Positions 1-64,000 of a stretch of 64,000 bases of DNA are shown here, one piece after another (the stretch's first letter is position 1; each line of letters starts with the position of its first letter). Where the stretch lies: positions 62,001 to 126,000 of the forward strand of contig CAIJFI010000002.1 in NCBI GenBank assembly GCA_903819975.1. Direction: 5' to 3'. The translations under genes were made by a program, and so were the position numbers. A model generated the notes under the pieces. The model worked only from the letters and a program-made list of their open reading frames with translations, had not been told where the DNA came from and did no database searches. This DNA is from an uncultured Bacteroidota bacterium (lineage in GTDB: Bacteria > Bacteroidota > Bacteroidia > Chitinophagales > Chitinophagaceae).

Positions 1-754
1 CAACAGCACTATCAATGAAATTATAAAATATTGATTTTCTAATTCCTTCTGCATTCCGATTTATTTTTCTTGTTTGTACTAAAGCCGAGTGCAGGTACAA
101 ATTATGCGGCATTACTGTAGCACCAATTATACCTACAGCAATATATAAAGCTTGAGGGTTTAGTTTAGATGGGATAAATCCTTTTATTGCTTGTGACAAA
201 TCGGGTTTTGCTATAAACAATTGTATAAAGAAACTAAACCCAATAGTCGCTACTAATAAAATAATAAAAGCTTCCATTTTACGAATGCCATAGCGTTGTA
301 AGAATAAAAACAAAAAGGTATCTGTAACAGTAATTAAGGTACCATACATCATAGGTAGCCCTGTTAACAATTTAATCCCAATAGCCATGCCTAATACTTC
401 CGCTAAATCCGTGGCCGCTATAGCTAATTCTGCTAAAATATATAATGACAGATTCACTAGTGGCGGATAAGTTTCTCTATTTACTTGTGCCAAATCCAAA
501 CGTCTAACTATGCCTAAACGCGCACTTAAACTCTGTAATAATATTGCCATTAAATTACTCAACAATAAAATCCAAATTAGCTGATATCCAAAAGCTGCGC
601 CTCCAGCCAAATCAGTAGCCCAATTACCTGGATCCATATAACCCACACTTACTAAGTAAGCTGGGCCAATAAATGCCATCAATTTTCGCCAGCCCACTTT
701 TTGCTCAACTTGGACAGACTCATTTAGGGTATCTAGTGATTTTTCGGGTTTCAT
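1..754 (-). CDS. mntH: Nramp family divalent metal (Mn2+/Fe2+) transporter, C-terminal part cut by window edge
   Basis: Inner-membrane proton-coupled metal importer of the Nramp/MntH family. Translating the minus strand from the ATG at 754 gives about 251 residues running off the window start. It has the family's metal-binding DPGN motif in TM1 (GYMDPGNWATD) and the TM6 motif MPHNLYLHS, with hydrophobic segments in between. The roughly 40% of the protein C-terminal to TM6 lies outside the window. It is divergent from the lipoprotein at 827 with a 72-nt gap. The family is secure; Mn versus Fe preference cannot be read from the sequence. Confidence 0.93.
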   Translation of the reverse strand, partial: MKPEKSLDTLNESVQVEQKVGWRKLMAFIGPAYLVSVGYMDPGNWATDLAGGAAFGYQLIWILLLSNLMAILLQSLSARLGIVRRLDLAQVNRETYPPLVNLSLYILAELAIAATDLAEVLGMAIGIKLLTGLPMMYGTLITVTDTFLFLFLQRYGIRKMEAFIILLVATIGFSFFIQLFIAKPDLSQAIKGFIPSKLNPQALYIAVGIIGATVMPHNLYLHSALVQTRKINRNAEGIRKSIFYNFIDSAV

Positions 755-826
755 GATATGTAAATTTAATCATAAAAGCTTTTGTGTAACTCAGTTTGAT
801 AGTCTAATTTTATCAAAAACTACGGA

Positions 827-1783
827 ATGCGTAAATGGTGCTTTATTGGACTTATGAGTCTACTTTTTGCTTGTGGTGAACAACCAACCGATTTAACGGG
901 CAATACCCCTATTAAGATCAACGACTTTAATAAGGTTTTTAAAGAAGCGAATTTACCTATTACAATAACCGATTCCAGTTTTAAGCATGCTGACGATAGC
1001 ATTGTAATTGAAAGAAAAGCCTTAGCACAATTTTTGCCTGATAGCACTATTGATATAATCATTGATTGGGGAAACAAAAAAAATAAGCCAAGTATTCATC
1101 CCTATTTACGCATTGAAAAAGAAACCGAATACTATTTATTGTTAAATGTTAAATATCCAAAAAAACGTGAGATTGTTGCATTGGTTTTTAATAAGAAAAA
1201 TAAATATTTAGACGCTAAAGTAATTACTGATTTTTCTGATGAAAATAGAAATTCAACAAAGTATGGTAAGTCGTTAAACATTAACCACGAACCTTCCTTT
1301 ACAGTAGAAGAAAATATTGTACACTCTCAAGGCAACACAAGCTTTGAGAAAAAAGCATGGGCATATACCGATAGTAGCTTTAGAATCATATATTTTGATA
1401 GCAATAAGAAGCCAGAGAATAAAGTAATCATAAACCCAATTGACACTATTCTAACTAGTAAAAATGTGTACAGTGGCAATTATGGTGGTGATGCTAAAAA
1501 TTTCATTTCACTTCGTGATAATGGTGCACCTAATAAATACCAGTTTTTTATTCATTTTGAAAAGAACGAAGGCAATTGTATTGGTGAACTAAAAGGTGTT
1601 TTAAACTTCACAAATAATAAAGCCACCTATAACGAAAAAGGCGACGCTTGTATCGTACACTTTACTATTAATGGGAATAATATTACCATTAAAGAGGACG
1701 GGAATTGTGGAAATCACAGAGGAATGACATGCTATTTTAACGACAATTTTGACAAGATTAGGAAGGCAAAAAAGAAGAAATAA
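827..1783 (+). CDS. Putative lipoprotein with Cys-rich C-terminal domain
   Basis: A 318-residue protein with a lipoprotein signal: the lipobox is L13-F14-A15-C16, so export and lipidation at Cys16 are predicted. I do not recognise the N-terminal two thirds. The last 110 residues start with a YSGNYGG segment and carry five cysteines spaced as in small beta-barrel domains (NCIGELKG, DACIVHF, GNCGNHRGMTCYF). This pattern resembles a short domain I associate with LprI/DUF1311-type lysozyme-inhibitor-like proteins, but that is a weak resemblance. The C-terminus is a basic run of lysines. It is followed by glgP after 109 nt and is divergent from the Nramp gene. Confidence 0.7.
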   Translation: MRKWCFIGLMSLLFACGEQPTDLTGNTPIKINDFNKVFKEANLPITITDSSFKHADDSIVIERKALAQFLPDSTIDIIIDWGNKKNKPSIHPYLRIEKETEYYLLLNVKYPKKREIVALVFNKKNKYLDAKVITDFSDENRNSTKYGKSLNINHEPSFTVEENIVHSQGNTSFEKKAWAYTDSSFRIIYFDSNKKPENKVIINPIDTILTSKNVYSGNYGGDAKNFISLRDNGAPNKYQFFIHFEKNEGNCIGELKGVLNFTNNKATYNEKGDACIVHFTINGNNITIKEDGNCGNHRGMTCYFNDNFDKIRKAKKKK

Positions 1784-1892
1784 TCCACAAAAGGGCATTT
1801 CAAACGATTGTTATTCACACCTTAATGTGTATTAAGTACATTTTAGGTAAATACCATTATATTGCACACAAATTAACAAACGCCCTATAACT

Positions 1893-3548
1893 ATGAGTTT
1901 TAGAAATTACCAGGTGCCTTACAAAATAAACGAACAGTTTAAGAAAAAGGCAGCTTACTTTTCTATGGAATTTGCCATCCACCAACCTTTAAAAATTTAC
2001 AGCGGTGGTTTAGGCTTTTTAGCTGGTTCACATTTAAGAAGTGCATACGAACTAAATCAAAATATGATTGGCGTAGGTATCCTTTGGAAATATGGTTACT
2101 ACGACCAAGCAAGAAACCAAGATCAAACTTTACAGGTTACTTTCATGGAGAAAATCTATAGCTTCTTGGAAGATACTGGCATAAAGTATCAAATTTTAAT
2201 TCACGATCATCCAGTATGGGTAAAAGCATACTACTTAGCACCTAATACTTTTTGTAGTGCACCTTTGTTCTTATTAAGTACCGATTTACCTGAGAACGAC
2301 TATGTATCTCAAACAATTACTCACCGTTTATATGATGCAAACGTAGCTACTAAAGTGGCTCAGTTTATATTATTAGGTGTAGGTGGCGCTAAATTAATTG
2401 ACGAGTTAAATTTTGAACCAGAAGTTTATCATTTAAATGAAGCACACGGTTTTTCAAGTGCTTTCTACTTATTAAATAAATACAAATCATTAGACGAGGT
2501 TAAAAAACGTTTAGTGTTTACTACTCATACCCCAGAAGAAGCAGGTAACGAAAAACATGACATTTACTTATGTCATAAAATGGGCTATTTCTGTGGCTTA
2601 AGTATTGATGAAGTAAGAAAATTAACTGGTATACAAGATGATCAATTCAATCACTCATTAGCTGCATTGCGTTTTGCAAGAAAAGCAAATGGTGTTTCTG
2701 AATTACACGGACATGTAAGTCGTGAAATGTGGGGTAAGCACGAAGGCATTTGTCCTATTGTACATATTACCAATGCACAAAACTGGCGTTACTGGGCCGA
2801 CAAACAATTATACAAATTTGCTGAAGCAAATGATGATGCAGGTTTTGATGACCGTAAAATGTATTTGAAAAAACGTGCTTTTGAAATAGTTGCTGATCAA
2901 ACAGGAAAAGTATTTGATCCAAATGTTTTAACTATTGTTTGGGCAAGACGTTTTGCTGGGTACAAGCGTGCCGATTTCCTTTCATGGGATTTAGAGCGTT
3001 TCGAAAAATTATTAGGCAACTTAAAGCACCCAGTTCAAATCATATTTGCTGGAAAACCTTACCCTGTTGACTATCCTGCAATTTCTCAGTTTAACAACCT
3101 GGTTCACTTAAGTAAGAACTATAATAATGTTGCTGTTTTAATTGGATACGAATTAGGATTAAGCAAGCGTATGAAACAAGCATCGGACGTTTGGTTAAAC
3201 AACCCTCGTGTACCAAGAGAGGCTTCAGGTACTTCTGGTATGACTGCTGCAATGAATGGCGCCGTTAACTTCTCAACAGACGATGGATGGATTCCAGAAT
3301 TTGTGAACCATGGTAATAACGGGTTCGTAGTTCCTAAAGCAGATTATGCAAACATGAGCACTCAGGAACAAGATGATTACGATTTAGACGAATTATATAA
3401 AATATTAGAAAACGAGATTGTACCAATGTATTATGAAAAACGTGATACATGGCGTTCAATTACTAAGAACGGAATGAGAGATGTAAGATTCCAATTTGAC
3501 AGTAATAGAATGGCAGAGGAGTACTACGAAAAAATGTACAAAATGTAA
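1893..3548 (+). CDS. glgP: Alpha-glucan family phosphorylase (GT35, short type)
   Basis: A 551-residue GT35 protein that would phosphorolyse alpha-1,4-glucan to glucose-1-phosphate in the cytosol. Seen: N-terminal AYFSMEFAI and YSGGLGFLAG motifs of the short bacterial/archaeal type, HLNEAH, TTHTPEEAGN, and the phosphate-site motif RRFAGYKR. The PLP-loop region reads EASGTSGMTAAMNGA; family members carry Lys at the position that is Thr451 here (codon 3243-3245), so the usual Schiff-base lysine is absent. At 551 residues it is shorter than the 700-850 of many homologues. The ATG at 1893 directly precedes the conserved N-terminus. A 17-bp terminator follows at 3551. Family assignment is firm, catalytic activity is uncertain. 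Confidence 0.88.
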   Translation: MSFRNYQVPYKINEQFKKKAAYFSMEFAIHQPLKIYSGGLGFLAGSHLRSAYELNQNMIGVGILWKYGYYDQARNQDQTLQVTFMEKIYSFLEDTGIKYQILIHDHPVWVKAYYLAPNTFCSAPLFLLSTDLPENDYVSQTITHRLYDANVATKVAQFILLGVGGAKLIDELNFEPEVYHLNEAHGFSSAFYLLNKYKSLDEVKKRLVFTTHTPEEAGNEKHDIYLCHKMGYFCGLSIDEVRKLTGIQDDQFNHSLAALRFARKANGVSELHGHVSREMWGKHEGICPIVHITNAQNWRYWADKQLYKFAEANDDAGFDDRKMYLKKRAFEIVADQTGKVFDPNVLTIVWARRFAGYKRADFLSWDLERFEKLLGNLKHPVQIIFAGKPYPVDYPAISQFNNLVHLSKNYNNVAVLIGYELGLSKRMKQASDVWLNNPRVPREASGTSGMTAAMNGAVNFSTDDGWIPEFVNHGNNGFVVPKADYANMSTQEQDDYDLDELYKILENEIVPMYYEKRDTWRSITKNGMRDVRFQFDSNRMAEEYYEKMYKM

Positions 3549-3550
3549 TT

Positions 3551-3590
3551 AATTAAAACGCCCTTAATAGAATTTAAGGGCGTTTTAATT
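3551..3590. terminator. Bidirectional terminator between glgP and the Gfo/Idh/MocA gene
   Basis: A perfect 17-bp inverted repeat (3551-3567 with 3574-3590) encloses a 6-nt loop. The outer stem is A/T-rich, so both strands end in a U-tract. It lies 3 nt after the glgP stop and downstream of the convergent gene ending at 3673. One arm (TTAAGGGCGTTTT) recurs unpaired at 3658-3670. Confidence 0.85.
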
Positions 3591-3672
3591 TTATCTCTTA
3601 TTATTTTTTCAAACCACCCCATAAAGGAGTGCTTTGATTTACTTTATCTTAAAAAATTAAGGGCGTTTTTAT

Positions 3673-5031
3673 TTAATACTTGAATGGTTTGCCGTTTACC
3701 ATCACTTCCTGATGCACTTCATCAAAAGTTACTTTTTGACCAGTTCTACATGCCGCATTGGTCATGATGGTAGCAATAGAATGTTGATACCCTGCTTCTA
3801 CTGGGGCATTGGGTTGTTTTCTTGACCTCATACATTCCATCCAATTTCTTACATGCGATGAGGTTAAAATATCACCCCCGGTATTTGCTCCAGCTGCTGC
3901 TTTAACACTAGCATCAGTCAAACTTAATTCAGGCAACAAATTCGCTTTCATTCCCATTGGAGAAGCGAAGTTTTGAGTAAGCCCTCCTTTTGGTGATACT
4001 GTGTTATTAATTAAATTGAGTTGTCCCCCATTAGAAAAATACATCTCAGTTGGACTATCATCCCCATTGTGCATACGAGACATAAACACAACTTGAAAAC
4101 CATCATTCATATTATCTAATGGGCCATAATCAAAAACGGCCGTTGTTGTATCCCAATTTTTTCTACCATCTTTCCATGCATACACACCACCATTTGCAGT
4201 GACACTTCTTGGATGTGGTAATTGACTAAACCAATGCACTGTGTCAATCTGATGACTCATCCATTGACCTGGCATCCCACTTGAATAAGGCCAAAACAAA
4301 CGATATTCTAAATATTTTCTTGGATCAAAATTTTCATACGGCCTGTTTAATAGGAAACGTTTCCAATCTAAATCTTCCTCTTTACATTGCGCAACTAATG
4401 CAGGTCTTCTCCATCTACCCGGCTGGTTCACATTCCATGTTAATTCTACCATTGTTATTGGCCCAAACTTTCCAGCTTGAATAAAATCGGCAGCCGCTTT
4501 ATAATTAACACCACTTCGGCGTTGCGATCCAATCTGTACAATTCTATCTGTAGCTTTAATTGCTTTTAATGCCATTCTATTGTCTTCCATTGTTTCAGCA
4601 AATGGCTTTTCACAGTATACATCCATGCCGGCTTTTACGGCTTCAACTGCATGTATTGCATGCTGAAAATCGGCAGTACTAATAAATACACCGTCAATAT
4701 CTTTTTTAGAATACAATTCTTCATTGTTATGGGCAACTCTAATATCATGCCCCGTTTTATCTTTTAAAAATGCTGCACCTTCCTCTCTTCTTAATTTCCA
4801 AATATCTGATACCGCAACAATGTCAAAATTCAATTCCTTATAATGATTTAAAAAAGAAGGAAAATGAGATTGTCTAAATCTATCTGAAAACCCAACTACT
4901 CCAAGTCTTACCCTATCATTTGCTCCAATTATATTGGCATAACTTTTTGCAGAAAATCCTACTGTTGCGGCATAAGTTGCAGCTGTAGCTTTCACTGTTT
5001 TTTTAATAAAAGACCTTCTTGAATTTTTCAT
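3673..5031 (-). CDS. Gfo/Idh/MocA family oxidoreductase with Tat signal
   Basis: A 452-residue NAD(P)-dependent sugar dehydrogenase-type protein. The N-terminus has a twin-arginine signal (SRRSFIKK then an Ala/Thr-rich hydrophobic stretch ending near SYA), so export of the folded, cofactor-loaded enzyme is predicted. The Rossmann part includes RLGVVGFSDR, and CEKPFAETMEDN is the conserved EKP motif of the family. The C-terminal half is the GFO_IDH_MocA alpha/beta domain. It is the last gene of a three-gene minus-strand set with the DUF1080 gene (10-nt gap) and uxuA. Members of this family supply the 3-keto-glycoside step that DUF1080 hydrolases act on, so a joint pathway is inferred. The substrate is unknown. 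Confidence 0.85.
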   Translation of the reverse strand: MKNSRRSFIKKTVKATAATYAATVGFSAKSYANIIGANDRVRLGVVGFSDRFRQSHFPSFLNHYKELNFDIVAVSDIWKLRREEGAAFLKDKTGHDIRVAHNNEELYSKKDIDGVFISTADFQHAIHAVEAVKAGMDVYCEKPFAETMEDNRMALKAIKATDRIVQIGSQRRSGVNYKAAADFIQAGKFGPITMVELTWNVNQPGRWRRPALVAQCKEEDLDWKRFLLNRPYENFDPRKYLEYRLFWPYSSGMPGQWMSHQIDTVHWFSQLPHPRSVTANGGVYAWKDGRKNWDTTTAVFDYGPLDNMNDGFQVVFMSRMHNGDDSPTEMYFSNGGQLNLINNTVSPKGGLTQNFASPMGMKANLLPELSLTDASVKAAAGANTGGDILTSSHVRNWMECMRSRKQPNAPVEAGYQHSIATIMTNAACRTGQKVTFDEVHQEVMVNGKPFKY

Positions 5032-5041
5032 ATTTTGATGA

Positions 5042-6433
5042 TTATAATTCTTTAATTTTTATGCTTCTATATGAAACACTTGTTCCATGTTCCTGTAATA
5101 AGATATGCCCTTTGTCTGCCATTCCAAAATTTGGCCATACCACATATTTACTTTTTGCTACTAATGCATAATAATATTGTGTGCCTCTTTGGTATTCAAC
5201 CACCTTCCAGCCGTTAATCCAATGTTCCACTCTCCCGTCAGGAAATACTACAATACGACCACGGTTCCATTCACCAACTGGTAATTTTTCACGACGCCCC
5301 GACCCAATTCTTAAAGCAGGAATTAAATCATACAAAGAAGCCATGGTTCTATTACCAATGCTTCCCAACTTCGCATCTGGATGTTTGTCATCATCTAAAA
5401 TTTGATACTCTAAACCAATGGCAGAACCACCATTATTTTCTTTTTCTGTTACAAAATATTTTACACCACTATTGGCGGTGTCAGTAATTTTAAATTCAAA
5501 TTGCAAATCAAATGCATGAAACTGTTCCTCTGTAACAATATCACCTCCATTGGTAGATTCTGCACCATTCGCACCACGTACATTTAAAGTACCATCTTTT
5601 ACATACCAAGTACCTTCTGGAAATGTTGTTTTGTATGCACTTCTCCACCCTTTTGTAGTAACACCATCCCATAAAAGGCGTACACCATTTCGTTTTTCAT
5701 CGGGTGAAATTGTATTTGGAATAAGATTTGCAACAAAAATATTATCGGCAGTAGCTTGTTTTAAATTAGTTGTTTGAATGCGAATGTTTTTCCATCTAAC
5801 TTCCTGCCCCGCATCTTTAGGATTGTTTATTTCATGAACTTGCAAAGAGATAAAACCTTTAGCAGTCATATTGTCAATCACATGCGCACAGGCAACACCA
5901 TTAATCCAGGTTCTAATGCTATTACCTATACATTCTATTTTATAATGGTTCCATTGATTGTTTTTAAAGGCAGATTTAGCAGCAACATTATATTCTAAAG
6001 GGTACAACCACCCTCTACGTGCCTCATCATAAATACCGCCACTCCATGCTCTTGAAGATGGATCAATTTCCATTTGATAGCCATGAACTCTCTTTGGTGT
6101 ATGTTTATCAGTAACGGTGCAATGGTCAATTTCGTCGTTTAATTCACTACGAAATTGTATACCCGAATTCATGTGCTCATTTACTTTTAAATCTAACTCC
6201 AACACAAAATCACCATATAATTTTTCGGTAGACAAGAAACTATTGGGCTCATTTGGCACAGTGCGACCAACTATTTCTCCATGCTCAACAGTATAATTGG
6301 CTTTACCATTGTATTGTACCCAACCCTTTAAGTCCTTGCCATTAAACAAACTAGTCCAATTGGCATTTTGTGCATTTACTACATACCCTGTAAAAAAGAA
6401 TAAGCAGACAGTAGTGAATAATTGTTTCCTCAT
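5042..6433 (-). CDS. Two-domain DUF1080 (3-keto-disaccharide hydrolase family) secreted protein
   Basis: A 463-residue protein with a signal peptide (MRKQLFTTVCLFFFTGYVVNAQ). Two DUF1080 concanavalin-like domains lie in tandem: one from about residue 25 (SLFNGKDLKGWVQYNG) to 215, the second from about 245 (RLLWDGVTTKGWRSA) to the end. DUF1080 proteins have been linked to cleavage of 3-keto-glycosides. Tandem copies are less common than single ones. It sits between uxuA (34 nt upstream) and an exported Gfo/Idh/MocA dehydrogenase (10 nt downstream), consistent with oxidise-then-hydrolyse processing of sugars in the periplasm. Family assignment is firm, the substrate unknown. Confidence 0.83.
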   Translation of the reverse strand: MRKQLFTTVCLFFFTGYVVNAQNANWTSLFNGKDLKGWVQYNGKANYTVEHGEIVGRTVPNEPNSFLSTEKLYGDFVLELDLKVNEHMNSGIQFRSELNDEIDHCTVTDKHTPKRVHGYQMEIDPSSRAWSGGIYDEARRGWLYPLEYNVAAKSAFKNNQWNHYKIECIGNSIRTWINGVACAHVIDNMTAKGFISLQVHEINNPKDAGQEVRWKNIRIQTTNLKQATADNIFVANLIPNTISPDEKRNGVRLLWDGVTTKGWRSAYKTTFPEGTWYVKDGTLNVRGANGAESTNGGDIVTEEQFHAFDLQFEFKITDTANSGVKYFVTEKENNGGSAIGLEYQILDDDKHPDAKLGSIGNRTMASLYDLIPALRIGSGRREKLPVGEWNRGRIVVFPDGRVEHWINGWKVVEYQRGTQYYYALVAKSKYVVWPNFGMADKGHILLQEHGTSVSYRSIKIKEL

Positions 6434-6467
6434 AAAGGATATATATAAATTAGATAAAAAATATGCA

Positions 6468-7697
6468 TCATTTTAAACTTCTCAATACCCCTAGTTCTAC
6501 ACCACGTATTTCTGCCAAACCTCTAAGTCGACCTATTGCCGAATATCCTGGATTGGTGTGTTTTTTTAAATCATCAAGCATTTGATGTCCATGATCTGGT
6601 CTTACTGGGATACAAACCTTACGAGCTTTCATTGCTTCAACCAATTCTTTTATCACAGCATACATATCCACATCACCTTCTAAATGATTGTCTTCAAAAA
6701 AATCTCCTAATTCATTTCGTTTGGTACTTCTTAAATGTATAAAATGAATTCTATTCGCAAATTGCTTTACCATTTCAGGTAAATTATTGGAAGCAATGAC
6801 CCCAAAAGAACCTGTGCAGAAACATAACCCATTATGAATACTAGGCACCGCATTTATTAAAGTATTTATATCATTCGCATTTGAAATAACTCTTGGAAGT
6901 CCTAAAATTGAAAATGGAGGATCGTCCGGATGAATTGACATTACAACGCCAACCGATTCCGCAATTGGAATAATAGCTTGTAAAAAATGTATTAAATGAG
7001 ATTGTAATTTATTTCGATCAATATTTTTATAAGCATCTAATGCTTCTTGGAATTTTTGAAGGGTAAAGCTTTCTTCACTTCCTGGTAGTCCCGCAATTAT
7101 ATTTTTTTGCAACAAAAGCTTTTCTGCTTCATCCATTAATGCAAATCTTGCTTCAGCCCTTTGAATTGTCTCGGCATCATAATCCAAATACGCATCTTTT
7201 CTTTCTAAAATAAATAAATCAAATGCTACAAAAGCTGCCATCTCAAATCTTAACGCCTTAGACCCATCTGCAACTTCGTAATATAAATCGGTTCTAGTCC
7301 AATCTAATACTGGCATAAAATTATATGTGATATTTTTGATACCACAGGCTGCCAAATTTTTGATTGTCTCTTGATAATTTTGGATGTATTTTTCAAATCC
7401 AGGTGATTGTGTTTTTATTGATTCATGCACAGGCACACTTTCCACGACAGACCATTTTAATCCGACCGTTTCAATTAAACGAATACGTTCTATAATTGCT
7501 TCTTTAGACCATACTTCACCATTAGGTATATGATGTAATGCAGAAACTACGCCAGAACAACCTGCTTGTTTGATATCCGATAATGAAACGGGATCCTTTG
7601 GACCATACCATCTCATAGTTTGTTCCATTCTATATTGTGTATTCCCATAAGATGGGAAATTGATTGCTTCCATATATTTTTTTAAACTGCCAAGCAT
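6468..7697 (-). CDS. uxuA: Mannonate dehydratase
   Basis: A 409-residue cytosolic enzyme converting D-mannonate to 2-keto-3-deoxygluconate in hexuronate breakdown (EC 4.2.1.8). Seen: the UxuA N-terminus [12 protein letters not shown] with HHIPNGEVW, the metal-site segments [16 protein letters not shown] and HFIHLRS, and RPDHGHQM near the end. It is the first gene of the uxuA-DUF1080-Gfo/Idh/MocA run. No uxuB or kdgK lies in the window, so the mannonate source and the fate of the product are encoded elsewhere. Start choice: ATG at 7697 gives a leading [14 protein letters not shown]; a second ATG at 7672 is also possible. Confidence 0.9.
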
Positions 7698-7788
7698 TAC
7701 GCTTCCTTAAACTTAATTAAGATTCATGAAAATGTCTCTAAACTTTGGACTTTTTTATCCAATATCTATCCCAATGACTAGCTTGCTA

Positions 7789-7817
7789 TTGAATTCAACA
7801 AAATGGATGTAATTTTG
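7789..7817 (+). promoter_or_regulatory. Predicted Bacteroidota-type promoter of ubiX
   Basis: TTG at 7789-7791, an 18-nt spacer, then TAATTTTG at 7810-7817, matching the TTG-N19-21-TAnnTTTG pattern within one base of spacing. The ubiX ATG is only 10 nt after the -7 box, implying a very short leader. Confidence 0.5.
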
Positions 7818-7827
7818 TTATCCTAGT

Positions 7828-8388
7828 ATGAATAAGATTATCGTTTCCATAACTGGCGCCAGTGGCGCGATTTACGCCAAATGTCTATTGGACAGTTTAG
7901 TGCAATTAAAGGACCAATACGAGGCTGTAGGCGTGGTAATGAGCGATAATGCTAAGATTGTCTGGGAAACAGAATTGGGGAATAAAGATTATACCAACTA
8001 CCCCTTTGACTTTTATGCTAAAAACGATTTTAATGCTCCTTTTGCCTCAGGTTCTGCTAAATATAATATCATGATTGCAGTGCCTTGTAGTATGGGCATG
8101 TTAGGCAGAATTGCGAGTGGTGTTAGCGACGATTTAAGTACCCGAGCAGCTGATGTAATATTAAAAGAGCGCCGAAAATTAATACTTGTTGCGCGAGAAA
8201 CCCCTTATAATTTGATTCATATTAAAAACATGGAGACGGTTACATTAGCGGGTGGAATTATTTGTCCTGCAACACCAAGTTTTTATAGTAAACCACAAAC
8301 TATTGAAGAAGTAGCTTATACCGTGGTGCATCGTATTTTGGACCTGGCTGGACTAGATGCTAAAGGATACCGTTGGGGAATGAAATAA
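7828..8388 (+). CDS. ubiX: UbiX/Pad1-type flavin prenyltransferase
   Basis: A 186-residue cytosolic enzyme that attaches a dimethylallyl group to FMN to make the prenyl-FMN cofactor of UbiD-type decarboxylases. Seen: the N-terminal IVSITGASGAIYAKCLL FMN-binding segment, IAVPCSMGMLGRIASGVSDDLSTRAADV with the conserved CSM, the RRKLILVARETPYN segment, and the C-terminal TPSFYSKPQTIEE. Length is normal for the family. It is a single-gene unit flanked by a divergent uxuA operon and a terminator at 8461. No ubiD is present in the window. Confidence 0.93.
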   Translation: MNKIIVSITGASGAIYAKCLLDSLVQLKDQYEAVGVVMSDNAKIVWETELGNKDYTNYPFDFYAKNDFNAPFASGSAKYNIMIAVPCSMGMLGRIASGVSDDLSTRAADVILKERRKLILVARETPYNLIHIKNMETVTLAGGIICPATPSFYSKPQTIEEVAYTVVHRILDLAGLDAKGYRWGMK

Positions 8389-8460
8389 TTATAAGCTTGA
8401 ATAATTTACCACCTAATTGTTTTAAACAAGACATAACTTATTTAAAATATAAATAACTAA

Positions 8461-8498
8461 AAGGCCTCGAATCAGTTTATGATCGAGGCCTTTTTTAT
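8461..8498. terminator. Bidirectional terminator between ubiX and clpC
   Basis: A 10-bp perfect stem (8461-8470 with 8483-8492, AAGGCCTCGA) with a 12-nt loop. A T-run follows on the plus strand and A residues precede it, so it serves convergent ubiX and clpC. Confidence 0.85.
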
Positions 8499-8528
8499 GA
8501 TAATACTTTTTGTATATCTTTCTTTATT

Positions 8529-11156
8529 CTAATCTTGTTTAGGTTCCTTTGGCGCTTTTGGTTCTTTAACCGCTTTCTCTTTTTCTTTTTTTTGCAAAGT
8601 AAAAGTCAAGCCTGTTTTGTCTGCATTTAAATCACCAATTAAAGTATCGCCGGCTTTAACACTAGCATTTAATATTTCCTCTGCCAATGGATCTTCGATA
8701 TGTTTTTGAATGGCTCTGTGTAAAGGTCTTGCCCCAAATTGAACATCATATCCCTTGTCTGCAATAAATTCTTTTGCAGGCTCAGTTAAAACTAAATTCA
8801 ATCCAAGATTAACCAATCTACTTAATACATTTTTCATGATGATATCTATAATCAAATAGATGTTCTCTTTAGTCAATGAATTAAATACTACAACATCATC
8901 AATTCTATTTAAGAACTCAGGAGAGAAAGTACGTTTTAATGCCTTCTCAATAACAGATCTGTTATTTTCTTCGGTTTGTTGAACTCTTGTAGCTGTTGCA
9001 AATCCTACACCATCACCAAACTCTTTTAATTGACGAGCGCCAATATTTGAAGTCATAATGATCATTGTGTTTTTGAAATCTACTTTACGTCCAAGACCAT
9101 CTGTTAAAATTCCATCGTCTAATACTTGTAATAAAATATTATAAATATCCGGATGTGCTTTTTCTATTTCGTCTAATAGTATTACGCAGTATGGCTTACG
9201 ACGCACCTTCTCAGTTAACTGTCCACCCTCTTCATATCCAACATATCCTGGAGGCGCTCCTATTAAACGTGATACAGCAAATTTTTCCATATACTCACTC
9301 ATGTCTATGCGAATTAACGCTTCCTCTGAGTCAAACATGTTTCTTGCTAATGCACGCGCTAATTCGGTTTTACCTACACCCGTTGGACCTAAGAAAATAA
9401 AAGTACCAATTGGTTTTTTCGGGTCTTTTAAGCCTACTCTATTACGTTGAATAGCTTTTACTACTTTACTAATAGCATCGTCTTGACCAATCACCATTCC
9501 TTTCATATCGTCGGCCATCTTGCGCAACTTAGTCGTTTCCGCTTCCACCATACGTTTTACAGGAATGCCTGTCATCATGCTAATTACTTCGGCAATATTT
9601 TCTTCATTAATTGGAAAACGAGCAGTTTTACTTTCATCCTCCCAAGTTAATTTTGCTTTTTCTAATGCCTCTCCTAATTTCTTCTCCGTATCTCTTAAGC
9701 TAGCTGCTTCTTCGAAACGCTGACTTTTCACTACCTTATTTTTCTCCTCCTTAACTTCTTCAATTTGTTTTTCTAAATCAACTATATCTTGAGGAACGTT
9801 AATGTTTTTTAAATGCACTCTTGCACCCACTTCATCCAAAACATCAATTGCTTTGTCTGGCAATAAACGATCCGTCATGTATCTATCACTTAACTTAACA
9901 CAAGCCTCAATCGCCTCCTGGTCGTAAGTTACGCTATGGTAGTCCTCATACTTAGATTTGATATTATTTAAAATAGTTATAGTATCCTCAACACTAGGTG
10001 GTTCAATAATTACCTTTTGGAATCTTCTATCCAATGCACCATCTTTTTCAATATGCATTCTGTACTCGTCTAATGTACTAGCACCAATACATTGCAATTC
10101 ACCTCTTGCTAATGCAGGTTTTACAATGTTAGAAGCATCTAATGAACCACTAGCGCCACCAGCACCTACAATTGTATGAATCTCGTCAATAAATAAAATA
10201 ACATCTCTGCTCTTCTCTAATTCATTCATGATTGCTTTCATACGCTCTTCAAACTGACCACGGTACTTGGTACCTGCAACCAAAGCTGCTAAGTCTAAAG
10301 AAATAACGCGTTTATCAAACAATACACGACTTACTTTTCTTTGAACAATTCTTAAAGCCAAGCCTTCTACTATGGCAGTTTTACCCACACCTGGCTCACC
10401 AATTAAAATAGGATTATTCTTTTTACGGCGACTTAATATTTGACTTACTCTTTCAATTTCTGCATCACGACCCACAATAGGATCCAATGCATCCATTTCG
10501 GCAAGCTTTGTAATATCACGTCCAAAATTATCTAGTACCGGAGTCTTTGATTTGTTTGGTGTACCCGCTTTAGCTTTTGAACCTGTGCCAAAACCGCCAC
10601 CACCTCTTTTTTCATCTTCAAATTCATCATCTTGGTCATCCGAAAATTCAGCTCTTGTAGATCCACTAGATCGACCTGGGCGTTCTGATCTATCCGTATC
10701 GTCTAAACCAGATGGAGATGACCCCACCATACCTAACTCATTACGGAACAAGTCATAGTCAACATCAAATTGATTTAAAATTTGAGTTGCTATATTTTCC
10801 TTATTCTTTAATATACTTAATAATAAATGCTCGGTCTCTACCATCGGGCTTTTCAAAGCCTTCGCCTCTAACACAGTAACGCGAATTACTTTTTCAGCCT
10901 GCTTGGTTAAAGGCAAACTATTAATATTGGCAACATTTTTACCTGACTTGTCTTTTACTGCCAATTCTATTTCCTTTCTTAGTTCAGTCAAATTCACATT
11001 TAACTGTCTTAACACCTTAATAGCAGTATTTTCCTGATCTCTAATAAGTCCAAGCATTAAATGCTCGGCCCCAATAAAGTCGTTCCCTAATCTCAATGCT
11101 TCCTCTCTGCTATAAGAGATGATTTCCTTAACTTGTGTTGAAAAATTATTATCCAT
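8529..11156 (-). CDS. clpC: ATP-dependent Clp protease ATP-binding subunit ClpC
   Basis: An 875-residue AAA+ unfoldase that feeds substrates to ClpP. Two Clp_N repeats occupy residues 1-145. A variable acidic/Gly-rich linker (about 145-205) follows. AAA1 has Walker A GEPGVGKT at 253-260, a UVR-like coiled segment ([18 protein letters not shown]) sits in the middle, and AAA2 has GPTGVGKTE. The segment GDGVGFATA carries VGF in the position of the ClpP-docking loop, which favours ClpC over ClpB. The C-terminus ends in a charged Lys/Glu/Pro tail. It is divergent from the STAS gene. Confidence 0.93.
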
Positions 11157-11163
11157 AAATTTA

Positions 11164-11197
11164 TTTGGAGCTGTTACAAGAATAACGAATATTTTTG
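11164..11197 (+). promoter_or_regulatory. Predicted promoter of the STAS-dnaG pair
   Basis: TATTTTTG at 11190-11197 matches the TAnnTTTG -7 element exactly; TTTG at 11164-11167 lies 22 nt upstream, slightly wide for the -33 box. The STAS ATG is at 11240. Confidence 0.4.
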
Positions 11198-11239
11198 ACC
11201 TAAAGTATGTCTAGTATTACTTGTTATTAACCTTTTATT

Positions 11240-11653
11240 ATGAGCCTAATTCAATACCAAACCGACACCAAGGAAAAATTCACTGTTATCACCTTTCTCA
11301 ATACCCAGCTTAGTTCAAATCTCGTGCCAGAATTGGCCGAATTAACTACGAAATGGGGAAATACTGAGCCTAAAAACCTTGTTTTGAACTTGAAGAACGT
11401 CCAAAACTGGGACGAGGAGGTTATTGAACATATTGCTACTGCCCAAGGTCAATATTATGAGCATAACACTTCCTTTGTGATTTGTGAATTATCCGACAAA
11501 CTTTCGGACATTTTAGACAAAACGGACTATGCCGAACTCCTTAATATGACACCTACCGAATCTGAAGCTTGGGATATAGTCCAGATGGAGGAAATAGAAA
11601 GAGAATTATTAGATAGTGACGATATGGAGTTTTCATTGCCAGAAGCCGAATAA
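11240..11653 (+). CDS. STAS-domain protein lacking the usual phosphorylatable serine
   Basis: A 137-residue protein with a STAS-like fold (anti-sigma-factor-antagonist family). The core strand-loop reads NLVLNLKNVQNWDEEVIEHIA at 47-67. In regulated STAS proteins the loop is DS(S/A)G; here it is D58-E59-E60, so the phospho-acceptor Ser/Thr is replaced by an acidic residue. The C-terminal 30 residues are acidic (EEIERELLDSDDMEF). It ends 17 nt before dnaG on the same strand, so co-transcription is likely. No anti-sigma kinase or sigma partner is nearby. The fold is likely, the role unknown. Confidence 0.75.
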   Translation: MSLIQYQTDTKEKFTVITFLNTQLSSNLVPELAELTTKWGNTEPKNLVLNLKNVQNWDEEVIEHIATAQGQYYEHNTSFVICELSDKLSDILDKTDYAELLNMTPTESEAWDIVQMEEIERELLDSDDMEFSLPEAE

Positions 11654-11670
11654 GCTTTATTTTCGCTCTC

Positions 11671-13599
11671 ATGATTACCTCTCAAACCATTCAACAAATT
11701 ACCAGCCGAATTGACATCATTGATGTTGTTGGGGAATTTGTGAAATTAAAGAAGAGAGGTACCAATTACCTAGGCAACTGCCCTTTTCATAATGAAAAGT
11801 CCCCTTCTTTTACCGTCTCTCCTGCCAAAGAAATTTACAAGTGTTTTGGTTGTGGCAAAAGTGGTAATACCATCACATTTTTGATGGAGCACGAAAAGTA
11901 TAGTTATGTGGAAGCCTTAAGATGGTTAGCCGCTAGATATAATATCGAAATTGAAGAGACCGAAACAAGTCCTGCACAAAAAATGGCACAGCAAGTGGCT
12001 GATAGTTTATACGCTATCAATCATTTTGCAATGGACTGGTTTACTAAACAATATTGGGAGACTGAATTAGGTGAGACCATCGCTCAAAGCTATATGCAGC
12101 ATCGTGGTTTTTTAAAGCCTATTATTGAAAAGTTTAAGATTGGCTATAACCCATCCGACAAAGATGGTTTAGCAAAAGCCCTTATCCTGAATCAATTTAA
12201 TCCTGAGTTATTTGCAAGGACCGGATTGGTCGTTGAACGAAACGGGGAATGGCAGGATAATTACAGAGACCGTATCATATTCCCAATACATAATACTACG
12301 GGAAAGATTATTGGTTTTGGCGCTAGACAAATTGCTAAAAACGACCGATCTCCAAAGTATATTAATACCCCAGAAAATGAGATTTATGTAAAGAGTAAGA
12401 TTCTTTATGGATCTTATTTTGCACGTAATTCAATTAATAGCAACGACGAATGTTTATTGGTAGAAGGTTATACGGACGTGGTGAGTTTACACCAAGCTGG
12501 CATTGAAAATGTGGTGGCAAGTGGTGGAACTTCATTAACCATTGATCAGTTAAGATTAATTAAAAAGTATACTCAAAACCTTACCATAATTTATGATGGT
12601 GATAGTGCAGGTGTAAAAGCTGCATTGCGTGGATTGGATATGGCTTTGGAAGAAGGTTTGAATGTGCAACTAGTATTAATCCCAGACAAAGAAGATCCAG
12701 ATAGTTATGTAAACAAGGTTGGACCAGATGCATTCAGGGAGTTTGTTCAAAGTAACAAAAAGGACTTTGTCTTATTCCAATTAGAAGTTCAATTAAAGGA
12801 CGTTGGCACAGATTTAAATAAGAAAAATTTACTTGTGAATCAGATTGCTGAAACACTAAGTAAAATTAATAAAGCAGAGGATTTTACCAAGCTACAAGAG
12901 TATGTAAGAAAATGTAGCTCCTTATTACGCATTGACGAGACTGGACTAACGCAGTTAGTAAACAAGTTTAAGCGTGATAAAATAGTTAAGGAAGAAAAGA
13001 AAATGTCTTTTGACGAAGCGGCTATTTTAATGCCAAGCTTCCCTACTGTCGAACCCGAGGATCAGAATTTTGATTTATTCACGGACCGTGATTTAGCGCA
13101 TGAAAAGAACTTGGTAAAACTTGTTATTGAACATGGCATTGAACATAATAGCGAGGGTAAATTTATTGCACAATTTGTGTTTGACGAGATCGAAGGATTC
13201 CCATTAGAAAATGCAGACATGATTTATTTAATGGACGCTTATAAAAAATGGTTCTACGAAGGCAAAATGCCTGACGGCAAAACCCTGCAATATCACCAGG
13301 ATGAAAGAGTTCAAAAATGGGTGGTTACTTTGCTAGAACCCGAGCAGGAGTTGAGTCTTAGGTGGAATGAGAAATTGGGTATTAAAAAGAAAGTAGAAGA
13401 AAAAGATATAATGGTGGAAATTAATATCAGTCTTTTATACTTTAAGTTACGCAAGATTAAAAAGATGATTACTCAAAATCAATCTGATTTAGAGACTGCG
13501 CCTGAGACCGAACAAATTCAATTATTACAAATCCACAAGCATTTAAAAGATATAGAAAAGGAACTTACTTCTACAATTGGCACTGTGATTTACAAATAA
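11671..13599 (+). CDS. dnaG: DNA primase DnaG
   Basis: A 642-residue primase that lays RNA primers at the replication fork. The CHC2 zinc finger is at the N-terminus (C37, H40, C58, C61 in CPFH and CFGC). The catalytic core includes the segment RDRIIFPIHNTTGKIIGFGAR, and the TOPRIM domain shows LLVEGYTDVVSLHQAG and IYDGDSAGVKAA. The C-terminal 200 residues form the helicase-binding region, which is poorly conserved as usual. The ATG at 11671 places the zinc finger at the family position. It probably shares a transcript with the STAS gene; a weak hairpin at 13602 ends it. Confidence 0.95.
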   Translation: MITSQTIQQITSRIDIIDVVGEFVKLKKRGTNYLGNCPFHNEKSPSFTVSPAKEIYKCFGCGKSGNTITFLMEHEKYSYVEALRWLAARYNIEIEETETSPAQKMAQQVADSLYAINHFAMDWFTKQYWETELGETIAQSYMQHRGFLKPIIEKFKIGYNPSDKDGLAKALILNQFNPELFARTGLVVERNGEWQDNYRDRIIFPIHNTTGKIIGFGARQIAKNDRSPKYINTPENEIYVKSKILYGSYFARNSINSNDECLLVEGYTDVVSLHQAGIENVVASGGTSLTIDQLRLIKKYTQNLTIIYDGDSAGVKAALRGLDMALEEGLNVQLVLIPDKEDPDSYVNKVGPDAFREFVQSNKKDFVLFQLEVQLKDVGTDLNKKNLLVNQIAETLSKINKAEDFTKLQEYVRKCSSLLRIDETGLTQLVNKFKRDKIVKEEKKMSFDEAAILMPSFPTVEPEDQNFDLFTDRDLAHEKNLVKLVIEHGIEHNSEGKFIAQFVFDEIEGFPLENADMIYLMDAYKKWFYEGKMPDGKTLQYHQDERVQKWVVTLLEPEQELSLRWNEKLGIKKKVEEKDIMVEINISLLYFKLRKIKKMITQNQSDLETAPETEQIQLLQIHKHLKDIEKELTSTIGTVIYK

Positions 13600-13601
13600 A
13601 A

Positions 13602-13627
13602 AATCCCCTAACATTCATTAGAGGATT
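13602..13627. terminator. Likely bidirectional terminator between dnaG and the DUF3052/YdeI gene
   Basis: A hairpin of 5 bp, one mismatch and 4 bp (13602-13611 with 13618-13627) with a 6-nt loop. It is flanked by A-runs on the left and T-rich sequence on the right, between two convergent genes. Confidence 0.6.
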
Positions 13628-13664
13628 CTTATATATTTACTAACTAATACTTTTGTTTTAATGA

Positions 13665-14333
13665 CTACTTCTCCGAAGGGTTATTCTTACCAGCCAATAA
13701 CTTTTCTAAAGTAGCTTCCAAACGCTTCTGTTTGGTTTCTTCTTTCTTTGCGCCTTGTATCCAGCTTAAATATTCCTTTTGATTGATGATAGAAAGAGAA
13801 GTGAAAAAATCTCTTGCTTCGTCATGTGCTGCTAATATCTTATCAAGTTCGATAGGTAAAGCGATGATTCTTTTTTCAAAATCGTCTACTTTAATATCTG
13901 CAGCTTTGAATTCAACAAATGATCGGTTCTTATTTGGCAATTGATCTACTTTCTTAAAACGCATTGCTGTCCAAACATGATCCAATGTAACTTGTCTGAT
14001 AGCCTCGTATTCATTTTTTGAAAGAATCTCCCAACTAGCGTCTCTGTTTAAATCAGAAACAATCTTGGAAGTGGTTTTTGGATAAGAAATCCAAAGTTTA
14101 CTTTCTGGATGTAATGCGGAAAAAACTTCTTTTAAAATATTATTAAGCTGAAATTGGTTGATTGCAAAAATTAAAGCAAAATCAATCTTCCTTGTTTTTA
14201 ATAATGGAGTGATGTTTTTGTTGTAGTTCAGTTTTGCGAATTGTTTCTCAATTGAAGAAGGCAATCCTTGAATCAGTAAATTTTTCTCTTCTTTCAACTG
14301 CAACTTCTCTAAAATATGCTGAGGACCTGTCAT
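13665..14333 (-). CDS. DUF3052-like / YdeI-OmpD-associated fusion protein
   Basis: A 222-residue soluble protein that looks like two pieces. Residues 1 to about 125 resemble DUF3052 (KLWISYPKTTSKIVSDLNRD, then DHVWTAMRFKK). The C-terminal part resembles the YdeI/OmpD-associated family: DFFTSLSIINQKEYLSWIQG followed by a KKEETKQKRLEATLEKLLAGK helix. Neither part has an assigned biochemical activity that I can name. It is a single gene with its own promoter (14357-14386), convergent with dnaG. The C-terminal assignment is more secure than the N-terminal one. Confidence 0.65.
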   Translation of the reverse strand: MTGPQHILEKLQLKEEKNLLIQGLPSSIEKQFAKLNYNKNITPLLKTRKIDFALIFAINQFQLNNILKEVFSALHPESKLWISYPKTTSKIVSDLNRDASWEILSKNEYEAIRQVTLDHVWTAMRFKKVDQLPNKNRSFVEFKAADIKVDDFEKRIIALPIELDKILAAHDEARDFFTSLSIINQKEYLSWIQGAKKEETKQKRLEATLEKLLAGKNNPSEK

Positions 14334-14356
14334 AAGTAAAAATATTTACGGGAGAG

Positions 14357-14386
14357 CAAAGTTACTAAATTCTAAGTTAGTACAAA
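14357..14386 (-). promoter_or_regulatory. Predicted promoter of the DUF3052/YdeI gene
   Basis: On the minus strand TTTG (14386-14383), an 18-nt spacer and TAACTTTG (14364-14357) match the TTTG/TAnnTTTG pattern. The start codon at 14333 lies 23 nt downstream. Confidence 0.55.
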
Positions 14387-14438
14387 TAGTAAATCAATAA
14401 AAAGATATAAAAAGCTGAAAACCAGAGAGTTAATCCAA

Positions 14439-15071
14439 TTAAGAATTATTCTTTTTCTTAAACAAAGGAACCTTATTTTCGGTGCCTTTTAATAGTCTTG
14501 TGATGTTCTTTTGGTGTGTAATAATCACCATTAAAGCCACAATAATTGCGAATAATCGGTATAAAGTCTCCTTTTCGTTAAAGATGAATAGGATTAATAC
14601 CATAAATGCTACGCCAGCCAACATAGAACTAAGTGAAACAAAGCGAGTGGTTACTAAGGTAAAAAGGAACACTACTAGGCATAATAAAGCAACTATTGGC
14701 TGAATTGCCAAAGCCATCCCTAAAATGGTAGCAACCCCCTTTCCTCCTCTAAAACCTGCCCAGATTGGGAAAATATGCCCAACTACCGAAGCCAATCCAA
14801 GTATTATCATAAAATTGGTTCTAGCCAATTCATCGGTTAAGTAAAAGGGAATAGTAATGTATAAAGAAGTTGCAATGATACCTTTTGTAACGTCTACAAG
14901 CATTACAATGCTTCCCCATTTGGATCCTAAAACCCTAAAAGAGTTAGTAGCTCCAGCGTTCCCACTACCGTAATCACGAATGTCAATATTAAAAACAGAC
15001 TTACTAATCCATACCGATGTAGGTATAGATCCTATTAAATATGCTAAAATGACTAAAATTGATTCGTTCAT
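14439..15071 (-). CDS. plsY: Glycerol-3-phosphate acyltransferase PlsY
   Basis: A 210-residue inner-membrane enzyme that acylates glycerol-3-phosphate with acyl-phosphate, the first step of phospholipid synthesis. Several hydrophobic segments are visible, with the PlsY loops GSGNAGATNSFRVLG (residues 37-51) and GFRGGKGVATILG, plus a GHIFPIW segment. The tail is basic (RLLKGTENKVPLFKKK). Length is typical. A TATATTTG box lies 20 nt before the ATG. It is separated from prmA by 74 nt. Confidence 0.95.
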   Translation of the reverse strand: MNESILVILAYLIGSIPTSVWISKSVFNIDIRDYGSGNAGATNSFRVLGSKWGSIVMLVDVTKGIIATSLYITIPFYLTDELARTNFMIILGLASVVGHIFPIWAGFRGGKGVATILGMALAIQPIVALLCLVVFLFTLVTTRFVSLSSMLAGVAFMVLILFIFNEKETLYRLFAIIVALMVIITHQKNITRLLKGTENKVPLFKKKNNS

Positions 15072-15091
15072 TGATTCCTGGTTGGGACATA

Positions 15092-15099
15092 CAAATATA
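15092..15099 (-). promoter_or_regulatory. Predicted -7 box for plsY
   Basis: TATATTTG on the minus strand, 20 nt before the plsY ATG (15071). No convincing -33 box at the expected spacing. Confidence 0.35.
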
Positions 15100-15145
15100 C
15101 GCCCAAAAAGTTTAATGATTTGTTAACATGGGGTAATTTGGTAGA

Positions 15146-16057
15146 CTAAGGTCTTATAAAAAGAAGGCTTACCCACCCATTCAAAGGGTTGTTTTGGACA
15201 TATTCCCAGCCATTTTCTGTTGCCAATTTTACCATATCTTCTTGATCTTCAATCAATAAGCCACTTAATACTAATTGGCCGCCTTTTTTACCCGCCTGGC
15301 TAAGTTCCAACATATTGGCTTCAATGATATGCCTATTTACATTGGCTAGAATTATGTCGAATTGCGCGTTTTGAATGGCAGATTCCACTTTTTGAATGGA
15401 AATCACCCTGCTATCGTTGGTTTGAATATTCTCTATGGAGTTTTCAATACACCAGTCGTCATTGTCTACAGCCAATACACTAGAAGCACCTAATTTTTCG
15501 GCTAAAATGGCCAAAATTCCAGTTCCTGACCCAAAATCATAGACCGTTTTACCATTAAAATCCATCTTTCCCATTAATTGCATCACAGTAAATGTGGTTG
15601 CATGATGCCCTGTACCGAAGCTCATTTTTGGAGTAATATGAATTTCATGTTGGACCGCTGGTTCAAATGGTGGATGAAAATGTGCTATTATTCCTACAAA
15701 ATCATCTACCCTAACAGGCTCAAAATTGGACTCCCAAATAGCATTCCAATTTTCCTCTTTAACAATTGATTTAGAGTAAGTTAAATTATGTTGTTTAAAT
15801 ATTATTTCTAATTCTTTTTCTATTGATTGCTCTTCAAAATCACTAGCTAAAATATAAGTTTTACAATGCCCCGCACCGGACCCTAAACCTGCCGTTGCTC
15901 CTAGGATACTACTCAGTCCTACTCCGTTATTGATTCCGGTAGCCGCTTCTTCCTCATTAAAGCCATCAAAACCTAGTTCGGCTAATTGGGCAACTAGCAT
16001 GTCGAATTGGTCCTGATCCTTAAAATCAAAGGCTATTTGGATGTACTCTCTAGGCAT
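15146..16057 (-). CDS. prmA: Ribosomal protein L11 methyltransferase PrmA
   Basis: A 303-residue SAM-dependent methyltransferase that trimethylates ribosomal protein L11. The N-terminal substrate-recognition domain starts YIQIAFDFKDQDQFDML. The catalytic domain has KMSFGTGHHATT, SAM motif I DFGSGTGILAILAEKLGA, the acidic AVDNDDWCIEN and DIILANVNRHII (NxN-type motif). Length matches the family. It lies downstream of the pnp terminator region and has its own TATCTTTG box 17 nt before the ATG. Confidence 0.93.
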   Translation of the reverse strand: MPREYIQIAFDFKDQDQFDMLVAQLAELGFDGFNEEEAATGINNGVGLSSILGATAGLGSGAGHCKTYILASDFEEQSIEKELEIIFKQHNLTYSKSIVKEENWNAIWESNFEPVRVDDFVGIIAHFHPPFEPAVQHEIHITPKMSFGTGHHATTFTVMQLMGKMDFNGKTVYDFGSGTGILAILAEKLGASSVLAVDNDDWCIENSIENIQTNDSRVISIQKVESAIQNAQFDIILANVNRHIIEANMLELSQAGKKGGQLVLSGLLIEDQEDMVKLATENGWEYVQNNPLNGWVSLLFIRP

Positions 16058-16074
16058 GAATATGTATTAAGGCA

Positions 16075-16082
16075 CAAAGATA
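16075..16082 (-). promoter_or_regulatory. Predicted -7 box for prmA
   Basis: TATCTTTG on the minus strand, 17 nt before the prmA ATG at 16057; between the pnp terminator (16122-16149) and prmA, which suits a separate transcription unit. Confidence 0.4.
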
Positions 16083-16117
16083 ACTTTATGCAGATGAATA
16101 CCTCCGGATTAGGGTAA

Positions 16118-16149
16118 TAAAAAATCCCCCCGATTACTCGAGAGGATTT
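16118..16149 (-). terminator. Terminator of pnp
   Basis: On the minus strand AAATCCTCT pairs with GGGGGATTT (9 bp including two G-U pairs; plus coordinates 16122-16149) around a 10-nt loop, followed by TTTTTTATT. Located 35 nt after the pnp stop. Confidence 0.75.
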
Positions 16150-16184
16150 CAATATTTGTGATCAACGTTATTAGACGTAGAAAA

Positions 16185-18338
16185 TTATGCTTGAGGGCCG
16201 CGGTCTTCGCGAGGCGCTTGCTCTGGCTTAGGTAATAAAGCTTTGTGGCTTAATTTGAATTTACCTGTTTTAGGATCCAACCCAACCAATTTCACTTTTA
16301 CTTCGTCGCCTTCTTTGAAAATACCATCCATTGTTTCCAAACGCTTCCAGCTAATTTCACTAATGTGTAATAAGCCTTGTTTGCCTGGCATGAATTCAAC
16401 GAAAGCACCAAACTCTTTAATTCCTTTCACAACGCCATCATAAACGTCTCCGATTTCTGGAACCGCTACAATACCATTAATCCATCTTACAGCAGCGTCA
16501 AGGCTATCCTTATTCGCAGAGAAGATGCTTACTTCACCATGATTGTCAACTTCTTCAATATTGATAGTTGCACCAGTAGTTCTTTGCATTTCTTGAATAA
16601 TCTTACCACCTGGCCCGATTACTGCACCAATGTATTCCTTATCAATTATTAATTTAACCATTCTTGGAGCATGAGGCTTCACATCTGCTCTTGCAGCTGG
16701 CATACACTCATACATTGCATTTAATATGTGTAAGCGACCTTTTTTAGCTTGAGACAATGCTTCACGCATAATATCCATGCTTAAACCGTCTACTTTAATA
16801 TCCATTTGAACGCCACAGATACCATCACGCGTACCCGTAACTTTAAAGTCCATATCACCTAAATGATCCTCGTCGCCTAAGATATCTGTTAAGATTGCAT
16901 ACTTGCCATCTTCTCTTGAAATTAATCCCATTGCCACACCACTTACGTGCTTAGGCACTGGAACACCTGCATCCATCAATGCTAATGAACCTGCACAAAC
17001 TGTTGCCATTGAAGACGAACCGTTTGATTCTAAGATATCAGAAACTACACGCAATGTGTAAGGGAATACAGTACTATCTGGTAACATTTGTTTTAAAGAA
17101 CGTTGTGCTAAGTTACCATGACCTACTTCACGACGACCTACACCACGCATCATTTTCACTTCACCTGTTGAGAATGGAGGGAAATTATAGTGTAAGAAGA
17201 ATTTTTGATATTCAGCGCTTTGTGCAGTCTCTTGCATTAACTCGTCTAACTTAGTTCCTAATGTTACTGTAGTTAAAGATTGAGTCTCTCCTCTTGTAAA
17301 TAAAGATGATCCGTGTGGAGTTGGTAATGGAGAAGTTTCCATAGCTAATGGACGTACTTGATCTAACGCACGGCCGTCTAAACGAATACGGCTATCAACC
17401 ATCATGTCTCTTACCACTTCCCATTTAAGATCTTCATAGTACTTACCAGCTAATTTCTTTTGCAAGTCAGTAATCTCAGTTCCCAAATGCTCTAATATTT
17501 CTTTTTTCAATGCAGAAAATGCATCGCTTCTTTCATGTTTTGCAGAACCTAATCTTGCGATAGCGTCTACTTTTGCTTTTGCAAATGCATATACTTTTTC
17601 GCGGATTGTTTCGTCTTGTTCTGGTTTTTTGTAATCACGTAATTCAGTGATGCCAACAATTTTTCTTAATTCAGCTTGTGCTTTAATTTGCTTGCGAATT
17701 GCTTCGTGTGCAATTTCTAAACACTGAACTAATTCTTCCTCAGAACATTCTTTTGCTTCACCTTCTACCATCATCAAGTTTTTCTCAGTAGCAGCAATGA
17801 TAAATTCTAATTCACATTTAGCTAATTCAGCTTTTGAAGGATTGATAACAAATTTGCCATCGATCTTTGCAATTCTTACTTCAGAAATAATTTCTTTAAT
17901 AGGAATATTTGAAACTGCTAATGCTGCAGATGCTGCTAAACATGCTAATGAATCTGGCATTACATTCTCATCGCTAGATACCAATGAGATTAATACTTGC
18001 ACATCACATAAATAATCTTCAGGGAATAAAGGTCTTAACGCACGGTCAATTAGACGGCTTGTTAAAATTTCGTAATCGTTTAAACGTGCTTCTCTTTTAA
18101 AGAATGAACCAGGAATACGGCCTGCAGATGCAAACTTTTCTTGGTAGTCAACGCTTAATGGGAAAAAGTCTTGACCATCTTTAGGGTCTTTGTTAGCTAC
18201 TACTGTTGCTAACAAAATACAATTTCCTTGTCTGATGGTAACAGCTCCGTCTGCTTGACGAGCTAACTTACCAGTTTCTATAAATATTTCTTGTCCAGGA
18301 TTAACCTCGAACTTTACTGATTTCGGTTGTGATAACAT
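16185..18338 (-). CDS. pnp: Polyribonucleotide nucleotidyltransferase (PNPase)
   Basis: A 717-residue 3'-5' phosphorolytic exoribonuclease of RNA decay. Two RNase PH-like domains (first ETGKLARQADGAVTIRQG, second GSSLFTRGETQSLTTVTLG) flank an all-helical linker. The KH domain (IGPGGKIIQEMQRTTG) and S1 domain (YDGVVKGIKEFGAFVEF) follow. I start at the ATG 18338 (MLSQPKSVKF). The reading frame is open upstream to a TTG at 18374 that would add 12 unconserved residues. It follows rpsO by 140 nt, the conserved rpsO-pnp order, with a hairpin in the gap at 18430. Confidence 0.96.
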   Translation of the reverse strand: MLSQPKSVKFEVNPGQEIFIETGKLARQADGAVTIRQGNCILLATVVANKDPKDGQDFFPLSVDYQEKFASAGRIPGSFFKREARLNDYEILTSRLIDRALRPLFPEDYLCDVQVLISLVSSDENVMPDSLACLAASAALAVSNIPIKEIISEVRIAKIDGKFVINPSKAELAKCELEFIIAATEKNLMMVEGEAKECSEEELVQCLEIAHEAIRKQIKAQAELRKIVGITELRDYKKPEQDETIREKVYAFAKAKVDAIARLGSAKHERSDAFSALKKEILEHLGTEITDLQKKLAGKYYEDLKWEVVRDMMVDSRIRLDGRALDQVRPLAMETSPLPTPHGSSLFTRGETQSLTTVTLGTKLDELMQETAQSAEYQKFFLHYNFPPFSTGEVKMMRGVGRREVGHGNLAQRSLKQMLPDSTVFPYTLRVVSDILESNGSSSMATVCAGSLALMDAGVPVPKHVSGVAMGLISREDGKYAILTDILGDEDHLGDMDFKVTGTRDGICGVQMDIKVDGLSMDIMREALSQAKKGRLHILNAMYECMPAARADVKPHAPRMVKLIIDKEYIGAVIGPGGKIIQEMQRTTGATINIEEVDNHGEVSIFSANKDSLDAAVRWINGIVAVPEIGDVYDGVVKGIKEFGAFVEFMPGKQGLLHISEISWKRLETMDGIFKEGDEVKVKLVGLDPKTGKFKLSHKALLPKPEQAPREDRGPQA

Positions 18339-18429
18339 TTTTAATTTTTTTGGTGTGCAGGAATCTAGATTCAATGGAATCTTTTACAAATTGCTACTTG
18401 AAAAATAATAGACGTATATAAACAACTAA

Positions 18430-18454
18430 TCCCAACCGTGTTGTACAGTTGGGA
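18430..18454 (-). other. Hairpin in the rpsO-pnp intergenic region
   Basis: A 7-bp stem (TCCCAAC 18430-18436 with GTTGGGA 18448-18454) and an 11-nt loop. There is no strong U-tract after it on the minus strand, so partial termination or RNA processing are both possible; in E. coli a processing stem lies at the same relative place. Confidence 0.5.
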
Positions 18455-18478
18455 CAGCTATTATAAGTAGTTCTTGAA

Positions 18479-18751
18479 TTATTTTCTTAAGCCTAATTTT
18501 TCAATTAGTGCGCGGTAACCAGTAAGGTTATGTTTTTGTAAATAAACCAATAAACGCTTACGCTGACCCACTAATTGCATCAATCCTCTTTGAGTAGAAT
18601 GATCTTTGTGGTTCGCTTTCAAGTGACCTGAAATGTGCGCAATACGTTGAGTTAACATAGCAATTTGACCTTCGATAGAACCTGTGTTCGTTGCTTTTCC
18701 ACCAAACTCAGCAAAAATGCTTGCTTTTTTTTCTTTTGTTAGTATAGACAT
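18479..18751 (-). CDS. rpsO: 30S ribosomal protein S15
   Basis: A 90-residue primary 16S rRNA-binding protein of the small subunit platform. Seen: TGSIEGQIAMLTQRI, HLKANHKDHSTQRGLMQLVGQRKR split across helices 2-3, and YRALIEKLGLRK at the C-terminus. The ATG at 18751 (MSILTKEKK) gives the family length; the frame stays open upstream to a GTG at 18787, which would add 12 residues not found in S15. It is followed by pnp, as in most bacteria. Confidence 0.96.
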   Translation of the reverse strand: MSILTKEKKASIFAEFGGKATNTGSIEGQIAMLTQRIAHISGHLKANHKDHSTQRGLMQLVGQRKRLLVYLQKHNLTGYRALIEKLGLRK

Positions 18752-18811
18752 TGTAAATCTTCTTTTTTGTGACCAACTATTGGCCACGGTTTTTTTCTTT
18801 TATTTCGGCTG

Positions 18812-18819
18812 CAAAGATA
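18812..18819 (-). promoter_or_regulatory. Predicted -7 box for rpsO-pnp
   Basis: TATCTTTG on the minus strand, 60 nt before the rpsO ATG. A TTTTTG lies about 23 nt further upstream, wider than ideal. It falls between the lolA-like stop (18838) and rpsO. Confidence 0.4.
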
Positions 18820-18837
18820 AGGGGAAAAGGGCTAATC

Positions 18838-19461
18838 CTAATCAAAAATTTCTACGTTTTTTGGGTATTTTGCCCTATTAAACAAGAAAAGCTTGTCTTC
18901 CAGGCTTGCTCCGTAGTTTATAGTCACCACTTTTACGTCTGTAATATTGTTGCTTTTATCTAAAATGGATGCACTAGAAAGGGCCGATTTAGCCTTATCT
19001 AGGACCAAAGTTACCTTTTGAAAGTTCTTACGCTTGTCAATAGGTGAAAGCTCGATAGTAGCCTTGCCACCATCCTGACTTAACAATTTGAAATTGAAGT
19101 CCTTATCATAATTACCTGATAATAATTTTTGAGGACTAAGGGTTTGGTCTGATTCTGACACACTTGACTTAGAAATAGAGTTAGATCCGTCAAAATTGTA
19201 GATATTGGTGCCATCGCAAATAATCTCAACAGCCCCTTGTTGAAGCAGGTACTTGTCCCCTTTCATCTTTAAATTGATAGACTTAGTCCCTAATGCCTTC
19301 CCTTTATTATTCTTAGAAATTAATTGAATATTTACCAAAATGCCTTTTGCTTGCTTCACTTTTGCACCAATTTGGTCCAATAAAGCCTTCGCTTGAGGAT
19401 CTTTTTGAGCTTGTGTATTGCTAAAAATAAGGGTTGCGGCTAATATAAATAAGTATCTCAT
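18838..19461 (-). CDS. LolA-like outer-membrane lipoprotein carrier protein
   Basis: A 207-residue periplasmic protein of the LolA fold, predicted to carry lipoproteins to the outer membrane. It has a signal peptide (MRYLFILAATLIFSNTQAQ) and the family start of the mature chain, KALLDQIGAKVKQAKGI. Beta-strand-rich segments follow (NIYNFDGSNS, QTLSPQKLLSG, KVTLVLDK). I use the ATG at 19461; an upstream TTG at 19500 adds 13 residues in front of the signal peptide and is unlikely. It lies 107 nt after ftsK, an order common in Bacteroidota. Confidence 0.82.
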   Translation of the reverse strand: MRYLFILAATLIFSNTQAQKDPQAKALLDQIGAKVKQAKGILVNIQLISKNNKGKALGTKSINLKMKGDKYLLQQGAVEIICDGTNIYNFDGSNSISKSSVSESDQTLSPQKLLSGNYDKDFNFKLLSQDGGKATIELSPIDKRKNFQKVTLVLDKAKSALSSASILDKSNNITDVKVVTINYGASLEDKLFLFNRAKYPKNVEIFD

Positions 19462-19508
19462 TATTGAAAAATAGGTATTAGTGGTATTAAGCTTTGACAA
19501 AAATAAGC

Positions 19509-19543
19509 AATCCTAGTTTAATTGTTGTGTTTAAACTAGGATT
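19509..19543 (-). terminator. Long inverted repeat after ftsK, possible terminator or attenuator
   Basis: A perfect 12-bp stem (19509-19520 with 19532-19543, AATCCTAGTTTA) and an 11-nt loop, 26 nt after the ftsK stop. The minus-strand sequence after it is only partly T-rich (GCTTATTTTTG), so readthrough into the lolA-like gene is possible. Confidence 0.55.
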
Positions 19544-19568
19544 GGGATGTTAAAATAAATGAAACCTC

Positions 19569-22145
19569 CTATAAGTGTTGCAAGAAATCGTAAAGCTCAG
19601 TGTCTGTCTTATATAATACTTCTCTTGGTTTACTACCCTGACTTGGCCCTACAATACCAGCAGATTCTAACTGATCCATTAAACGGCCTGCGCGGTTATA
19701 ACCCAATTTCATTCTTCTTTGTATTAATGAAGTTGAACCTTGTTGTGCACTTACAATTAATTTAGCCGCATCTTCAAATAATGGATCTCTTTCATTTGGA
19801 TCAAACCCACTACCAGCGTCTGCATCTTTTTCATCAGAATATTCAGGTAATAAAAATGCTTGAGGATACCCTTTTTGCTCTGCAATAAAATTACATACAC
19901 GATCTACTTCTGGTGTGTCAACAAATGCACATTGTAAACGTGTAATCTCTCCATTATAGCTCACCAACATATCTCCTTTACCAATTAACTGCTCGGCACC
20001 ACCTGCGTCTAATATAGTACGGCTATCAATTTTACTTGAAACCTTAAAAGCAATACGCGCTGGGAAATTGGCTTTAATCGTACCTGTGATAATATTTACA
20101 GATGGTCTTTGAGTTGCAATAATTAAGTGAATACCTACCGCACGTGCTAACTGCGCTAAACGCGCAATTGGCATTTCTACTTCCTTACCTGCAGTCATAA
20201 TTAAATCGGCAAACTCATCCACAACTAATACGATAAATGGCAAGTATTGGTGTCCTTTTTCTGGATTTAATTTACGTGCAGTAAATTTCTCATTGTACTC
20301 TTTAATATTTCTACAACCTGCTTCTTTTAATAAATCATAACGATTATCCATTTCAATACACAATGCATTTAATGTATTGATTACTTTTTTAGTATCAGTA
20401 ATAATCGCATCTTCCTCTCCTGGTAATTTAGCTAAGAAATGTTTTTCAATTACTCGGTATAAACTCAATTCCACTTTTTTAGGATCCACCAAAACAAACT
20501 TAAGTTGAGAAGGATGTTTCTTATATAAAAGAGAAACTAATATTGCATTCAATCCAACCGACTTACCTTGTCCAGTAGCACCAGCCATTAACAAGTGAGG
20601 CATACTTGCTAAGTCTACGATAAAGTTTTCGTTGTCAATTTTTTTACCAATTGCAATAGGTAATGAATACTGACTAGATTGAAATTTCTCACTAGCCAAT
20701 AAAGTTTTCATACTCACGAAAGACTTTCTAATATTGGGTACCTCAATACCAATAGTTCCTTTACCAGGTATTGGTGCTATAATACGAATACCCAATGCAG
20801 CTAAGCTTAAGGCAATATCGTCTTCCAAGTTTTTAATACGACTAATACGCACACCTGGCGCTGGCACAATTTCGTATAATGTTACCGTTGGACCAACCGT
20901 TGCAGCAATACGCTGAATAGCAATATCGTAGTTTTTTAAAGTAGCGATAATCTGATTCTTATGCGTCTCTAACTCCTCTGGGTCTTGCACAATTTTTTCA
21001 GAACCATGTGTTTCTAATAAGTTAATAGATGGATACTTGTAGTTTTTTAAATCTAAAGTTGCATCATATTTAGTTGCAAGACTTCCAATTGCTGCTGCAG
21101 GAATGATTGCTTCTTTTGCTCCTTCGTTAATTTCTAAATCAAGGTCTTCTAATAATTCATCATCAATATCAAGATCGTCTTCGCCATCAAGTTCTTCTTC
21201 ATCATCCCCTGCGTCACTCAAATGCTCATTAGAGGATAAATGTGTTGATGCGATAGGCTCGTCAACAACCAAACTTGGTGCAAGATGGTGCTCCTCGGTT
21301 AAAGCTAATTCATCAATAAATAGTTTTCCGCCCTCCTCATCGCTCTCAGGCATTATTACAGAAATACCATTCTCTGTGGTATCTGCTTTTAATCTGTTCC
21401 CTCCAATTTCTTCTGTTGCTATTTCGGTTGGCTTTGGATTGTTTAAATCCCATTCTTGTTTTATAGCTTGCTCGTCGTCCTCACTCACAAATGGAACTTC
21501 CTTCTTTTTAGGTATTAAAAAATCAAAACTAGGTACACTAAATTTTGGGTTGAATCTCCAAATTATATAACTAAAGCCTGCTACTAATAAAATAGCACCA
21601 GTACCAAAACTACCCACCCATTTAATAAGCCAACTGCTGCTGTATTCACCTAATGCTCCACCCCATGAGAACGCAGCACCCCTTGTTACAAATGCAAAAC
21701 AAGTACTAAGTACTAATAACCCTAACAATACATAACGCACATTTCTCCAGATACTAAAAATTGGTTTTGTAAAAAATAAGTTAACCCCAATAACAAAAGT
21801 GAAAGTGCATAATAAATAAGACGCTAATCCAAACCCGTTAAAAATTATTTGATACGCAACAAATGCCCCAATGAAACCTAATTGATTATTTACTTTAACA
21901 TCGTTTGTTGTAAATAAATTAGTGCGCCATAGTTGAACCTTGTCTTGATCCTCTTGCCATGTAAATAAATAAGATGTAAATGCTACGAATAAGAATATTG
22001 TAAGCAGTAATATTATGGACCCAATGATTTTAGAAGTACGTTCGTCTTTAACAACTTCGGTTACGTTTAGGGAAGCCTCCTTGTCTGGATTTAATGCTTC
22101 CTCACTTACCTTGGGTTCCTTTTTACTTTTAAGCGTATTTGCCAT
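19569..22145 (-). CDS. ftsK: DNA translocase FtsK/SpoIIIE
   Basis: An 858-residue septal DNA pump that clears chromosome termini at division. The N-terminus has four hydrophobic segments. An acidic Asp/Glu-rich linker follows (around DDEEELDGEDDLDIDDE). The motor has Walker A GATGQGKSVGLNAIL and Walker B FIVLVVDEFADLI with IIATQRPSVNIITG. The C-terminal gamma winged helix, which reads KOPS-type sequences, is RRMKLGYNRAGRLMDQLE. Length is typical of Bacteroidota FtsK. A TATATTTG box is only 5 nt before the ATG. Confidence 0.95.
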   Translation of the reverse strand: MANTLKSKKEPKVSEEALNPDKEASLNVTEVVKDERTSKIIGSIILLLTIFLFVAFTSYLFTWQEDQDKVQLWRTNLFTTNDVKVNNQLGFIGAFVAYQIIFNGFGLASYLLCTFTFVIGVNLFFTKPIFSIWRNVRYVLLGLLVLSTCFAFVTRGAAFSWGGALGEYSSSWLIKWVGSFGTGAILLVAGFSYIIWRFNPKFSVPSFDFLIPKKKEVPFVSEDDEQAIKQEWDLNNPKPTEIATEEIGGNRLKADTTENGISVIMPESDEEGGKLFIDELALTEEHHLAPSLVVDEPIASTHLSSNEHLSDAGDDEEELDGEDDLDIDDELLEDLDLEINEGAKEAIIPAAAIGSLATKYDATLDLKNYKYPSINLLETHGSEKIVQDPEELETHKNQIIATLKNYDIAIQRIAATVGPTVTLYEIVPAPGVRISRIKNLEDDIALSLAALGIRIIAPIPGKGTIGIEVPNIRKSFVSMKTLLASEKFQSSQYSLPIAIGKKIDNENFIVDLASMPHLLMAGATGQGKSVGLNAILVSLLYKKHPSQLKFVLVDPKKVELSLYRVIEKHFLAKLPGEEDAIITDTKKVINTLNALCIEMDNRYDLLKEAGCRNIKEYNEKFTARKLNPEKGHQYLPFIVLVVDEFADLIMTAGKEVEMPIARLAQLARAVGIHLIIATQRPSVNIITGTIKANFPARIAFKVSSKIDSRTILDAGGAEQLIGKGDMLVSYNGEITRLQCAFVDTPEVDRVCNFIAEQKGYPQAFLLPEYSDEKDADAGSGFDPNERDPLFEDAAKLIVSAQQGSTSLIQRRMKLGYNRAGRLMDQLESAGIVGPSQGSKPREVLYKTDTELYDFLQHL

Positions 22146-22150
22146 AGAAA

Positions 22151-22158
22151 CAAATATA
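22151..22158 (-). promoter_or_regulatory. Predicted -7 box for ftsK, almost touching the start codon
   Basis: TATATTTG on the minus strand, 5 nt before the ftsK ATG (22145). If used, the transcript would be leaderless or nearly so. No -33 box at the right spacing was seen. Confidence 0.3.
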
Positions 22159-22220
22159 AGTTATCCCAATAGGAAGAAAAAGGTTTTTTGCTTAATGTGT
22201 AAAATTGAAAAAGCGGCAGG

Positions 22221-22634
22221 CTACTTATCCACTTTATGGAGCCATGCAACTCTTGCCCAGCTAGCCCATCCTAGGATAAAACAAAGTCCTCCTAATGGGG
22301 TTATTGGGCCAATAATTTTAGAATAGTCAAAGCTGCAAAAGGGCTGAAAAGTAAGTAAGTACAAGGAGCCGCTAAATAACAAAACACCTACTAAATAAAA
22401 GTTGGAAGCCCAGCCAATTCCCTTGTGATTACCCAATGCGTCGGAATTTTGACCAGCATACAAAGACAATGCAACCAAGGCCAAGGCATGCATAAATTGA
22501 TAGCGTACCCCAGTTTCAAAAATGGCAACTTTTTCGGCAGGCACTAAATTTTTTAAAGCATGTGCGCCAAATGCACCAAGTACAACCGATAACAATGCAA
22601 GGATTAAACCCCACAATAATATTTTACGATGCAT
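22221..22634 (-). CDS. DUF423 family membrane protein
   Basis: A 137-residue protein with four hydrophobic segments of the DUF423/YgdD family. Diagnostic segments are LSVVLGAFGAHALK near the N-terminus, FETGVRYQFMHALALVAL in the second helix and the C-terminal ITPLGGLCFILGWASW. The biochemical role is unknown. The ATG overlaps the end of aroK by 11 nt, so the two are translationally coupled. Confidence 0.88.
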   Translation of the reverse strand: MHRKILLWGLILALLSVVLGAFGAHALKNLVPAEKVAIFETGVRYQFMHALALVALSLYAGQNSDALGNHKGIGWASNFYLVGVLLFSGSLYLLTFQPFCSFDYSKIIGPITPLGGLCFILGWASWARVAWLHKVDK

Positions 22635-23142
22635 GTTTTTGAATTATCTTTTTTAAACCAGCTTCCGTTATTTGTTCAGAAGAAAGTCGGTAATGCGCTT
22701 GTTGATAAAAAGGAGTGCGCTCTAATATTTTGTTTTGTAGAAACCCCAGCAATTCGTGGTCGCTAATACTTGCTATTAAAGGTCTAGTCGCTTTTTCTTT
22801 CGATAATCTTGAAACAAGTATTTCGATTGATTCATCTAACCAAATAACCACCCCCTCTTTCTTCATCCAATCAAGATTCGCTTGATTGCAAGGTGTACCA
22901 CCACCAGTAGCTAAAACGTATTTCTTTTTCTCCTTAAACCATCTTAATAGTTTGGTTTCTGTTTTTCTGAAATACTCCTCACCGTCTTCACTAAATATTT
23001 CTGCAATGGTTTTTTCTTCATTCATTTCGATCAAGTCATCCAAATCATATCCGCCCGATTTAATCCACTTTGAAATCTTCTTTGTCCAAAAAGATTTACC
23101 CGAACCCATCATCCCTATTAAAAATATTCTCTCTGCTGCCAT
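22624..23142 (-). CDS. aroK: Shikimate kinase
   Basis: A 172-residue kinase of the chorismate pathway that phosphorylates shikimate with ATP. Seen: P-loop GMMGSGKSFWTKK at residues 10-22, DLDDLIEMNEEKTIAEIF shikimate-binding region, EEYFRKTETKLL, and ATGGGTPCN. The usual second-position Gly/Thr of the P-loop tail is replaced by bulky F-W, a mild oddity. It lies 27 nt after gcdH and overlaps the DUF423 gene by 11 nt. The partner pathway gene aroQ lies in the same window at 60523. Confidence 0.92.
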   Translation of the reverse strand: MAAERIFLIGMMGSGKSFWTKKISKWIKSGGYDLDDLIEMNEEKTIAEIFSEDGEEYFRKTETKLLRWFKEKKKYVLATGGGTPCNQANLDWMKKEGVVIWLDESIEILVSRLSKEKATRPLIASISDHELLGFLQNKILERTPFYQQAHYRLSSEQITEAGLKKIIQKHAS

Positions 23143-23169
23143 AACTTAAATATGCTTTCCTTTTATTCC

Positions 23170-24354
23170 TTACTTAAATGCATTGAATCCTGTTACATCC
23201 ATTCCTGTGATTAATAAATGAATATCATGTGTTCCTTCGTATGTGATTACACTTTCTAAATTCATCATATGTCGCATAATTGAATACTCGCCTGTGATAC
23301 CCATGCCACCTAACATTTGACGTGCATCTCTTGCTATTTGTGTTGCAATTTCACAGCTATTTCTTTTTGCCATACTAATTTGACTTGGGGTTGCTCTACC
23401 TTCATTCATTAATACTCCTAAACGCCAAACCAATAATTGCCCTTTGGTAATTTCGGTCACCATTTCGGCTAACTTTTTTTGTTGTAATTGGAATCCACCA
23501 ATTGGCTTTCCAAATTGCACACGCTCTTTGCTATATCTTAAAGCAGTATCGTAACAATCCATAGCAGCACCTAAAGCCCCCCAAGCAATACCGTATCTAG
23601 CCTTACTTAAACAACCCAATGGGCCTTTTAATCCAATTACATTAGGTAAAATATTTTCCTTAGGCACTTTTACATTATCAAAAACCAATTCCCCTGTTGC
23701 ACTTGCTCTTAAGCTCCATTTATTATGCGTAGTTGGAGTACTAAATCCTTCCATTCCTCTTTCTACAATCAAACCTACAATCTTTCCTTCCTCGTTTTTT
23801 GCCCAAACCACTGCAACCTGAGCAAAGGGCGCGTTGCTAATCCACATTTTAGCGCCATTTAATATTACATGGTCGCCAGCATCTTTAATATTGGTCAACA
23901 TGCTAGAAGGATCAGATCCATGATCGGGTTCAGTTAACCCAAAACAACCTAACCATTCGCCACTTGCTAATTTTGGTAAATATTTTTTCTTTTGCGCTTC
24001 ACTACCATATGCGTGTATCGGATACATCACAAGAGAACCTTGCACACTAGCCGTACTTCTAACACCACTATCACCTCGTTCTAATTCCTGCATCATAATT
24101 CCGTAACTGATATAATCCAACCCACCTCCGCCATATTCGGCTGGAACGGTTGGACCAAAACAGCCAAGGTCGCCTAATTGCTTTACAATTTGTTGAGGAA
24201 ATTCTGCTTTTTGAGCATACTCTTCTATAATTGGAGAGATCTCTTTTTTTACATAATCACGCACTGCTGTTCGCACCATCAAATGCTCTTCACTTAATAA
24301 CTCGTCTAATTGATAATAATCCGGAGATTCAAACAAGTCCATTCTTACTGCCAT
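23170..24354 (-). CDS. gcdH: Acyl-CoA dehydrogenase, glutaryl-CoA dehydrogenase type
   Basis: A 394-residue FAD enzyme that oxidises and decarboxylates glutaryl-CoA to crotonyl-CoA in lysine/tryptophan breakdown. Seen: N-terminal helices, VPAEYGGGGLDYISYG, CFGLTEPDHGSDPSSM, ISNAPFAQVAVVWAK, RMLGGMGITGEYSIMRH, and YEGTHDIHLLI with the catalytic Glu; the DIH-containing version of the last motif favours glutaryl-CoA dehydrogenase over butyryl-type enzymes. I choose ATG 24354 (MAVRMDLF); the longer reading frame to 24459 would run into the divergent symporter gene. Leads the gcdH-aroK-DUF423 run. Confidence 0.85.
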   Translation of the reverse strand: MAVRMDLFESPDYYQLDELLSEEHLMVRTAVRDYVKKEISPIIEEYAQKAEFPQQIVKQLGDLGCFGPTVPAEYGGGGLDYISYGIMMQELERGDSGVRSTASVQGSLVMYPIHAYGSEAQKKKYLPKLASGEWLGCFGLTEPDHGSDPSSMLTNIKDAGDHVILNGAKMWISNAPFAQVAVVWAKNEEGKIVGLIVERGMEGFSTPTTHNKWSLRASATGELVFDNVKVPKENILPNVIGLKGPLGCLSKARYGIAWGALGAAMDCYDTALRYSKERVQFGKPIGGFQLQQKKLAEMVTEITKGQLLVWRLGVLMNEGRATPSQISMAKRNSCEIATQIARDARQMLGGMGITGEYSIMRHMMNLESVITYEGTHDIHLLITGMDVTGFNAFK

Positions 24355-24438
24355 AACTTCATATTTTAGGTAAACAATCCTTTTCAAAGGTAGCTTAAAC
24401 TCCCTAAAAAAACTATATTTACAAGCATAATCCTTTAC

Positions 24439-25614
24439 ATGAGAAAAGTAGTCACACACCTTAGTTTCTTGGTATTAGTTGCAATTATTGCAGGAATACT
24501 TGTAGGCATTTACGCTCCTGCAACGGCCATTAAATTGGACCCTATTGCAAAAACATTTATCAGTATTATAAAAGGCTTCACCTTCCCTATAATTTTTTTA
24601 ACAGTCAGTCTTGGAATTGCAAGCATGGGCGATTTAAAAAAAGTGGGCCGAATAGGATTTAGATCCCTGTTATATTTTGAAATAGTAAGTACCCTCTCAT
24701 TAGCAATTGGCGTAGTAGTTGCACTTTGGATAAAACCGGGGAATATTAATAAAGAAGGTTTACAAATGCAGGATCCATCTAAATATACAAAGGCAACAAA
24801 TTTTGACTTGTTTCATATCATTGCACAGAATACCAATTTACAAATTTTATTAGCAGCAATCGTTTTAGGATTTGCATTAAATTATTTTCCAAAACGAGAA
24901 AAATATATTCATAGTTTAGGTCAACTAACGCATTACGTTTTTACTGCTTTAAAGTATGTAATGTATTTAGCACCCATTGCAGCATTTGGTGGAATGGCAT
25001 TTGCAATTGGCAAGTATGGATTAAAAACTTTAATTCCATTGGGCAAATTAATGGGTACTATGTACCTAACAATGGCATTATTTGTTTTTATAATTCTAGG
25101 CTTGATTTTAAGATATTATAAGCTTTCAATTTTTAAATTACTTGCACATATCAAAGAAGAATTATTAATTGTATTTGGAACATCTTCTTCTGAGCCAGCA
25201 ATGCCGTCATTAATGAATAAATTAGAAAAGATGGGTTGTTCAAAATCGGTAGTGGGCTTAGTAGTACCGACAGGCTATTCATTTAATTTAGACGGCACTT
25301 CTATTTATTTATCGATGGCCGTAATATTTATTGCTCAATTGTACAATGTGCAATTAAGCACATCCGAATTAGTAACCATAATTTTAATATTGATGCTTAC
25401 CTCTAAAGGCGCAGCTGGCGTAACTGGTAGTGGATTTATTGTATTGGCTTCTACCCTTGCCTCTATGCAAAAAATACCAATCGAAGGACTTGCATTTTTA
25501 TTGGGTATAGATAAATTTATGAGCGAAGCGCGCGCTATTACAAATATTATTGGCAATAGTGTGGCAACAGTTGTAATTGCAAAGATGGAAGGCGAAACCA
25601 TCCATCATTTGTAG
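24439..25614 (+). CDS. Dicarboxylate/amino acid:cation symporter (DAACS family)
   Basis: A 391-residue inner-membrane secondary transporter of the GltP/DctA family, importing glutamate, aspartate or C4-dicarboxylates with protons or sodium. Seen: multiple hydrophobic segments, the serine-rich hairpin GTSSSEPAMPSLMNKLEKMG, TM7 motif GYSFNLDGTSIYLS, the second hairpin SKGAAGVTGSGFIVLA, and DKFMSEARAITNIIGN in TM8. The N-terminal ATG starts just before TM1. Divergent from gcdH with 84 nt between them. Confidence 0.92.
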   Translation: MRKVVTHLSFLVLVAIIAGILVGIYAPATAIKLDPIAKTFISIIKGFTFPIIFLTVSLGIASMGDLKKVGRIGFRSLLYFEIVSTLSLAIGVVVALWIKPGNINKEGLQMQDPSKYTKATNFDLFHIIAQNTNLQILLAAIVLGFALNYFPKREKYIHSLGQLTHYVFTALKYVMYLAPIAAFGGMAFAIGKYGLKTLIPLGKLMGTMYLTMALFVFIILGLILRYYKLSIFKLLAHIKEELLIVFGTSSSEPAMPSLMNKLEKMGCSKSVVGLVVPTGYSFNLDGTSIYLSMAVIFIAQLYNVQLSTSELVTIILILMLTSKGAAGVTGSGFIVLASTLASMQKIPIEGLAFLLGIDKFMSEARAITNIIGNSVATVVIAKMEGETIHHL

Positions 25615-25636
25615 ACAATTAATAACAGATAATAAT

Positions 25637-26443
25637 TTAAGACAATAGGGTTTTCATTTCTGCAGCATATTCGCTAGCAGCAATGGCAGCTTTTTGAGCA
25701 TAATCGGTTCCGCCGCTTGCAAAAATAACTGCTCTACTTGCGTTTACTAATAACCCTGTTTCCTTATTCTTACCATATTTTGTTACCTCACTTAAACTTC
25801 CTCCCTGTGCACCAACACCAGGCACTAATAAAAAATGGTCAGGAATAATTTTGCGAATGCTAGTAAAATCTTCGGCCTTGGTAGCACCTACTACAAACAT
25901 TAATTGGTCAGATGTACCCCAACTTGCTACTTGTTCTAAAACAGATTCATATAAAAATTGTCCGTTGCTTAATTTTTGTTGCTCAAAATTTTGACTCCCT
26001 GTATTTGAAGTGAGCCCTAAAACAATAGTCCATTTATTTGTATAAGCTAAAAAAGGATCTATACTATCTTTTCCCATATAAGGTGCTACGGTAATAGCGT
26101 CAAATGGTAGTACTTCAAAAAAAGTTTTAGCATATTGTGCCGAAGTGTTTCCAATATCACCACGTTTTGCATCGGCAATGGTAAAGTGTGTAGAAGGGAT
26201 ATGTGCAAGTGTTTCCTCCATTGCCTCCCAGCCGCTCACACCTTGTGATTCATAAAAGGCAGTATTAATTTTATAACTCACACAATAAGGAGCCGTAGCT
26301 TCAATAATTGCTTTGTTAAAAGTAATAACCCCTTGTTTTGTTTTAGGTAAATGAGCAGGTAACTTTTCAATGTCGGTATCTAAACCAACACACAAGTAGG
26401 ATTGCTTATCAATAATTTGTTCAACCAATTTTGTTTTTGTCAT
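25637..26443 (-). CDS. pyrF: Orotidine 5'-phosphate decarboxylase (type 2)
   Basis: A 268-residue enzyme catalysing the last step of UMP synthesis. Seen: N-terminal LCVGLDTDIEKLP, the catalytic DAKRGDIGNTSAQYAK (Lys of DxKxxD), VAPYMGKDSIDPFL characteristic of the type 2 subgroup, and FLLVPGVGAQGG. ATG at 26443 is chosen; the frame is open further upstream only as an overlap with the amylase gene. It begins 4 nt after the amylase stop codon, so the two share a message, an unexpected partnership. Confidence 0.94.
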   Translation of the reverse strand: MTKTKLVEQIIDKQSYLCVGLDTDIEKLPAHLPKTKQGVITFNKAIIEATAPYCVSYKINTAFYESQGVSGWEAMEETLAHIPSTHFTIADAKRGDIGNTSAQYAKTFFEVLPFDAITVAPYMGKDSIDPFLAYTNKWTIVLGLTSNTGSQNFEQQKLSNGQFLYESVLEQVASWGTSDQLMFVVGATKAEDFTSIRKIIPDHFLLVPGVGAQGGSLSEVTKYGKNKETGLLVNASRAVIFASGGTDYAQKAAIAASEYAAEMKTLLS

Positions 26444-26447
26444 ATGC

Positions 26448-27770
26448 TTACTTTGATCCGTATTCAAATACTTTATAACCCCATGCAGGTAATTGCAAAG
26501 AGTGAATGTCTTTATAACTTTGATGTGTGAAAATGTCGGTGTAATTTTTACCGGCTGGCAATTGCGCATCCAACTTAACATCCTGAGCTGTTGCTGATAA
26601 ATTCAAAACAACCACTACATAGTCACTGCTATTCTTTCTTGAATAAGCCATCACTTTATTAGGATTATTAACTTTAATTCTTGTAAACACCGCATTTTCT
26701 TTAAATGCCGAATTACTAGACCTTAAATTTAAAAGTGTTTTATAAAAAGAAGCACGCTCATATTTTTTAAAACCCATTGAGTCTTTTTCAAAGAAAGAAA
26801 CTGCCCTTAAAACAGGTTCTTCTTGACCACTATATATTAATGGCATCGTTCTGTTATAGGTTTGCGTAAACACAGCAAATGGAGCGTGCGAATTACCTGG
26901 CATTGTAGCATAGTCGGCTTTATTCCAAGAGTTCTCGTCGTGGTTACTTGTAAAATACAATCTCCAAGCCCCTTTCATATAGGAAGTATCAATCGTATTT
27001 AAAACTGAATCAAGAGACAATACATCTTTTTTCCCAGCAACTATATCATTCATCACGTGAAACTCAGTCCAGCTATAAGTTGCATCATAACCAGATGCAT
27101 GTAATTTAGGATCATCCGCTTCGGCTAAGAAAAATAAATCTCTTTCTTTTTTTAATGCAGGAATACATTTATTCCAAAAACTATAAGGAACTCCCCAAGC
27201 AACATCCACTCTAAAACCATCTATGCCAGTATGTTTAATCCAATATTTCATGGCATTAATCATACTATCTTCCATTACTGGATTGTTATAATTTAACTCG
27301 CGTGTGTCAGACCAGTCGGCTGTATATATTGCTTTTCCAGTGCTATCTCTTTCATAAAAATCCAAGTGTGTTTTTAGCCAAGGATGGTCTGCACCAGTAT
27401 GATTAGGCACCCAATCAATAAGCACTTTCATACCCAAAGCATGTGCTTGATTTACAATTTTATTAAAATGGTTTAAGGTTCCAAACTCAGGGTTAACGTC
27501 GGTATAACTTGCAACAGCATAATAAGAACCTAATGAACCCTTACGCCCCTCTTTTGAAATGGGCTGCAATGGCATAAACCAAATTGTCTTTACTCCCATT
27601 TTTTGGAGCCTTGGCAAATGCTTTGCAAACGCATTTAATGTTCCCTCTTTGGTATATTGTCTGATATTTACTTCGTAGATATTTCCTTGCTCCATGAAAG
27701 CAGGATGTTTTTGTTGAGCCTTGGCATTTAAGATTGCTAACAAACCTAAAACAACTAACAATTTTCTCAT
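26448..27770 (-). CDS. Secreted GH13 alpha-amylase family glycosidase
   Basis: A 440-residue GH13 hydrolase with a signal peptide (MRKLLVVLGLLAILNAKAQQ), so it acts in the periplasm or outside. Conserved regions: region I DWVPNHTG, region II GFRVDVAWGVP with the nucleophile Asp, region III FLAEADDP with the general acid Glu, region IV FTSNHDENSW. A C-terminal beta domain of about 70 residues ends the protein. It is similar throughout to the signal-less protein at 44697. Maltogenic versus other alpha-glucan specificity is not resolvable. pyrF follows after 4 nt. Confidence 0.9.
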   Translation of the reverse strand: MRKLLVVLGLLAILNAKAQQKHPAFMEQGNIYEVNIRQYTKEGTLNAFAKHLPRLQKMGVKTIWFMPLQPISKEGRKGSLGSYYAVASYTDVNPEFGTLNHFNKIVNQAHALGMKVLIDWVPNHTGADHPWLKTHLDFYERDSTGKAIYTADWSDTRELNYNNPVMEDSMINAMKYWIKHTGIDGFRVDVAWGVPYSFWNKCIPALKKERDLFFLAEADDPKLHASGYDATYSWTEFHVMNDIVAGKKDVLSLDSVLNTIDTSYMKGAWRLYFTSNHDENSWNKADYATMPGNSHAPFAVFTQTYNRTMPLIYSGQEEPVLRAVSFFEKDSMGFKKYERASFYKTLLNLRSSNSAFKENAVFTRIKVNNPNKVMAYSRKNSSDYVVVVLNLSATAQDVKLDAQLPAGKNYTDIFTHQSYKDIHSLQLPAWGYKVFEYGSK

Positions 27771-27790
27771 AAAATGATTGTTTGGACAAA

Positions 27791-27798
27791 CAAATTTA
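27791..27798 (-). promoter_or_regulatory. Predicted -7 box for the secreted amylase-pyrF unit
   Basis: TAAATTTG on the minus strand, 20 nt before the amylase ATG; no clear -33 box. Confidence 0.35.
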
Positions 27799-27814
27799 AC
27801 ATTAATAATTGGCT

Positions 27815-27822
27815 TAACTTTG
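27815..27822 (+). promoter_or_regulatory. TAACTTTG box directly before the lipoprotein start
   Basis: Matches TAnnTTTG exactly but ends only 3 nt before the ATG at 27826. It would put the transcription start at or after the start codon, so it may be coincidental. Confidence 0.25.
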
Positions 27823-27825
27823 GGT

Positions 27826-28233
27826 ATGCTAAAAAAACTAATTCTTTATTGTAGTCTTATAATAGCAGGCGCTAGTTGTAATCCCAACAGCACTGCGGAA
27901 AAAGCAGACAACCCTTTGGATGGAGGCAGGTATTTTATTGAAAATTACATGCAAGGGGACATGAAGAAAGCACAACAATATCTTTTAGTGAATACCGAAA
28001 ACCAGGCCTATTTTGATAAATTGACAAAAGAGTATTTTGCCCTTGACAAAGAAGGACGTATGCAATTAAGACAGGCTTCTATTCAAATTAACGAGGTGAA
28101 AACTATTAATGAGCAAGCCACTGCCATCTTATACCAAAACTCAAAGGATAAGGTTTTACGATGGGTGAAGGTGGTTTCAACTCCTGAAGGATGGAAAGTG
28201 GACTTAAAATTCAGTTATGGTCCTAAATTATAG
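27826..28233 (+). CDS. Small putative lipoprotein, DUF4878/NTF2-like
   Basis: A 135-residue protein starting with a lipoprotein-type signal (MLKKLILYCSLIIAGASC, candidate lipid-modified Cys18). The mature part has the look of an NTF2-like cone domain: GRYFIENYMQGDMKKAQQYL, a helical middle, then alternating strands (ATAILYQNSKDKVLRWVKVV, GWKVDLKF). This resembles DUF4878. Function unknown. I use ATG 27826 rather than the in-frame TTG at 27778. It is divergent from the amylase gene. Confidence 0.7.
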   Translation: MLKKLILYCSLIIAGASCNPNSTAEKADNPLDGGRYFIENYMQGDMKKAQQYLLVNTENQAYFDKLTKEYFALDKEGRMQLRQASIQINEVKTINEQATAILYQNSKDKVLRWVKVVSTPEGWKVDLKFSYGPKL

Positions 28234-28252
28234 GTCAAAAAGATAAAATTTG

Positions 28253-28260
28253 TATATTTG
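28253..28260 (+). promoter_or_regulatory. Predicted -7 box for the 50-residue membrane protein
   Basis: TATATTTG lies 39 nt before the ATG at 28300, in the gap after the lipoprotein gene, which suggests separate transcription. No -33 TTG at the right spacing. Confidence 0.35.
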
Positions 28261-28299
28261 CCCAGTCTAAAAACAACTATTAAAATTAATATTGATACA

Positions 28300-28452
28300 A
28301 TGGAAGCACAAAAAAACACTAAAAAATACTGGATCTACTGTTTTACATGGTTGGCAATAATGATAACCTTAATGTTTGTATACAGAGAGTTTTTCTGGTT
28401 AGCACTTCCTGGAACTGTTACCTATTTTGCAAAAGCAATGGATATATTTTAG
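28300..28452 (+). CDS. Small conserved-looking membrane protein (50 aa)
   Basis: A 50-residue protein: a polar N-terminus (MEAQKNTKKYW), one long hydrophobic helix (IYCFTWLAIMITLMFVYREF) and a second shorter apolar stretch with a FFWLALPG motif ending AKAMDIF. ATG 28300 is chosen over an in-frame upstream CCC-rich start without support. Evidence that it is real: a TAnnTTTG box upstream, a strong terminator 16 nt after its stop, and the protein-like composition. I recall similar short proteins with the FFWLALPG motif in related bacteria, but no function is known. Confidence 0.7.
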   Translation: MEAQKNTKKYWIYCFTWLAIMITLMFVYREFFWLALPGTVTYFAKAMDIF

Positions 28453-28467
28453 TATCAAAATACTTAT

Positions 28468-28503
28468 AAAAAAAGGAGCTTCATTTTTGAAGCTCCTTTT
28501 TTT
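28468..28503. terminator. Strong bidirectional terminator
   Basis: AAAAAAAGGAGCTTCA pairs with TGAAGCTCCTTTTTTT around a TTTT loop; 9 bp of G/C-containing stem extended by A-T pairs. Shared by the 50-aa gene and the convergent serine hydrolase gene. Confidence 0.92.
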
Positions 28504-28528
28504 ATGCCTTTGTACACCGTATTAAAAG

Positions 28529-29677
28529 TTATTTTAAAATAGTTAAAGCAGCTGCGACATAACTAAAGTTTTCAGGTTGAGCATGATGTTTTGCTTTTGT
28601 AACTTTTGATTCTCCCAAACGAACAACAACCGCATTCTTGTCTTTAATGATATAAACATATTGACCAAATAGTCCATTTTGAGCAACTACCCTATGTCCT
28701 TGTTCCGAAAATATCCAATACTGATATCCATAATAATCAACTGGCTTACCGTCTTCCGTTGGATCTTTTAAATAGCTAGCTGCAGTAGTCGCTTCTTGAA
28801 TATATTTTTGAGATACAATTTGCTGATTACCCCATTTCCCATCTTGCAAAACCAATTGCCCAAATCTTGCATAGTCTCTTGCTATACCATTAAAACAGCA
28901 AAAGGCCTTTTCGTGTTTCTTATCACCATCGGTCAACCATTTAGCATCCGCCTCGGACCCCATTGGTATCATGAATTTTTCTGACACTAATGCAGCAATA
29001 GATTTTCCGAAAACATTTTCAACAACAAATCCAAGTACCTGCGTGTCTGCACTTCTATATTCCCAGTTAACACCTGCTGGCTCTTTAGGAACAAGCTTGT
29101 TTATTAAAAATTCTTCATTGTCTCCATAGTATGCAGAGGCGTTTAAGCTAAAGTAACTTCCATCAGACTCTTTATAATTGGAGCCTGAACTCATAGTTAA
29201 AAGATCTTTGATTCTTAATTTCTCCCAACCATCTTTTTTAAATCGAGGAACATAATCTCCAACTAAATCATTTACAGATTTAATCTTCCCCTCGTCAATA
29301 GCAATTCCTATTAACAGTGATATTATACTTTTAGCTGCAGAAAAAGAACCACTTAAAGTATTAGGGGTATAGCCATCAAAATATTTTTCATATAATAATT
29401 TTCCATCCTGAAACACTAAAAAAGCATGGGTGTTATTGGAGTCAATAATTGCCATTAATGAGTCCGGGATTTGTTTTTTATTATAACTAGAATCCAGTGG
29501 CCAAAATTGAGTTTGTGGCGCTTTTGCTATTAAATTATAGGGATGGGTCTTATAATCATGAATAGTATGCTTACCCCATTTTGCAAAATTTCGGAGATGC
29601 GAAAAATTGGGCGTAAAGGAAAGTCCAAATGCTATAAGAATGATAGCCAAAAAGCCGATTAAAATTTTTTTAAGCAT
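28529..29677 (-). CDS. Serine hydrolase, beta-lactamase class C / esterase family
   Basis: A 382-residue protein with an N-terminal hydrophobic anchor or signal (residues 5-20). The beta-lactamase-like fold motifs are S113-A-A-K116 (SGSFSAAKSIISLL), a YRS tripeptide in NWEYRSADTQ in place of YxN, and AQNGLFGQYVYI near the C-terminus in the KTG-like position. Such proteins are usually DD-peptidases or esterases rather than true beta-lactamases. It likely faces the periplasm. Single gene, convergent with the 50-aa gene and divergent from the nitroreductase gene. Confidence 0.86.
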   Translation of the reverse strand: MLKKILIGFLAIILIAFGLSFTPNFSHLRNFAKWGKHTIHDYKTHPYNLIAKAPQTQFWPLDSSYNKKQIPDSLMAIIDSNNTHAFLVFQDGKLLYEKYFDGYTPNTLSGSFSAAKSIISLLIGIAIDEGKIKSVNDLVGDYVPRFKKDGWEKLRIKDLLTMSSGSNYKESDGSYFSLNASAYYGDNEEFLINKLVPKEPAGVNWEYRSADTQVLGFVVENVFGKSIAALVSEKFMIPMGSEADAKWLTDGDKKHEKAFCCFNGIARDYARFGQLVLQDGKWGNQQIVSQKYIQEATTAASYLKDPTEDGKPVDYYGYQYWIFSEQGHRVVAQNGLFGQYVYIIKDKNAVVVRLGESKVTKAKHHAQPENFSYVAAALTILK

Positions 29678-29788
29678 GAAAGCGTTGTTTAGTTTATTTT
29701 GCAGTTCACTTAAACCTAATTACAGTTAATCTGTTATTAGATTGGTGAATGGAAATTTAAATTACCTATTTTAATTAATAAAATAAAA

Positions 29789-30511
29789 ATGAGTCCAAAT
29801 TACTTTGACCAAATTATTGAAAAAAGAAGATCTAACCGCAAATTTGATGCGAATGTAGAAGTACCTAATGACGTGATTCAAAGAAGCCTGGAGCGCGCCA
29901 TCTTATCCCCTAATAGCAGTAATATGCAATTATGGGAGTTTTATTGGATACAAAATCCTGAAGAAAGAGAAAAATACACAGCACTTTGTTTAGGCCAGTC
30001 TGCTGCAAAAACAGCAAAGCAATTGGTGGTATTTGTTACAAGAGGAGACTTATGGAAAAGCAGGGCTAAGTGGAATTATGATCGTGTAAGAGAAGGCATA
30101 GTTGGAGAACCTAACAAACTACAAAAAAGAGGATTGGATTATTATACCAAATTAATGCCACTTGCCTACCGTTCCGACTGGTTTGGATTTTTTGCATTTG
30201 TAAGAAGAACAATTAGTTTTTTTGGCGGACTTACTAAACCTTTTTATCGAATGGGAGGAAAAGCGGATCAACGTGTAACAGTTCATAAATCTTGTGGATT
30301 AGCTGCTCAAACATTTATGCTTTCAATTGCTTCTGAAGGTTTTGAATCTTGTCCTATGGAAGGTTTTGATGCTAAACGAGTAAAGAAAGCATTGAACCTA
30401 CCTCGCGGCGCAGAAATTAATATGATAATTGCAGTAGGTAAAGCAACCGAAGAAGGAATTTGGGGCCCAAGAAACAGAGTTCCTTACAATGAAGTTGTTT
30501 TTGTAAGATAA
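29789..30511 (+). CDS. Nitroreductase family flavoprotein
   Basis: A 240-residue FMN-dependent oxidoreductase family protein. Seen: N-terminal EKRRSNRKFDANVEVP, the FMN-contacting SPNSSNMQLWEF, the helix SCGLAAQTFMLSIASEGFESCPMEGFD region and the C-terminal INMIIAVGKATEEGIWGPRNR. A longer than usual internal insert (residues 100-165) contains a WFGFFAFVRR aromatic segment. Substrate not predictable. Monocistronic, ended by the terminator at 30534. Confidence 0.87.
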   Translation: MSPNYFDQIIEKRRSNRKFDANVEVPNDVIQRSLERAILSPNSSNMQLWEFYWIQNPEEREKYTALCLGQSAAKTAKQLVVFVTRGDLWKSRAKWNYDRVREGIVGEPNKLQKRGLDYYTKLMPLAYRSDWFGFFAFVRRTISFFGGLTKPFYRMGGKADQRVTVHKSCGLAAQTFMLSIASEGFESCPMEGFDAKRVKKALNLPRGAEINMIIAVGKATEEGIWGPRNRVPYNEVVFVR

Positions 30512-30533
30512 GCAGACGCGAGGCGTTATTTGT

Positions 30534-30567
30534 AATAAAGCACTTAAATATTTTTAAGTGCTTTATT
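30534..30567. terminator. Bidirectional terminator between nitroreductase and CoA-transferase genes
   Basis: AATAAAGCACTTAAA pairs with TTTAAGTGCTTTATT (30534-30548 with 30553-30567) around a 4-nt loop, followed by a T-run. Confidence 0.9.
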
Positions 30568-30569
30568 TT

Positions 30570-31856
30570 TTATACAAACTCTTTGAATCTTTCATGACAT
30601 TCTTTGGTTAAAAACTCACGATCATCTGGATGGGCAATGTCAATTAATAACTTTGCTCTTTGTCGCAAATTTTTCCCATACAAATAAGCTACCCCATATT
30701 CAGTAACCACATAATGGATATGACCTCTTGTAGTTACCACGCCTGCACCTTGTTGCAAATATGGTACGATTCTTGAAACCCCCTTATGTGTTCTACTTGT
30801 AATTGCAATAATTGGTTTACCACCTTCGCTTAATGCAGCGCCACGCATAAAATCCATCTGTCCTCCAATGCCGCTATATTGATATTTACCAATACTATCA
30901 GCACAAATCTGGCCTGTTAAATCTACTTCGACTGCACTATTAATTGCAATCACTTTTGGATTGCGACGAATCACATGTGGGTCATTTACATAGTCGATAT
31001 CTAAAAAATTAATAGCAGGATTATCGTTTATGTAATTGTATAATTTATTAGTGCCTAATGCAAATGAAGTCACTAATTTATTAGGGTGTATTTTTTTCTT
31101 TTTATTATTGATGATATCTTTTTCAAACAAGTCTATAATACCATCACTAAACATTTCGGTATGCATTCCTAAATCCTTGTGGTTACCTAAAGATTTTAAT
31201 ACCGCATCTGGAATGGTTCCAATACCTACTTGTAATGTACTTCCATCTTCAATCATGTTGGCAACGTTTTGACCAACTCTTAATTCAGTCTCTGTGATTT
31301 TTGCGCCATAGTCAACTTGTGGTAATGCTTCATCATGAAAAACCATTGCAGCAAAACGATCGGTATGAATCATACCATCACCATGGGTTCTAGGCATTTG
31401 AGGATTTACTTGTGCAATTACATACTTTGCACAATTCACAGCAGTACGTGCAATGTCCACCGAGGTTCCTAATGTACAATATCCATGAATATCTGGAGGT
31501 GACACTTGCACAATAGCAACATCTACTGGCAATACAGTACGAATCATATCTGGTATATCACTTAAAAAAGCAGGGATAAAATCGGCCCTTCCTTCCATTA
31601 CTGCTTTTCGAACAGGTTCAGAAACGAATAATGAATTAATATGAAAAGCTTTTTCAAAACCTGCATTTGCAATTTCTACCTTCCCTTGTAATGTGATTGA
31701 AATAACTTCTACATCCTGCAAACGATCTTTTTGCTTAGTAAGTTCTCTTAACATATACAAAGGAGTGCATGCGCTTCCATGAATGAATATCCTATTACCA
31801 CTTTGAATTAAATTTAAAGCCTCTTGTGCAGTTGTGTAATGGAATGGATGAATCAT
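30570..31856 (-). CDS. Acetyl-CoA hydrolase/transferase family protein (4-hydroxybutyrate CoA-transferase-like)
   Basis: A 428-residue class I CoA-transferase that moves CoA between acetate/butyrate-type acids. Seen: N-terminal SGNRIFIHGSACTPLYML, DVAIVQVSPPDIHGYCTLG, LQVGIGTIPDAVL, and HTEMFSDGIIDLFE with the catalytic Glu. The C-terminal domain carries GGQMDFMRGA and TEYGVAYLYGKNLRQRAK. Exact acyl substrate cannot be decided. Monocistronic, with the 189-nt region 31857-32045 upstream of it holding only the terminator at 31977. Confidence 0.9.
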   Translation of the reverse strand: MIHPFHYTTAQEALNLIQSGNRIFIHGSACTPLYMLRELTKQKDRLQDVEVISITLQGKVEIANAGFEKAFHINSLFVSEPVRKAVMEGRADFIPAFLSDIPDMIRTVLPVDVAIVQVSPPDIHGYCTLGTSVDIARTAVNCAKYVIAQVNPQMPRTHGDGMIHTDRFAAMVFHDEALPQVDYGAKITETELRVGQNVANMIEDGSTLQVGIGTIPDAVLKSLGNHKDLGMHTEMFSDGIIDLFEKDIINNKKKKIHPNKLVTSFALGTNKLYNYINDNPAINFLDIDYVNDPHVIRRNPKVIAINSAVEVDLTGQICADSIGKYQYSGIGGQMDFMRGAALSEGGKPIIAITSRTHKGVSRIVPYLQQGAGVVTTRGHIHYVVTEYGVAYLYGKNLRQRAKLLIDIAHPDDREFLTKECHERFKEFV

Positions 31857-31971
31857 GTGTATTAATTATTAACCACGAAATAATGGCCTTATACAAGCAA
31901 AAAACATGATTTAAATCAATCTAGTAGTTGATTCTAGATAGACATTCAATTTAAACTAGGCATATTAGATA

Positions 31972-32002
31972 CAAAAAAGGGCCACTCAAACGAGTGGCCC
32001 TT
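31972..32002 (-). terminator. Terminator of the interrupted DUF1080 gene
   Basis: AAGGGCCACTC (31977-31987) pairs perfectly with GAGTGGCCCTT (31992-32002) around AAAC; on the minus strand the stem is followed by TTTTTTG. 44 nt after the stop at 32046. Confidence 0.9.
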
Positions 32003-32045
32003 GCTAAAAGATATTGTTAAATTATTGTTTTCGCAATAATAAACA

Positions 32046-32990
32046 TTAGTTGATTGCTGGCGTGATTACAATATTTCTAAATTCAATTGGACCATGATCA
32101 CCTTGCATCATAAGAGGACCTGGCTCTCCTTCCTTGCTATCCAAGGCTCCACCAGTTACCCCAGGAATTTCTTGCTTATATATAATAGTAGTGCCATTCG
32201 CTTTAACAGTTACCATTCTTCCAACTAATTCTACATCATAGCTTTGCCACTCACCTGCTTCCTTTGCTACATTTAACCAAGGATCAATAAAACCATAAAT
32301 ACCGCCAAGATATAAACTCATTGGCTCCATGCCTTTATTGTCTTCAATTTGAATTTCATATCTACCTCTTAAATACACACCACTATTACTTCCCTTTGGA
32401 TACTTGAATTCAATATGTAATTTAAAATCGTTGAAAGTTTTTTCGGTTCTAATATTGGCGCCAGATTTTGGACTTTTCAACACTCCATTTTCAACTACCC
32501 ATTGATTTGTTTTGCCAAGTGCTTGCCATCCAGTTAAATCTTTGCCATTAAATAATTTTATTGGCGCTCCCCATTTAGGCGCTTTGTCTCTCCATAATTT
32601 AGGGGCTCTCTCTCCAACCCAAGTAAATGTTCCACCCCAAGTCGTAATCATAGTGCCAGTTAACTTACCATCTTTTAAAGTTCCTTCTACTACTAACTCT
32701 TTGTCAGTTTTTTCCCATTATGCTGGGATATGAAATGAAACCTTACCATCTTTAAACTCTACTTTTGAAATAGGTCTAGCACTTCCCCCTTCTGCTACAA
32801 AACGACCAATATAGCCGTTAACACCAGTATGTCTCACTTCCAGCCAAGACGGAGCCATTCGGCCATCCATATTCACTGTTAAATCCCAACGGCCTTCGAT
32901 AGGATCTTTTTCGGAACCTCCATTTGCTTTTAATAAACTTGTTGACAAAACAAGTAAGGCAAATAATAATAATTTAAAATAGTTTTTCAT
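32046..32990 (-). pseudogene. DUF1080 family secreted protein interrupted by an in-frame stop
   Basis: One reading frame of 315 codons, split by a single TAA at 32718-32720. The first part (residues 1-90) has a signal peptide (MKNYFKLLLFALLVLSTSLLKA) and a small beta domain ending VSFHIPA. The frame continues with WEKTDKELVVEGTLKDG, GTFTWVGERAP and then a DUF1080 domain (APIKLFNGKDLTGWQALG to PGPLMMQGDHGPIEFRNI). There is no frameshift; TAA differs by one base from CAA (Gln), a fitting residue before WE. An internal ATG at 32651 could start a truncated, signal-less domain. Readthrough or a sequencing error remain possible. A good terminator still follows. Confidence 0.8.
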
Positions 32991-33068
32991 ATGAATAGCA
33001 TTTACATCGTTAATTGAATATTGAATTTACTAATAATTTAATAATTAAAAAGGAATAATACATGAACG

Positions 33069-33290
33069 TTAAACCACCTTAATAACTTTAACTGGGCAGG
33101 CCTTTTCAACCTCAACAGACAAATCCTTATCAGCTTCGTTTATAGCTAATTGATGTATATCTTTCTTTACAATAGACTGAACCAATGTGGCTTTGCCATC
33201 CTTTTTAGACATACGCCAAAAAGCAGGCTGCATTTCAAAACAAATACTGCAACCTATACACTTATTGCGATAATGAATAATCTTAGGCAT
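33069..33290 (-). CDS. Small 4Fe-4S ferredoxin
   Basis: A 73-residue electron carrier with a single-cluster signature: CIGCSIC at residues 12-18 and a distal CPVK near residue 67, four cysteines in the arrangement of monocluster ferredoxins. The start overlaps the end of the U32 gene by 8 nt, so the two are translationally coupled. This suggests it supplies electrons to, or matures with, the Fe-S-containing U32 protein. Confidence 0.9.
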   Translation of the reverse strand: MPKIIHYRNKCIGCSICFEMQPAFWRMSKKDGKATLVQSIVKKDIHQLAINEADKDLSVEVEKACPVKVIKVV

Positions 33291-34533
33291 TCTGTAACGT
33301 ACTTATGAGTTTATAAATTTTATAGGCAGGTGTAATTTTAATGTCAATTGGCAAAGTGAGCAAGTCGCCTTTTTCTCCTAACACATTTTCTTCCCCATTT
33401 ACAACAAGTGTTTCCATTGTCATTTTTTGCATACCCAATGCAGGACCCATAATTAACAAGCTGTCTCCTTTTTTAATTTGACCGGCTTCTATTAAAAACT
33501 CGCCAACTTTAACCTTAGAATAATATTTAGTGCCTTTGCCCAAGTATATTTTTTTATCCGTCGCCGCGGATCCAGGATTTTGTGTCCATTCTCCTAGCTT
33601 TCGTCCCAAATAATATCCTTCCCAGAAACCTCTATTATAAACCGCTTCTAAACGCTTCATCCAATTGTCAATCTTATCCTGTGTAAAGGAGTTTTGCATT
33701 ATGGCTTCTACCGCTTCTCTATAACAAGCAGTAACTTCGTGCACATAGTCTGCTCCTTTACTTCGTCCCTCTATTTTTAAAACAGCAACACCTGCATCAA
33801 TAATTTGATCTAAAACATTAATGGTACATAAATCCTTTGGCGACATAATGTATTCATTGTCTATTTCTAATTCAAATCCAGACTCTTTATCAATTACTGT
33901 ATAAGATCTTCTACAATTTTGTGTACAGGCACCTCTATTTGCAGCAGCATTTTGTTCGTGTAAACTTAAATAGCACTTTCCTGAAACCGCCATACATAAT
34001 GCACCATGCACAAATATTTCAACTTTAATAAGTTCTCCACTTATGCCTCTAATATCTCTTCTTTTAATTTCATTGCATATATGAGCCACTTGTTTTAAGG
34101 TCAACTCACGTGCTAATACAACAACATCCGAATAAGGTGCAAAAAATTGCACTGCATCTATATTGCTAATATTAGCTTGCGTAGAAACATGCAATGGAAT
34201 ACCCATTTCCTTACAAGCACCTATTACTGCAAAGTCGGCAGCAATAACAGCGTCTATCTTATGCTCTTTTACTTTCTTTAAAATTATATTTAACAACTGC
34301 ATATCGTGCTCGTACATCACCGTATTTAATGTGAGGTATGCTTTAATATTATTTGCTTTTGCTATACTACTTACCTGCTTTATATCTTCTATTGAAAATG
34401 GGCTAGAAGATACCGTTCTCATATTTAATTGCTCTACACCAAAATAGATAGCATTTGCTCCAGCATTAATTGCTGCTTGCATTGCTTCAAAGGAACCTGC
34501 AGGTGATAGTATTTCAATCTTTACATTTTTCAT
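33283..34533 (-). CDS. Peptidase U32 family protein (TrhP/RlhA-type)
   Basis: A 416-residue protein of the U32 family, whose best-studied members hydroxylate RNA (tRNA wobble uridine or 23S rRNA) rather than cleave peptides. Seen: EILSPAGSFEAMQAAINAGA at the N-terminus, HVSTQANISN, EIFVHGALCMAVSGKCYLS and NRGACTQNCRRSY, whose cysteines form the family Fe-S site. A beta-barrel C-terminal domain follows. ATG 34533 is used; the frame extends only to a TTG at 34545. A ferredoxin gene overlaps its 3' end. TrhP (tRNA) seems more likely than a protease role. Confidence 0.85.
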   Translation of the reverse strand: MKNVKIEILSPAGSFEAMQAAINAGANAIYFGVEQLNMRTVSSSPFSIEDIKQVSSIAKANNIKAYLTLNTVMYEHDMQLLNIILKKVKEHKIDAVIAADFAVIGACKEMGIPLHVSTQANISNIDAVQFFAPYSDVVVLARELTLKQVAHICNEIKRRDIRGISGELIKVEIFVHGALCMAVSGKCYLSLHEQNAAANRGACTQNCRRSYTVIDKESGFELEIDNEYIMSPKDLCTINVLDQIIDAGVAVLKIEGRSKGADYVHEVTACYREAVEAIMQNSFTQDKIDNWMKRLEAVYNRGFWEGYYLGRKLGEWTQNPGSAATDKKIYLGKGTKYYSKVKVGEFLIEAGQIKKGDSLLIMGPALGMQKMTMETLVVNGEENVLGEKGDLLTLPIDIKITPAYKIYKLISTLQNA

Positions 34534-34563
34534 GACGAAAATCAAGTTTTGTAATTTCTATAA

Positions 34564-34596
34564 TTGAGCAAATATTAATTATTAAAGTTATTTTTG
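34564..34596 (+). promoter_or_regulatory. Predicted promoter of the QueD/PTPS gene
   Basis: TATTTTTG at 34589-34596 matches the -7 element; TTG at 34564-34566 is 22 nt upstream, slightly wide. The start codon is 28 nt further on. Confidence 0.4.
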
Positions 34597-34624
34597 CACT
34601 GATTTTTATCATACACGCTATACA

Positions 34625-35050
34625 ATGATTAAGCTAACTAAGATCTTTCATTTCGAGACTGCACATGCAATTCATGGATACAATGGTGCTTGTAAAAATA
34701 TACATGGCCATTCCTATGAACTTCATGTAACTGTAATGGCAGATGAGGATTTCGAAGACCATATACCTGCTCCAGGATTTATTATAGATTTTAAAGAAAT
34801 TAAAAAGGTAGTGAAGGAAGATATTATTCAACAACTTGACCACAAACTCATATTGTCAGAACAATTTATTCAAGACCATTTATATAAAACGGCACAGGAC
34901 AATCTTATCATTTGGAAAGCAGAGCCTACGGCTGAAAATATTTTGCTATACATTAAGTCAAAACTCAAGGATGTGTTGCCACACCATATTAAAGTTGCCA
35001 ATCTAAAATTGTATGAGACCAAAGATTCTTATGCTGAGTGGAGTAAATAG
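34625..35050 (+). CDS. queD: 6-pyruvoyl-tetrahydropterin synthase / QueD family protein
   Basis: A 141-residue zinc enzyme of the PTPS/QueD family, converting dihydroneopterin triphosphate to carboxytetrahydropterin in queuosine synthesis (or a pterin product). Seen: zinc His in FETAHAI, then CKNIHGHSYELHV with catalytic Cys and two His ligands, IIDFKEIKKVVKEDI, LDHKLIL, and the Glu in KLYETKDSYAEW. No other queuosine gene is adjacent, so QueD versus eukaryote-type PTPS is a judgement. Confidence 0.85.
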   Translation: MIKLTKIFHFETAHAIHGYNGACKNIHGHSYELHVTVMADEDFEDHIPAPGFIIDFKEIKKVVKEDIIQQLDHKLILSEQFIQDHLYKTAQDNLIIWKAEPTAENILLYIKSKLKDVLPHHIKVANLKLYETKDSYAEWSK

Positions 35051-35063
35051 TTTTACTACTTAC

Positions 35064-36026
35064 CTAAAAATAAAACCATTCACCTGAAACTTTGCCATTG
35101 GCAAGCACCAATGTTGGTGCTGGAATTTTGATTGCATTTAACACAAAAAATAAAGTTTTCATTGTTTTAGATTTTGTTGGGATCTTTTCAAAATCCACAT
35201 CTAATGAAAGGTACCACTGCGGATATCTTTTCAAATCGTTTCTTACTATATATTCTGTTTGATAAATTTGATTCCCTGTTGTGGACCAATTATTCCCATA
35301 ACCTCCAAACATATTTTCTGCACCATAACCCACTGCAATATTTAGCCATTTAGGTGCAGGCAGTTTTGGCAAAAAGGAATAAAGATTCGCACTTAACCAA
35401 TACGTTTGTGCATTGTAGTCTTTTAATAAGCGCTCCGGCAATGAACTTCCAAAATATTGATTGGTTCTGTTTTCTAATTGAATATCACTATACTTATTAA
35501 AGTGTGCACTAAACTTTAGTCTTATTTTTTGTTCACCCCATGCATATTGTTGACCTGCCCAAATACCTGTTCCCAAAGTATTTGCCAACATATCATTCCA
35601 GCTCCAACCCCATTGACTAGAAAATCCATCTAAGGTTTCAATAATAGTTTGATATCCTAAGCCTGATAAACTTGAATACAATATTGCTTTATTGTTTTTA
35701 ACGCCAGCCCATTGTAATGCTGCAAATTGCAATCGGCTCACTTGATAAGCCGTATAACCATGGCCCGCTTTATCCATCTTTAACCATTCACCTCCGTCAT
35801 TGTAAAAATGAAAACTGCTTCGCGGATAATTGGCATACCATGCCTGATTTAATGCTAGTAAGGAACCGCCATAGGTTAGCACCTGCGCTTTTGCAATAAG
35901 TGATTGTCTATTTTTGAATAATACCAAAGAATCGTAATGCGTAATAATTGAACTGTCCTTGTCTTGCGCAAAGCAAAAAACAGCACTACTCAATACTAAT
36001 AATAAAAGGATCGTTTTTAAGCGCAT
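35064..36026 (-). CDS. DUF2279 family exported protein
   Basis: A 320-residue protein with a signal peptide (MRLKTILLLLVLSSAVFCFAQ). The DUF2279/YfiM-like core reads KMDKAGHGYTAYQVSRLQF, with LSGLGYQTIIETLDGFSSQWG and WNDMLANTLGTG, seen in outer-membrane-associated proteins of unknown role. The C-terminal part is rich in aromatic, strand-like segments. ATG 36026 is chosen; the frame is open upstream to 36128 but that extension would run through the tmRNA terminator and 3' end. It has a TACATTTG box 10 nt before the ATG. Confidence 0.8.
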   Translation of the reverse strand: MRLKTILLLLVLSSAVFCFAQDKDSSIITHYDSLVLFKNRQSLIAKAQVLTYGGSLLALNQAWYANYPRSSFHFYNDGGEWLKMDKAGHGYTAYQVSRLQFAALQWAGVKNNKAILYSSLSGLGYQTIIETLDGFSSQWGWSWNDMLANTLGTGIWAGQQYAWGEQKIRLKFSAHFNKYSDIQLENRTNQYFGSSLPERLLKDYNAQTYWLSANLYSFLPKLPAPKWLNIAVGYGAENMFGGYGNNWSTTGNQIYQTEYIVRNDLKRYPQWYLSLDVDFEKIPTKSKTMKTLFFVLNAIKIPAPTLVLANGKVSGEWFYF

Positions 36027-36036
36027 AATCGTAAAC

Positions 36037-36044
36037 CAAATGTA
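36037..36044 (-). promoter_or_regulatory. Predicted -7 box for the DUF2279 gene
   Basis: TACATTTG on the minus strand, 10 nt before the ATG at 36026, lying in the tail of the tmRNA terminator. No -33 box at ideal spacing. Confidence 0.3.
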
Positions 36045-36050
36045 AAAAAT

Positions 36051-36072
36051 AATCCCGCAATTTTGCGGGATT
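36051..36072 (-). terminator. Terminator of ssrA
   Basis: A perfect 10-bp stem (AATCCCGCAA 36051-36060 with 36063-36072) followed on the minus strand by ATTTTTTAC, 12 nt after the tmRNA 3' end. Confidence 0.9.
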
Positions 36073-36084
36073 AAAATTCTACTG

Positions 36085-36454
36085 TGGAGTCGAGGGGAGT
36101 CGAACCCCTGTCCAAACAATGTTACCATTGGTCTTCTACATGCTTATTGTTTTATTATTTGTCGGCAGTAGGCAGGAATAACACAAACCAATCTACTACT
36201 TAGCTGAATGGTACTTAAATAGGAGGCACAGCCTACTCCTATCGCATCCCTTTTTGGTTTGATTAAGCTAAGGAGCGGGTAAAGGGCCTACCTGCTCTCT
36301 CGGCCATAATGGAAGTTAATTCACTGAATTAAGCAGCCATGGCGTAGTTTGTTTCGCCGTTTGATTGTTTGATATTCAGATTTAAGTGCTAATTATCCAA
36401 CGCACTGCATGCTTACCCCAACCGCTACGCTTGCTGTCAAAACCATACGACCCC
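36085..36454 (-). ncRNA. ssrA: Transfer-messenger RNA (tmRNA)
   Basis: Rescues stalled ribosomes by acting as tRNA-Ala and mRNA. On the minus strand the 5' end GGGGTCG (36454 downward) pairs with CGACTCC at the 3' end with one G-U pair, followed by discriminator A; CCA is not encoded. The T-arm is GGGGTTCGACTCCCC, the classic tmRNA 3' end. The tag frame (36358-36329) encodes G-E-T-N-Y-A-M-A-A then TAA, a Bacteroidota-type tag. Length 370 nt is normal. This element fills most of the 467-nt gene-free gap 36027-36493; nothing else is seen there. Confidence 0.95.
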
Positions 36455-36493
36455 AAGTGTTCGAATTGTAATAAGAACCTGTAAAATTACGCT

Positions 36494-37846
36494 TTATTTG
36501 AACAATCTCCAAACATCCAAGCCTAGTGCATAAAACATAAGGCCAAACATTAGGATCATTCCAACTATTTGAGCATACTCCATAAATTTATCGCTAGGCT
36601 TGCGTCCAGTGATCATTTCAAATAAAATGAATAGCGCGTGTCCCCCATCCAATGCTGGAATTGGAAGCACATTCATGAATGCTAATATGATAGAAAATAC
36701 TGCAGTTAAAGTCCAAAACTTATACCAATCCCATTGAGCAGAAAAAGTATTACCAATACTAATTAAGCTTCCTAAAGAATCGTTTGGATTTACTTTACCT
36801 GTAAAAATTTGCTTTATACCTTGAACATAATTATCTAAAGTAGTGAAGCAACGATTTGTTCCAACAGGTATTGATTCAGCAAAAGTATAATCGGTATGAA
36901 TTGTTGTGAAAATATTGAAAGGCAATTTTAAAAACAATCCTAATTGACCAGCACTACTTACCAATGCTTTTACTTTAATAGTATCGTTGCCACGCTTAGC
37001 AGTAACCATAACAATTGAGTCAGCTAATTTTTTCTTTAAATCTTCAAACTCATATCTGTATTGAACTGACTGATTATTGATCATTAGTAAAGTATCTCCT
37101 TTTTGAAAACTAGTACCATCCATTGTTACCGCTGTCTTCCCAATTGAATCTACAATTACTGGAAAACGAGGCATCGCAAACGGAACCGATTTTTTAATCT
37201 TAGCCAATGAAGATGATAAGGTAGAAGGAATATTTAAAGACACCGCACTATCCCCTCTTTGTACTTGAATTGTTTTTGGATTTTCTAAAACCAATTTAGA
37301 TTCTAAAGCATCAAAGTTTTTTAATTCTTTATTATCTAATGAAAGAATAATATCGCCATCCTTAATCCCCACAGATTTTGCTAAGTCACTTGCATGCACA
37401 CCATAAGTAACATTCTTGGCTGGTAAATATTCTTCCCCCCAATGCCATGTAATTCCAATGAAAATAACAATTGCTAAAATTACATTTACAATTACACCTC
37501 CTAACATTACGATTAAACGTTGGTAAGCTGGCTTAGATCTTAATTCCCATGGTTCTGGTGCATTATTTAACTGTTCTTTGTCCATGCTCTCGTCAATCAT
37601 GCCCGAGATTTTCACATAACCACCAAAAGGAATCCAACCAATACCATATTCTGTTTCACCAATCTTCTTTTTCCAAAGACTAAATCCAGGATTAAAGAAT
37701 AGATAAAACTTTTCAACTCTTGTTTTAAATAATCTTGCAGGAATAAAATGTCCCAATTCGTGCAACACGACTAAGATAGAAAAAGATAAAATAAATTGAC
37801 CTGTCTTCACACCCACCGATGCAAAATCTATTGCTAAAGTATACAT
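36494..37846 (-). CDS. rseP: Site-2 intramembrane metalloprotease RseP
   Basis: A 450-residue inner-membrane zinc protease that cleaves anti-sigma factors or signal-peptide remnants. The active site is HELGH (H29, E30, H33) in TM1, with NVLPIPALDGGH supplying the third ligand near the C-terminus. PDZ-like domains lie between (GIKDGDIILSLDNKEL and a second around FQKGDTLLMINNQSV). It starts 3 nt after dxr ends, so the two are one operon, an order widely seen in Bacteroidota. Confidence 0.94.
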   Translation of the reverse strand: MYTLAIDFASVGVKTGQFILSFSILVVLHELGHFIPARLFKTRVEKFYLFFNPGFSLWKKKIGETEYGIGWIPFGGYVKISGMIDESMDKEQLNNAPEPWELRSKPAYQRLIVMLGGVIVNVILAIVIFIGITWHWGEEYLPAKNVTYGVHASDLAKSVGIKDGDIILSLDNKELKNFDALESKLVLENPKTIQVQRGDSAVSLNIPSTLSSSLAKIKKSVPFAMPRFPVIVDSIGKTAVTMDGTSFQKGDTLLMINNQSVQYRYEFEDLKKKLADSIVMVTAKRGNDTIKVKALVSSAGQLGLFLKLPFNIFTTIHTDYTFAESIPVGTNRCFTTLDNYVQGIKQIFTGKVNPNDSLGSLISIGNTFSAQWDWYKFWTLTAVFSIILAFMNVLPIPALDGGHALFILFEMITGRKPSDKFMEYAQIVGMILMFGLMFYALGLDVWRLFK

Positions 37847-37849
37847 ATA

Positions 37850-39007
37850 TTATAGTTGTATTAAAGAAGCAGCAAAACTGCGCGCTTCTCCGTCTGTTTC
37901 AAAATAATCGTTTAAAGTTGGATTTGCAATGAACTCAATTTTTTCTAAAGTACGTTCTATTAAATCCGTCATATCTAAAAAGCCAATTCTGTTTTTCAAA
38001 AAAGCATACACGGCAATTTCATTTGCAGCATTTAAAACGCAAGGTGTATTTCCCCCTTTATTCATTGCTTCAGTTGCCAATAGTAAATTTCTAAAAGTTT
38101 TTACATCGGGCTCATCAAAAGTTAAGGTGTTGGGTTTATCAAAATGATATCTTGGAAATTCGTTCTTTAAACGTTGCGGGAAAGCCATTGCATACTGAAT
38201 TGGCAACTTCATATCCGGAAGCCCCATTTGTGCTTTAATACTTCCGTCCTGGAACTGCACCATACTATGAATAATACTTTGTGGATGCACTACCACTTTA
38301 ATTTGATGCGGTTCTAAATTAAATAACCACTTTGCCTCAATCATCTCTAGCCCTTTATTCATAAGGGTTGCAGAGTCTATTGATATTTTTGCACCCATCG
38401 CCCAATTAGGATGTTGCAAAGCATGGTCACGTTTTACATTCGCTAAAAAATTAGATTTCTTCCCTAAAAAAGGACCGCCACTTGCAGTAAGAATTATTTT
38501 TTCTATTGGATTATTATGCTCGCCCACTAAACATTGAAATATGGCAGAATGCTCACTGTCCACTGGAATAATAGCAGCGCCTTTTTCTTTTGCCGTGCGC
38601 ATTACTATATCTCCTGCCACTACTAAAGTTTCTTTATTTGCTAAACCAACTGCTTTGCCATTTTGTACTGCAGTTAAAGTAGGTGTTAAACCTGCGAATC
38701 CTACAATACCTGCCATCATAAAATCATAACAGTCCATGGCAGCCACTTGCTCTAATGCTTCTTCGCCAGCAAATACTTTAATAGGTTTGCCTTCTAATGC
38801 TTTTTTTACAATTGCATATTTTCCTATCTCACCTATTACTACAATATTGGGAACAAATTGTAAAGCTTGTTCAATTAATAAAGATTCATTGGAATGTGCT
38901 GTTAAAACTTCAGCAACAAATAAGTCGGGATGCGCAGCTATCACTTCAAGGGTTTGTTTACCGATTGAACCAGTGGAACCGAATATGGCAATTCTTTTTT
39001 GTTGCAT
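37850..39007 (-). CDS. dxr: 1-deoxy-D-xylulose 5-phosphate reductoisomerase
   Basis: A 385-residue NADPH enzyme making MEP, the committed step of the non-mevalonate isoprenoid pathway. Seen: NADPH motif FGSTGSIGKQTLEV (9-22), LANKETLVVAGD, the metal/substrate segment PVDSEHSAIFQCL, TASGGPF, NWAMGAKISIDSATLMNKGLE and HPQSIIHSMVQF. Typical length. First gene of the dxr-rseP pair. Confidence 0.96.
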   Translation of the reverse strand: MQQKRIAIFGSTGSIGKQTLEVIAAHPDLFVAEVLTAHSNESLLIEQALQFVPNIVVIGEIGKYAIVKKALEGKPIKVFAGEEALEQVAAMDCYDFMMAGIVGFAGLTPTLTAVQNGKAVGLANKETLVVAGDIVMRTAKEKGAAIIPVDSEHSAIFQCLVGEHNNPIEKIILTASGGPFLGKKSNFLANVKRDHALQHPNWAMGAKISIDSATLMNKGLEMIEAKWLFNLEPHQIKVVVHPQSIIHSMVQFQDGSIKAQMGLPDMKLPIQYAMAFPQRLKNEFPRYHFDKPNTLTFDEPDVKTFRNLLLATEAMNKGGNTPCVLNAANEIAVYAFLKNRIGFLDMTDLIERTLEKIEFIANPTLNDYFETDGEARSFAASLIQL

Positions 39008-39065
39008 CCAATATCTTTCTTAAAGTGACTTAGTGTTTAATTTACGTGTGGCTAAAATTACATTA

Positions 39066-40565
39066 TTATTTCTTAATATAAGCCGATAACTCATCTGCAA
39101 TCTTTCGGTCATTACTAAGCCTTGGCACTTTGTTCTGTCCACCTAACTTTCCCTGTGCGCGCATGTAATTAATAAAGGCGTTTTTTTCAAGACTAGCAAC
39201 ATGCAAAGGCTCTAAAATATTACCCACTATTAAATCCTGATAATACACATTCTTTTCGCTCATATAACTGTTTAGTTTTTGGCTAAACAATTCCATATCA
39301 GTAGGTGCTTTCTCAAATTCTATAAACCATTCGTGATAACTTTTTCCTTCCCCTTGTTGAATAAAAGGGGCTACAGTAAATTCAACAACCGACACATTCA
39401 TTTCACTTGCTGCTTTTAACAAAGCTTGCTCCACTTCCTCTCCAATAACGTGTTCACCAAATGCAGAAATAAAATGCTTTACTCTGCCCGAAACAATAAT
39501 ACGATAAGGATCTACGCTAACAAATTTAACTGTATCTCCAATGCTATATCCCCACAAACCCGCATTGCTATTAATGATTAGCGCATATTGTTCTCCTAAT
39601 TTTACTTCGCCTAAACTAAGTCGGGTAGGATTTTCGTTATGCACTTCGGCTAAAGGAATGAATTCATAAAAGATACCGCTCTTGGTATTTAATAAAAGAC
39701 CGGGCTCGTTTCTTTTGTCCTGAAACGCAAAAAATCCCTCGCTTGCAGGAAACAATTCTATTGTGTCAATTTCCTTGCCAATGGTCTCAAATAATTTTGT
39801 TTTATACGGCTCAAAATTCACGCCACCCTGAACCAATAATTGAAGATTTGGAAATAATTCAGTCACCGACTTTCCTGTTTTAGCAACCAAACTATCAAAA
39901 TACATTTGCATCCATGGTGGGATTCCACCAATTAGACTCATGTCTTTATCTAAAGTCTGTTCAACCACTTTTTCTAATTTCTCCTCCCATTCTTCTATGC
40001 AATTGGTCTCAAAACTTGGCAATTGATTTTTACGCAAATAAGCCGGAATATGGTGATTCACAATTCCGCTTAAACGACCGGTTGGAATTCCACCCACTCG
40101 TTCTAACACAGGCGATCCACTTAAGAATATCATTCTCCCCCCGGCAAATTGGGTATTCCCGGTTGTAGCCATATAAGTAAGTATGGCATTGCGGGCGCCA
40201 TTAATATGATTACTAATTGAATCCTTGGTAATTGGAATATATTTAACACCACTAGTGGTACCACTGGTTTTAGCAAAATAGATAGGAAGCCCTTTCCAAA
40301 GTACGTTCGGAGTCCCTTTTTTGACCAATTCAATGTAGGATTTGAGCCCTTCGTAGTCTCTAATAGGCACTGCCTGCTTAAAAAGCTCATAATTTGAGAC
40401 CTTGTCTAAACCATGGTCTTTCCCAAAAATAGTACCCTTCCCTATTTTAACTAATTGATTTAGAATATCTTGTTGATCTTTAACTGCAGTCCTTGATTCT
40501 TTTTGCAACTTATAATAGACCATTTTAGCAAATGGTTTGGCAAGAAGCGACTTAAAATTAAACAT
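39066..40565 (-). CDS. GH3 auxin-responsive promoter family protein
   Basis: A 499-residue adenylate-forming (ANL-like) enzyme of the GH3 family, best known for joining amino acids to acyl acids in plants; bacterial roles are mostly unknown. Seen: the ATP-binding motif FAKTSGTTSGVKYIPIT, GNTQFAGGRMIFLSGSP, and the ATP-contacting segments FPASEGFFAFQD and YSIGDTVKFVS. Its promoter (40594-40625) is one of the best in the window, divergent from rplU. Reaction unassigned. Confidence 0.87.
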   Translation of the reverse strand: MFNFKSLLAKPFAKMVYYKLQKESRTAVKDQQDILNQLVKIGKGTIFGKDHGLDKVSNYELFKQAVPIRDYEGLKSYIELVKKGTPNVLWKGLPIYFAKTSGTTSGVKYIPITKDSISNHINGARNAILTYMATTGNTQFAGGRMIFLSGSPVLERVGGIPTGRLSGIVNHHIPAYLRKNQLPSFETNCIEEWEEKLEKVVEQTLDKDMSLIGGIPPWMQMYFDSLVAKTGKSVTELFPNLQLLVQGGVNFEPYKTKLFETIGKEIDTIELFPASEGFFAFQDKRNEPGLLLNTKSGIFYEFIPLAEVHNENPTRLSLGEVKLGEQYALIINSNAGLWGYSIGDTVKFVSVDPYRIIVSGRVKHFISAFGEHVIGEEVEQALLKAASEMNVSVVEFTVAPFIQQGEGKSYHEWFIEFEKAPTDMELFSQKLNSYMSEKNVYYQDLIVGNILEPLHVASLEKNAFINYMRAQGKLGGQNKVPRLSNDRKIADELSAYIKK

Positions 40566-40593
40566 GGGCGATGTTTTGGGATTGGGATCGGGA

Positions 40594-40625
40594 CAAATTT
40601 AGGTAGTATTTCATTGATCTTCAAA
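40594..40625 (-). promoter_or_regulatory. Predicted promoter of the GH3 family gene
   Basis: On the minus strand TTTG (40625-40622), 20-nt spacer, TAAATTTG (40601-40594): an exact fit to TTTG-N19/20-TAnnTTTG. Start codon 28 nt downstream. Confidence 0.7.
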
Positions 40626-40682
40626 TGACTTTGGCCTGAAAATGGCTTATTTTGGACTATTATTATATTTTTTGAGAATTAC

Positions 40683-40713
40683 TTGCAAATTGGGAGAATA
40701 ATAATTACCTTTG
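40683..40713 (+). promoter_or_regulatory. Predicted promoter of rplU-rpmA
   Basis: TTG at 40683-40685, 20-nt spacer, TACCTTTG at 40706-40713, matching the Bacteroidota consensus. rplU starts at 40735. Confidence 0.7.
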
Positions 40714-40734
40714 CCGTCCTAATTTTGGACAATT

Positions 40735-41034
40735 ATGTTAGCAGTAGTAAAAATCGCAGGACAACAATTTAAAGTACAAGCAGGAGATAGCTTGTATGTA
40801 CCTCACCTGCAAGGTAAAACTGGAGACAAGGTTGAATTCAACGATGTATTATTCGTTGATAATAATGGAAGCATTTCTTTCGCTACAAAGGCGGTTGTAA
40901 AGGCTGAAATTACTAACGACTTAGTTCAAGGTGATAAAGTGATCGCTTTTAAAATGAAACGTAGAAAGGGTTTCCGCAAAAAGCATGGTCATAGAACTCA
41001 TTACACTCAAATCAAAATCGAAAACATCGCTTAA
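40735..41034 (+). CDS. rplU: 50S ribosomal protein L21
   Basis: A 99-residue ribosomal protein binding 23S rRNA. Seen: AVVKIAGQQFKVQAGDSLYV at the N-terminus, an internal beta-hairpin and the C-terminal basic motif FKMKRRKGFRKKHGHRTHYT, all typical. Followed by rpmA after 60 nt, the usual L21-L27 pair. Confidence 0.96.
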   Translation: MLAVVKIAGQQFKVQAGDSLYVPHLQGKTGDKVEFNDVLFVDNNGSISFATKAVVKAEITNDLVQGDKVIAFKMKRRKGFRKKHGHRTHYTQIKIENIA

Positions 41035-41094
41035 TTAATAATTGAGCGGGTGGACGACGATAAGTTAATAACAGTATAGTAAAACAAACGCACT

Positions 41095-41361
41095 ATGGCA
41101 CATAAGAAAGGTGAAGGATCCGTAAAAAACGGCCGTGATTCACAAAGCAAACGTTTAGGTGTAAAGATATATGGTGGTCAACCAGCCTTATCTGGCAATA
41201 TCCTTATTCGTCAAAGAGGTACTCAGTACCACCCTGGTAAGAATGTAGGTTTAGGTTCTGACTTCACATTATTCGCTTTATCTAACGGTGTAGTTGAATT
41301 TAAAAAGGGTAAAAACAACAAAACTACGGTTTCAGTTTTGCCTGTAGAAGTGGTAGCTTAA
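41095..41361 (+). CDS. rpmA: 50S ribosomal protein L27
   Basis: An 88-residue protein whose N-terminus reaches the peptidyl transferase centre. [17 protein letters not shown] begins directly at the mature end, without the cleaved extension found in Firmicutes. [19 protein letters not shown] follows. The gene lies 60 nt after rplU and 72 nt before a histone H1-like gene. Confidence 0.96.
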
Positions 41362-41433
41362 AAAAAAGTTTTGTAAATATGAAAAAAGTTTCTACTTTTA
41401 AGGCATATTTACTAACCATTAAATCTAAAAAAC

Positions 41434-41655
41434 ATGGCAACTGCAAAAAAAGCGGCTAAAAAAGCTGCTCCTAAAAAAGCTGTTAAGAAAGTCGTAAAAA
41501 AAGCTGCTCCTAAGAAAGCTGCTAAAAAAGCTGCTCCTAAGAAAGCTGCTAAAAAAGCTGCTCCTAAGAAGGCTGCTAAAAAAGCTGCTCCTAAGAAAGC
41601 TGCTAAAAAAGCTGCTCCTAAGAAAGCTGCTAAGAAAGTCGCTAAAAAGAAATAA
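41434..41655 (+). CDS. Histone H1-like Lys/Ala/Pro repeat protein
   Basis: A 73-residue, extremely basic protein made only of K, A, P, V with one T after the start. It is built from a nine-residue unit KKAAPKKAA, with five near-identical copies. The composition matches the C-terminal tails of histone H1 and bacterial H1-like (HctA/AlgP-like) proteins, so non-specific DNA or RNA binding is inferred. There is no globular domain. ATG at 41434 follows an AT-rich leader, and a good terminator follows at 41679, which supports expression. It lies after rplU-rpmA but has an independent gap of 72 nt. Confidence 0.8.
   Translation: MATAKKAAKKAAPKKAVKKVVKKAAPKKAAKKAAPKKAAKKAAPKKAAKKAAPKKAAKKAAPKKAAKKVAKKK
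41497..41631 (+). repeat. Five tandem 27-nt repeats inside the H1-like gene
   Basis: Copies at 41497, 41524, 41551, 41578 and 41605, each encoding KKAAPKKAA. They are identical except for one silent A-to-G change in the third copy, suggesting recent slippage or conversion. Confidence 0.95.
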
Positions 41656-41678
41656 TTATCCTCGGATAATGAAGAAAG

Positions 41679-41707
41679 AGTCCTCGATTTATCGGGGACT
41701 TTTTTTA
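41679..41707 (+). terminator. Terminator after the H1-like gene
   Basis: AGTCCTCG (41679-41686) pairs with CGGGGACT (41693-41700) with one G-U pair, 6-nt loop, then seven T. 23 nt after the stop codon. Confidence 0.88.
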
Positions 41708-41751
41708 TGCCTACTATTTTGACTTACTCCCTCCCCTTATTATCTTTACGC

Positions 41752-43422
41752 ATGCACAATTACGAGATTCAAGAATACTTTACACTACTAGCAAAACTAA
41801 TGGACATTCATGGTGAGAATGAATTTAAAATCAAGTCCTATAGTAATGCAGCGTATACATTAGACAAATTAACGGAACCCGTATCTGATATGAGTCCTAG
41901 CCAACTGTATGCTATTCGTGGTATAGGGGAAGCCATAGGAAAAAAGATTCAAGAAATAATTGAATCCAAGCAACTCACTTTATTAAACGATTACATTTCT
42001 AAAACGCCTCCTGGTATTTTAGAAATGCTTAAAATAAAAGGATTAGGCCCTAAAAAAATTGTAACCATTTGGAAGGAATTAGAAATAGAAAGTATTGGTG
42101 AATTATTATACGCTTGTGAAGAAAACCGTTTAGTAAAATACAAAGGCTTTGGAGAGAAGACACAAAAAAATATTCAAGAGTCATTAGAATTTTATTTGCA
42201 CCATCAAGGAAATTATTTGTACGAACAAGTAGAAAATTTAGCAAACACTTTACAGCAAAATTTAGAAAATGAATTTTCAAATGCGCAACATATTATTAGT
42301 GGTGCATTCAAAAGACAAATGGAATGGTTAGGTTTTTTAGATGTTGTTACTACCCTTTCTGAAAATATTTTAACGGATTGGCTTGCCTCAAAAATGTTCA
42401 AAATTGAAAAATCAGAGGGCTATATTTCTTGCAAAGGGGAAGATAATTTTGAAATTAGGTGGCATTTGGCAACTTCTGAAAACTTTTTTTGGAAAGATTT
42501 TACGCTATCCGGCTCCCCAGAATTCATAACAGCCTGGGAACAGCTCCCTCAATTTAAAATGGATCCATTTACTAGTGAACAATCCATCTTTGACCAGGTA
42601 GGTGTAAACTATATCCCTGCTCCACAGAGAGAATTTGCTCCTATTATAGAAAAAGCAATCACTAAAGCATTGCCAAAGACAATCCAACCATCTGATATTA
42701 AAGGAATCATACATTCTCATAGTACATGGAGCGACGGAATTCATACTATTGAGCAAATGGCATTGGCTGCTAAGGAACAGGGCTATGAATATTTAATAAT
42801 AAGCGATCATAGTAAATCGGCCTTTTATGCCAACGGATTACAAGCCGACAGAATTGTTGCACAGCATAAAGAGATTGATGCTTTAAATAAAAAACTTGCT
42901 CCCTTTGTTATTTTTAAAAGTATTGAGTCGGATATTTTAAATGATGGTAGCTTAGACTACCCAGATGAAGTACTAGCTAGTTTTGATATTGTTATCGCAT
43001 CGGTACACTCTAATTTAAAGATGACGGAAGAAAAAGCCATGATGCGTTTGTTAAACGCCATAAACAATCCTTATACAAGCATTTTAGGACACCCTACGGG
43101 CCGTTTATTATTAAGCAGGAAGGGTTATCCCGTAAATCATGAAGTTATTATAGAAGCCTGCGCAGAGAATAATGTTGTGATTGAATTAAATGCGCACCCA
43201 AGACGTTTGGATATGGACTGGAGATATATACAAGCGGCTGTTGAAAGTGATGTATTAATATCCATTGATCCTGATGCCCATGCGATAGAAGGATTTGACG
43301 ATTGCAAATACGGTGTACTCGTTGCCCAGAAAGCAGGGCTTACTTCCGCTAATAACCTAAGTAGCTTTACCCTATCAGAGATGATGGAGTTTATTGCTTA
43401 TCAGCAGGAGAAAAGGGGTTAA
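41752..43422 (+). CDS. PolX-like HhH/PHP protein with degenerate polymerase site
   Basis: A 556-residue relative of bacterial PolX. Helix-hairpin-helix repeats occupy residues 40-145 (LYAIRGIGEAIGKKI, LKIKGLGPKKI, KYKGFGEKTQKN). The polymerase-beta-like middle has SGAFKRQMEWLGFLDVV at 183-199: the GD[IL]D pair of PolX is G194-F195-L196-D197, so one catalytic Asp is gone, and the third Asp appears as Glu (FEIRW, E234). The C-terminal PHP phosphoesterase/exonuclease domain looks intact (H321-S-H323, SDHSK at 351, HPTGRLLL, EINAHP-like ELNAHPRR, DPDAH). ATG 41752 is chosen; an upstream ATG at 41707 lies inside the terminator. It likely works in DNA repair as a nuclease more than a polymerase. 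Confidence 0.85.
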   Translation: MHNYEIQEYFTLLAKLMDIHGENEFKIKSYSNAAYTLDKLTEPVSDMSPSQLYAIRGIGEAIGKKIQEIIESKQLTLLNDYISKTPPGILEMLKIKGLGPKKIVTIWKELEIESIGELLYACEENRLVKYKGFGEKTQKNIQESLEFYLHHQGNYLYEQVENLANTLQQNLENEFSNAQHIISGAFKRQMEWLGFLDVVTTLSENILTDWLASKMFKIEKSEGYISCKGEDNFEIRWHLATSENFFWKDFTLSGSPEFITAWEQLPQFKMDPFTSEQSIFDQVGVNYIPAPQREFAPIIEKAITKALPKTIQPSDIKGIIHSHSTWSDGIHTIEQMALAAKEQGYEYLIISDHSKSAFYANGLQADRIVAQHKEIDALNKKLAPFVIFKSIESDILNDGSLDYPDEVLASFDIVIASVHSNLKMTEEKAMMRLLNAINNPYTSILGHPTGRLLLSRKGYPVNHEVIIEACAENNVVIELNAHPRRLDMDWRYIQAAVESDVLISIDPDAHAIEGFDDCKYGVLVAQKAGLTSANNLSSFTLSEMMEFIAYQQEKRG

Positions 43423-43437
43423 GTTAAAATATTATTA

Positions 43438-44646
43438 TTAAGGCTTCTTAGATAGATCATCAAACTTGGCAATCATTGTTGGATTTCCACGAGTTAACTT
43501 TTTTATAGTTAAATCCTCGGCCTTACTATTAGCTAAACGCAAATTGTTTACAGAAGATAGCAAGGCGTCTTTAGTCTTTTGCAAATGATCTATTGTTTTA
43601 TCTATCTCCTCAATGGCAGTTTTGAACTTTCTACTTGCCATTTCATAATTTTTTGCAAACCCCTCTTTAAACAAATTGATATTTTCTTCAAAGTTAGTGA
43701 TGTCAATATTTTCGTTTCTCATTTGAGCCAACTCAGCCTTATACTGCATGGATTTCATGGCAGCATTTCTAAGAAGTGTGATAATAGGAATAAAAAATTG
43801 AGGTCTTACAACATACATCTTAGGATATTTATGCGAAACATCAATTATTCCTGAATTATACAATTCACTATCTGCTTCTAAAAGTGTCACAAGAACCGCA
43901 TATTCACACTTCTTTTCTGAACGGTCTTTATCTAATTCTTTAAAGAAATCTTCATTCTTTTTCTTAGTTGCAGTTTCATCCCCTTCGTTTTTCATCTCAA
44001 ACATGATAGAAATTACTTCATTACCATCATCGTCTGTTTCTCTGTAAATATAATCCCCTTTACTTCCCGTCTTTGAGTCATTGTCTTTCTCAAAATAGGA
44101 TTTAGGAAATGCAATTGCTCTTAATTTATTAAACTCATTTTCACAATGTTGCTCCAAAGTTTCCCCAATCATCTTTGTGGATAGCTTCAGCTTCATATCT
44201 TTTCTTAATGCAATTTCTTCGTCTTTCAGCTTTATAATTTCATCCTTAGACTTTAAATCAGCATTAAATTTTTCTATCAATGAGCTTTCTAATACTCGCT
44301 TTTCTAATTCTTTACTTTTTAAACTATTTGCCAATTCGTCTCTTTCTTTCTCAATCTTTTTTACCGCATCCGCCACACTAATTTGCTTCTCTAATTCGGC
44401 CTTTTCATTTTTAGATTTTAATTCGGCCAACTCCTGCTCTTTTTGAGTAAGTTTTTCTTGTAATGCATTCTTAATTTTAGCTTCCGCCAATAAAATAGCT
44501 GTTTCCTTTTCCTTTTCCGCAAGGTTCAATCTAGCTTGTATCTCTTCTTCAAACTGATGGTCACGGACTTGTTTTAAAATATCAGCAAAACCAGCTTCGT
44601 CAACTTTGAATGCCTTCTTACAATTTGGGCAAATTATTTCTTTCAT
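43438..44646 (-). CDS. DUF2130 protein with coiled coil and putative nuclease-like core
   Basis: A 402-residue protein. The N-terminus has a [14 protein letters not shown] zinc-ribbon-like pair. A long Glu/Lys-rich coiled coil runs from about residue 25 to 155. The DUF2130 core follows: [46 protein letters not shown] and [17 protein letters not shown]. The D...ExK-like arrangement (GDYIYRE then FEMKNE) is reminiscent of PD-(D/E)XK nucleases, an inference from motifs alone. Function is not established. Convergent with the PolX-like gene, 15 nt apart. Confidence 0.83.
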
Positions 44647-44696
44647 ATTCCCTTACTTTATTCGTCAATTAAATATATATGTTTTTCAAATCAAAA

Positions 44697-45956
44697 CTAC
44701 TCCTTCACATAAACAAAATAGTCCCCCGGCAATAATTCAAAAGGCACTTCCTGCTTAAAATTGAATTCAAAGCCAGAAAATACATTCTTAAACGCTCCAA
44801 CTAATTTTTCGTGGGCCAAGTGAACACGATGATGATGGGTTGACAAATTTAAAACCACTAATACCGTGGACTTTGCATCATGTCGGATATAGGCCATCAC
44901 ACCCTGCGCATCTACAGGCAAATTAAAGGTATCCCCACTTGTAATTGCAGTATGGCTTTTACGAAATGCCCCTAGGGTTTTATAAAAATCATGTAGTGCA
45001 GGACTAACGCTCCAATTAATAATATCCTTATCAAAGAATTTAAGCCTTTTATGATTGGGTAATTCTTGACCACTATAAATTAATGGAATCCCTTTCCAGG
45101 TTTGTGTAAACACAGCCCAAGGTTTTGCAGCTACTCCAAATTTTTCATACTCAGTTCCATTCCAACTATTTTCATCATGGTTGGCAGTAAACAAGAGTTT
45201 AGTGGCACCGGCTGGATATTGCGAATACCCATGCAATACATTATATACTTCATGCATACCCACTTCCTGCTTAGATAATTTTTCGGAAGCATGCATCAAT
45301 GCCCATGCATAGCTGGTGTCAAATACGCGGTGGTATTCTACTTCCTCACATTCGGCCAACCAATATAATGGCTTAATGGTTTCTACGGCTTTACGCGCTT
45401 CTACCCAAAAATCCAATGGTACTAAATGCGCCATATCGCATCTAAATCCATCTATCTTAAAATCACGCACCCAATATTGCATCGCACCTATTAAGGCATT
45501 ACGCATATCGTTGTTATAATAATTTAAATCTACTACATCGTCCCATCCATTGCGTTCTGTAAATTCGCCCATCTCGTTTCTTGAAAACCAATCAGGATGC
45601 ATCTCCATCCATTCATGTTGGCGTCCAGTATGATTCGCTACCCAATCTATTATTACTTTCATCCCAATAGCATGCGCAGCTTGTACCAAATCCATAAAGT
45701 CCAAATCGGTTCCAAATTCAGGATTGCTTTTGGTGTAACTACTACAAGCATAATAACTTCCCAGCGTTCCTTTTTTTACTTTTTGACTAATAGGTGTGAT
45801 GGGCATTAACCATAAAATATCCACGCCCATATCTTTTAACCTAGGTAAATGTTTTTGGAACGCGCTAAAAGTACCTTCGGGTGTATACTGCCTAATATTT
45901 ACTTCATATATTGTTGCATCCTTTGCCCAATTCAAAGTTGTAAAATTCGCGTCCAT
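44697..45956 (-). CDS. Cytosolic GH13 alpha-amylase family glycosidase
   Basis: A 419-residue GH13 enzyme with no signal peptide, hence cytosolic. Region I DWVANHTG, region II GFRCDMAHLVP with nucleophile Asp, region III LAECEEVEYH with general acid Glu, region IV FTANHDENSW. It is a close paralogue of the secreted enzyme at 26448, with both opening IYEVNIRQYT and sharing LGSYYA. It probably processes imported or stored alpha-glucans alongside the phosphorylase at 1893. Divergent from the permease gene with only 32 nt between starts. Confidence 0.9.
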   Translation of the reverse strand: MDANFTTLNWAKDATIYEVNIRQYTPEGTFSAFQKHLPRLKDMGVDILWLMPITPISQKVKKGTLGSYYACSSYTKSNPEFGTDLDFMDLVQAAHAIGMKVIIDWVANHTGRQHEWMEMHPDWFSRNEMGEFTERNGWDDVVDLNYYNNDMRNALIGAMQYWVRDFKIDGFRCDMAHLVPLDFWVEARKAVETIKPLYWLAECEEVEYHRVFDTSYAWALMHASEKLSKQEVGMHEVYNVLHGYSQYPAGATKLLFTANHDENSWNGTEYEKFGVAAKPWAVFTQTWKGIPLIYSGQELPNHKRLKFFDKDIINWSVSPALHDFYKTLGAFRKSHTAITSGDTFNLPVDAQGVMAYIRHDAKSTVLVVLNLSTHHHRVHLAHEKLVGAFKNVFSGFEFNFKQEVPFELLPGDYFVYVKE

Positions 45957-45988
45957 TTTATCCTATTTTTATTATCTTGTCCTATACT

Positions 45989-47341
45989 ATGAGTTCAACA
46001 CAACCCAATTTAGACCGCAAATTAAGCCTTTTGCACGCAACTGCCATCAACATGATTGACATGGTTGGTATTGGCCCTTTTGTTGTGTTAAGTGTGGTTG
46101 CTCAAATTATGGCAGGTCCCTACTTTTTATATGCTTGGATTGCAGGAGCAGTTTTATCCTATGTAGATGCTATGGTGTGGAGTCAATTAGGCGCTGCACT
46201 TCCAAGAGCAGGTGGAAGTTTTCACTTTTTAAAAGAAGGTTATGGCAAAAAATGGGGTTCTTTAATGAGCTTTTTATTTGTATGGCAAACCATGATTCAA
46301 GCACCCTTGGTTATTGCATCTGCAGCAATCGGATTTTCACAATATGCGAATTACTTTTTTCATTTAAATTTTTGGCAAGAAAAAGCAGTGAGCGGATTAG
46401 TAGTTATTTTAGTCGTAGCATTATTATATCGTAAAATTGAATCGATAGGAAAAATATCTGTGTTTTTATGGGTAGGTGTTTTAGGTACCATGCTTTGGAT
46501 TATTGGAGGCGGTATTTTTCATGGAAATTTTTTAGATCCTATAAGACATATTAATGATGGTCTTTTTGTTAAAGGCAATGATGGCTTTACATTGCAACAT
46601 GGATTTGTGGCTGCACTTGGATTTGCTAGCGTTAAAACAGTATATAGTTATTTAGGCTATTATAATGTTTGCCATTTAGGTGGAGAGATTAAAAATCCTA
46701 GTAAGAATATTCCGCGCAGTATGTTTATATCTATTACAGGAATTGCTATTTTATACCTTGCTATGAATATTAGCGTAGCAAGCGTACTCCCATTTCAAAC
46801 AATAATCACAAGCAAATTTGTGGTAAGCGATTATATTAAGGCTTTGTTTGGCCCAACGGCTGGAGGTATTGTAACAATACTTATATTATTAGTTGCGTTT
46901 GCTTCCTTATTCGCAGCTACATTGGGTTATAGCCGTATCCCATTTGCGGCTGCTCAAAACAAATCTTTCTTCCCGTTTTTTGCCAAAGTACATCCTACCT
47001 TAAAATTCCCGCATCGTTCTTTATTAGTGCTAGGTGCAATTGCTTTTGTATTTAGTTTATTGTTTCGATTAAAAGAAGTGATAGATGGCATTTTAGCCAT
47101 GCGTATTTTGATTCAGTTTATTGGTCAAGCAATAGGACTGTTATTATTGTTTAAAAGAAAAGGCAAGGACTTTTTTCCTTGGAAGATGCCTTTATACCCT
47201 ATTCCATTATTTGTAGCAATTATAATTTGGGGCGCTATCTTTTTCTCAACAGGTATTAAAATGATGTTGAGCGGATTGATTGTAATTACCCTTGGATTGA
47301 TTGCTTATTTTGTTTCTCGCAAAATGAAGTGGATAGAATAA
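45989..47341 (+). CDS. Amino acid permease (APC superfamily)
   Basis: A 450-residue membrane transporter with about 12 hydrophobic helices. The first helix carries the APC signature MVGIGPFVVLS after a short cytosolic start (LDRKLSLLHATAINM). GAALPRAGGSFHFLKEGYG is the loop after TM2, and GGEIKNPSKNIPRSMF is the strongly conserved EIxxPxxxIPR segment. Substrate unknown. I use ATG 45989; an in-frame TTG lies 12 nt upstream. The stop codon abuts the convergent PIG-L gene with no gap. Confidence 0.9.
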   Translation: MSSTQPNLDRKLSLLHATAINMIDMVGIGPFVVLSVVAQIMAGPYFLYAWIAGAVLSYVDAMVWSQLGAALPRAGGSFHFLKEGYGKKWGSLMSFLFVWQTMIQAPLVIASAAIGFSQYANYFFHLNFWQEKAVSGLVVILVVALLYRKIESIGKISVFLWVGVLGTMLWIIGGGIFHGNFLDPIRHINDGLFVKGNDGFTLQHGFVAALGFASVKTVYSYLGYYNVCHLGGEIKNPSKNIPRSMFISITGIAILYLAMNISVASVLPFQTIITSKFVVSDYIKALFGPTAGGIVTILILLVAFASLFAATLGYSRIPFAAAQNKSFFPFFAKVHPTLKFPHRSLLVLGAIAFVFSLLFRLKEVIDGILAMRILIQFIGQAIGLLLLFKRKGKDFFPWKMPLYPIPLFVAIIIWGAIFFSTGIKMMLSGLIVITLGLIAYFVSRKMKWIE

Positions 47342-49681
47342 CTAGTGCTTAGGCAATGAAATAATATTTGCTAATAATTTATAGGCGCCCGGATTGCCAG
47401 CAGGTAATTGTCTAAATAATACCAAACTAACATAAACCATATTGCCCTTGCCATAAGGCGCAATTAATAAGCTTCCATTGCTTGGCGCTTCCCCTTTATC
47501 GTTCATAGTTAAAGGTGCTTCAAAATGGCTATCAAAATTATCGGATTGGTAAGTGCTACGCTCCTGTGTCCAGTTTTCAAAATCTTTTGGAGTGATTACA
47601 TTGGGTGTATTGAGTACTACATGCTTAGGCAAACTAAAAGTAACCGGCACATCCTCCTGTGTAACACGTTTACCGGAATTCACAGAAAACTTATAGGGCC
47701 CAACCTTTACAGGCTTAATACCCACATTATTGCTCTTTAGATATTGAACAACCAAGTTGCCTCCTGCCGCAACATAGGCATTTAAAATATCGTTTTTCTC
47801 TGTTAAATAGGCATACATATTATATGAACGAATACCCACTACAATAGCGTCAAATTGTTTTAAATTTTCCGCAGTGATATCTGACTCTGTTATATGAGTT
47901 ACGTTAGCACCTAGTTCAACTAAGGCTTCGGGCAATTTATCCCCTGCGCCGTCGATATAACCAATGTGTTTAGATGTATTTTTTACATTTACAGGTACAA
48001 TTTTAACGGATGCGTCAGGGATATAAGTAATGGTAGGGATATGATCGTATGCAATGGATTTTGCATAAATAGAAAAGATTGCTTCTGGGAAATGATCTGA
48101 ACTATACTTTACATTGGTATACTCATTTTCCCCTTTGTGATCCTTAGTTTGATAAGTTAAGGTTACAGAATCTCCTGGTGCAACTAAATAAACTTCCTTA
48201 TTATATTTCCTTTCAATATCTGGAACAACTGCAATGGGTTGGTACACATCTCCTTTTGTTGGATCGGTGTATTTATATTGTACCGGAATTTTAAAATTAA
48301 ATAACTGCTTTTCAATTTCAACTGTTACTGTTCCTTCAAATGCTGGATCGTTTTCGGACTTGCCAATAAGCATTTGATCCTTTACTACAAACATGCCTTC
48401 TTTTTTTGGATTGGCTAACCAATAAGGTTGTGACAAATCTTTATCCTCAGGCACTTTAAGGCTGTAAGTAAATTCAATATTTTGATTGTTCACTATTGGC
48501 TTATTCAATACCGAATCCTTAGAAGGTAATTGAACCGATTGTAATAACCCATTGGAATTACTTCTTTGATTAAATAAGAATAGAACAGGGATGGCTTCGC
48601 CAGGTATCACTTGCTGTTGCTGACTGGTCGCTTCTATAAAAATACCCGCACAATCTTTAATAATATCCTGCACCTGATCCAATTTGTAATTTCTCCAATT
48701 TGAAGTGGGTAAAGCATTTATTTGTTGGTATAATTTAACCAGACCAGGTACAGCACCTGCCGGATTATTTATATTAAATGTACTTACAATTTTATCTATG
48801 TTCGTTTCAACCGAAGCGGCTTGTAAACGTGACCAACTGGTGTTTACACCTTCCATAATATCGGTCTTTGCAGCATCACCGCCTGTTAATTCAAAGTATT
48901 CATAGCTTGCTCCTCTTCGTCTTGGTCTACCCTCGCCTTGGCTTTTATGCATGGTACGAGCTTCGGCTCCAATTTCTCCGTAACTTTTTCCAATAATTGG
49001 ATTGTATGCCCCTACTTCTAATTTTAATTGATTATCATTTGTAGTATTTACAGTGCCAAAATTAAAAGTATTCCATAAAATTCTTTTCGCCTGCCAAGTG
49101 CTTACGCCATATTTAAATTGCTCTGGAAATTTAGTAGGATCCGCAGCCGCAACAAATGCTTCATTGGCAATAATAGCAGAAGCTGAATGATGACCATGTC
49201 CTGCACGCGCGTCACGCGGGAAACGCGTAATAATAATGTCTGGTTGAAATTTTCTTATCACCCATACTGCATCACTTAACACTTTTTCATGATCCCATAT
49301 TTGCAAAGCTTCGTCCGAAGATTTACTAAAACCAAATTCATATGCAGTAGAAAAATATTGTTCTGCTCCGTCAATTCTGCGAGCTGCTAATAATTCCTGT
49401 GAACGTATCATGCCTAGCTCAACGCCCTGTTCTTTTCCAATTAAATTTTGTCCCCCATCACCACGTGTTAAACTTAAGTAGGCCGTGCGTAAATTTCTTT
49501 CTTTGGTTAAGTAAGGTAAAAATGAATTGTTTTCATCGTCCGGATGAGCAGCAAAATACAACACACTTCCAACCGTTTTTAAACGTTTTATTTGCGCGGC
49601 AATTTCAGCACTTGTTTTTTGCGCTATCACTCCAGTTGCAAAAAATAAACTCCCAAAAACAATACCAATAATTTTTCTCAT
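47342..49681 (-). CDS. PIG-L family deacetylase with large C-terminal extension
   Basis: A 779-residue secreted protein (signal MRKIIGIVFGSLFFATGVIAQ). The N-terminal 300 residues are a PIG-L/LmbE zinc deacetylase: AAHPDDENNSFLP, TRGDGGQNLIG, ITRFPRDARAGHGHHSASA. Beta-sandwich-like segments follow. The last 200 residues resemble a class I amidotransferase-like (ThuA/DUF4350-type) Rossmann domain (FDAIVVGIRSYN, AYVAAGGNLVVQYL). Likely removes acetyl groups from amino sugars or a glycolipid. ATG 49681 is used; the frame is open 30 nt further. It lies 58 nt after the M14 gene on the same strand. Confidence 0.85.
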   Translation of the reverse strand: MRKIIGIVFGSLFFATGVIAQKTSAEIAAQIKRLKTVGSVLYFAAHPDDENNSFLPYLTKERNLRTAYLSLTRGDGGQNLIGKEQGVELGMIRSQELLAARRIDGAEQYFSTAYEFGFSKSSDEALQIWDHEKVLSDAVWVIRKFQPDIIITRFPRDARAGHGHHSASAIIANEAFVAAADPTKFPEQFKYGVSTWQAKRILWNTFNFGTVNTTNDNQLKLEVGAYNPIIGKSYGEIGAEARTMHKSQGEGRPRRRGASYEYFELTGGDAAKTDIMEGVNTSWSRLQAASVETNIDKIVSTFNINNPAGAVPGLVKLYQQINALPTSNWRNYKLDQVQDIIKDCAGIFIEATSQQQQVIPGEAIPVLFLFNQRSNSNGLLQSVQLPSKDSVLNKPIVNNQNIEFTYSLKVPEDKDLSQPYWLANPKKEGMFVVKDQMLIGKSENDPAFEGTVTVEIEKQLFNFKIPVQYKYTDPTKGDVYQPIAVVPDIERKYNKEVYLVAPGDSVTLTYQTKDHKGENEYTNVKYSSDHFPEAIFSIYAKSIAYDHIPTITYIPDASVKIVPVNVKNTSKHIGYIDGAGDKLPEALVELGANVTHITESDITAENLKQFDAIVVGIRSYNMYAYLTEKNDILNAYVAAGGNLVVQYLKSNNVGIKPVKVGPYKFSVNSGKRVTQEDVPVTFSLPKHVVLNTPNVITPKDFENWTQERSTYQSDNFDSHFEAPLTMNDKGEAPSNGSLLIAPYGKGNMVYVSLVLFRQLPAGNPGAYKLLANIISLPKH

Positions 49682-49739
49682 AGCTTCCAATTCAAAATTT
49701 ATAAAGCCCAATTACAACATCTATCTAACTAGGTGTCAA

Positions 49740-52235
49740 TTATTTCCCGTTAAAGAAAATAGCATTCGATAAAACCAGTTTTCCTCCCTCCCAGAAGTTT
49801 CTGAAAATAGGATCATCAGCCATAAATACAAATTTACCTGCACCCATATCTTTAACACCTATCACCACGCCTTCTTGTAATGCAGCTTTTGCTTTAACAC
49901 CTGCAAAACCTGCAACATGACTGTCTTTTTTAATGATACCTGCATTCCAATAATCATTTGAAGCTTCGTAGGTTACGATATCTTGTTTTAAATCATAATA
50001 AATACCGCTCGTTCCAAATCCTATTGGGTGTGTCTCATCCATGTATACTTTATAAATAGCACCTGGAATTGAACTTTGTAAAAAATCAGTAACTGCATCG
50101 CCATATTTAGCGACTTTATTAATATCAACCTTATCCGCTTTAGGCAATTCTTTTATTTTAAAACCCCAATCGGCAATGGTTGACAATTGCTGAGCAGCAG
50201 TTTCAAATGCAATTAAGACACCCCCTTTTTTTACAAATGCTTGTAACTTATCGGTTACAGATTTACTTACTAAATCCTTATATCCACCTTCTGGAGCAAT
50301 AATTACATCATATTTAGCAATATCTATTCTATTGAAATTTGAATAGTTTAGTTGCGTAATTGGATAGTTTAATTGCTGATCAAAAAAGTTCCAAACCTCT
50401 CCTGCTGCCAATGCCGAAACATTGTCTCCAGTTAATAAGGCCACTTTTGGTGCATGACTTATTGTTTTAATATCAGGTGATCCAAAGTCTGCTCCTTTTT
50501 CTGCCCAACCAGATGCAACTGGAATGGCTTCAATATTTGCAGCATCACAAATTGCTTTAGTATCTGTAGCCCAATTATCACCATTACTTGTTTTTAAAAC
50601 AATTAAAGTGCCAGCCTCAAATTGTTTTCCAGCTGCTGAAAATACTTTCTCAGCATATCGTACTTTAATATTCTTATTTAAAATAGCAGCTAATACTTTT
50701 GAAGATGCAAAAGAGTTGTAAGGAATTAAATAGCCGTATTGTGCTGGTGCCGAAGCAGCTGCTTTAATATCAAATCCTGCTTGAATGTTTAATTGTTCCT
50801 TTGAAGCATACCCATGCACACCATAAACATAAGGAAGTGACCATGCTGTAATATCATAAGTATTAGAATCGTTCACTTGAGTAATTGGCTCTAACAATAC
50901 ACGCGCTAAAACACCATGCGCTTGCGCTACATTTACTGCCAAAGTAAAGCCTTCATTTACAAATGAAGTTTCTTTCTTTGTCACATAATCATACCCTTTA
51001 AATGCAGTATTAATAGTCCCAACTTGAATATTATTCTTCTTTAATAAAGTAGCCAAAGCATTTAAAGTATTTGGATTTTTAGCAGTCATTACAAATGTCT
51101 TGTAACTAGAAGCATTGCCTAGTCGGCTATTATCGTAATATTTTTTAAATTCTTTTAATAAGTTTTCTCTGTTGGCTGCGCTAATTTCAATTGTAGATAG
51201 ACCTGTTGTATAATGATGTTTCGCTCTTGCAACCAAGGTAAGTGTATCCTCGTCTTTATTTTGAACTCCTAATCCAGCACTGATTCCGCCTTGCTCATAA
51301 GTCATCCCAATTGCACCATTATACATTGGATAACTGTCTCCATAAGAAGGATACAACATATCAAATCGCTCTTTAGTAAAGAATAACCAATTGTTTTGAT
51401 CAAAATATTTTGCATGATTCTTTCCTAATTGAACTTGAAAATCCTTTTGCCAAGTTGTTATAGCATCATGGATTGGCTCAGATGTTGGAGTAAAGAAATA
51501 TGGCTGATTATACCCTTGCTCATGAAAATCCACATGCACTTGAGGATACCATTGTTGGTACAATGCAACTCTTTGCTTTGATTCCACTTGCGTTTGCCAA
51601 GCCCAATCTCTGTTTAAATCAAAATTATAGTGGTTACTACGACCTGCTGGCCAAGGTTCCATATGCTCTCTTGCATAAGGATCGGCATTATAATTAGTGC
51701 CCACTGCATTGTTATACCAATTCACATATCTATCGCGACCATCAGGATTGATACAAGGATCAATTATTACAATCGTATTTTTTAACCATTCTTTTGTTTT
51801 TGTATTTGCTGGATCTACTAACGCAAATAAAGTTAACATAGCAGCTTCCGAAGATGCAGGCTCATTACCATGCACATTATAACTTAACCAAACAATACCT
51901 GGTTGATTTAAATCTGTAATTGAACCATCTACCAAACCATTATTGTGTTTTCTGATATCTTCCAATTTTGCAATATTCTCTGGCAATCCAATGACCGCAA
52001 CTAACAAATCACGACCCTCATTTGTTTTACCATAAGGCATTATTTTAACCATATCAGGTTTTGCCTGTGCAACTGTGTTAAAATAAGATACTATTTGATG
52101 ATGTCTTGTAAACTTAGTTCCAACAGTATAGCCTAAAAAACTAGCTGGACTTGGAACTGACTGTGCCATAGACACAACCGAGATTAATATAAACAAAAAT
52201 GCAACACTCAACTGCTTCATTACGCGATTCAACAT
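49740..52235 (-). CDS. M14 family zinc carboxypeptidase with C-terminal Rossmann-like domain
   Basis: An 831-residue exported metallopeptidase. The signal peptide is near MKQLSVAFLFILISVVSMAQ; ATG at 52235 or the in-frame ATG at 52220 are equally plausible starts. Zinc motif YNVHGNEPASSEAAM (HxxE), then CINPDGRDRYVNW, NFDLNRDWAW and HVDFHEQGYNQPYFFTP fit the M14 fold. The C-terminal part has an amidotransferase-like domain (YDVIIAPEGGYKDLV, FVKKGGVLIAFETAA). It probably trims exported peptides. Upstream of the PIG-L gene and divergent from ggt. Confidence 0.88.
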   Translation of the reverse strand: MLNRVMKQLSVAFLFILISVVSMAQSVPSPASFLGYTVGTKFTRHHQIVSYFNTVAQAKPDMVKIMPYGKTNEGRDLLVAVIGLPENIAKLEDIRKHNNGLVDGSITDLNQPGIVWLSYNVHGNEPASSEAAMLTLFALVDPANTKTKEWLKNTIVIIDPCINPDGRDRYVNWYNNAVGTNYNADPYAREHMEPWPAGRSNHYNFDLNRDWAWQTQVESKQRVALYQQWYPQVHVDFHEQGYNQPYFFTPTSEPIHDAITTWQKDFQVQLGKNHAKYFDQNNWLFFTKERFDMLYPSYGDSYPMYNGAIGMTYEQGGISAGLGVQNKDEDTLTLVARAKHHYTTGLSTIEISAANRENLLKEFKKYYDNSRLGNASSYKTFVMTAKNPNTLNALATLLKKNNIQVGTINTAFKGYDYVTKKETSFVNEGFTLAVNVAQAHGVLARVLLEPITQVNDSNTYDITAWSLPYVYGVHGYASKEQLNIQAGFDIKAAASAPAQYGYLIPYNSFASSKVLAAILNKNIKVRYAEKVFSAAGKQFEAGTLIVLKTSNGDNWATDTKAICDAANIEAIPVASGWAEKGADFGSPDIKTISHAPKVALLTGDNVSALAAGEVWNFFDQQLNYPITQLNYSNFNRIDIAKYDVIIAPEGGYKDLVSKSVTDKLQAFVKKGGVLIAFETAAQQLSTIADWGFKIKELPKADKVDINKVAKYGDAVTDFLQSSIPGAIYKVYMDETHPIGFGTSGIYYDLKQDIVTYEASNDYWNAGIIKKDSHVAGFAGVKAKAALQEGVVIGVKDMGAGKFVFMADDPIFRNFWEGGKLVLSNAIFFNGK

Positions 52236-52345
52236 AAGGATAAATTTTGGGTACTATATAACAATAAATTGACCTTAAAAATAAGCATATTTGGCCTTAA
52301 ATAAGCCATAGATTCCGATAGTTTTACACAAACGGCACACCCTAT

Positions 52346-52377
52346 TTTGTTGAATACTAAATAATTAACTAATTTAC
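52346..52377 (+). promoter_or_regulatory. Weak candidate promoter of ggt
   Basis: TTTG at 52346-52349, 20-nt spacer, TAATTTAC at 52370-52377, which matches six of eight consensus positions. The rest of the 159-nt gap 52236-52394 shows no clear feature. Confidence 0.3.
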
Positions 52378-52394
52378 TCATTCAATTAAAAGCT

Positions 52395-54131
52395 ATGAAA
52401 TTGAAGATGCAGAAATCTCAAGTCCTATTGGTTGCCATTACGTTGGCTAACCTATCTATTAGTAATATAAGTAGTGCACAAACTTTTTTAAAAAAGCATA
52501 CCAATATTAACCCATATCACTATGAAGTGGTTAAGGAAAAATCCTTTGATCATGCCGCTGTAACTTCGGCTCACCCATTGGCTAGTATGGTAGGTGCTGC
52601 TATTATGCAAGATGGTGGTAATGCATTTGATGGTGCCATAGCAACTCAATTTTGTTTAGCCGTTGTGTTTCCTGGCGCGGGTAATATTGGAGGTGGTGGT
52701 TTTATGTTGGCACGCAAAGCCAACGGAGAATTAATTGGAATTGATTATCGTGAAGCGGCTCCTAAAACTGCTAGTCGTGACATGTATTTAGATGAAAAAG
52801 GAAATGCAATTGCAAGCAAATCTCGTGACGGCGCATTGGCTTCGGGTATTCCAGGAAGTGTTGCTGGTATGATTAGTACGCATGCTTATGCAAAATTACC
52901 ATTAGCACAATTAATAGAACCAGCAATTGAATTTGCTGAATTTGGATACGTGATTACAGAAAGAGAAGCAAAAGGATTGAACGCTGAAAAAGCTAATTTT
53001 TTAAAGAATAGTTCCGCGCCAAGTGCGTTTACGCAAAAAGAATGGAAAGCTGGCGACACCCTTTATCAACCTGATTTAGCTGCAACATTAAAACGTATCC
53101 AAAAAAGCGGTCTTGCAGGTTTTTATGAAGGCCCTACAGCCGATATGATTGTGAAAGAAATGGAACACACTTCGGGTATTATCTCAAAAGAAGATTTAAA
53201 AAACTATCATCCAAAATTTAGAAAGCCAATAGAATTCGATTATAGAGGCCACCATATAATCAGCTTTGCTCCTCCTTCAAGTGGAGGTATTATCATTGCA
53301 CAGATGATGAAAATGATTGAGCCATTTAACGTCGAAAAAATGGGCGTGAATACCGAAGCTTCGGTTAGTTTAATGGTAGAAGCACAAAGACGTGCTTATG
53401 CTGATCGTGCAGAACATATGGGCGATCCAGATTTTTGGAAAGTGCCAACTAAAACATTAATTAGCGACCAATATGCTAAAGATAGAATGAAAGATTATCA
53501 ACCAGGCGTTGCAGGTAGCAGTAAAGTTACACTAGCAGGTCAAGTGCATGAAAGTGAACAAACAACACACTTTAGCGTAATTGACAAGGATGGTAATATG
53601 GTTGCAATCACAACTACCCTAAATGATACTTACGGCAACAAAACTATTGTTGCAGGTGCTGGCTTTTTATTAAATAACGAAATGGATGACTTTAGTGTAA
53701 AACCAGGTGTACCTAATATGTATGGAGCTATTGGTGGAGAAGCAAACAGCATTGTTCCAGGTAAGAGAATGTTAAGTTCTATGACGCCAACCTTAGTTAC
53801 TATTAACAATAAACCATATATCAGTATTGGAACCCCAGGTGGCACTACGATCCCTAACCAAGTTTATGAGGGTTTGGTAAATATTATTGACCACAAAATG
53901 TCATTAAAAGCAGCAATCGATAATCCAAGATTCCATCATCAGTGGATTCCAGATGTAATTGGCTTTGAATCAGACTTCCCAGAGGAAACAGTGAATGCCT
54001 TAAAAGCTAAGGGATACACTATTACTAAAAGAGGCAGATTTGGGAGAATGGATGGTGTCCAAATTTTACAAGATGGCAAGCGCAATGCCGCTGGCGATAA
54101 ACGCGGAGACGATAGCGTTGCAGGCTTTTAA
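52395..54131 (+). CDS. ggt: Gamma-glutamyltranspeptidase
   Basis: A 578-residue exported enzyme that cleaves gamma-glutamyl bonds (glutathione and related) and self-processes into two subunits. Signal peptide MKLKMQKSQVLLVAITLANLS... to SSAQ. Seen: HPLASMVGAAIMQDGGNAFDGAIA, GNIGGGGFMLAR, DYREAAPKTASRDMY, and the autoprocessing site EQTTHFSV with T390 as the expected nucleophile; later SSMTPTLV and the oxyanion loop GTPGGTTIPNQVYEGLVNI. Monocistronic with a strong terminator at 54156. Confidence 0.95.
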   Translation: MKLKMQKSQVLLVAITLANLSISNISSAQTFLKKHTNINPYHYEVVKEKSFDHAAVTSAHPLASMVGAAIMQDGGNAFDGAIATQFCLAVVFPGAGNIGGGGFMLARKANGELIGIDYREAAPKTASRDMYLDEKGNAIASKSRDGALASGIPGSVAGMISTHAYAKLPLAQLIEPAIEFAEFGYVITEREAKGLNAEKANFLKNSSAPSAFTQKEWKAGDTLYQPDLAATLKRIQKSGLAGFYEGPTADMIVKEMEHTSGIISKEDLKNYHPKFRKPIEFDYRGHHIISFAPPSSGGIIIAQMMKMIEPFNVEKMGVNTEASVSLMVEAQRRAYADRAEHMGDPDFWKVPTKTLISDQYAKDRMKDYQPGVAGSSKVTLAGQVHESEQTTHFSVIDKDGNMVAITTTLNDTYGNKTIVAGAGFLLNNEMDDFSVKPGVPNMYGAIGGEANSIVPGKRMLSSMTPTLVTINNKPYISIGTPGGTTIPNQVYEGLVNIIDHKMSLKAAIDNPRFHHQWIPDVIGFESDFPEETVNALKAKGYTITKRGRFGRMDGVQILQDGKRNAAGDKRGDDSVAGF

Positions 54132-54155
54132 TAGCGCTTCAATTTTATAATCTTT

Positions 54156-54203
54156 GAAAGGGAGAATTCAGCTAATAAAAGCAGAATTCTCCCTTTCCTT
54201 TTT
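54156..54203 (+). terminator. Strong terminator of ggt
   Basis: GAAAGGGAGAATTC (54156-54169) pairs perfectly over 14 bp with 54184-54197, 14-nt loop, followed by CTTTTTG. The TamB-like gene starts 24 nt later. Confidence 0.92.
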
Positions 54204-54226
54204 GTATTTTTACAAAAACCATTTTC

Positions 54227-57200
54227 TTGTTAAAAAAGAAGCTTTTTTTACTGCGTATTATATTGGCTAGCATAATTGGCTTGTTCCTGTTTTGCTATCT
54301 ATTAATATTGATTCCAGCTGTTCAAAATCAGCTGGTACAAGTAATGGCTAGTCGCTTGTCTAACAAGTTAGGGACTACAGTAAAAGTAGAAAGAGTTAGC
54401 TTTTCATTATTCGACAAATTAGACATGCAAAATGTGCTAATTAAAGATCAAAAAAAGGACACCCTACTATATGCACATAGTTTTAAACTAAGATTAAGCG
54501 ATTTAGTATTTTCTTCTGCCGATCCAATTATAAAATATATTGGACTTGAAGGTGCAACCATTTATTTAAATAGAACAACCGAAAAATGGAATTACCAGTT
54601 TATAGTTGACTATTTTGCTGACACTACTAAAAAGTCGAGTAAACTGGACGTTAAAAAGGTAGATATTACTCGTTTACACTTAGTTCAAAATGACAAATGG
54701 CTTGGCGAAATAACCGAATTAAATGCGGATAATATTTTAGCAGATATTAAATCCATTCAGGATAAAAAGATAATTATTGATCAGGTAAATATAAACAAGC
54801 CCTACTATCTAATTCAATCTTTTAATGGCTTAAAACCCATTAAAAATAAGGAAGCGGTTAAAGAAACAAAGTCTGCTCAAAACGAATTATATTTTAACCC
54901 AACGCATTTAAACATTACCGTTAACGACTTACAGGTAACTAATGGTAAAATTTGGATTGAATATGGTTACAAGCGCCCATTAAATTATTTTGATGGCGAG
55001 CACATTCGTATGCATGAACTTAATGCATCTATTAATAATATTCATTTTAATGAAGATACTATTACTGCAAAAGTAAATTCATTAAGACTTAAGGAGCGTT
55101 CAGGTTTTGAAATAAAAAAATTGACTACTGCATTTAAATTGACTCCTAAAATTATGGAGTTTGATCAACTTTTATTAAAGACAAATAAGAGTTTAGTAGG
55201 ACCCTATTACGCAATGCTATTTAATGACTTTAAAGAGGATTTCAAAAATTACAATCACAAAGTAATTATGAAATCACATCTTATAAATGCAAGTGTTGCA
55301 ACAGACGATATTGCTTACTTCGCACCCGAATTAAGCAACTTAGATCAGAAAGCAAATATCACTTGTCACTTTTTGGGCACTGTTGATCAATTTGAAGCCA
55401 AGGACTTAACTGCCAAATACAATAATTCATTTGTGAGTGGCAGCTTCTCAATGAAAGGCATACCTGATATGCGCAACACACAAATTGCTTTCTTAAATGT
55501 GAATGCTAAAACTAATTATAGTGATTTAGGTAATTGGATCCCAACATTAAAAAATATAAAAGAATTCCCTTTCAATGCCTTGGGTGATTTACAATTTAAA
55601 GGTGATTTTAATGGCACCCTTTATGATTTTGTAACCAAGGGCTCAATTGGTACTAAGATGGGATTGGCCGAAACACAAATTAGATTAAAGTTCCCTGAAA
55701 CCGGTGAGCCTACCTATGAAGGATTGTTAAATACCTACCATTTTGATGCCGGGAAATTGTTTAATATTAAATCATTAGGCTATATCAATTTTAAGGGGAA
55801 AATTGCAGGGTCTTCATTTAAATTAGACAAAATTAGAACAAATATTGAGGGCAGTATTGACTCGGTTGGATTTAACAACTATACTTATACCAATATTAAT
55901 ACTAATGGTACTTTACAAAAAGGGGCTTTCAACGGTACCTTCCGCATTAAAGATCCCAACATTAACTTCATAAGTAATATTGAATTAGATTTTAGAAACA
56001 AGAAACCAAGAATAAACGCAGTAGGTGATTTGTTGAGTGCCAACTTAAAGCAACTTAATATTTCTAATAATCAAATACAATTAACGGGCTTATTGGACAT
56101 TAATTTTGAAGGAGATGACATTGATAACTTTACAGGATTTGCGAAATTCTTTAATGGCAAACTAAAAGGGACCGAATCGGTTGTAAATTTCGATTCCTTA
56201 TCACTTGAATCAACTACTAAAAACGGCATTAAAAATATTAAATTTTCTAGTGACGATATTCAAGCTACAATTAATGGTAAATTTAATATTCTCCATTTAC
56301 CTGCTAGCGTTCAATATTTTATGCAACGCTACTTCCCTACCTATATCCCAGCGCCAAAAAATACGCCAGCTAATCAGCAGTTCTCTATTGACATAAAGAC
56401 TAATTATTTTGAACCTTATATTAGATTGTTTAACAAGGATATTACAGGCTTCAATAATATAGCAATTACAGGTAGCATTAATACTGACAAACAAGTTATT
56501 GGTTTAAAAGGCAAAATTCCATTTGCTAGTTTTAAATACAATTGGGCAGACTATGCAGTTAGAGATGGTCTCATTACAGGTAATGGAAATATTGACTCCT
56601 TACATCTTAAATTAGAAGCTACTCAATTTAACTTAACTGACAGCTTTAGCTTTACAAAGCCCGTTATTCAAATTAATACTAGCAAGGATATTTCATCTGT
56701 TGCTATTGATGCAAATAGCGAGTCTGCACTTGAACGACTTTCTTTAAAGGGCTTTGTGCATACTTATACCGACGGATTGTCTATTAATTGGCTACCCTCC
56801 TTCTTTTTATTAAACCATAAAAAATGGGATATAGACGAAAAGGGCATGTTAAGCATAAGAGAGAGTAACACGAGTGCAACTAACTTAAGATTTTCACAAG
56901 GCATACAAGAATTTATCTTTTCAAATTCCAATGTAGATAATAATGCTTTGCAATTAGAGCTTAAAAATGTAATTCTAGGTGATATCACTAAACTGTTTTT
57001 TAAATACCCAAGGCTTGAAGCAATTACTAATGGGAAAATTCAGTTAAAAAATATTTTAAAGGATTTTGAAATGAAAGCGAGTCTAAATTTAGATCAGTTT
57101 TCATTTAACAGCGACTCTATTGGTATAACTCAAGTGAATGCATCCTACCAAAATTCAAAAGGAATCGTGCCTTTTGAATTTACATGTCCTAATTCGGAAT

Positions 57201-58921
57201 ATAATTTATCTGCTGCAGGTGCTTATAATATTAGGGACAGTATTAACCCATTGGATGCGACACTGTATTTAAAACATTCTAAGTTTAGTTTAGTACAACA
57301 ATTTATTGGAGGCGTATTAAATAATTTAGATGGCAAAGCCAATGGATCCATTCATTTTGGAGGAAGAATTGAGAACCCTGTTTTACTAGGTGCTGCAAGT
57401 TTGGAAAATGCATCCTTTGTGGTTGACTATACCAAAGTGAAATATAAAATAGACAGCGGAGCTAATATTAAATTTACCAATGAGGGGATTGATTTTGGTA
57501 ATATGACTGTTTCAGATAAGCTTAACCACAAAGCAAATTTTAAAGGAAAAATATTGAATCAAGGCTTCAAGCATCTTGAATATGATATGGAAATGAGTAG
57601 CCCTAAAATTGAATTGCTTAACACCGACGTTTTAGATAATCCTAATTTTTATGGTAAAGCTATTGGTAAAGCAACCATGACAATTAAAGGACCAGAAGAG
57701 AATATTAAAATGTCCATTAATGCAGACGTAAACGATAGTGCACATATATACTTGCCTAATACTACAAGCAAAGAAAGTGGCAAGTCGGAATTTATCGTGT
57801 TCAAAAAATATGGCAAAACTGCTATAAAAAGCGCCGACGTTCCTTCCTATAATCTTGTTGTAGATTTGGAAGTAACAGCCAATAACAAAACACAGATTGA
57901 TGTTATTTTAGACGAGCTTACTGGAGATGTTATTAAAGGCGTGGGTGAAGGAAGAATTAAAATCAGAGCAGGAAATATTGAACCATTAACCATAAGAGGC
58001 AAGTACAATATTGAATCAGGGAAATACGATTTTAACTTCCAGTCTTTTATTAAGAAACCATTTGAACTAATTCCAGAAGCTGGTAATTATATTGAATGGA
58101 CAGGCAACCCTACCGAAGCTGACATACATATTGATGCAAGATATACAGCAGAGAGAGTTAGCTTAAATGACTTAGTGGGCACGGCTAACTTTAGCAATGC
58201 AGTTAAAGGTTACCGAGGTAGTGTTTATGTAATTGCTGCATTAAGAAATAAATTATCACAGCCTGAAATTAAATTCTCATTGGCCTTCCCTCAAGGAAAT
58301 CCAATTAGTTCAGACAATGAATTCTCGCAATTTATAACGCGCCTAGAAAGAGACGACAATGAAATTTTAAAACAAGTTTCATTCCTAATTGTATTTAATT
58401 CATTTGCACCTGTTAGTTTCAGTAATAGCAACAATAATAGTGCTTACTCAGTTACCTCGATAGGTATTAATACTATTTCTCAATTATTAACAAAGGAAAT
58501 TAATAAGTCTATAAGCAACTTGATTAATAAAGCAACCGGCGATAAGAGTTTACGTTTTGATATTGGATCCTCGGTTTACAATAGTGGTAGTCTATTAGAC
58601 CCTACCGGCGGAGGTATTGCCATTAATGCAAATAAGATAGATCGTACACGCGTAAATCTTAAACTAGGCCGTAGCTTTTTAAATGATAAAATTATTGTGA
58701 ACGTAGGTGGTGATTTAGACTTTAACGTGCGCAACACAAGCACTATTCAAAATAGCGACTTACAATGGTTGCCCGATGTGAACATTGAATTTATCTTAAC
58801 CAAGGATAGAAAACTAAGGGCCATTATATTTAACCGTAATAGTTTAGATATTAACGGAAGTGCTTTAGGGAAAAGAAATAGACAGGGGGTAAGCATCTCC
58901 TATCGTAAGGATTTTGATTAG
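54227..58921 (+). CDS. TamB/DUF490-like translocation and assembly module protein
   Basis: A 1564-residue envelope-spanning protein: N-terminal membrane anchor (residues 5-32, LFLLRIILASIIGLFLFCYL), a long chain of beta-strand repeats predicted to form a lipid-groove, and the C-terminal DUF490 domain containing YNIESGKYDFNFQSFIK, GNYIEWTGNPTEADIHIDA and FDIGSSVYN. Family members move phospholipids or outer-membrane proteins between membranes. The only start compatible with the anchor is TTG at 54227, since the next ATG lies 38 codons in and would remove it. Its end is 10 nt from a convergent gene with no terminator between. Confidence 0.88.
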   Translation: MLKKKLFLLRIILASIIGLFLFCYLLILIPAVQNQLVQVMASRLSNKLGTTVKVERVSFSLFDKLDMQNVLIKDQKKDTLLYAHSFKLRLSDLVFSSADPIIKYIGLEGATIYLNRTTEKWNYQFIVDYFADTTKKSSKLDVKKVDITRLHLVQNDKWLGEITELNADNILADIKSIQDKKIIIDQVNINKPYYLIQSFNGLKPIKNKEAVKETKSAQNELYFNPTHLNITVNDLQVTNGKIWIEYGYKRPLNYFDGEHIRMHELNASINNIHFNEDTITAKVNSLRLKERSGFEIKKLTTAFKLTPKIMEFDQLLLKTNKSLVGPYYAMLFNDFKEDFKNYNHKVIMKSHLINASVATDDIAYFAPELSNLDQKANITCHFLGTVDQFEAKDLTAKYNNSFVSGSFSMKGIPDMRNTQIAFLNVNAKTNYSDLGNWIPTLKNIKEFPFNALGDLQFKGDFNGTLYDFVTKGSIGTKMGLAETQIRLKFPETGEPTYEGLLNTYHFDAGKLFNIKSLGYINFKGKIAGSSFKLDKIRTNIEGSIDSVGFNNYTYTNINTNGTLQKGAFNGTFRIKDPNINFISNIELDFRNKKPRINAVGDLLSANLKQLNISNNQIQLTGLLDINFEGDDIDNFTGFAKFFNGKLKGTESVVNFDSLSLESTTKNGIKNIKFSSDDIQATINGKFNILHLPASVQYFMQRYFPTYIPAPKNTPANQQFSIDIKTNYFEPYIRLFNKDITGFNNIAITGSINTDKQVIGLKGKIPFASFKYNWADYAVRDGLITGNGNIDSLHLKLEATQFNLTDSFSFTKPVIQINTSKDISSVAIDANSESALERLSLKGFVHTYTDGLSINWLPSFFLLNHKKWDIDEKGMLSIRESNTSATNLRFSQGIQEFIFSNSNVDNNALQLELKNVILGDITKLFFKYPRLEAITNGKIQLKNILKDFEMKASLNLDQFSFNSDSIGITQVNASYQNSKGIVPFEFTCPNSEYNLSAAGAYNIRDSINPLDATLYLKHSKFSLVQQFIGGVLNNLDGKANGSIHFGGRIENPVLLGAASLENASFVVDYTKVKYKIDSGANIKFTNEGIDFGNMTVSDKLNHKANFKGKILNQGFKHLEYDMEMSSPKIELLNTDVLDNPNFYGKAIGKATMTIKGPEENIKMSINADVNDSAHIYLPNTTSKESGKSEFIVFKKYGKTAIKSADVPSYNLVVDLEVTANNKTQIDVILDELTGDVIKGVGEGRIKIRAGNIEPLTIRGKYNIESGKYDFNFQSFIKKPFELIPEAGNYIEWTGNPTEADIHIDARYTAERVSLNDLVGTANFSNAVKGYRGSVYVIAALRNKLSQPEIKFSLAFPQGNPISSDNEFSQFITRLERDDNEILKQVSFLIVFNSFAPVSFSNSNNNSAYSVTSIGINTISQLLTKEINKSISNLINKATGDKSLRFDIGSSVYNSGSLLDPTGGGIAINANKIDRTRVNLKLGRSFLNDKIIVNVGGDLDFNVRNTSTIQNSDLQWLPDVNIEFILTKDRKLRAIIFNRNSLDINGSALGKRNRQGVSISYRKDFD

Positions 58922-58931
58922 TCCTGTGTAT

Positions 58932-60533
58932 TTAGGGGATTATTTGCGGTGGAACCAACTTGCAATGCTGCATTCGATACACATAAAAATTTCTTAACAA
59001 GACCCCTTTGGATATCATAGGTATCGTGTCTGGCTTACTAATAGTTTCAAAATAAGCACTATATAATTCATTGGGATTGGCAGGTAAATTGGATGGCACA
59101 ATGCAATAAGCATCATCCCCTATTTTTAATCCGGTTTGTGTTTTATTTAACCAAGCAAATTTATGTACGTCTTCAAGCGCCCCAATTGCAACTACCTTTT
59201 TATTTAATGGTCTTGCTGTGTAAAATAAAATATGTCCTGCAGGGAACCACTTATTTACGACAATGGATGCATCCGCATTCATAATATTTAAAGCTTTGTC
59301 CTTTTCTACTAATTTAGTAAAGGACAAAGTAAAGGATTCCCATCCAGTTACATCGTTAATGGGATTGTACTCTCCCAGGTTCTCTAATTTATCGGACCCT
59401 AATTGCTTAGGGAAAACATAAACAAGTAATAAAAAGCCTAAAATTAAGGCCCCAAATAGCCCTAGTGCACATTTTATTAATGCAGGCAATTGTGCAAATT
59501 GGGATCTGCTTAATTTAGAGACAGTAAACGCTTCTTTTTGACTCCAATACACCCCAGCTATTAAAAATAGTCCTATATAACCTGGACCTGTCCAATGTGG
59601 GAGCGTTGGATTAAATAAGGATAAACCCCAAAATGTAAAAATTAAAGGAAGGCTTAGCCATAGTAATAAATTAATCACCTGTACGTTTTTGATGCCTGCC
59701 TTTATTTTTGAAATATTAAACAATGAAATAAGTATCGAAATATATACGAATGGATTTTGATATAAAATCTCCCCCACAACTTGTTGTATAAAACTATCTA
59801 TTAAAAGACCAGTATGCATTACACGTTTGGAATGGTACTTATAAGTAATAAAATCGTTTTGAATATTCCAATATAAAATGGGAATTACACAAATGATAGT
59901 AATTAATAAAGCTAGGTACAAATTCCTTTTTTGCAAGGTCTTAGCTTGATGAAATAAAATATAAGCACCAAAACCAAACCATAAATACAATCCATGTACC
60001 TTACTTAATGTTGCTAACCCTATTAAAAAACCTAAAATGATCCAATCCTTTAGTATAAATTTTTGTGGCAACATTACCCACTTGGCCATGTAGTAAATAC
60101 TTAAAGTAAAAAACAGCAACTGTGGGCTATCTGGCAAAACAAATAAACCTGCTATAATTGATGTGTAAACAGAAAGTGTATAAAACCATGCAGCAAAATA
60201 ACCTGCTCTTTCATCCTTAATTAAAGTACCCGTTTCAAAAATAGTATATGTGGCAAATGCTGCTGCAATAATGCTTCCTAAACGCATGGATAAAGTAGAC
60301 ACCCAATGTAAATTCAAACTTGTTAATCGCATCATCCAACCCACCATGCCTGGATGATCAAAATGATTCCAGTCGGGTTGCACAGCATATGTATAATAGT
60401 AAACCTCGTCGTTTCCTAATTCAAAAAAATAAGATAAAATAATTTTAGCAAGGATTGTGACGCCAATAAGCCACCCTATTTTCTTTTGATATGGTGCAGC
60501 AATAGCTGACATAGGAGTTGTATTATTTTGCAT
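58932..60533 (-). CDS. Glycosyltransferase family 39 (ArnT-like) membrane protein
   Basis: A 533-residue integral membrane protein with about 11-12 hydrophobic helices. The first periplasmic loop carries the GT39/ArnT signature NDEVYYYTYAVQPDWNHFDHPGMVGW with acidic and His residues of the catalytic site. Family members move a sugar from a polyprenyl phosphate donor to lipid A, lipids or proteins. A soluble-like C-terminal tail of about 130 residues follows. The start overlaps the end of aroQ by 11 nt. Confidence 0.87.
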   Translation of the reverse strand: MQNNTTPMSAIAAPYQKKIGWLIGVTILAKIILSYFFELGNDEVYYYTYAVQPDWNHFDHPGMVGWMMRLTSLNLHWVSTLSMRLGSIIAAAFATYTIFETGTLIKDERAGYFAAWFYTLSVYTSIIAGLFVLPDSPQLLFFTLSIYYMAKWVMLPQKFILKDWIILGFLIGLATLSKVHGLYLWFGFGAYILFHQAKTLQKRNLYLALLITIICVIPILYWNIQNDFITYKYHSKRVMHTGLLIDSFIQQVVGEILYQNPFVYISILISLFNISKIKAGIKNVQVINLLLWLSLPLIFTFWGLSLFNPTLPHWTGPGYIGLFLIAGVYWSQKEAFTVSKLSRSQFAQLPALIKCALGLFGALILGFLLLVYVFPKQLGSDKLENLGEYNPINDVTGWESFTLSFTKLVEKDKALNIMNADASIVVNKWFPAGHILFYTARPLNKKVVAIGALEDVHKFAWLNKTQTGLKIGDDAYCIVPSNLPANPNELYSAYFETISKPDTIPMISKGVLLRNFYVYRMQHCKLVPPQIIP

Positions 60534-60951
60534 TACTTACCAACCATTCAGTTGCAAGCTTATAGCCTTTTAAACCTAGGCCAACAATGGTGCCAACTGC
60601 TTTTGCAGACACATGTGAAATTTTTCTGAAATCCTCTCTTGCGTGAACGTTACTAATATGTACTTCTATTACTGGAACTTTAATAGATGCAATTGCATCG
60701 CCGATAGCTACAGAAGTATGAGTATACGCGGCTGGATTAATAATAATACCATCCTGATCAAAACCATACTTTTGAATTGCATCTACTATTTCGCCTTCGA
60801 TATTAGATTGAAAATAAGTGAAATTAACTTGAGGAAAATCTTGCTTTAATTGCACTAAAAAATCGTCAAAACTTTCACTGCCATAAACACCTGGTTCACG
60901 CTTTCCTAATAAATTTAAATTAGGGCCGTTGATGATGGTAATATTTGGCAT
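60523..60951 (-). CDS. aroQ: 3-dehydroquinate dehydratase, type II
   Basis: A 142-residue dodecamer-forming enzyme of the shikimate pathway. Seen: ITIINGPNLNLLGKREPGVYG with the catalytic Tyr, QSNIEGEIVDAIQ, INPAAYTHTSVAIGDAI, and EVHISNVHAREDFRKISHVS. Lies between carA (72-nt gap) and the GT39 gene it overlaps. Confidence 0.96.
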   Translation of the reverse strand: MPNITIINGPNLNLLGKREPGVYGSESFDDFLVQLKQDFPQVNFTYFQSNIEGEIVDAIQKYGFDQDGIIINPAAYTHTSVAIGDAIASIKVPVIEVHISNVHAREDFRKISHVSAKAVGTIVGLGLKGYKLATEWLVSNAK

Positions 60952-61023
60952 AGTTACAAATTTGAAAAGCTTAGTTAATAGGGGCTCATAAAGAATTTAA
61001 TTACCCCAGTTATTTATCCAAGA

Positions 61024-62118
61024 TTAATTAGACTTCATTAAAGTTACAAAATCATCAAATAAATACCTGCTATCGTGCGGGCCAGGAGTTGCTTCTGGGT
61101 GGTATTGTACGCTAAATGCAGGACGGTCTTTTAATTTAATACCTTCAATAGAATCATCGTTTAAATTAACATGTGATACAATCACATTATCGTGCTTTCT
61201 TACTGCTTCAGGATCTACTCCAAAACCATGATTTTGTGTTGTGATTTCTGATTTACCAGTAATTACATTTTTCACAGGATGGTTTAATCCTCTATGTCCA
61301 TGGTGCATTTTGAAAGTTGGAATATCATTTGCACGCGCCAATAATTGATGTCCTAAACAAATACCAAACAAAGGTTTTTTCTCTGCTAAAATTTGCTTGA
61401 TTGTAGTTACAGCATAATCCATAGGAGCTGGATCACCAGGACCATTAGATAAAAAATATCCAGTTGGATTAAATGCTTTTAAAGTTGCAAAATCTGTTTT
61501 TGCAGGATGCACTCTTACATGCACACCTCTGTCTATTAAACATTGTAAAATATTATGCTTCACGCCAAAGTCAAGCACAGAAACCTTTACAGGAGAATTG
61601 ACATCACCTAATTCGTAAATTTCTTTTGTACTAACTGTGCTCGCTAATTCTAATCCATCCATGCTAGGCACAGCCGCTAATTGTTTTTTTAATGCATCCA
61701 CATCTAAGTTGTCCGAAGAAATAATACAGTTCATTGCACCACAAGTTCTTACATGTGCAACTAATGCTCTTGTATCTAACCCTTCGATTGAAACAATATT
61801 ATTTGCAATTAAATATTCATTCAAATTGCCGTCCGCTAAAGCACGACTATATTTCTCTTCTAAATTACGTCCAATTAAACCATGAATTTTCACAGACTTA
61901 CTTTCTACATCGGTATTCTTAACACCATAATTACCAATGTGCACATTGTTCATGATAATAATCTGACCAGTATAACTAGGATCGGTGAACACTTCCTGAT
62001 AACCCGTCATACCCGTGTTAAAACAGATCTCACCAGTGGTGGTACCTATCTTACCAAATGCTTGTCCATGAAATACATTGCCATCGGCTAAAACTAATAT
62101 TGCGGGTTGTGCGGTCAT
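61024..62118 (-). CDS. carA: Carbamoyl phosphate synthase small subunit
   Basis: A 364-residue glutaminase subunit that feeds ammonia to CarB for pyrimidine and arginine synthesis. N-terminal domain: LADGNVFHGQAFGKIGTTTGE, NTGMTGYQEVFTDPSYTGQI. C-terminal class I amidotransferase: FLSNGPGDP, GICLGHQLLA with the catalytic Cys, and QYHPEATPGPHD with His/Glu. Transcribed downstream of rplQ from a promoter that overlaps the rplQ terminator. carB is not in the window. Confidence 0.96.
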   Translation of the reverse strand: MTAQPAILVLADGNVFHGQAFGKIGTTTGEICFNTGMTGYQEVFTDPSYTGQIIIMNNVHIGNYGVKNTDVESKSVKIHGLIGRNLEEKYSRALADGNLNEYLIANNIVSIEGLDTRALVAHVRTCGAMNCIISSDNLDVDALKKQLAAVPSMDGLELASTVSTKEIYELGDVNSPVKVSVLDFGVKHNILQCLIDRGVHVRVHPAKTDFATLKAFNPTGYFLSNGPGDPAPMDYAVTTIKQILAEKKPLFGICLGHQLLARANDIPTFKMHHGHRGLNHPVKNVITGKSEITTQNHGFGVDPEAVRKHDNVIVSHVNLNDDSIEGIKLKDRPAFSVQYHPEATPGPHDSRYLFDDFVTLMKSN

Positions 62119-62141
62119 TTTAAATTATCTGTTTGGTGTTA

Positions 62142-62172
62142 CAAATTTAGGCAAAAAAAAGGCAAGACCAAA
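62142..62172 (-). promoter_or_regulatory. carA promoter overlapping the rplQ terminator
   Basis: On the minus strand TTTG (62172-62169), 19-nt spacer, TAAATTTG (62149-62142): an exact consensus match. The TTTG forms the loop of the rplQ terminator hairpin. carA ATG is 23 nt after the -7 box. Confidence 0.65.
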
Positions 62173-62183
62173 GTCTTGCCTTT
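62153..62183 (-). terminator. Terminator of the rpsD-rpoA-rplQ operon
   Basis: GGCAAGAC (62161-62168) pairs with GTCTTGCC (62173-62180), extended by three A-T pairs, around a CAAA/TTTG loop, with a TTTTTTTTGC run after it on the minus strand. 23 nt after the rplQ stop. Confidence 0.92.
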
Positions 62184-62205
62184 ATATGTTAAATAACGTT
62201 TTGCA

Positions 62206-62724
62206 TTATTCAGCAGCTGCTTCTGGTGTAGATTCAGTTGCTTCTTCAGTAGCTGGAGCTTCTGCTTCCTTTTTAGGAGCTGCAGTTGCTTTACTTCTAC
62301 GTGTTTTCTTAGCTGGTTCAGCTGCAGTTGCAATTGAATTACCGTAAATTTCGTTGAAGTCTACTAATTCGATCATTGCTTTTTCGGCGTTGTCACCTGG
62401 ACGAATACCTAATTTAATGATACGAGTATATCCACCTGGACGTGCAGCAATTTTAGGAGCTACTACTGTAAATAATTCTTTAACAGCAGCTTTGTCATTC
62501 AAATAGCTAAACACAACTCTGTGGTTATGCATGATTTCTTCTTTAGAAGCCGTTTTTTTAGTTTTAGTAACTAATGGCTCAACATAAGTTCTTAACGCTT
62601 TAGCTTTAGCCAAAGTAGTTACGATACGCTTGTGGGTAATTAACTGAATAGCTAAGTTACTTAATAACGCTTCTCTGTGTGCCTTTTTACGGCCTAAGTT
62701 GTTGATTTTGTCTCCGTGACGCAT
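62206..62724 (-). CDS. rplQ: 50S ribosomal protein L17
   Basis: A 172-residue ribosomal protein: [20 protein letters not shown] start, [19 protein letters not shown]-like region ([18 protein letters not shown]), [24 protein letters not shown]. The core ends at about residue 128. A 44-residue Ala/Lys/Glu-rich low-complexity tail follows, as in other Bacteroidota L17 proteins and absent in E. coli. Third gene of the rpsD-rpoA-rplQ set. The 105-nt gap to rpoA holds a weak 7-bp hairpin only. Confidence 0.95.
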
Positions 62725-62829
62725 GACATTTATGTTTTATCCTTACACCGTGTCAGGAATTGTAAGGTGTGAGCCGAAGCTCGGTTATGAATATAATCTA
62801 CCCTAATGTTTAAGAATAAATCTTAAAGA

Positions 62830-63834
62830 CTATTGTAAATCTAATTTGTCTAATCCTAATTTACCTAAATCCATTCCAAAGCTCAATCCTCTTTCAATCA
62901 ATACTTGCTCAATTTCTGATAAAGATTTTTGACCAAAGTTTCTGAACTTCATTAAGTCTTCTTGCTCGTATTGTACCAATTCGCTCAAGCTGTTAATTTT
63001 AGCAGCTTTCAAGCAATTGAACGCACGTACAGAAAGATCTAAATCTTCTAATGGAGTTTTCAATACTTTTCTTAATTGTAATACTTGTTCGTCAACCACA
63101 TCCTCTTTCTTATCTTCTTTGTTATCAAAAGTGATATTCTCGTCTGTGATGATCATTAAGTGTTGGATCAAGATTCTTGAAGCTTGCTTTACAGCATCTT
63201 CAGGATGAATTGTTCCGTCTGTAGCTACGTCTAAAATTAATTTTTCATAGTCAGTTCTTTGCTCCACACGATAGTTTTCCATTAAGTACTTAACGTTCTT
63301 AATTGGAGTGTGAATTGAATCAATAGCGATATAACCAAATGGCATATCTTTTAATTTATTCTCTTCTGCAGGGATATAACCACGACCTTTTTGGATAGTG
63401 ATTTCAATATCTAATTTTGCAGATGGATCCATTGTACAGATAATTAATTCTGGGTTCATAACTTGGAACTGCTGAGAAGCTTCTCCAAGATGACCAGCGT
63501 TAAATTCGCTGCTACCTTTAATAGATAAAGTTAATTTTTCAGAGCTAACGTCTTGATCTGCTTTACGCTTAAAACGAACTTGCTTTAAGTTTAAAATCAT
63601 TTCAGTAACGTCTTCTGTAATTCCTTTGATTGTTGCAAACTCATGATCTACACCTTCTATCTTGATACCCACAATTGCAAAACCTTCTAATGAGCTTAAT
63701 AATACTCTTCTTAAAGCATTACCTAAAGTCAAACCAAATCCTGGCTCTAATGGACGGAATTCGAATTGTCCTTCAAAGTCATTTGCTTTTTGTAAAACAA
63801 TTTTATCAGGTTTTTGAAAACTTAATATAGCCAT
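62830..63834 (-). CDS. rpoA: RNA polymerase alpha subunit
   Basis: A 334-residue subunit that seeds RNA polymerase assembly. N-terminal domain: FRPLEPGFGLTLGNALRRVLLSS, KGITEDVTEMILNLK. C-terminal domain with helix-hairpin-helix motif LDLSVRAFNCLKAAKI and FGQKSLSEIEQVL. Start ATG 63834. Sits in the classical order after rpsD. Confidence 0.97.
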   Translation of the reverse strand: MAILSFQKPDKIVLQKANDFEGQFEFRPLEPGFGLTLGNALRRVLLSSLEGFAIVGIKIEGVDHEFATIKGITEDVTEMILNLKQVRFKRKADQDVSSEKLTLSIKGSSEFNAGHLGEASQQFQVMNPELIICTMDPSAKLDIEITIQKGRGYIPAEENKLKDMPFGYIAIDSIHTPIKNVKYLMENYRVEQRTDYEKLILDVATDGTIHPEDAVKQASRILIQHLMIITDENITFDNKEDKKEDVVDEQVLQLRKVLKTPLEDLDLSVRAFNCLKAAKINSLSELVQYEQEDLMKFRNFGQKSLSEIEQVLIERGLSFGMDLGKLGLDKLDLQ

Positions 63835-63856
63835 GTTATAGTTTTTTTTGTTTGAA

Positions 63857-63872
63857 TCTTCCCGAAGGAAGA
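63857..63872 (-). other. Small stable hairpin between rpsD and rpoA
   Basis: TCTTCC (63857-63862), tetraloop CGAA, GGAAGA (63867-63872). No U-tract; may be a processing or mRNA-stability element of the ribosomal protein operon. Confidence 0.45.
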
Positions 63873-63893
63873 AATGTTGTTAAGTGCTACCTA

Positions 63894-64000
63894 CTATTTA
63901 GAATACAATTCAACGATTAATTGCTCCTTGATGTTCTCTGGAACAGCTTCTCTTTCTGGCATTGCGATGAATGTACCAGAGTTAGTTGTTTCATTCCAAT
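63894..64000 (-). CDS. rpsD: 30S ribosomal protein S4, C-terminal end only
   Basis: Minus-strand translation of the window end gives 34 residues including [17 protein letters not shown] and the C-terminus [10 protein letters not shown] then TAG at 63894-63896. This is the conserved end of S4 (PEREx(n)[10 protein letters not shown]). The rest lies past the window. First in the rpsD-rpoA-rplQ order. Confidence 0.92.

Follow-up and report, generated by a model that had tools for sequence, protein, structure and literature searches.

Within the window, a stretch of 64,000 nucleotides from an uncultured member of the Chitinophagaceae, an open reading frame on the forward strand (1893-3548) starts with ATG and encodes a protein of 551 amino acids. 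The protein matches the NCBIfam model TIGR02094, named alpha-glucan family phosphorylase, with 435.7 bits (cut-off 191.7) and the Pfam model PF00343 with 54.8 bits (cut-off 27). With the NCBIfam glgA model it scored 42.8 bits, under the cut-off of 328.45, and with the GT4-type domain PF00534 22.6 bits, below the cut-off of 26.4. Its nearest solved sequences are the alpha-glucan family phosphorylases 9l6i and 20yr. Three phmmer alignments, with these two and with 4l22, place a lysine (EASGTSGEK, EASGTGNMK) at the column of Thr451. The features of the locus, with the columns of glycogen phosphorylase (GP) to which we assign them, are as follows.

1893-3548, forward strand: coding sequence of a GT35-related TIGR02094 protein without the PLP lysine (open reading frame and family models)
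2526-2528, forward strand: His212, kept, presumably GP His377 (alignment tally)
2772-2774, forward strand: Asn294, kept and followed by the clade-only Gln296; presumably GP Asn484 (alignment tally)
2946-2966, forward strand: R352 R353 ... K358, the Arg/Lys phosphate set with R-x4-K, kept (alignment)
3162-3164, forward strand: Ser424, at the column that we take to be GP Ala653, a PLP neighbor (alignment tally)
3174-3176, forward strand: Lys428, invariant and clade-only, a candidate relocated lysine (alignment, predicted helix)
3219-3263, forward strand: EASGTSGMTAAMNGA, the GT35 PLP motif, residues 443-457 (translation, alignment)
3243-3245, forward strand: codon ACT for Thr451, at the PLP-lysine column, which we take to be Lys680 of rabbit phosphorylase (translation, alignment)
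3551-3590, no strand assigned: 17-pair stem-loop just past the stop codon, terminator-like on both strands (stem-loop prediction)

The preliminary description of this DNA had proposed that Thr451 replaces the PLP lysine and that the active-site region, with RRFAGYKR, is otherwise preserved. Both statements hold: the ACT codon gives threonine within EASGTSGMTAAMNGA, the segment WARRFAGYKR is present as residues 350-359, and the tallied residues are retained. The sequence TTAAGGGCGTTTT from the terminator stem appears again about 80 bases downstream, at 3657-3670 of the window.

Distribution, constraint and origin of the Thr form

A protein search covered 296 genomes of the phylum, 199 of which matched. 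Most of the matching genomes carry longer proteins with about 31-43% identity; the short form, at an identity of at least 54%, was found in 33 genomes and is present in two copies in G099 and G190. A search at class level, over 395 genomes, brought in 13 further genomes that carry the short form and 10 that carry long fusion proteins. Open reading frames of about 1,320-1,370 amino acids (one genus-level group, f87 g176; L199-L205 from genomes G365, G449, G395, G332, G497, G422, and G540) carry the GT35 domain in their second half, and the PLP lysine is present in all seven that were fetched out of ten. The first half of one of them resembles, by eye, a GT3-type glycogen synthase. A further 80 loci, the best 80 of 596, were taken from genome contigs and are 79-98% identical; one metagenome-assembled genome (MAG) among them is labeled Comamonas (L050), and we take the other MAGs as Bacteroidota.

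Among 111 loci chosen by similarity alone, which include the window's own gene twice, column 451 holds threonine in 110, serine in one and lysine in none. The earlier suggestion that the threonine may be common to many Bacteroidota homologs was therefore borne out. After merging and removal of identical sequences, the alignment contained 127 distinct proteins with threonine (125) or serine (2), and lysine was found in 22 more distant TIGR02094 outgroup proteins and in two classical phosphorylases. This tally grouped the rows by residue 451 itself, and the split agrees with the trees and with identity to the window protein, which is at least 51% for Thr/Ser rows and about 40% or lower for Lys rows. 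Two more Thr proteins are encoded on plasmids (Pontibacter actiniarum, Runella rosea), so that the close relatives amount to 127 with Thr and two with Ser (n = 129 distinct, window included). Ten of 11 other plasmid-borne relatives carry lysine, with the residue of the eleventh (L218) outside this count; they include short proteins from Alphaproteobacteria, Gammaproteobacteria, Chlamydiota, and Cyanobacteriota. Sampling beyond Bacteroidota consists of such plasmid-borne genes. No relative was found in viral contigs, and three of 50,697 phage records matched.

All four threonine codons are in use at position 451 (ACT 51, ACG 30, ACA 19, and ACC 12, with TCG and TCT once each; n = 114). Comparison of the window gene with five close relatives gave dN/dS values of 0.017-0.029, which are rough because they come from a simple Nei-Gojobori count at dS 0.96-2.5; a sixth pair was saturated. 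Selection on the Thr-type protein is strongly purifying. A strain-specific mutation, a sequencing error and a pseudogene are ruled out by the shared Thr/Ser, the varied codons and this purifying selection.

Eleven glucose- and phosphate-site columns as well as Trp301 and Thr447 do not vary across the 127 clade rows. We take the invariant columns to be rabbit Gly135, Leu136, His377, Asn484, Trp491, Arg569, Tyr573, Lys574, Glu672, Ala673, Ser674, Gly675, and Thr676. R352, whose counterpart in phosphorylase presumably grips the PLP phosphate, is Arg in 126 clade rows and Lys in one, and Y419 is replaced by His in two rows, with Tyr in the other 125. Thus, the columns that mark GT35 at the glucose and phosphate sites (His377, Asn484, Arg569, Lys574, Glu672) are present in the protein, and the PLP lysine of EASGTxxxK is absent. 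Judged by its sequence and descent the clade is GT35, yet it is without the defining PLP lysine and should therefore not be named a PLP phosphorylase.

The clade has changed at other places too. At 25 positions the clade has a residue that reaches 95% conservation or more among its members and occurs in none of the 22 Lys-type rows; these include Thr451, Ser424, Lys428, Gln296, Tyr390, Val349, Trp350, and Gly418. Ser424 is found in all 127 clade rows, versus Ala or Gly in all 22 Lys-type rows. Lys428 is likewise present in 127 of 127 clade rows and also in the two plasmid proteins (L206, L207), with Val, Thr or Ile in the Lys-type rows; it follows Ser424 by four residues, and both lie in a predicted helix (421-430). 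The loss of the lysine would therefore have been accompanied by a rebuilt pocket. That position 451 is only ever Thr or Ser suggests that a hydroxyl may matter here, and we read that as a probable change of function around this spot and not as decay. Dead enzymes normally lose some of their catalytic residues. Of the possibilities raised in the preliminary description, a lineage with a PLP-free or non-covalent mechanism is consistent with all findings; a regulatory glucan binder is unlikely, since the tallied catalytic residues are invariant in every clade row.

Phylogenetic trees were built from 44 and 48 hand-picked rows, with the two classical phosphorylases as the distant group. In both trees, the Thr/Ser proteins form one side of a single branch that is supported at 100/100 and whose long stem measures 1.45 and 1.3 changes per site, respectively. 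Their sister is L112, a 575-aa frame from genome G231, which has lysine (support 95/95 and 98/97). The two Ser proteins, L025 and L126, sit apart within the clade. Because the Thr proteins are one clade and its sister carries lysine, the PLP lysine was lost once in the rows sampled, and lysine in L112 and in the outgroups identifies it as the older state. A relic that predates the acquisition of PLP is unsupported, as the sister and all groups outside the clade have lysine, with non-Bacteroidota represented by plasmid genes only.

Glycogen genes and gene neighborhood

In the window's own genome the only PF00343 (GT35) protein is the one encoded at 1893-3548. This genome also has full GlgA, GlgC and GlgB, encoded in one run together with an MFS transporter and a cyclomaltodextrinase, and we infer that it can make and open glycogen without a phosphorylase. 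No classical phosphorylase above cut-off and no long Lys-type GT35 match turned up in any of the 33 Thr-bearing genomes from the 296-genome search, and these 33 are the Thr-bearing genomes that the classical-phosphorylase test covered. Among 68 genomes, a classical phosphorylase above cut-off was found only in G148 and G240, both without the Thr form. Thus, the Thr form and the PLP-type enzyme exclude each other in the 33-genome sample, and the Thr protein therefore stands in for the PLP enzyme there.

Glycogen synthesis is only loosely tied to the Thr form. GlgC, at an E value of 1e-40 or lower, was present in 24 of 33 Thr-bearing versus 11 of 20 Thr-lacking genomes of the class, and GlgB, at 1e-100 or lower, in 28 of 33 versus 13 of 20, which is a weak co-occurrence; 77 more negatives lie outside the sample of 20. 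Nine Thr-bearing genomes are without GlgC. Four of these have GlgE (G049, G146, G186, G190), and three lack GlgE but have a GH57 protein (G076, G111, G194). The Thr-bearing genomes G072 and G166, which belong to one genus, gave no match to full GlgA, GlgB, GlgC, GlgE or GH57 at the thresholds used, and in both the Thr-type gene is near a cyclomaltodextrinase. Ten of these 20 Thr-lacking genomes encode complete GlgA, GlgB and GlgC but gave no match to GT35. A phosphorylase is therefore not obligatory, which counts against a phosphorylase-like role for the Thr form.

The genome G146, which is without GlgC and full GlgA, encodes in one run (L175, 204-11768) a GlgE-type maltosyltransferase, a 1,104-aa protein of the alpha-amylase family, GlgB and a GH57/DUF3536 protein. 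All 56 genomes tested in the window's own class contain a separate frame of about 260-400 amino acids that covers no more of the GlgA model than the N-terminal third to half, even beside a full GlgA. A GlgA-type fragment in Bacteroidetes is mentioned in a review (PMC11046441). The idea that the Thr form is the glycogen synthase of Bacteroidota with such a fragment is weakened by the full GlgA, GlgC and GlgB of the window's genome and by the gene content of G072 and G166.

Outside the Chitinophagaceae, we saw no general operon around the Thr-type gene. Within this family a protein of cluster 1 is encoded at position -1 in 75 loci, a link that says little because the genes beyond are also kept in order. 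The cluster 1 member in the window is a 318-aa protein (827-1783) with a lipoprotein-like start (MRKWCFIGLMSLLFACG) and without a Pfam match at E 1e-5. A phosphoketolase was found in five of 46 Thr-bearing genomes. In three of the five it lies beside the Thr-type gene on the same strand: in G261 as the next gene after 30 bases, in G080 with one gene between, and in G557, where adjacency was judged by coordinates only. In G618 and G253 the two genes are far apart. We roughly estimate a chance of about 0.4% that a given gene lies within 10 kb of another in a genome of 4.5 Mb. This link is support, not proof, since G261 and G557 are of one genus and the family first came to notice in G261. A phosphoketolase gene also precedes the short Lys-type glgP of Criblamydia, and this shared adjacency supports the phosphorylase reading.

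On the Pontibacter plasmid the Thr-type gene follows genes for a type II GAPDH and a DUF1622 protein. Lys-type glgP genes have similar neighbors, namely GAPDH and phosphoglucomutase in Indioceanicola and DUF1622 in Methylophaga. Against a phosphorylase-like role, however, DUF1622 occurs in four of the 46 Thr-bearing genomes and beside the Thr-type gene in none, and the GAPDH-II model, which is perhaps too narrowly built to cover the bacterial type, matched in none of the 46. On the Runella rosea plasmid (L207, 7642-8082), the gene for a pyridoxamine 5'-phosphate oxidase family protein comes some 30 bases after the Thr-type gene. The family name is generic, but such a neighbor is a curious one for an enzyme that has no PLP lysine.

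Possible activities of the Thr-type protein

An AlphaFold2 model was calculated from 41 sequences (mean pLDDT 80.5), with pLDDT below 50 in parts of the active site (29-41, 68-88, 354-356, and 441-445). VIA-align placed the model first with the Segatella copri phosphorylase 9l6i (Z 30.0, 519 residues, 3.2 A), which was also first in Foldseek (TMq 0.82), where all 50 matches listed are phosphorylases. E. coli glycogen synthase with ADP reached Z 28.5 (3cop) and Z 28.3 (2qzs) over 435 residues at 2.7 A. The predicted fold favors neither phosphate nor a nucleotide sugar.

The most likely explanation, to which we give about an even chance, is that the Thr-type protein is an active retaining alpha-glucosyl transferase of the GT-B fold with a phosphorylase-like role, working without lysine-anchored PLP. 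The enzyme would descend from a Lys-bearing alpha-glucan phosphorylase and would have given up the anchored cofactor. Its reaction would be glucosyl transfer between an alpha-glucan and phosphate, as glucose 1-phosphate. The residues of the glucose site and of the phosphate clamp (R353 and K358, with R352) would have been kept, and the ring pocket would have been rebuilt with hydroxyls (Thr/Ser451, Ser424) and perhaps a new lysine, K428. Catalysis, phosphorolysis or its reverse, and the occupant of the PLP pocket are what we infer here. This chance divides almost evenly: an enzyme with no PLP at all, by analogy with the GT4 trehalose phosphorylase, which works without PLP, would be slightly more probable than one in which PLP is held without a bond or is bonded to K428. 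A phosphorylase-like role is countered by the description of GT35 as needing PLP (PMC4336185), and the phosphoketolase link covers three of 46 genomes. The trehalose phosphorylase carries an RXXXXK motif according to PMC12018205, which also cites phosphate-analog work on pyridoxal-reconstituted glycogen phosphorylase; phosphorolysis at a site of this kind may therefore in principle not depend on the bond between lysine and PLP.

A nucleotide-sugar-dependent alpha-glucosyltransferase, similar to glycogen synthase, is a serious though still unlikely alternative; here the nucleoside of NDP-glucose would fill the old PLP pocket. Thr451 is at the site where, as we assume, the second Glu of the GT-B E-x7-E motif touches the ribose, and the clade has E-x7-T spacing. 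The clade-only G418 and S424 form a GT5-like GY...LS, similar to the GYxEELSH segment of three of eight GT5 rows. At column 349, however, the likeness to GT5 is on the Lys-type side, whose Gly and not the clade Val equals two of three readable GT5 rows, and R352, which is kept in the clade, is absent from the readable GT5 rows. The model matches the ADP-bound E. coli synthase nearly as well as the phosphorylase. Five Thr-type proteins scored 22.3-49.9 bits with the glgA model, exceeding five of six Lys-type proteins (L119 at 18.9 bits, and four without a match at E 0.01). But the sixth, the Lys sister L112, scored as high as the Thr type (40.9 bits), and the profile comparison with GT5 was about equal for Thr-type (E 2.7e-13) and Lys-type proteins (E 8.3e-12). 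A swing of the Thr clade toward GT5 in profile scores is hence not clear. A nucleotide-sugar enzyme would be in line with the proposal, made in a review, that PLP replaced a nucleoside monophosphate in proto-GT35 (PMC11046441), but the window's genome already contains GlgA and GlgC.

The remaining alternatives fare worse. Retention of PLP with its Schiff base moved to Lys428, a sub-case of the phosphorylase-like explanation, seems improbable. The strict restriction of this lysine to the clade and the plasmid proteins L206 and L207, and its place in one predicted helix with Ser424, would suit such a move, but parts of the active site are modeled at pLDDT below 50, and the role of Lys428 may instead be to contact phosphate, ribose or another subunit. 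Hydrolysis or transglucosylation of maltodextrins is quite improbable as the activity of the Thr-type protein: the cyclomaltodextrinase neighborhood and the gene content of G166 and G072 would fit it, but the phosphate clamp is invariant and needless for a hydrolase. A catalytically dead glucan-binding or regulatory protein is highly improbable, as the lost anchor of a cofactor described as required in GT35 (PMC4336185) is set against tallied catalytic residues that are invariant even among proteins whose identity falls to 51% (800 sampled pairs).

Whether by PLP-free phosphorolysis or by reversion to a nucleotide sugar, we consider the odds balanced that this whole GT35 clade works with no PLP. 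We know of no prior PLP-free activity in GT35. The clade is a natural test of whether GT35 works without a bound cofactor and of what PLP does in this family, and it bears on the interconversion of phosphorylases and nucleotide-sugar transferases. If it indeed has no PLP, the clade would have naturally reversed the step by which PLP use is proposed to have arisen in GT35. GT35 is described as uniquely requiring PLP among phosphorylases, as holding only phosphorylases and as having no clear framework for new activities (PMC4336185). All characterized members are alpha-1,4-glucan phosphorylases according to PMC8950772. No description of the Thr clade was found among the open-access papers listed in literature searches. 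Proteins annotated as glgP, "alpha-glucan family phosphorylase", such as WP_025603925.1 and WP_114070759.1 (both Thr), may not be PLP phosphorylases, and glycogen breakdown inferred from that name in Bacteroidota is thus unsafe.

Comparison with known systems

The short Lys-type TIGR02094 phosphorylases (L112, L208 of Indioceanicola, L210 of Criblamydia) are like the window protein in size (561-636 amino acids in nine rows) and family motif, and that of Criblamydia shares the phosphoketolase neighbor with some Thr-type genes. They keep the PLP lysine, however, and the Thr clade differs from Lys-type rows at the 25 positions given above. The S. copri glycogen phosphorylase (PDB 9l6i) is the best match in sequence and fold, but it has 852 amino acids with extra N- and C-terminal parts and the lysine in EASGTSGEK. 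GT5 glycogen synthase (E. coli GlgA; 2qzs, 3cop) shares the GT-B fold and the R-x4-K pair and is nearer in length (476-477 residues). In contrast to what we propose for the Thr-type protein, it uses ADP-glucose, and the window protein is far under the glgA cut-off. The GT4 trehalose phosphorylase of Schizophyllum commune is a retaining phosphorylase that belongs to a glycosyltransferase family and has the RXXXXK phosphate motif (PMC12018205, PMC4336185), a motif common to many glycosyltransferases (PMC12018205) and present in the window protein as R353-FAGY-K358. It differs in belonging to another family, with PF00534 below cut-off in the window protein, and in its substrate, trehalose.
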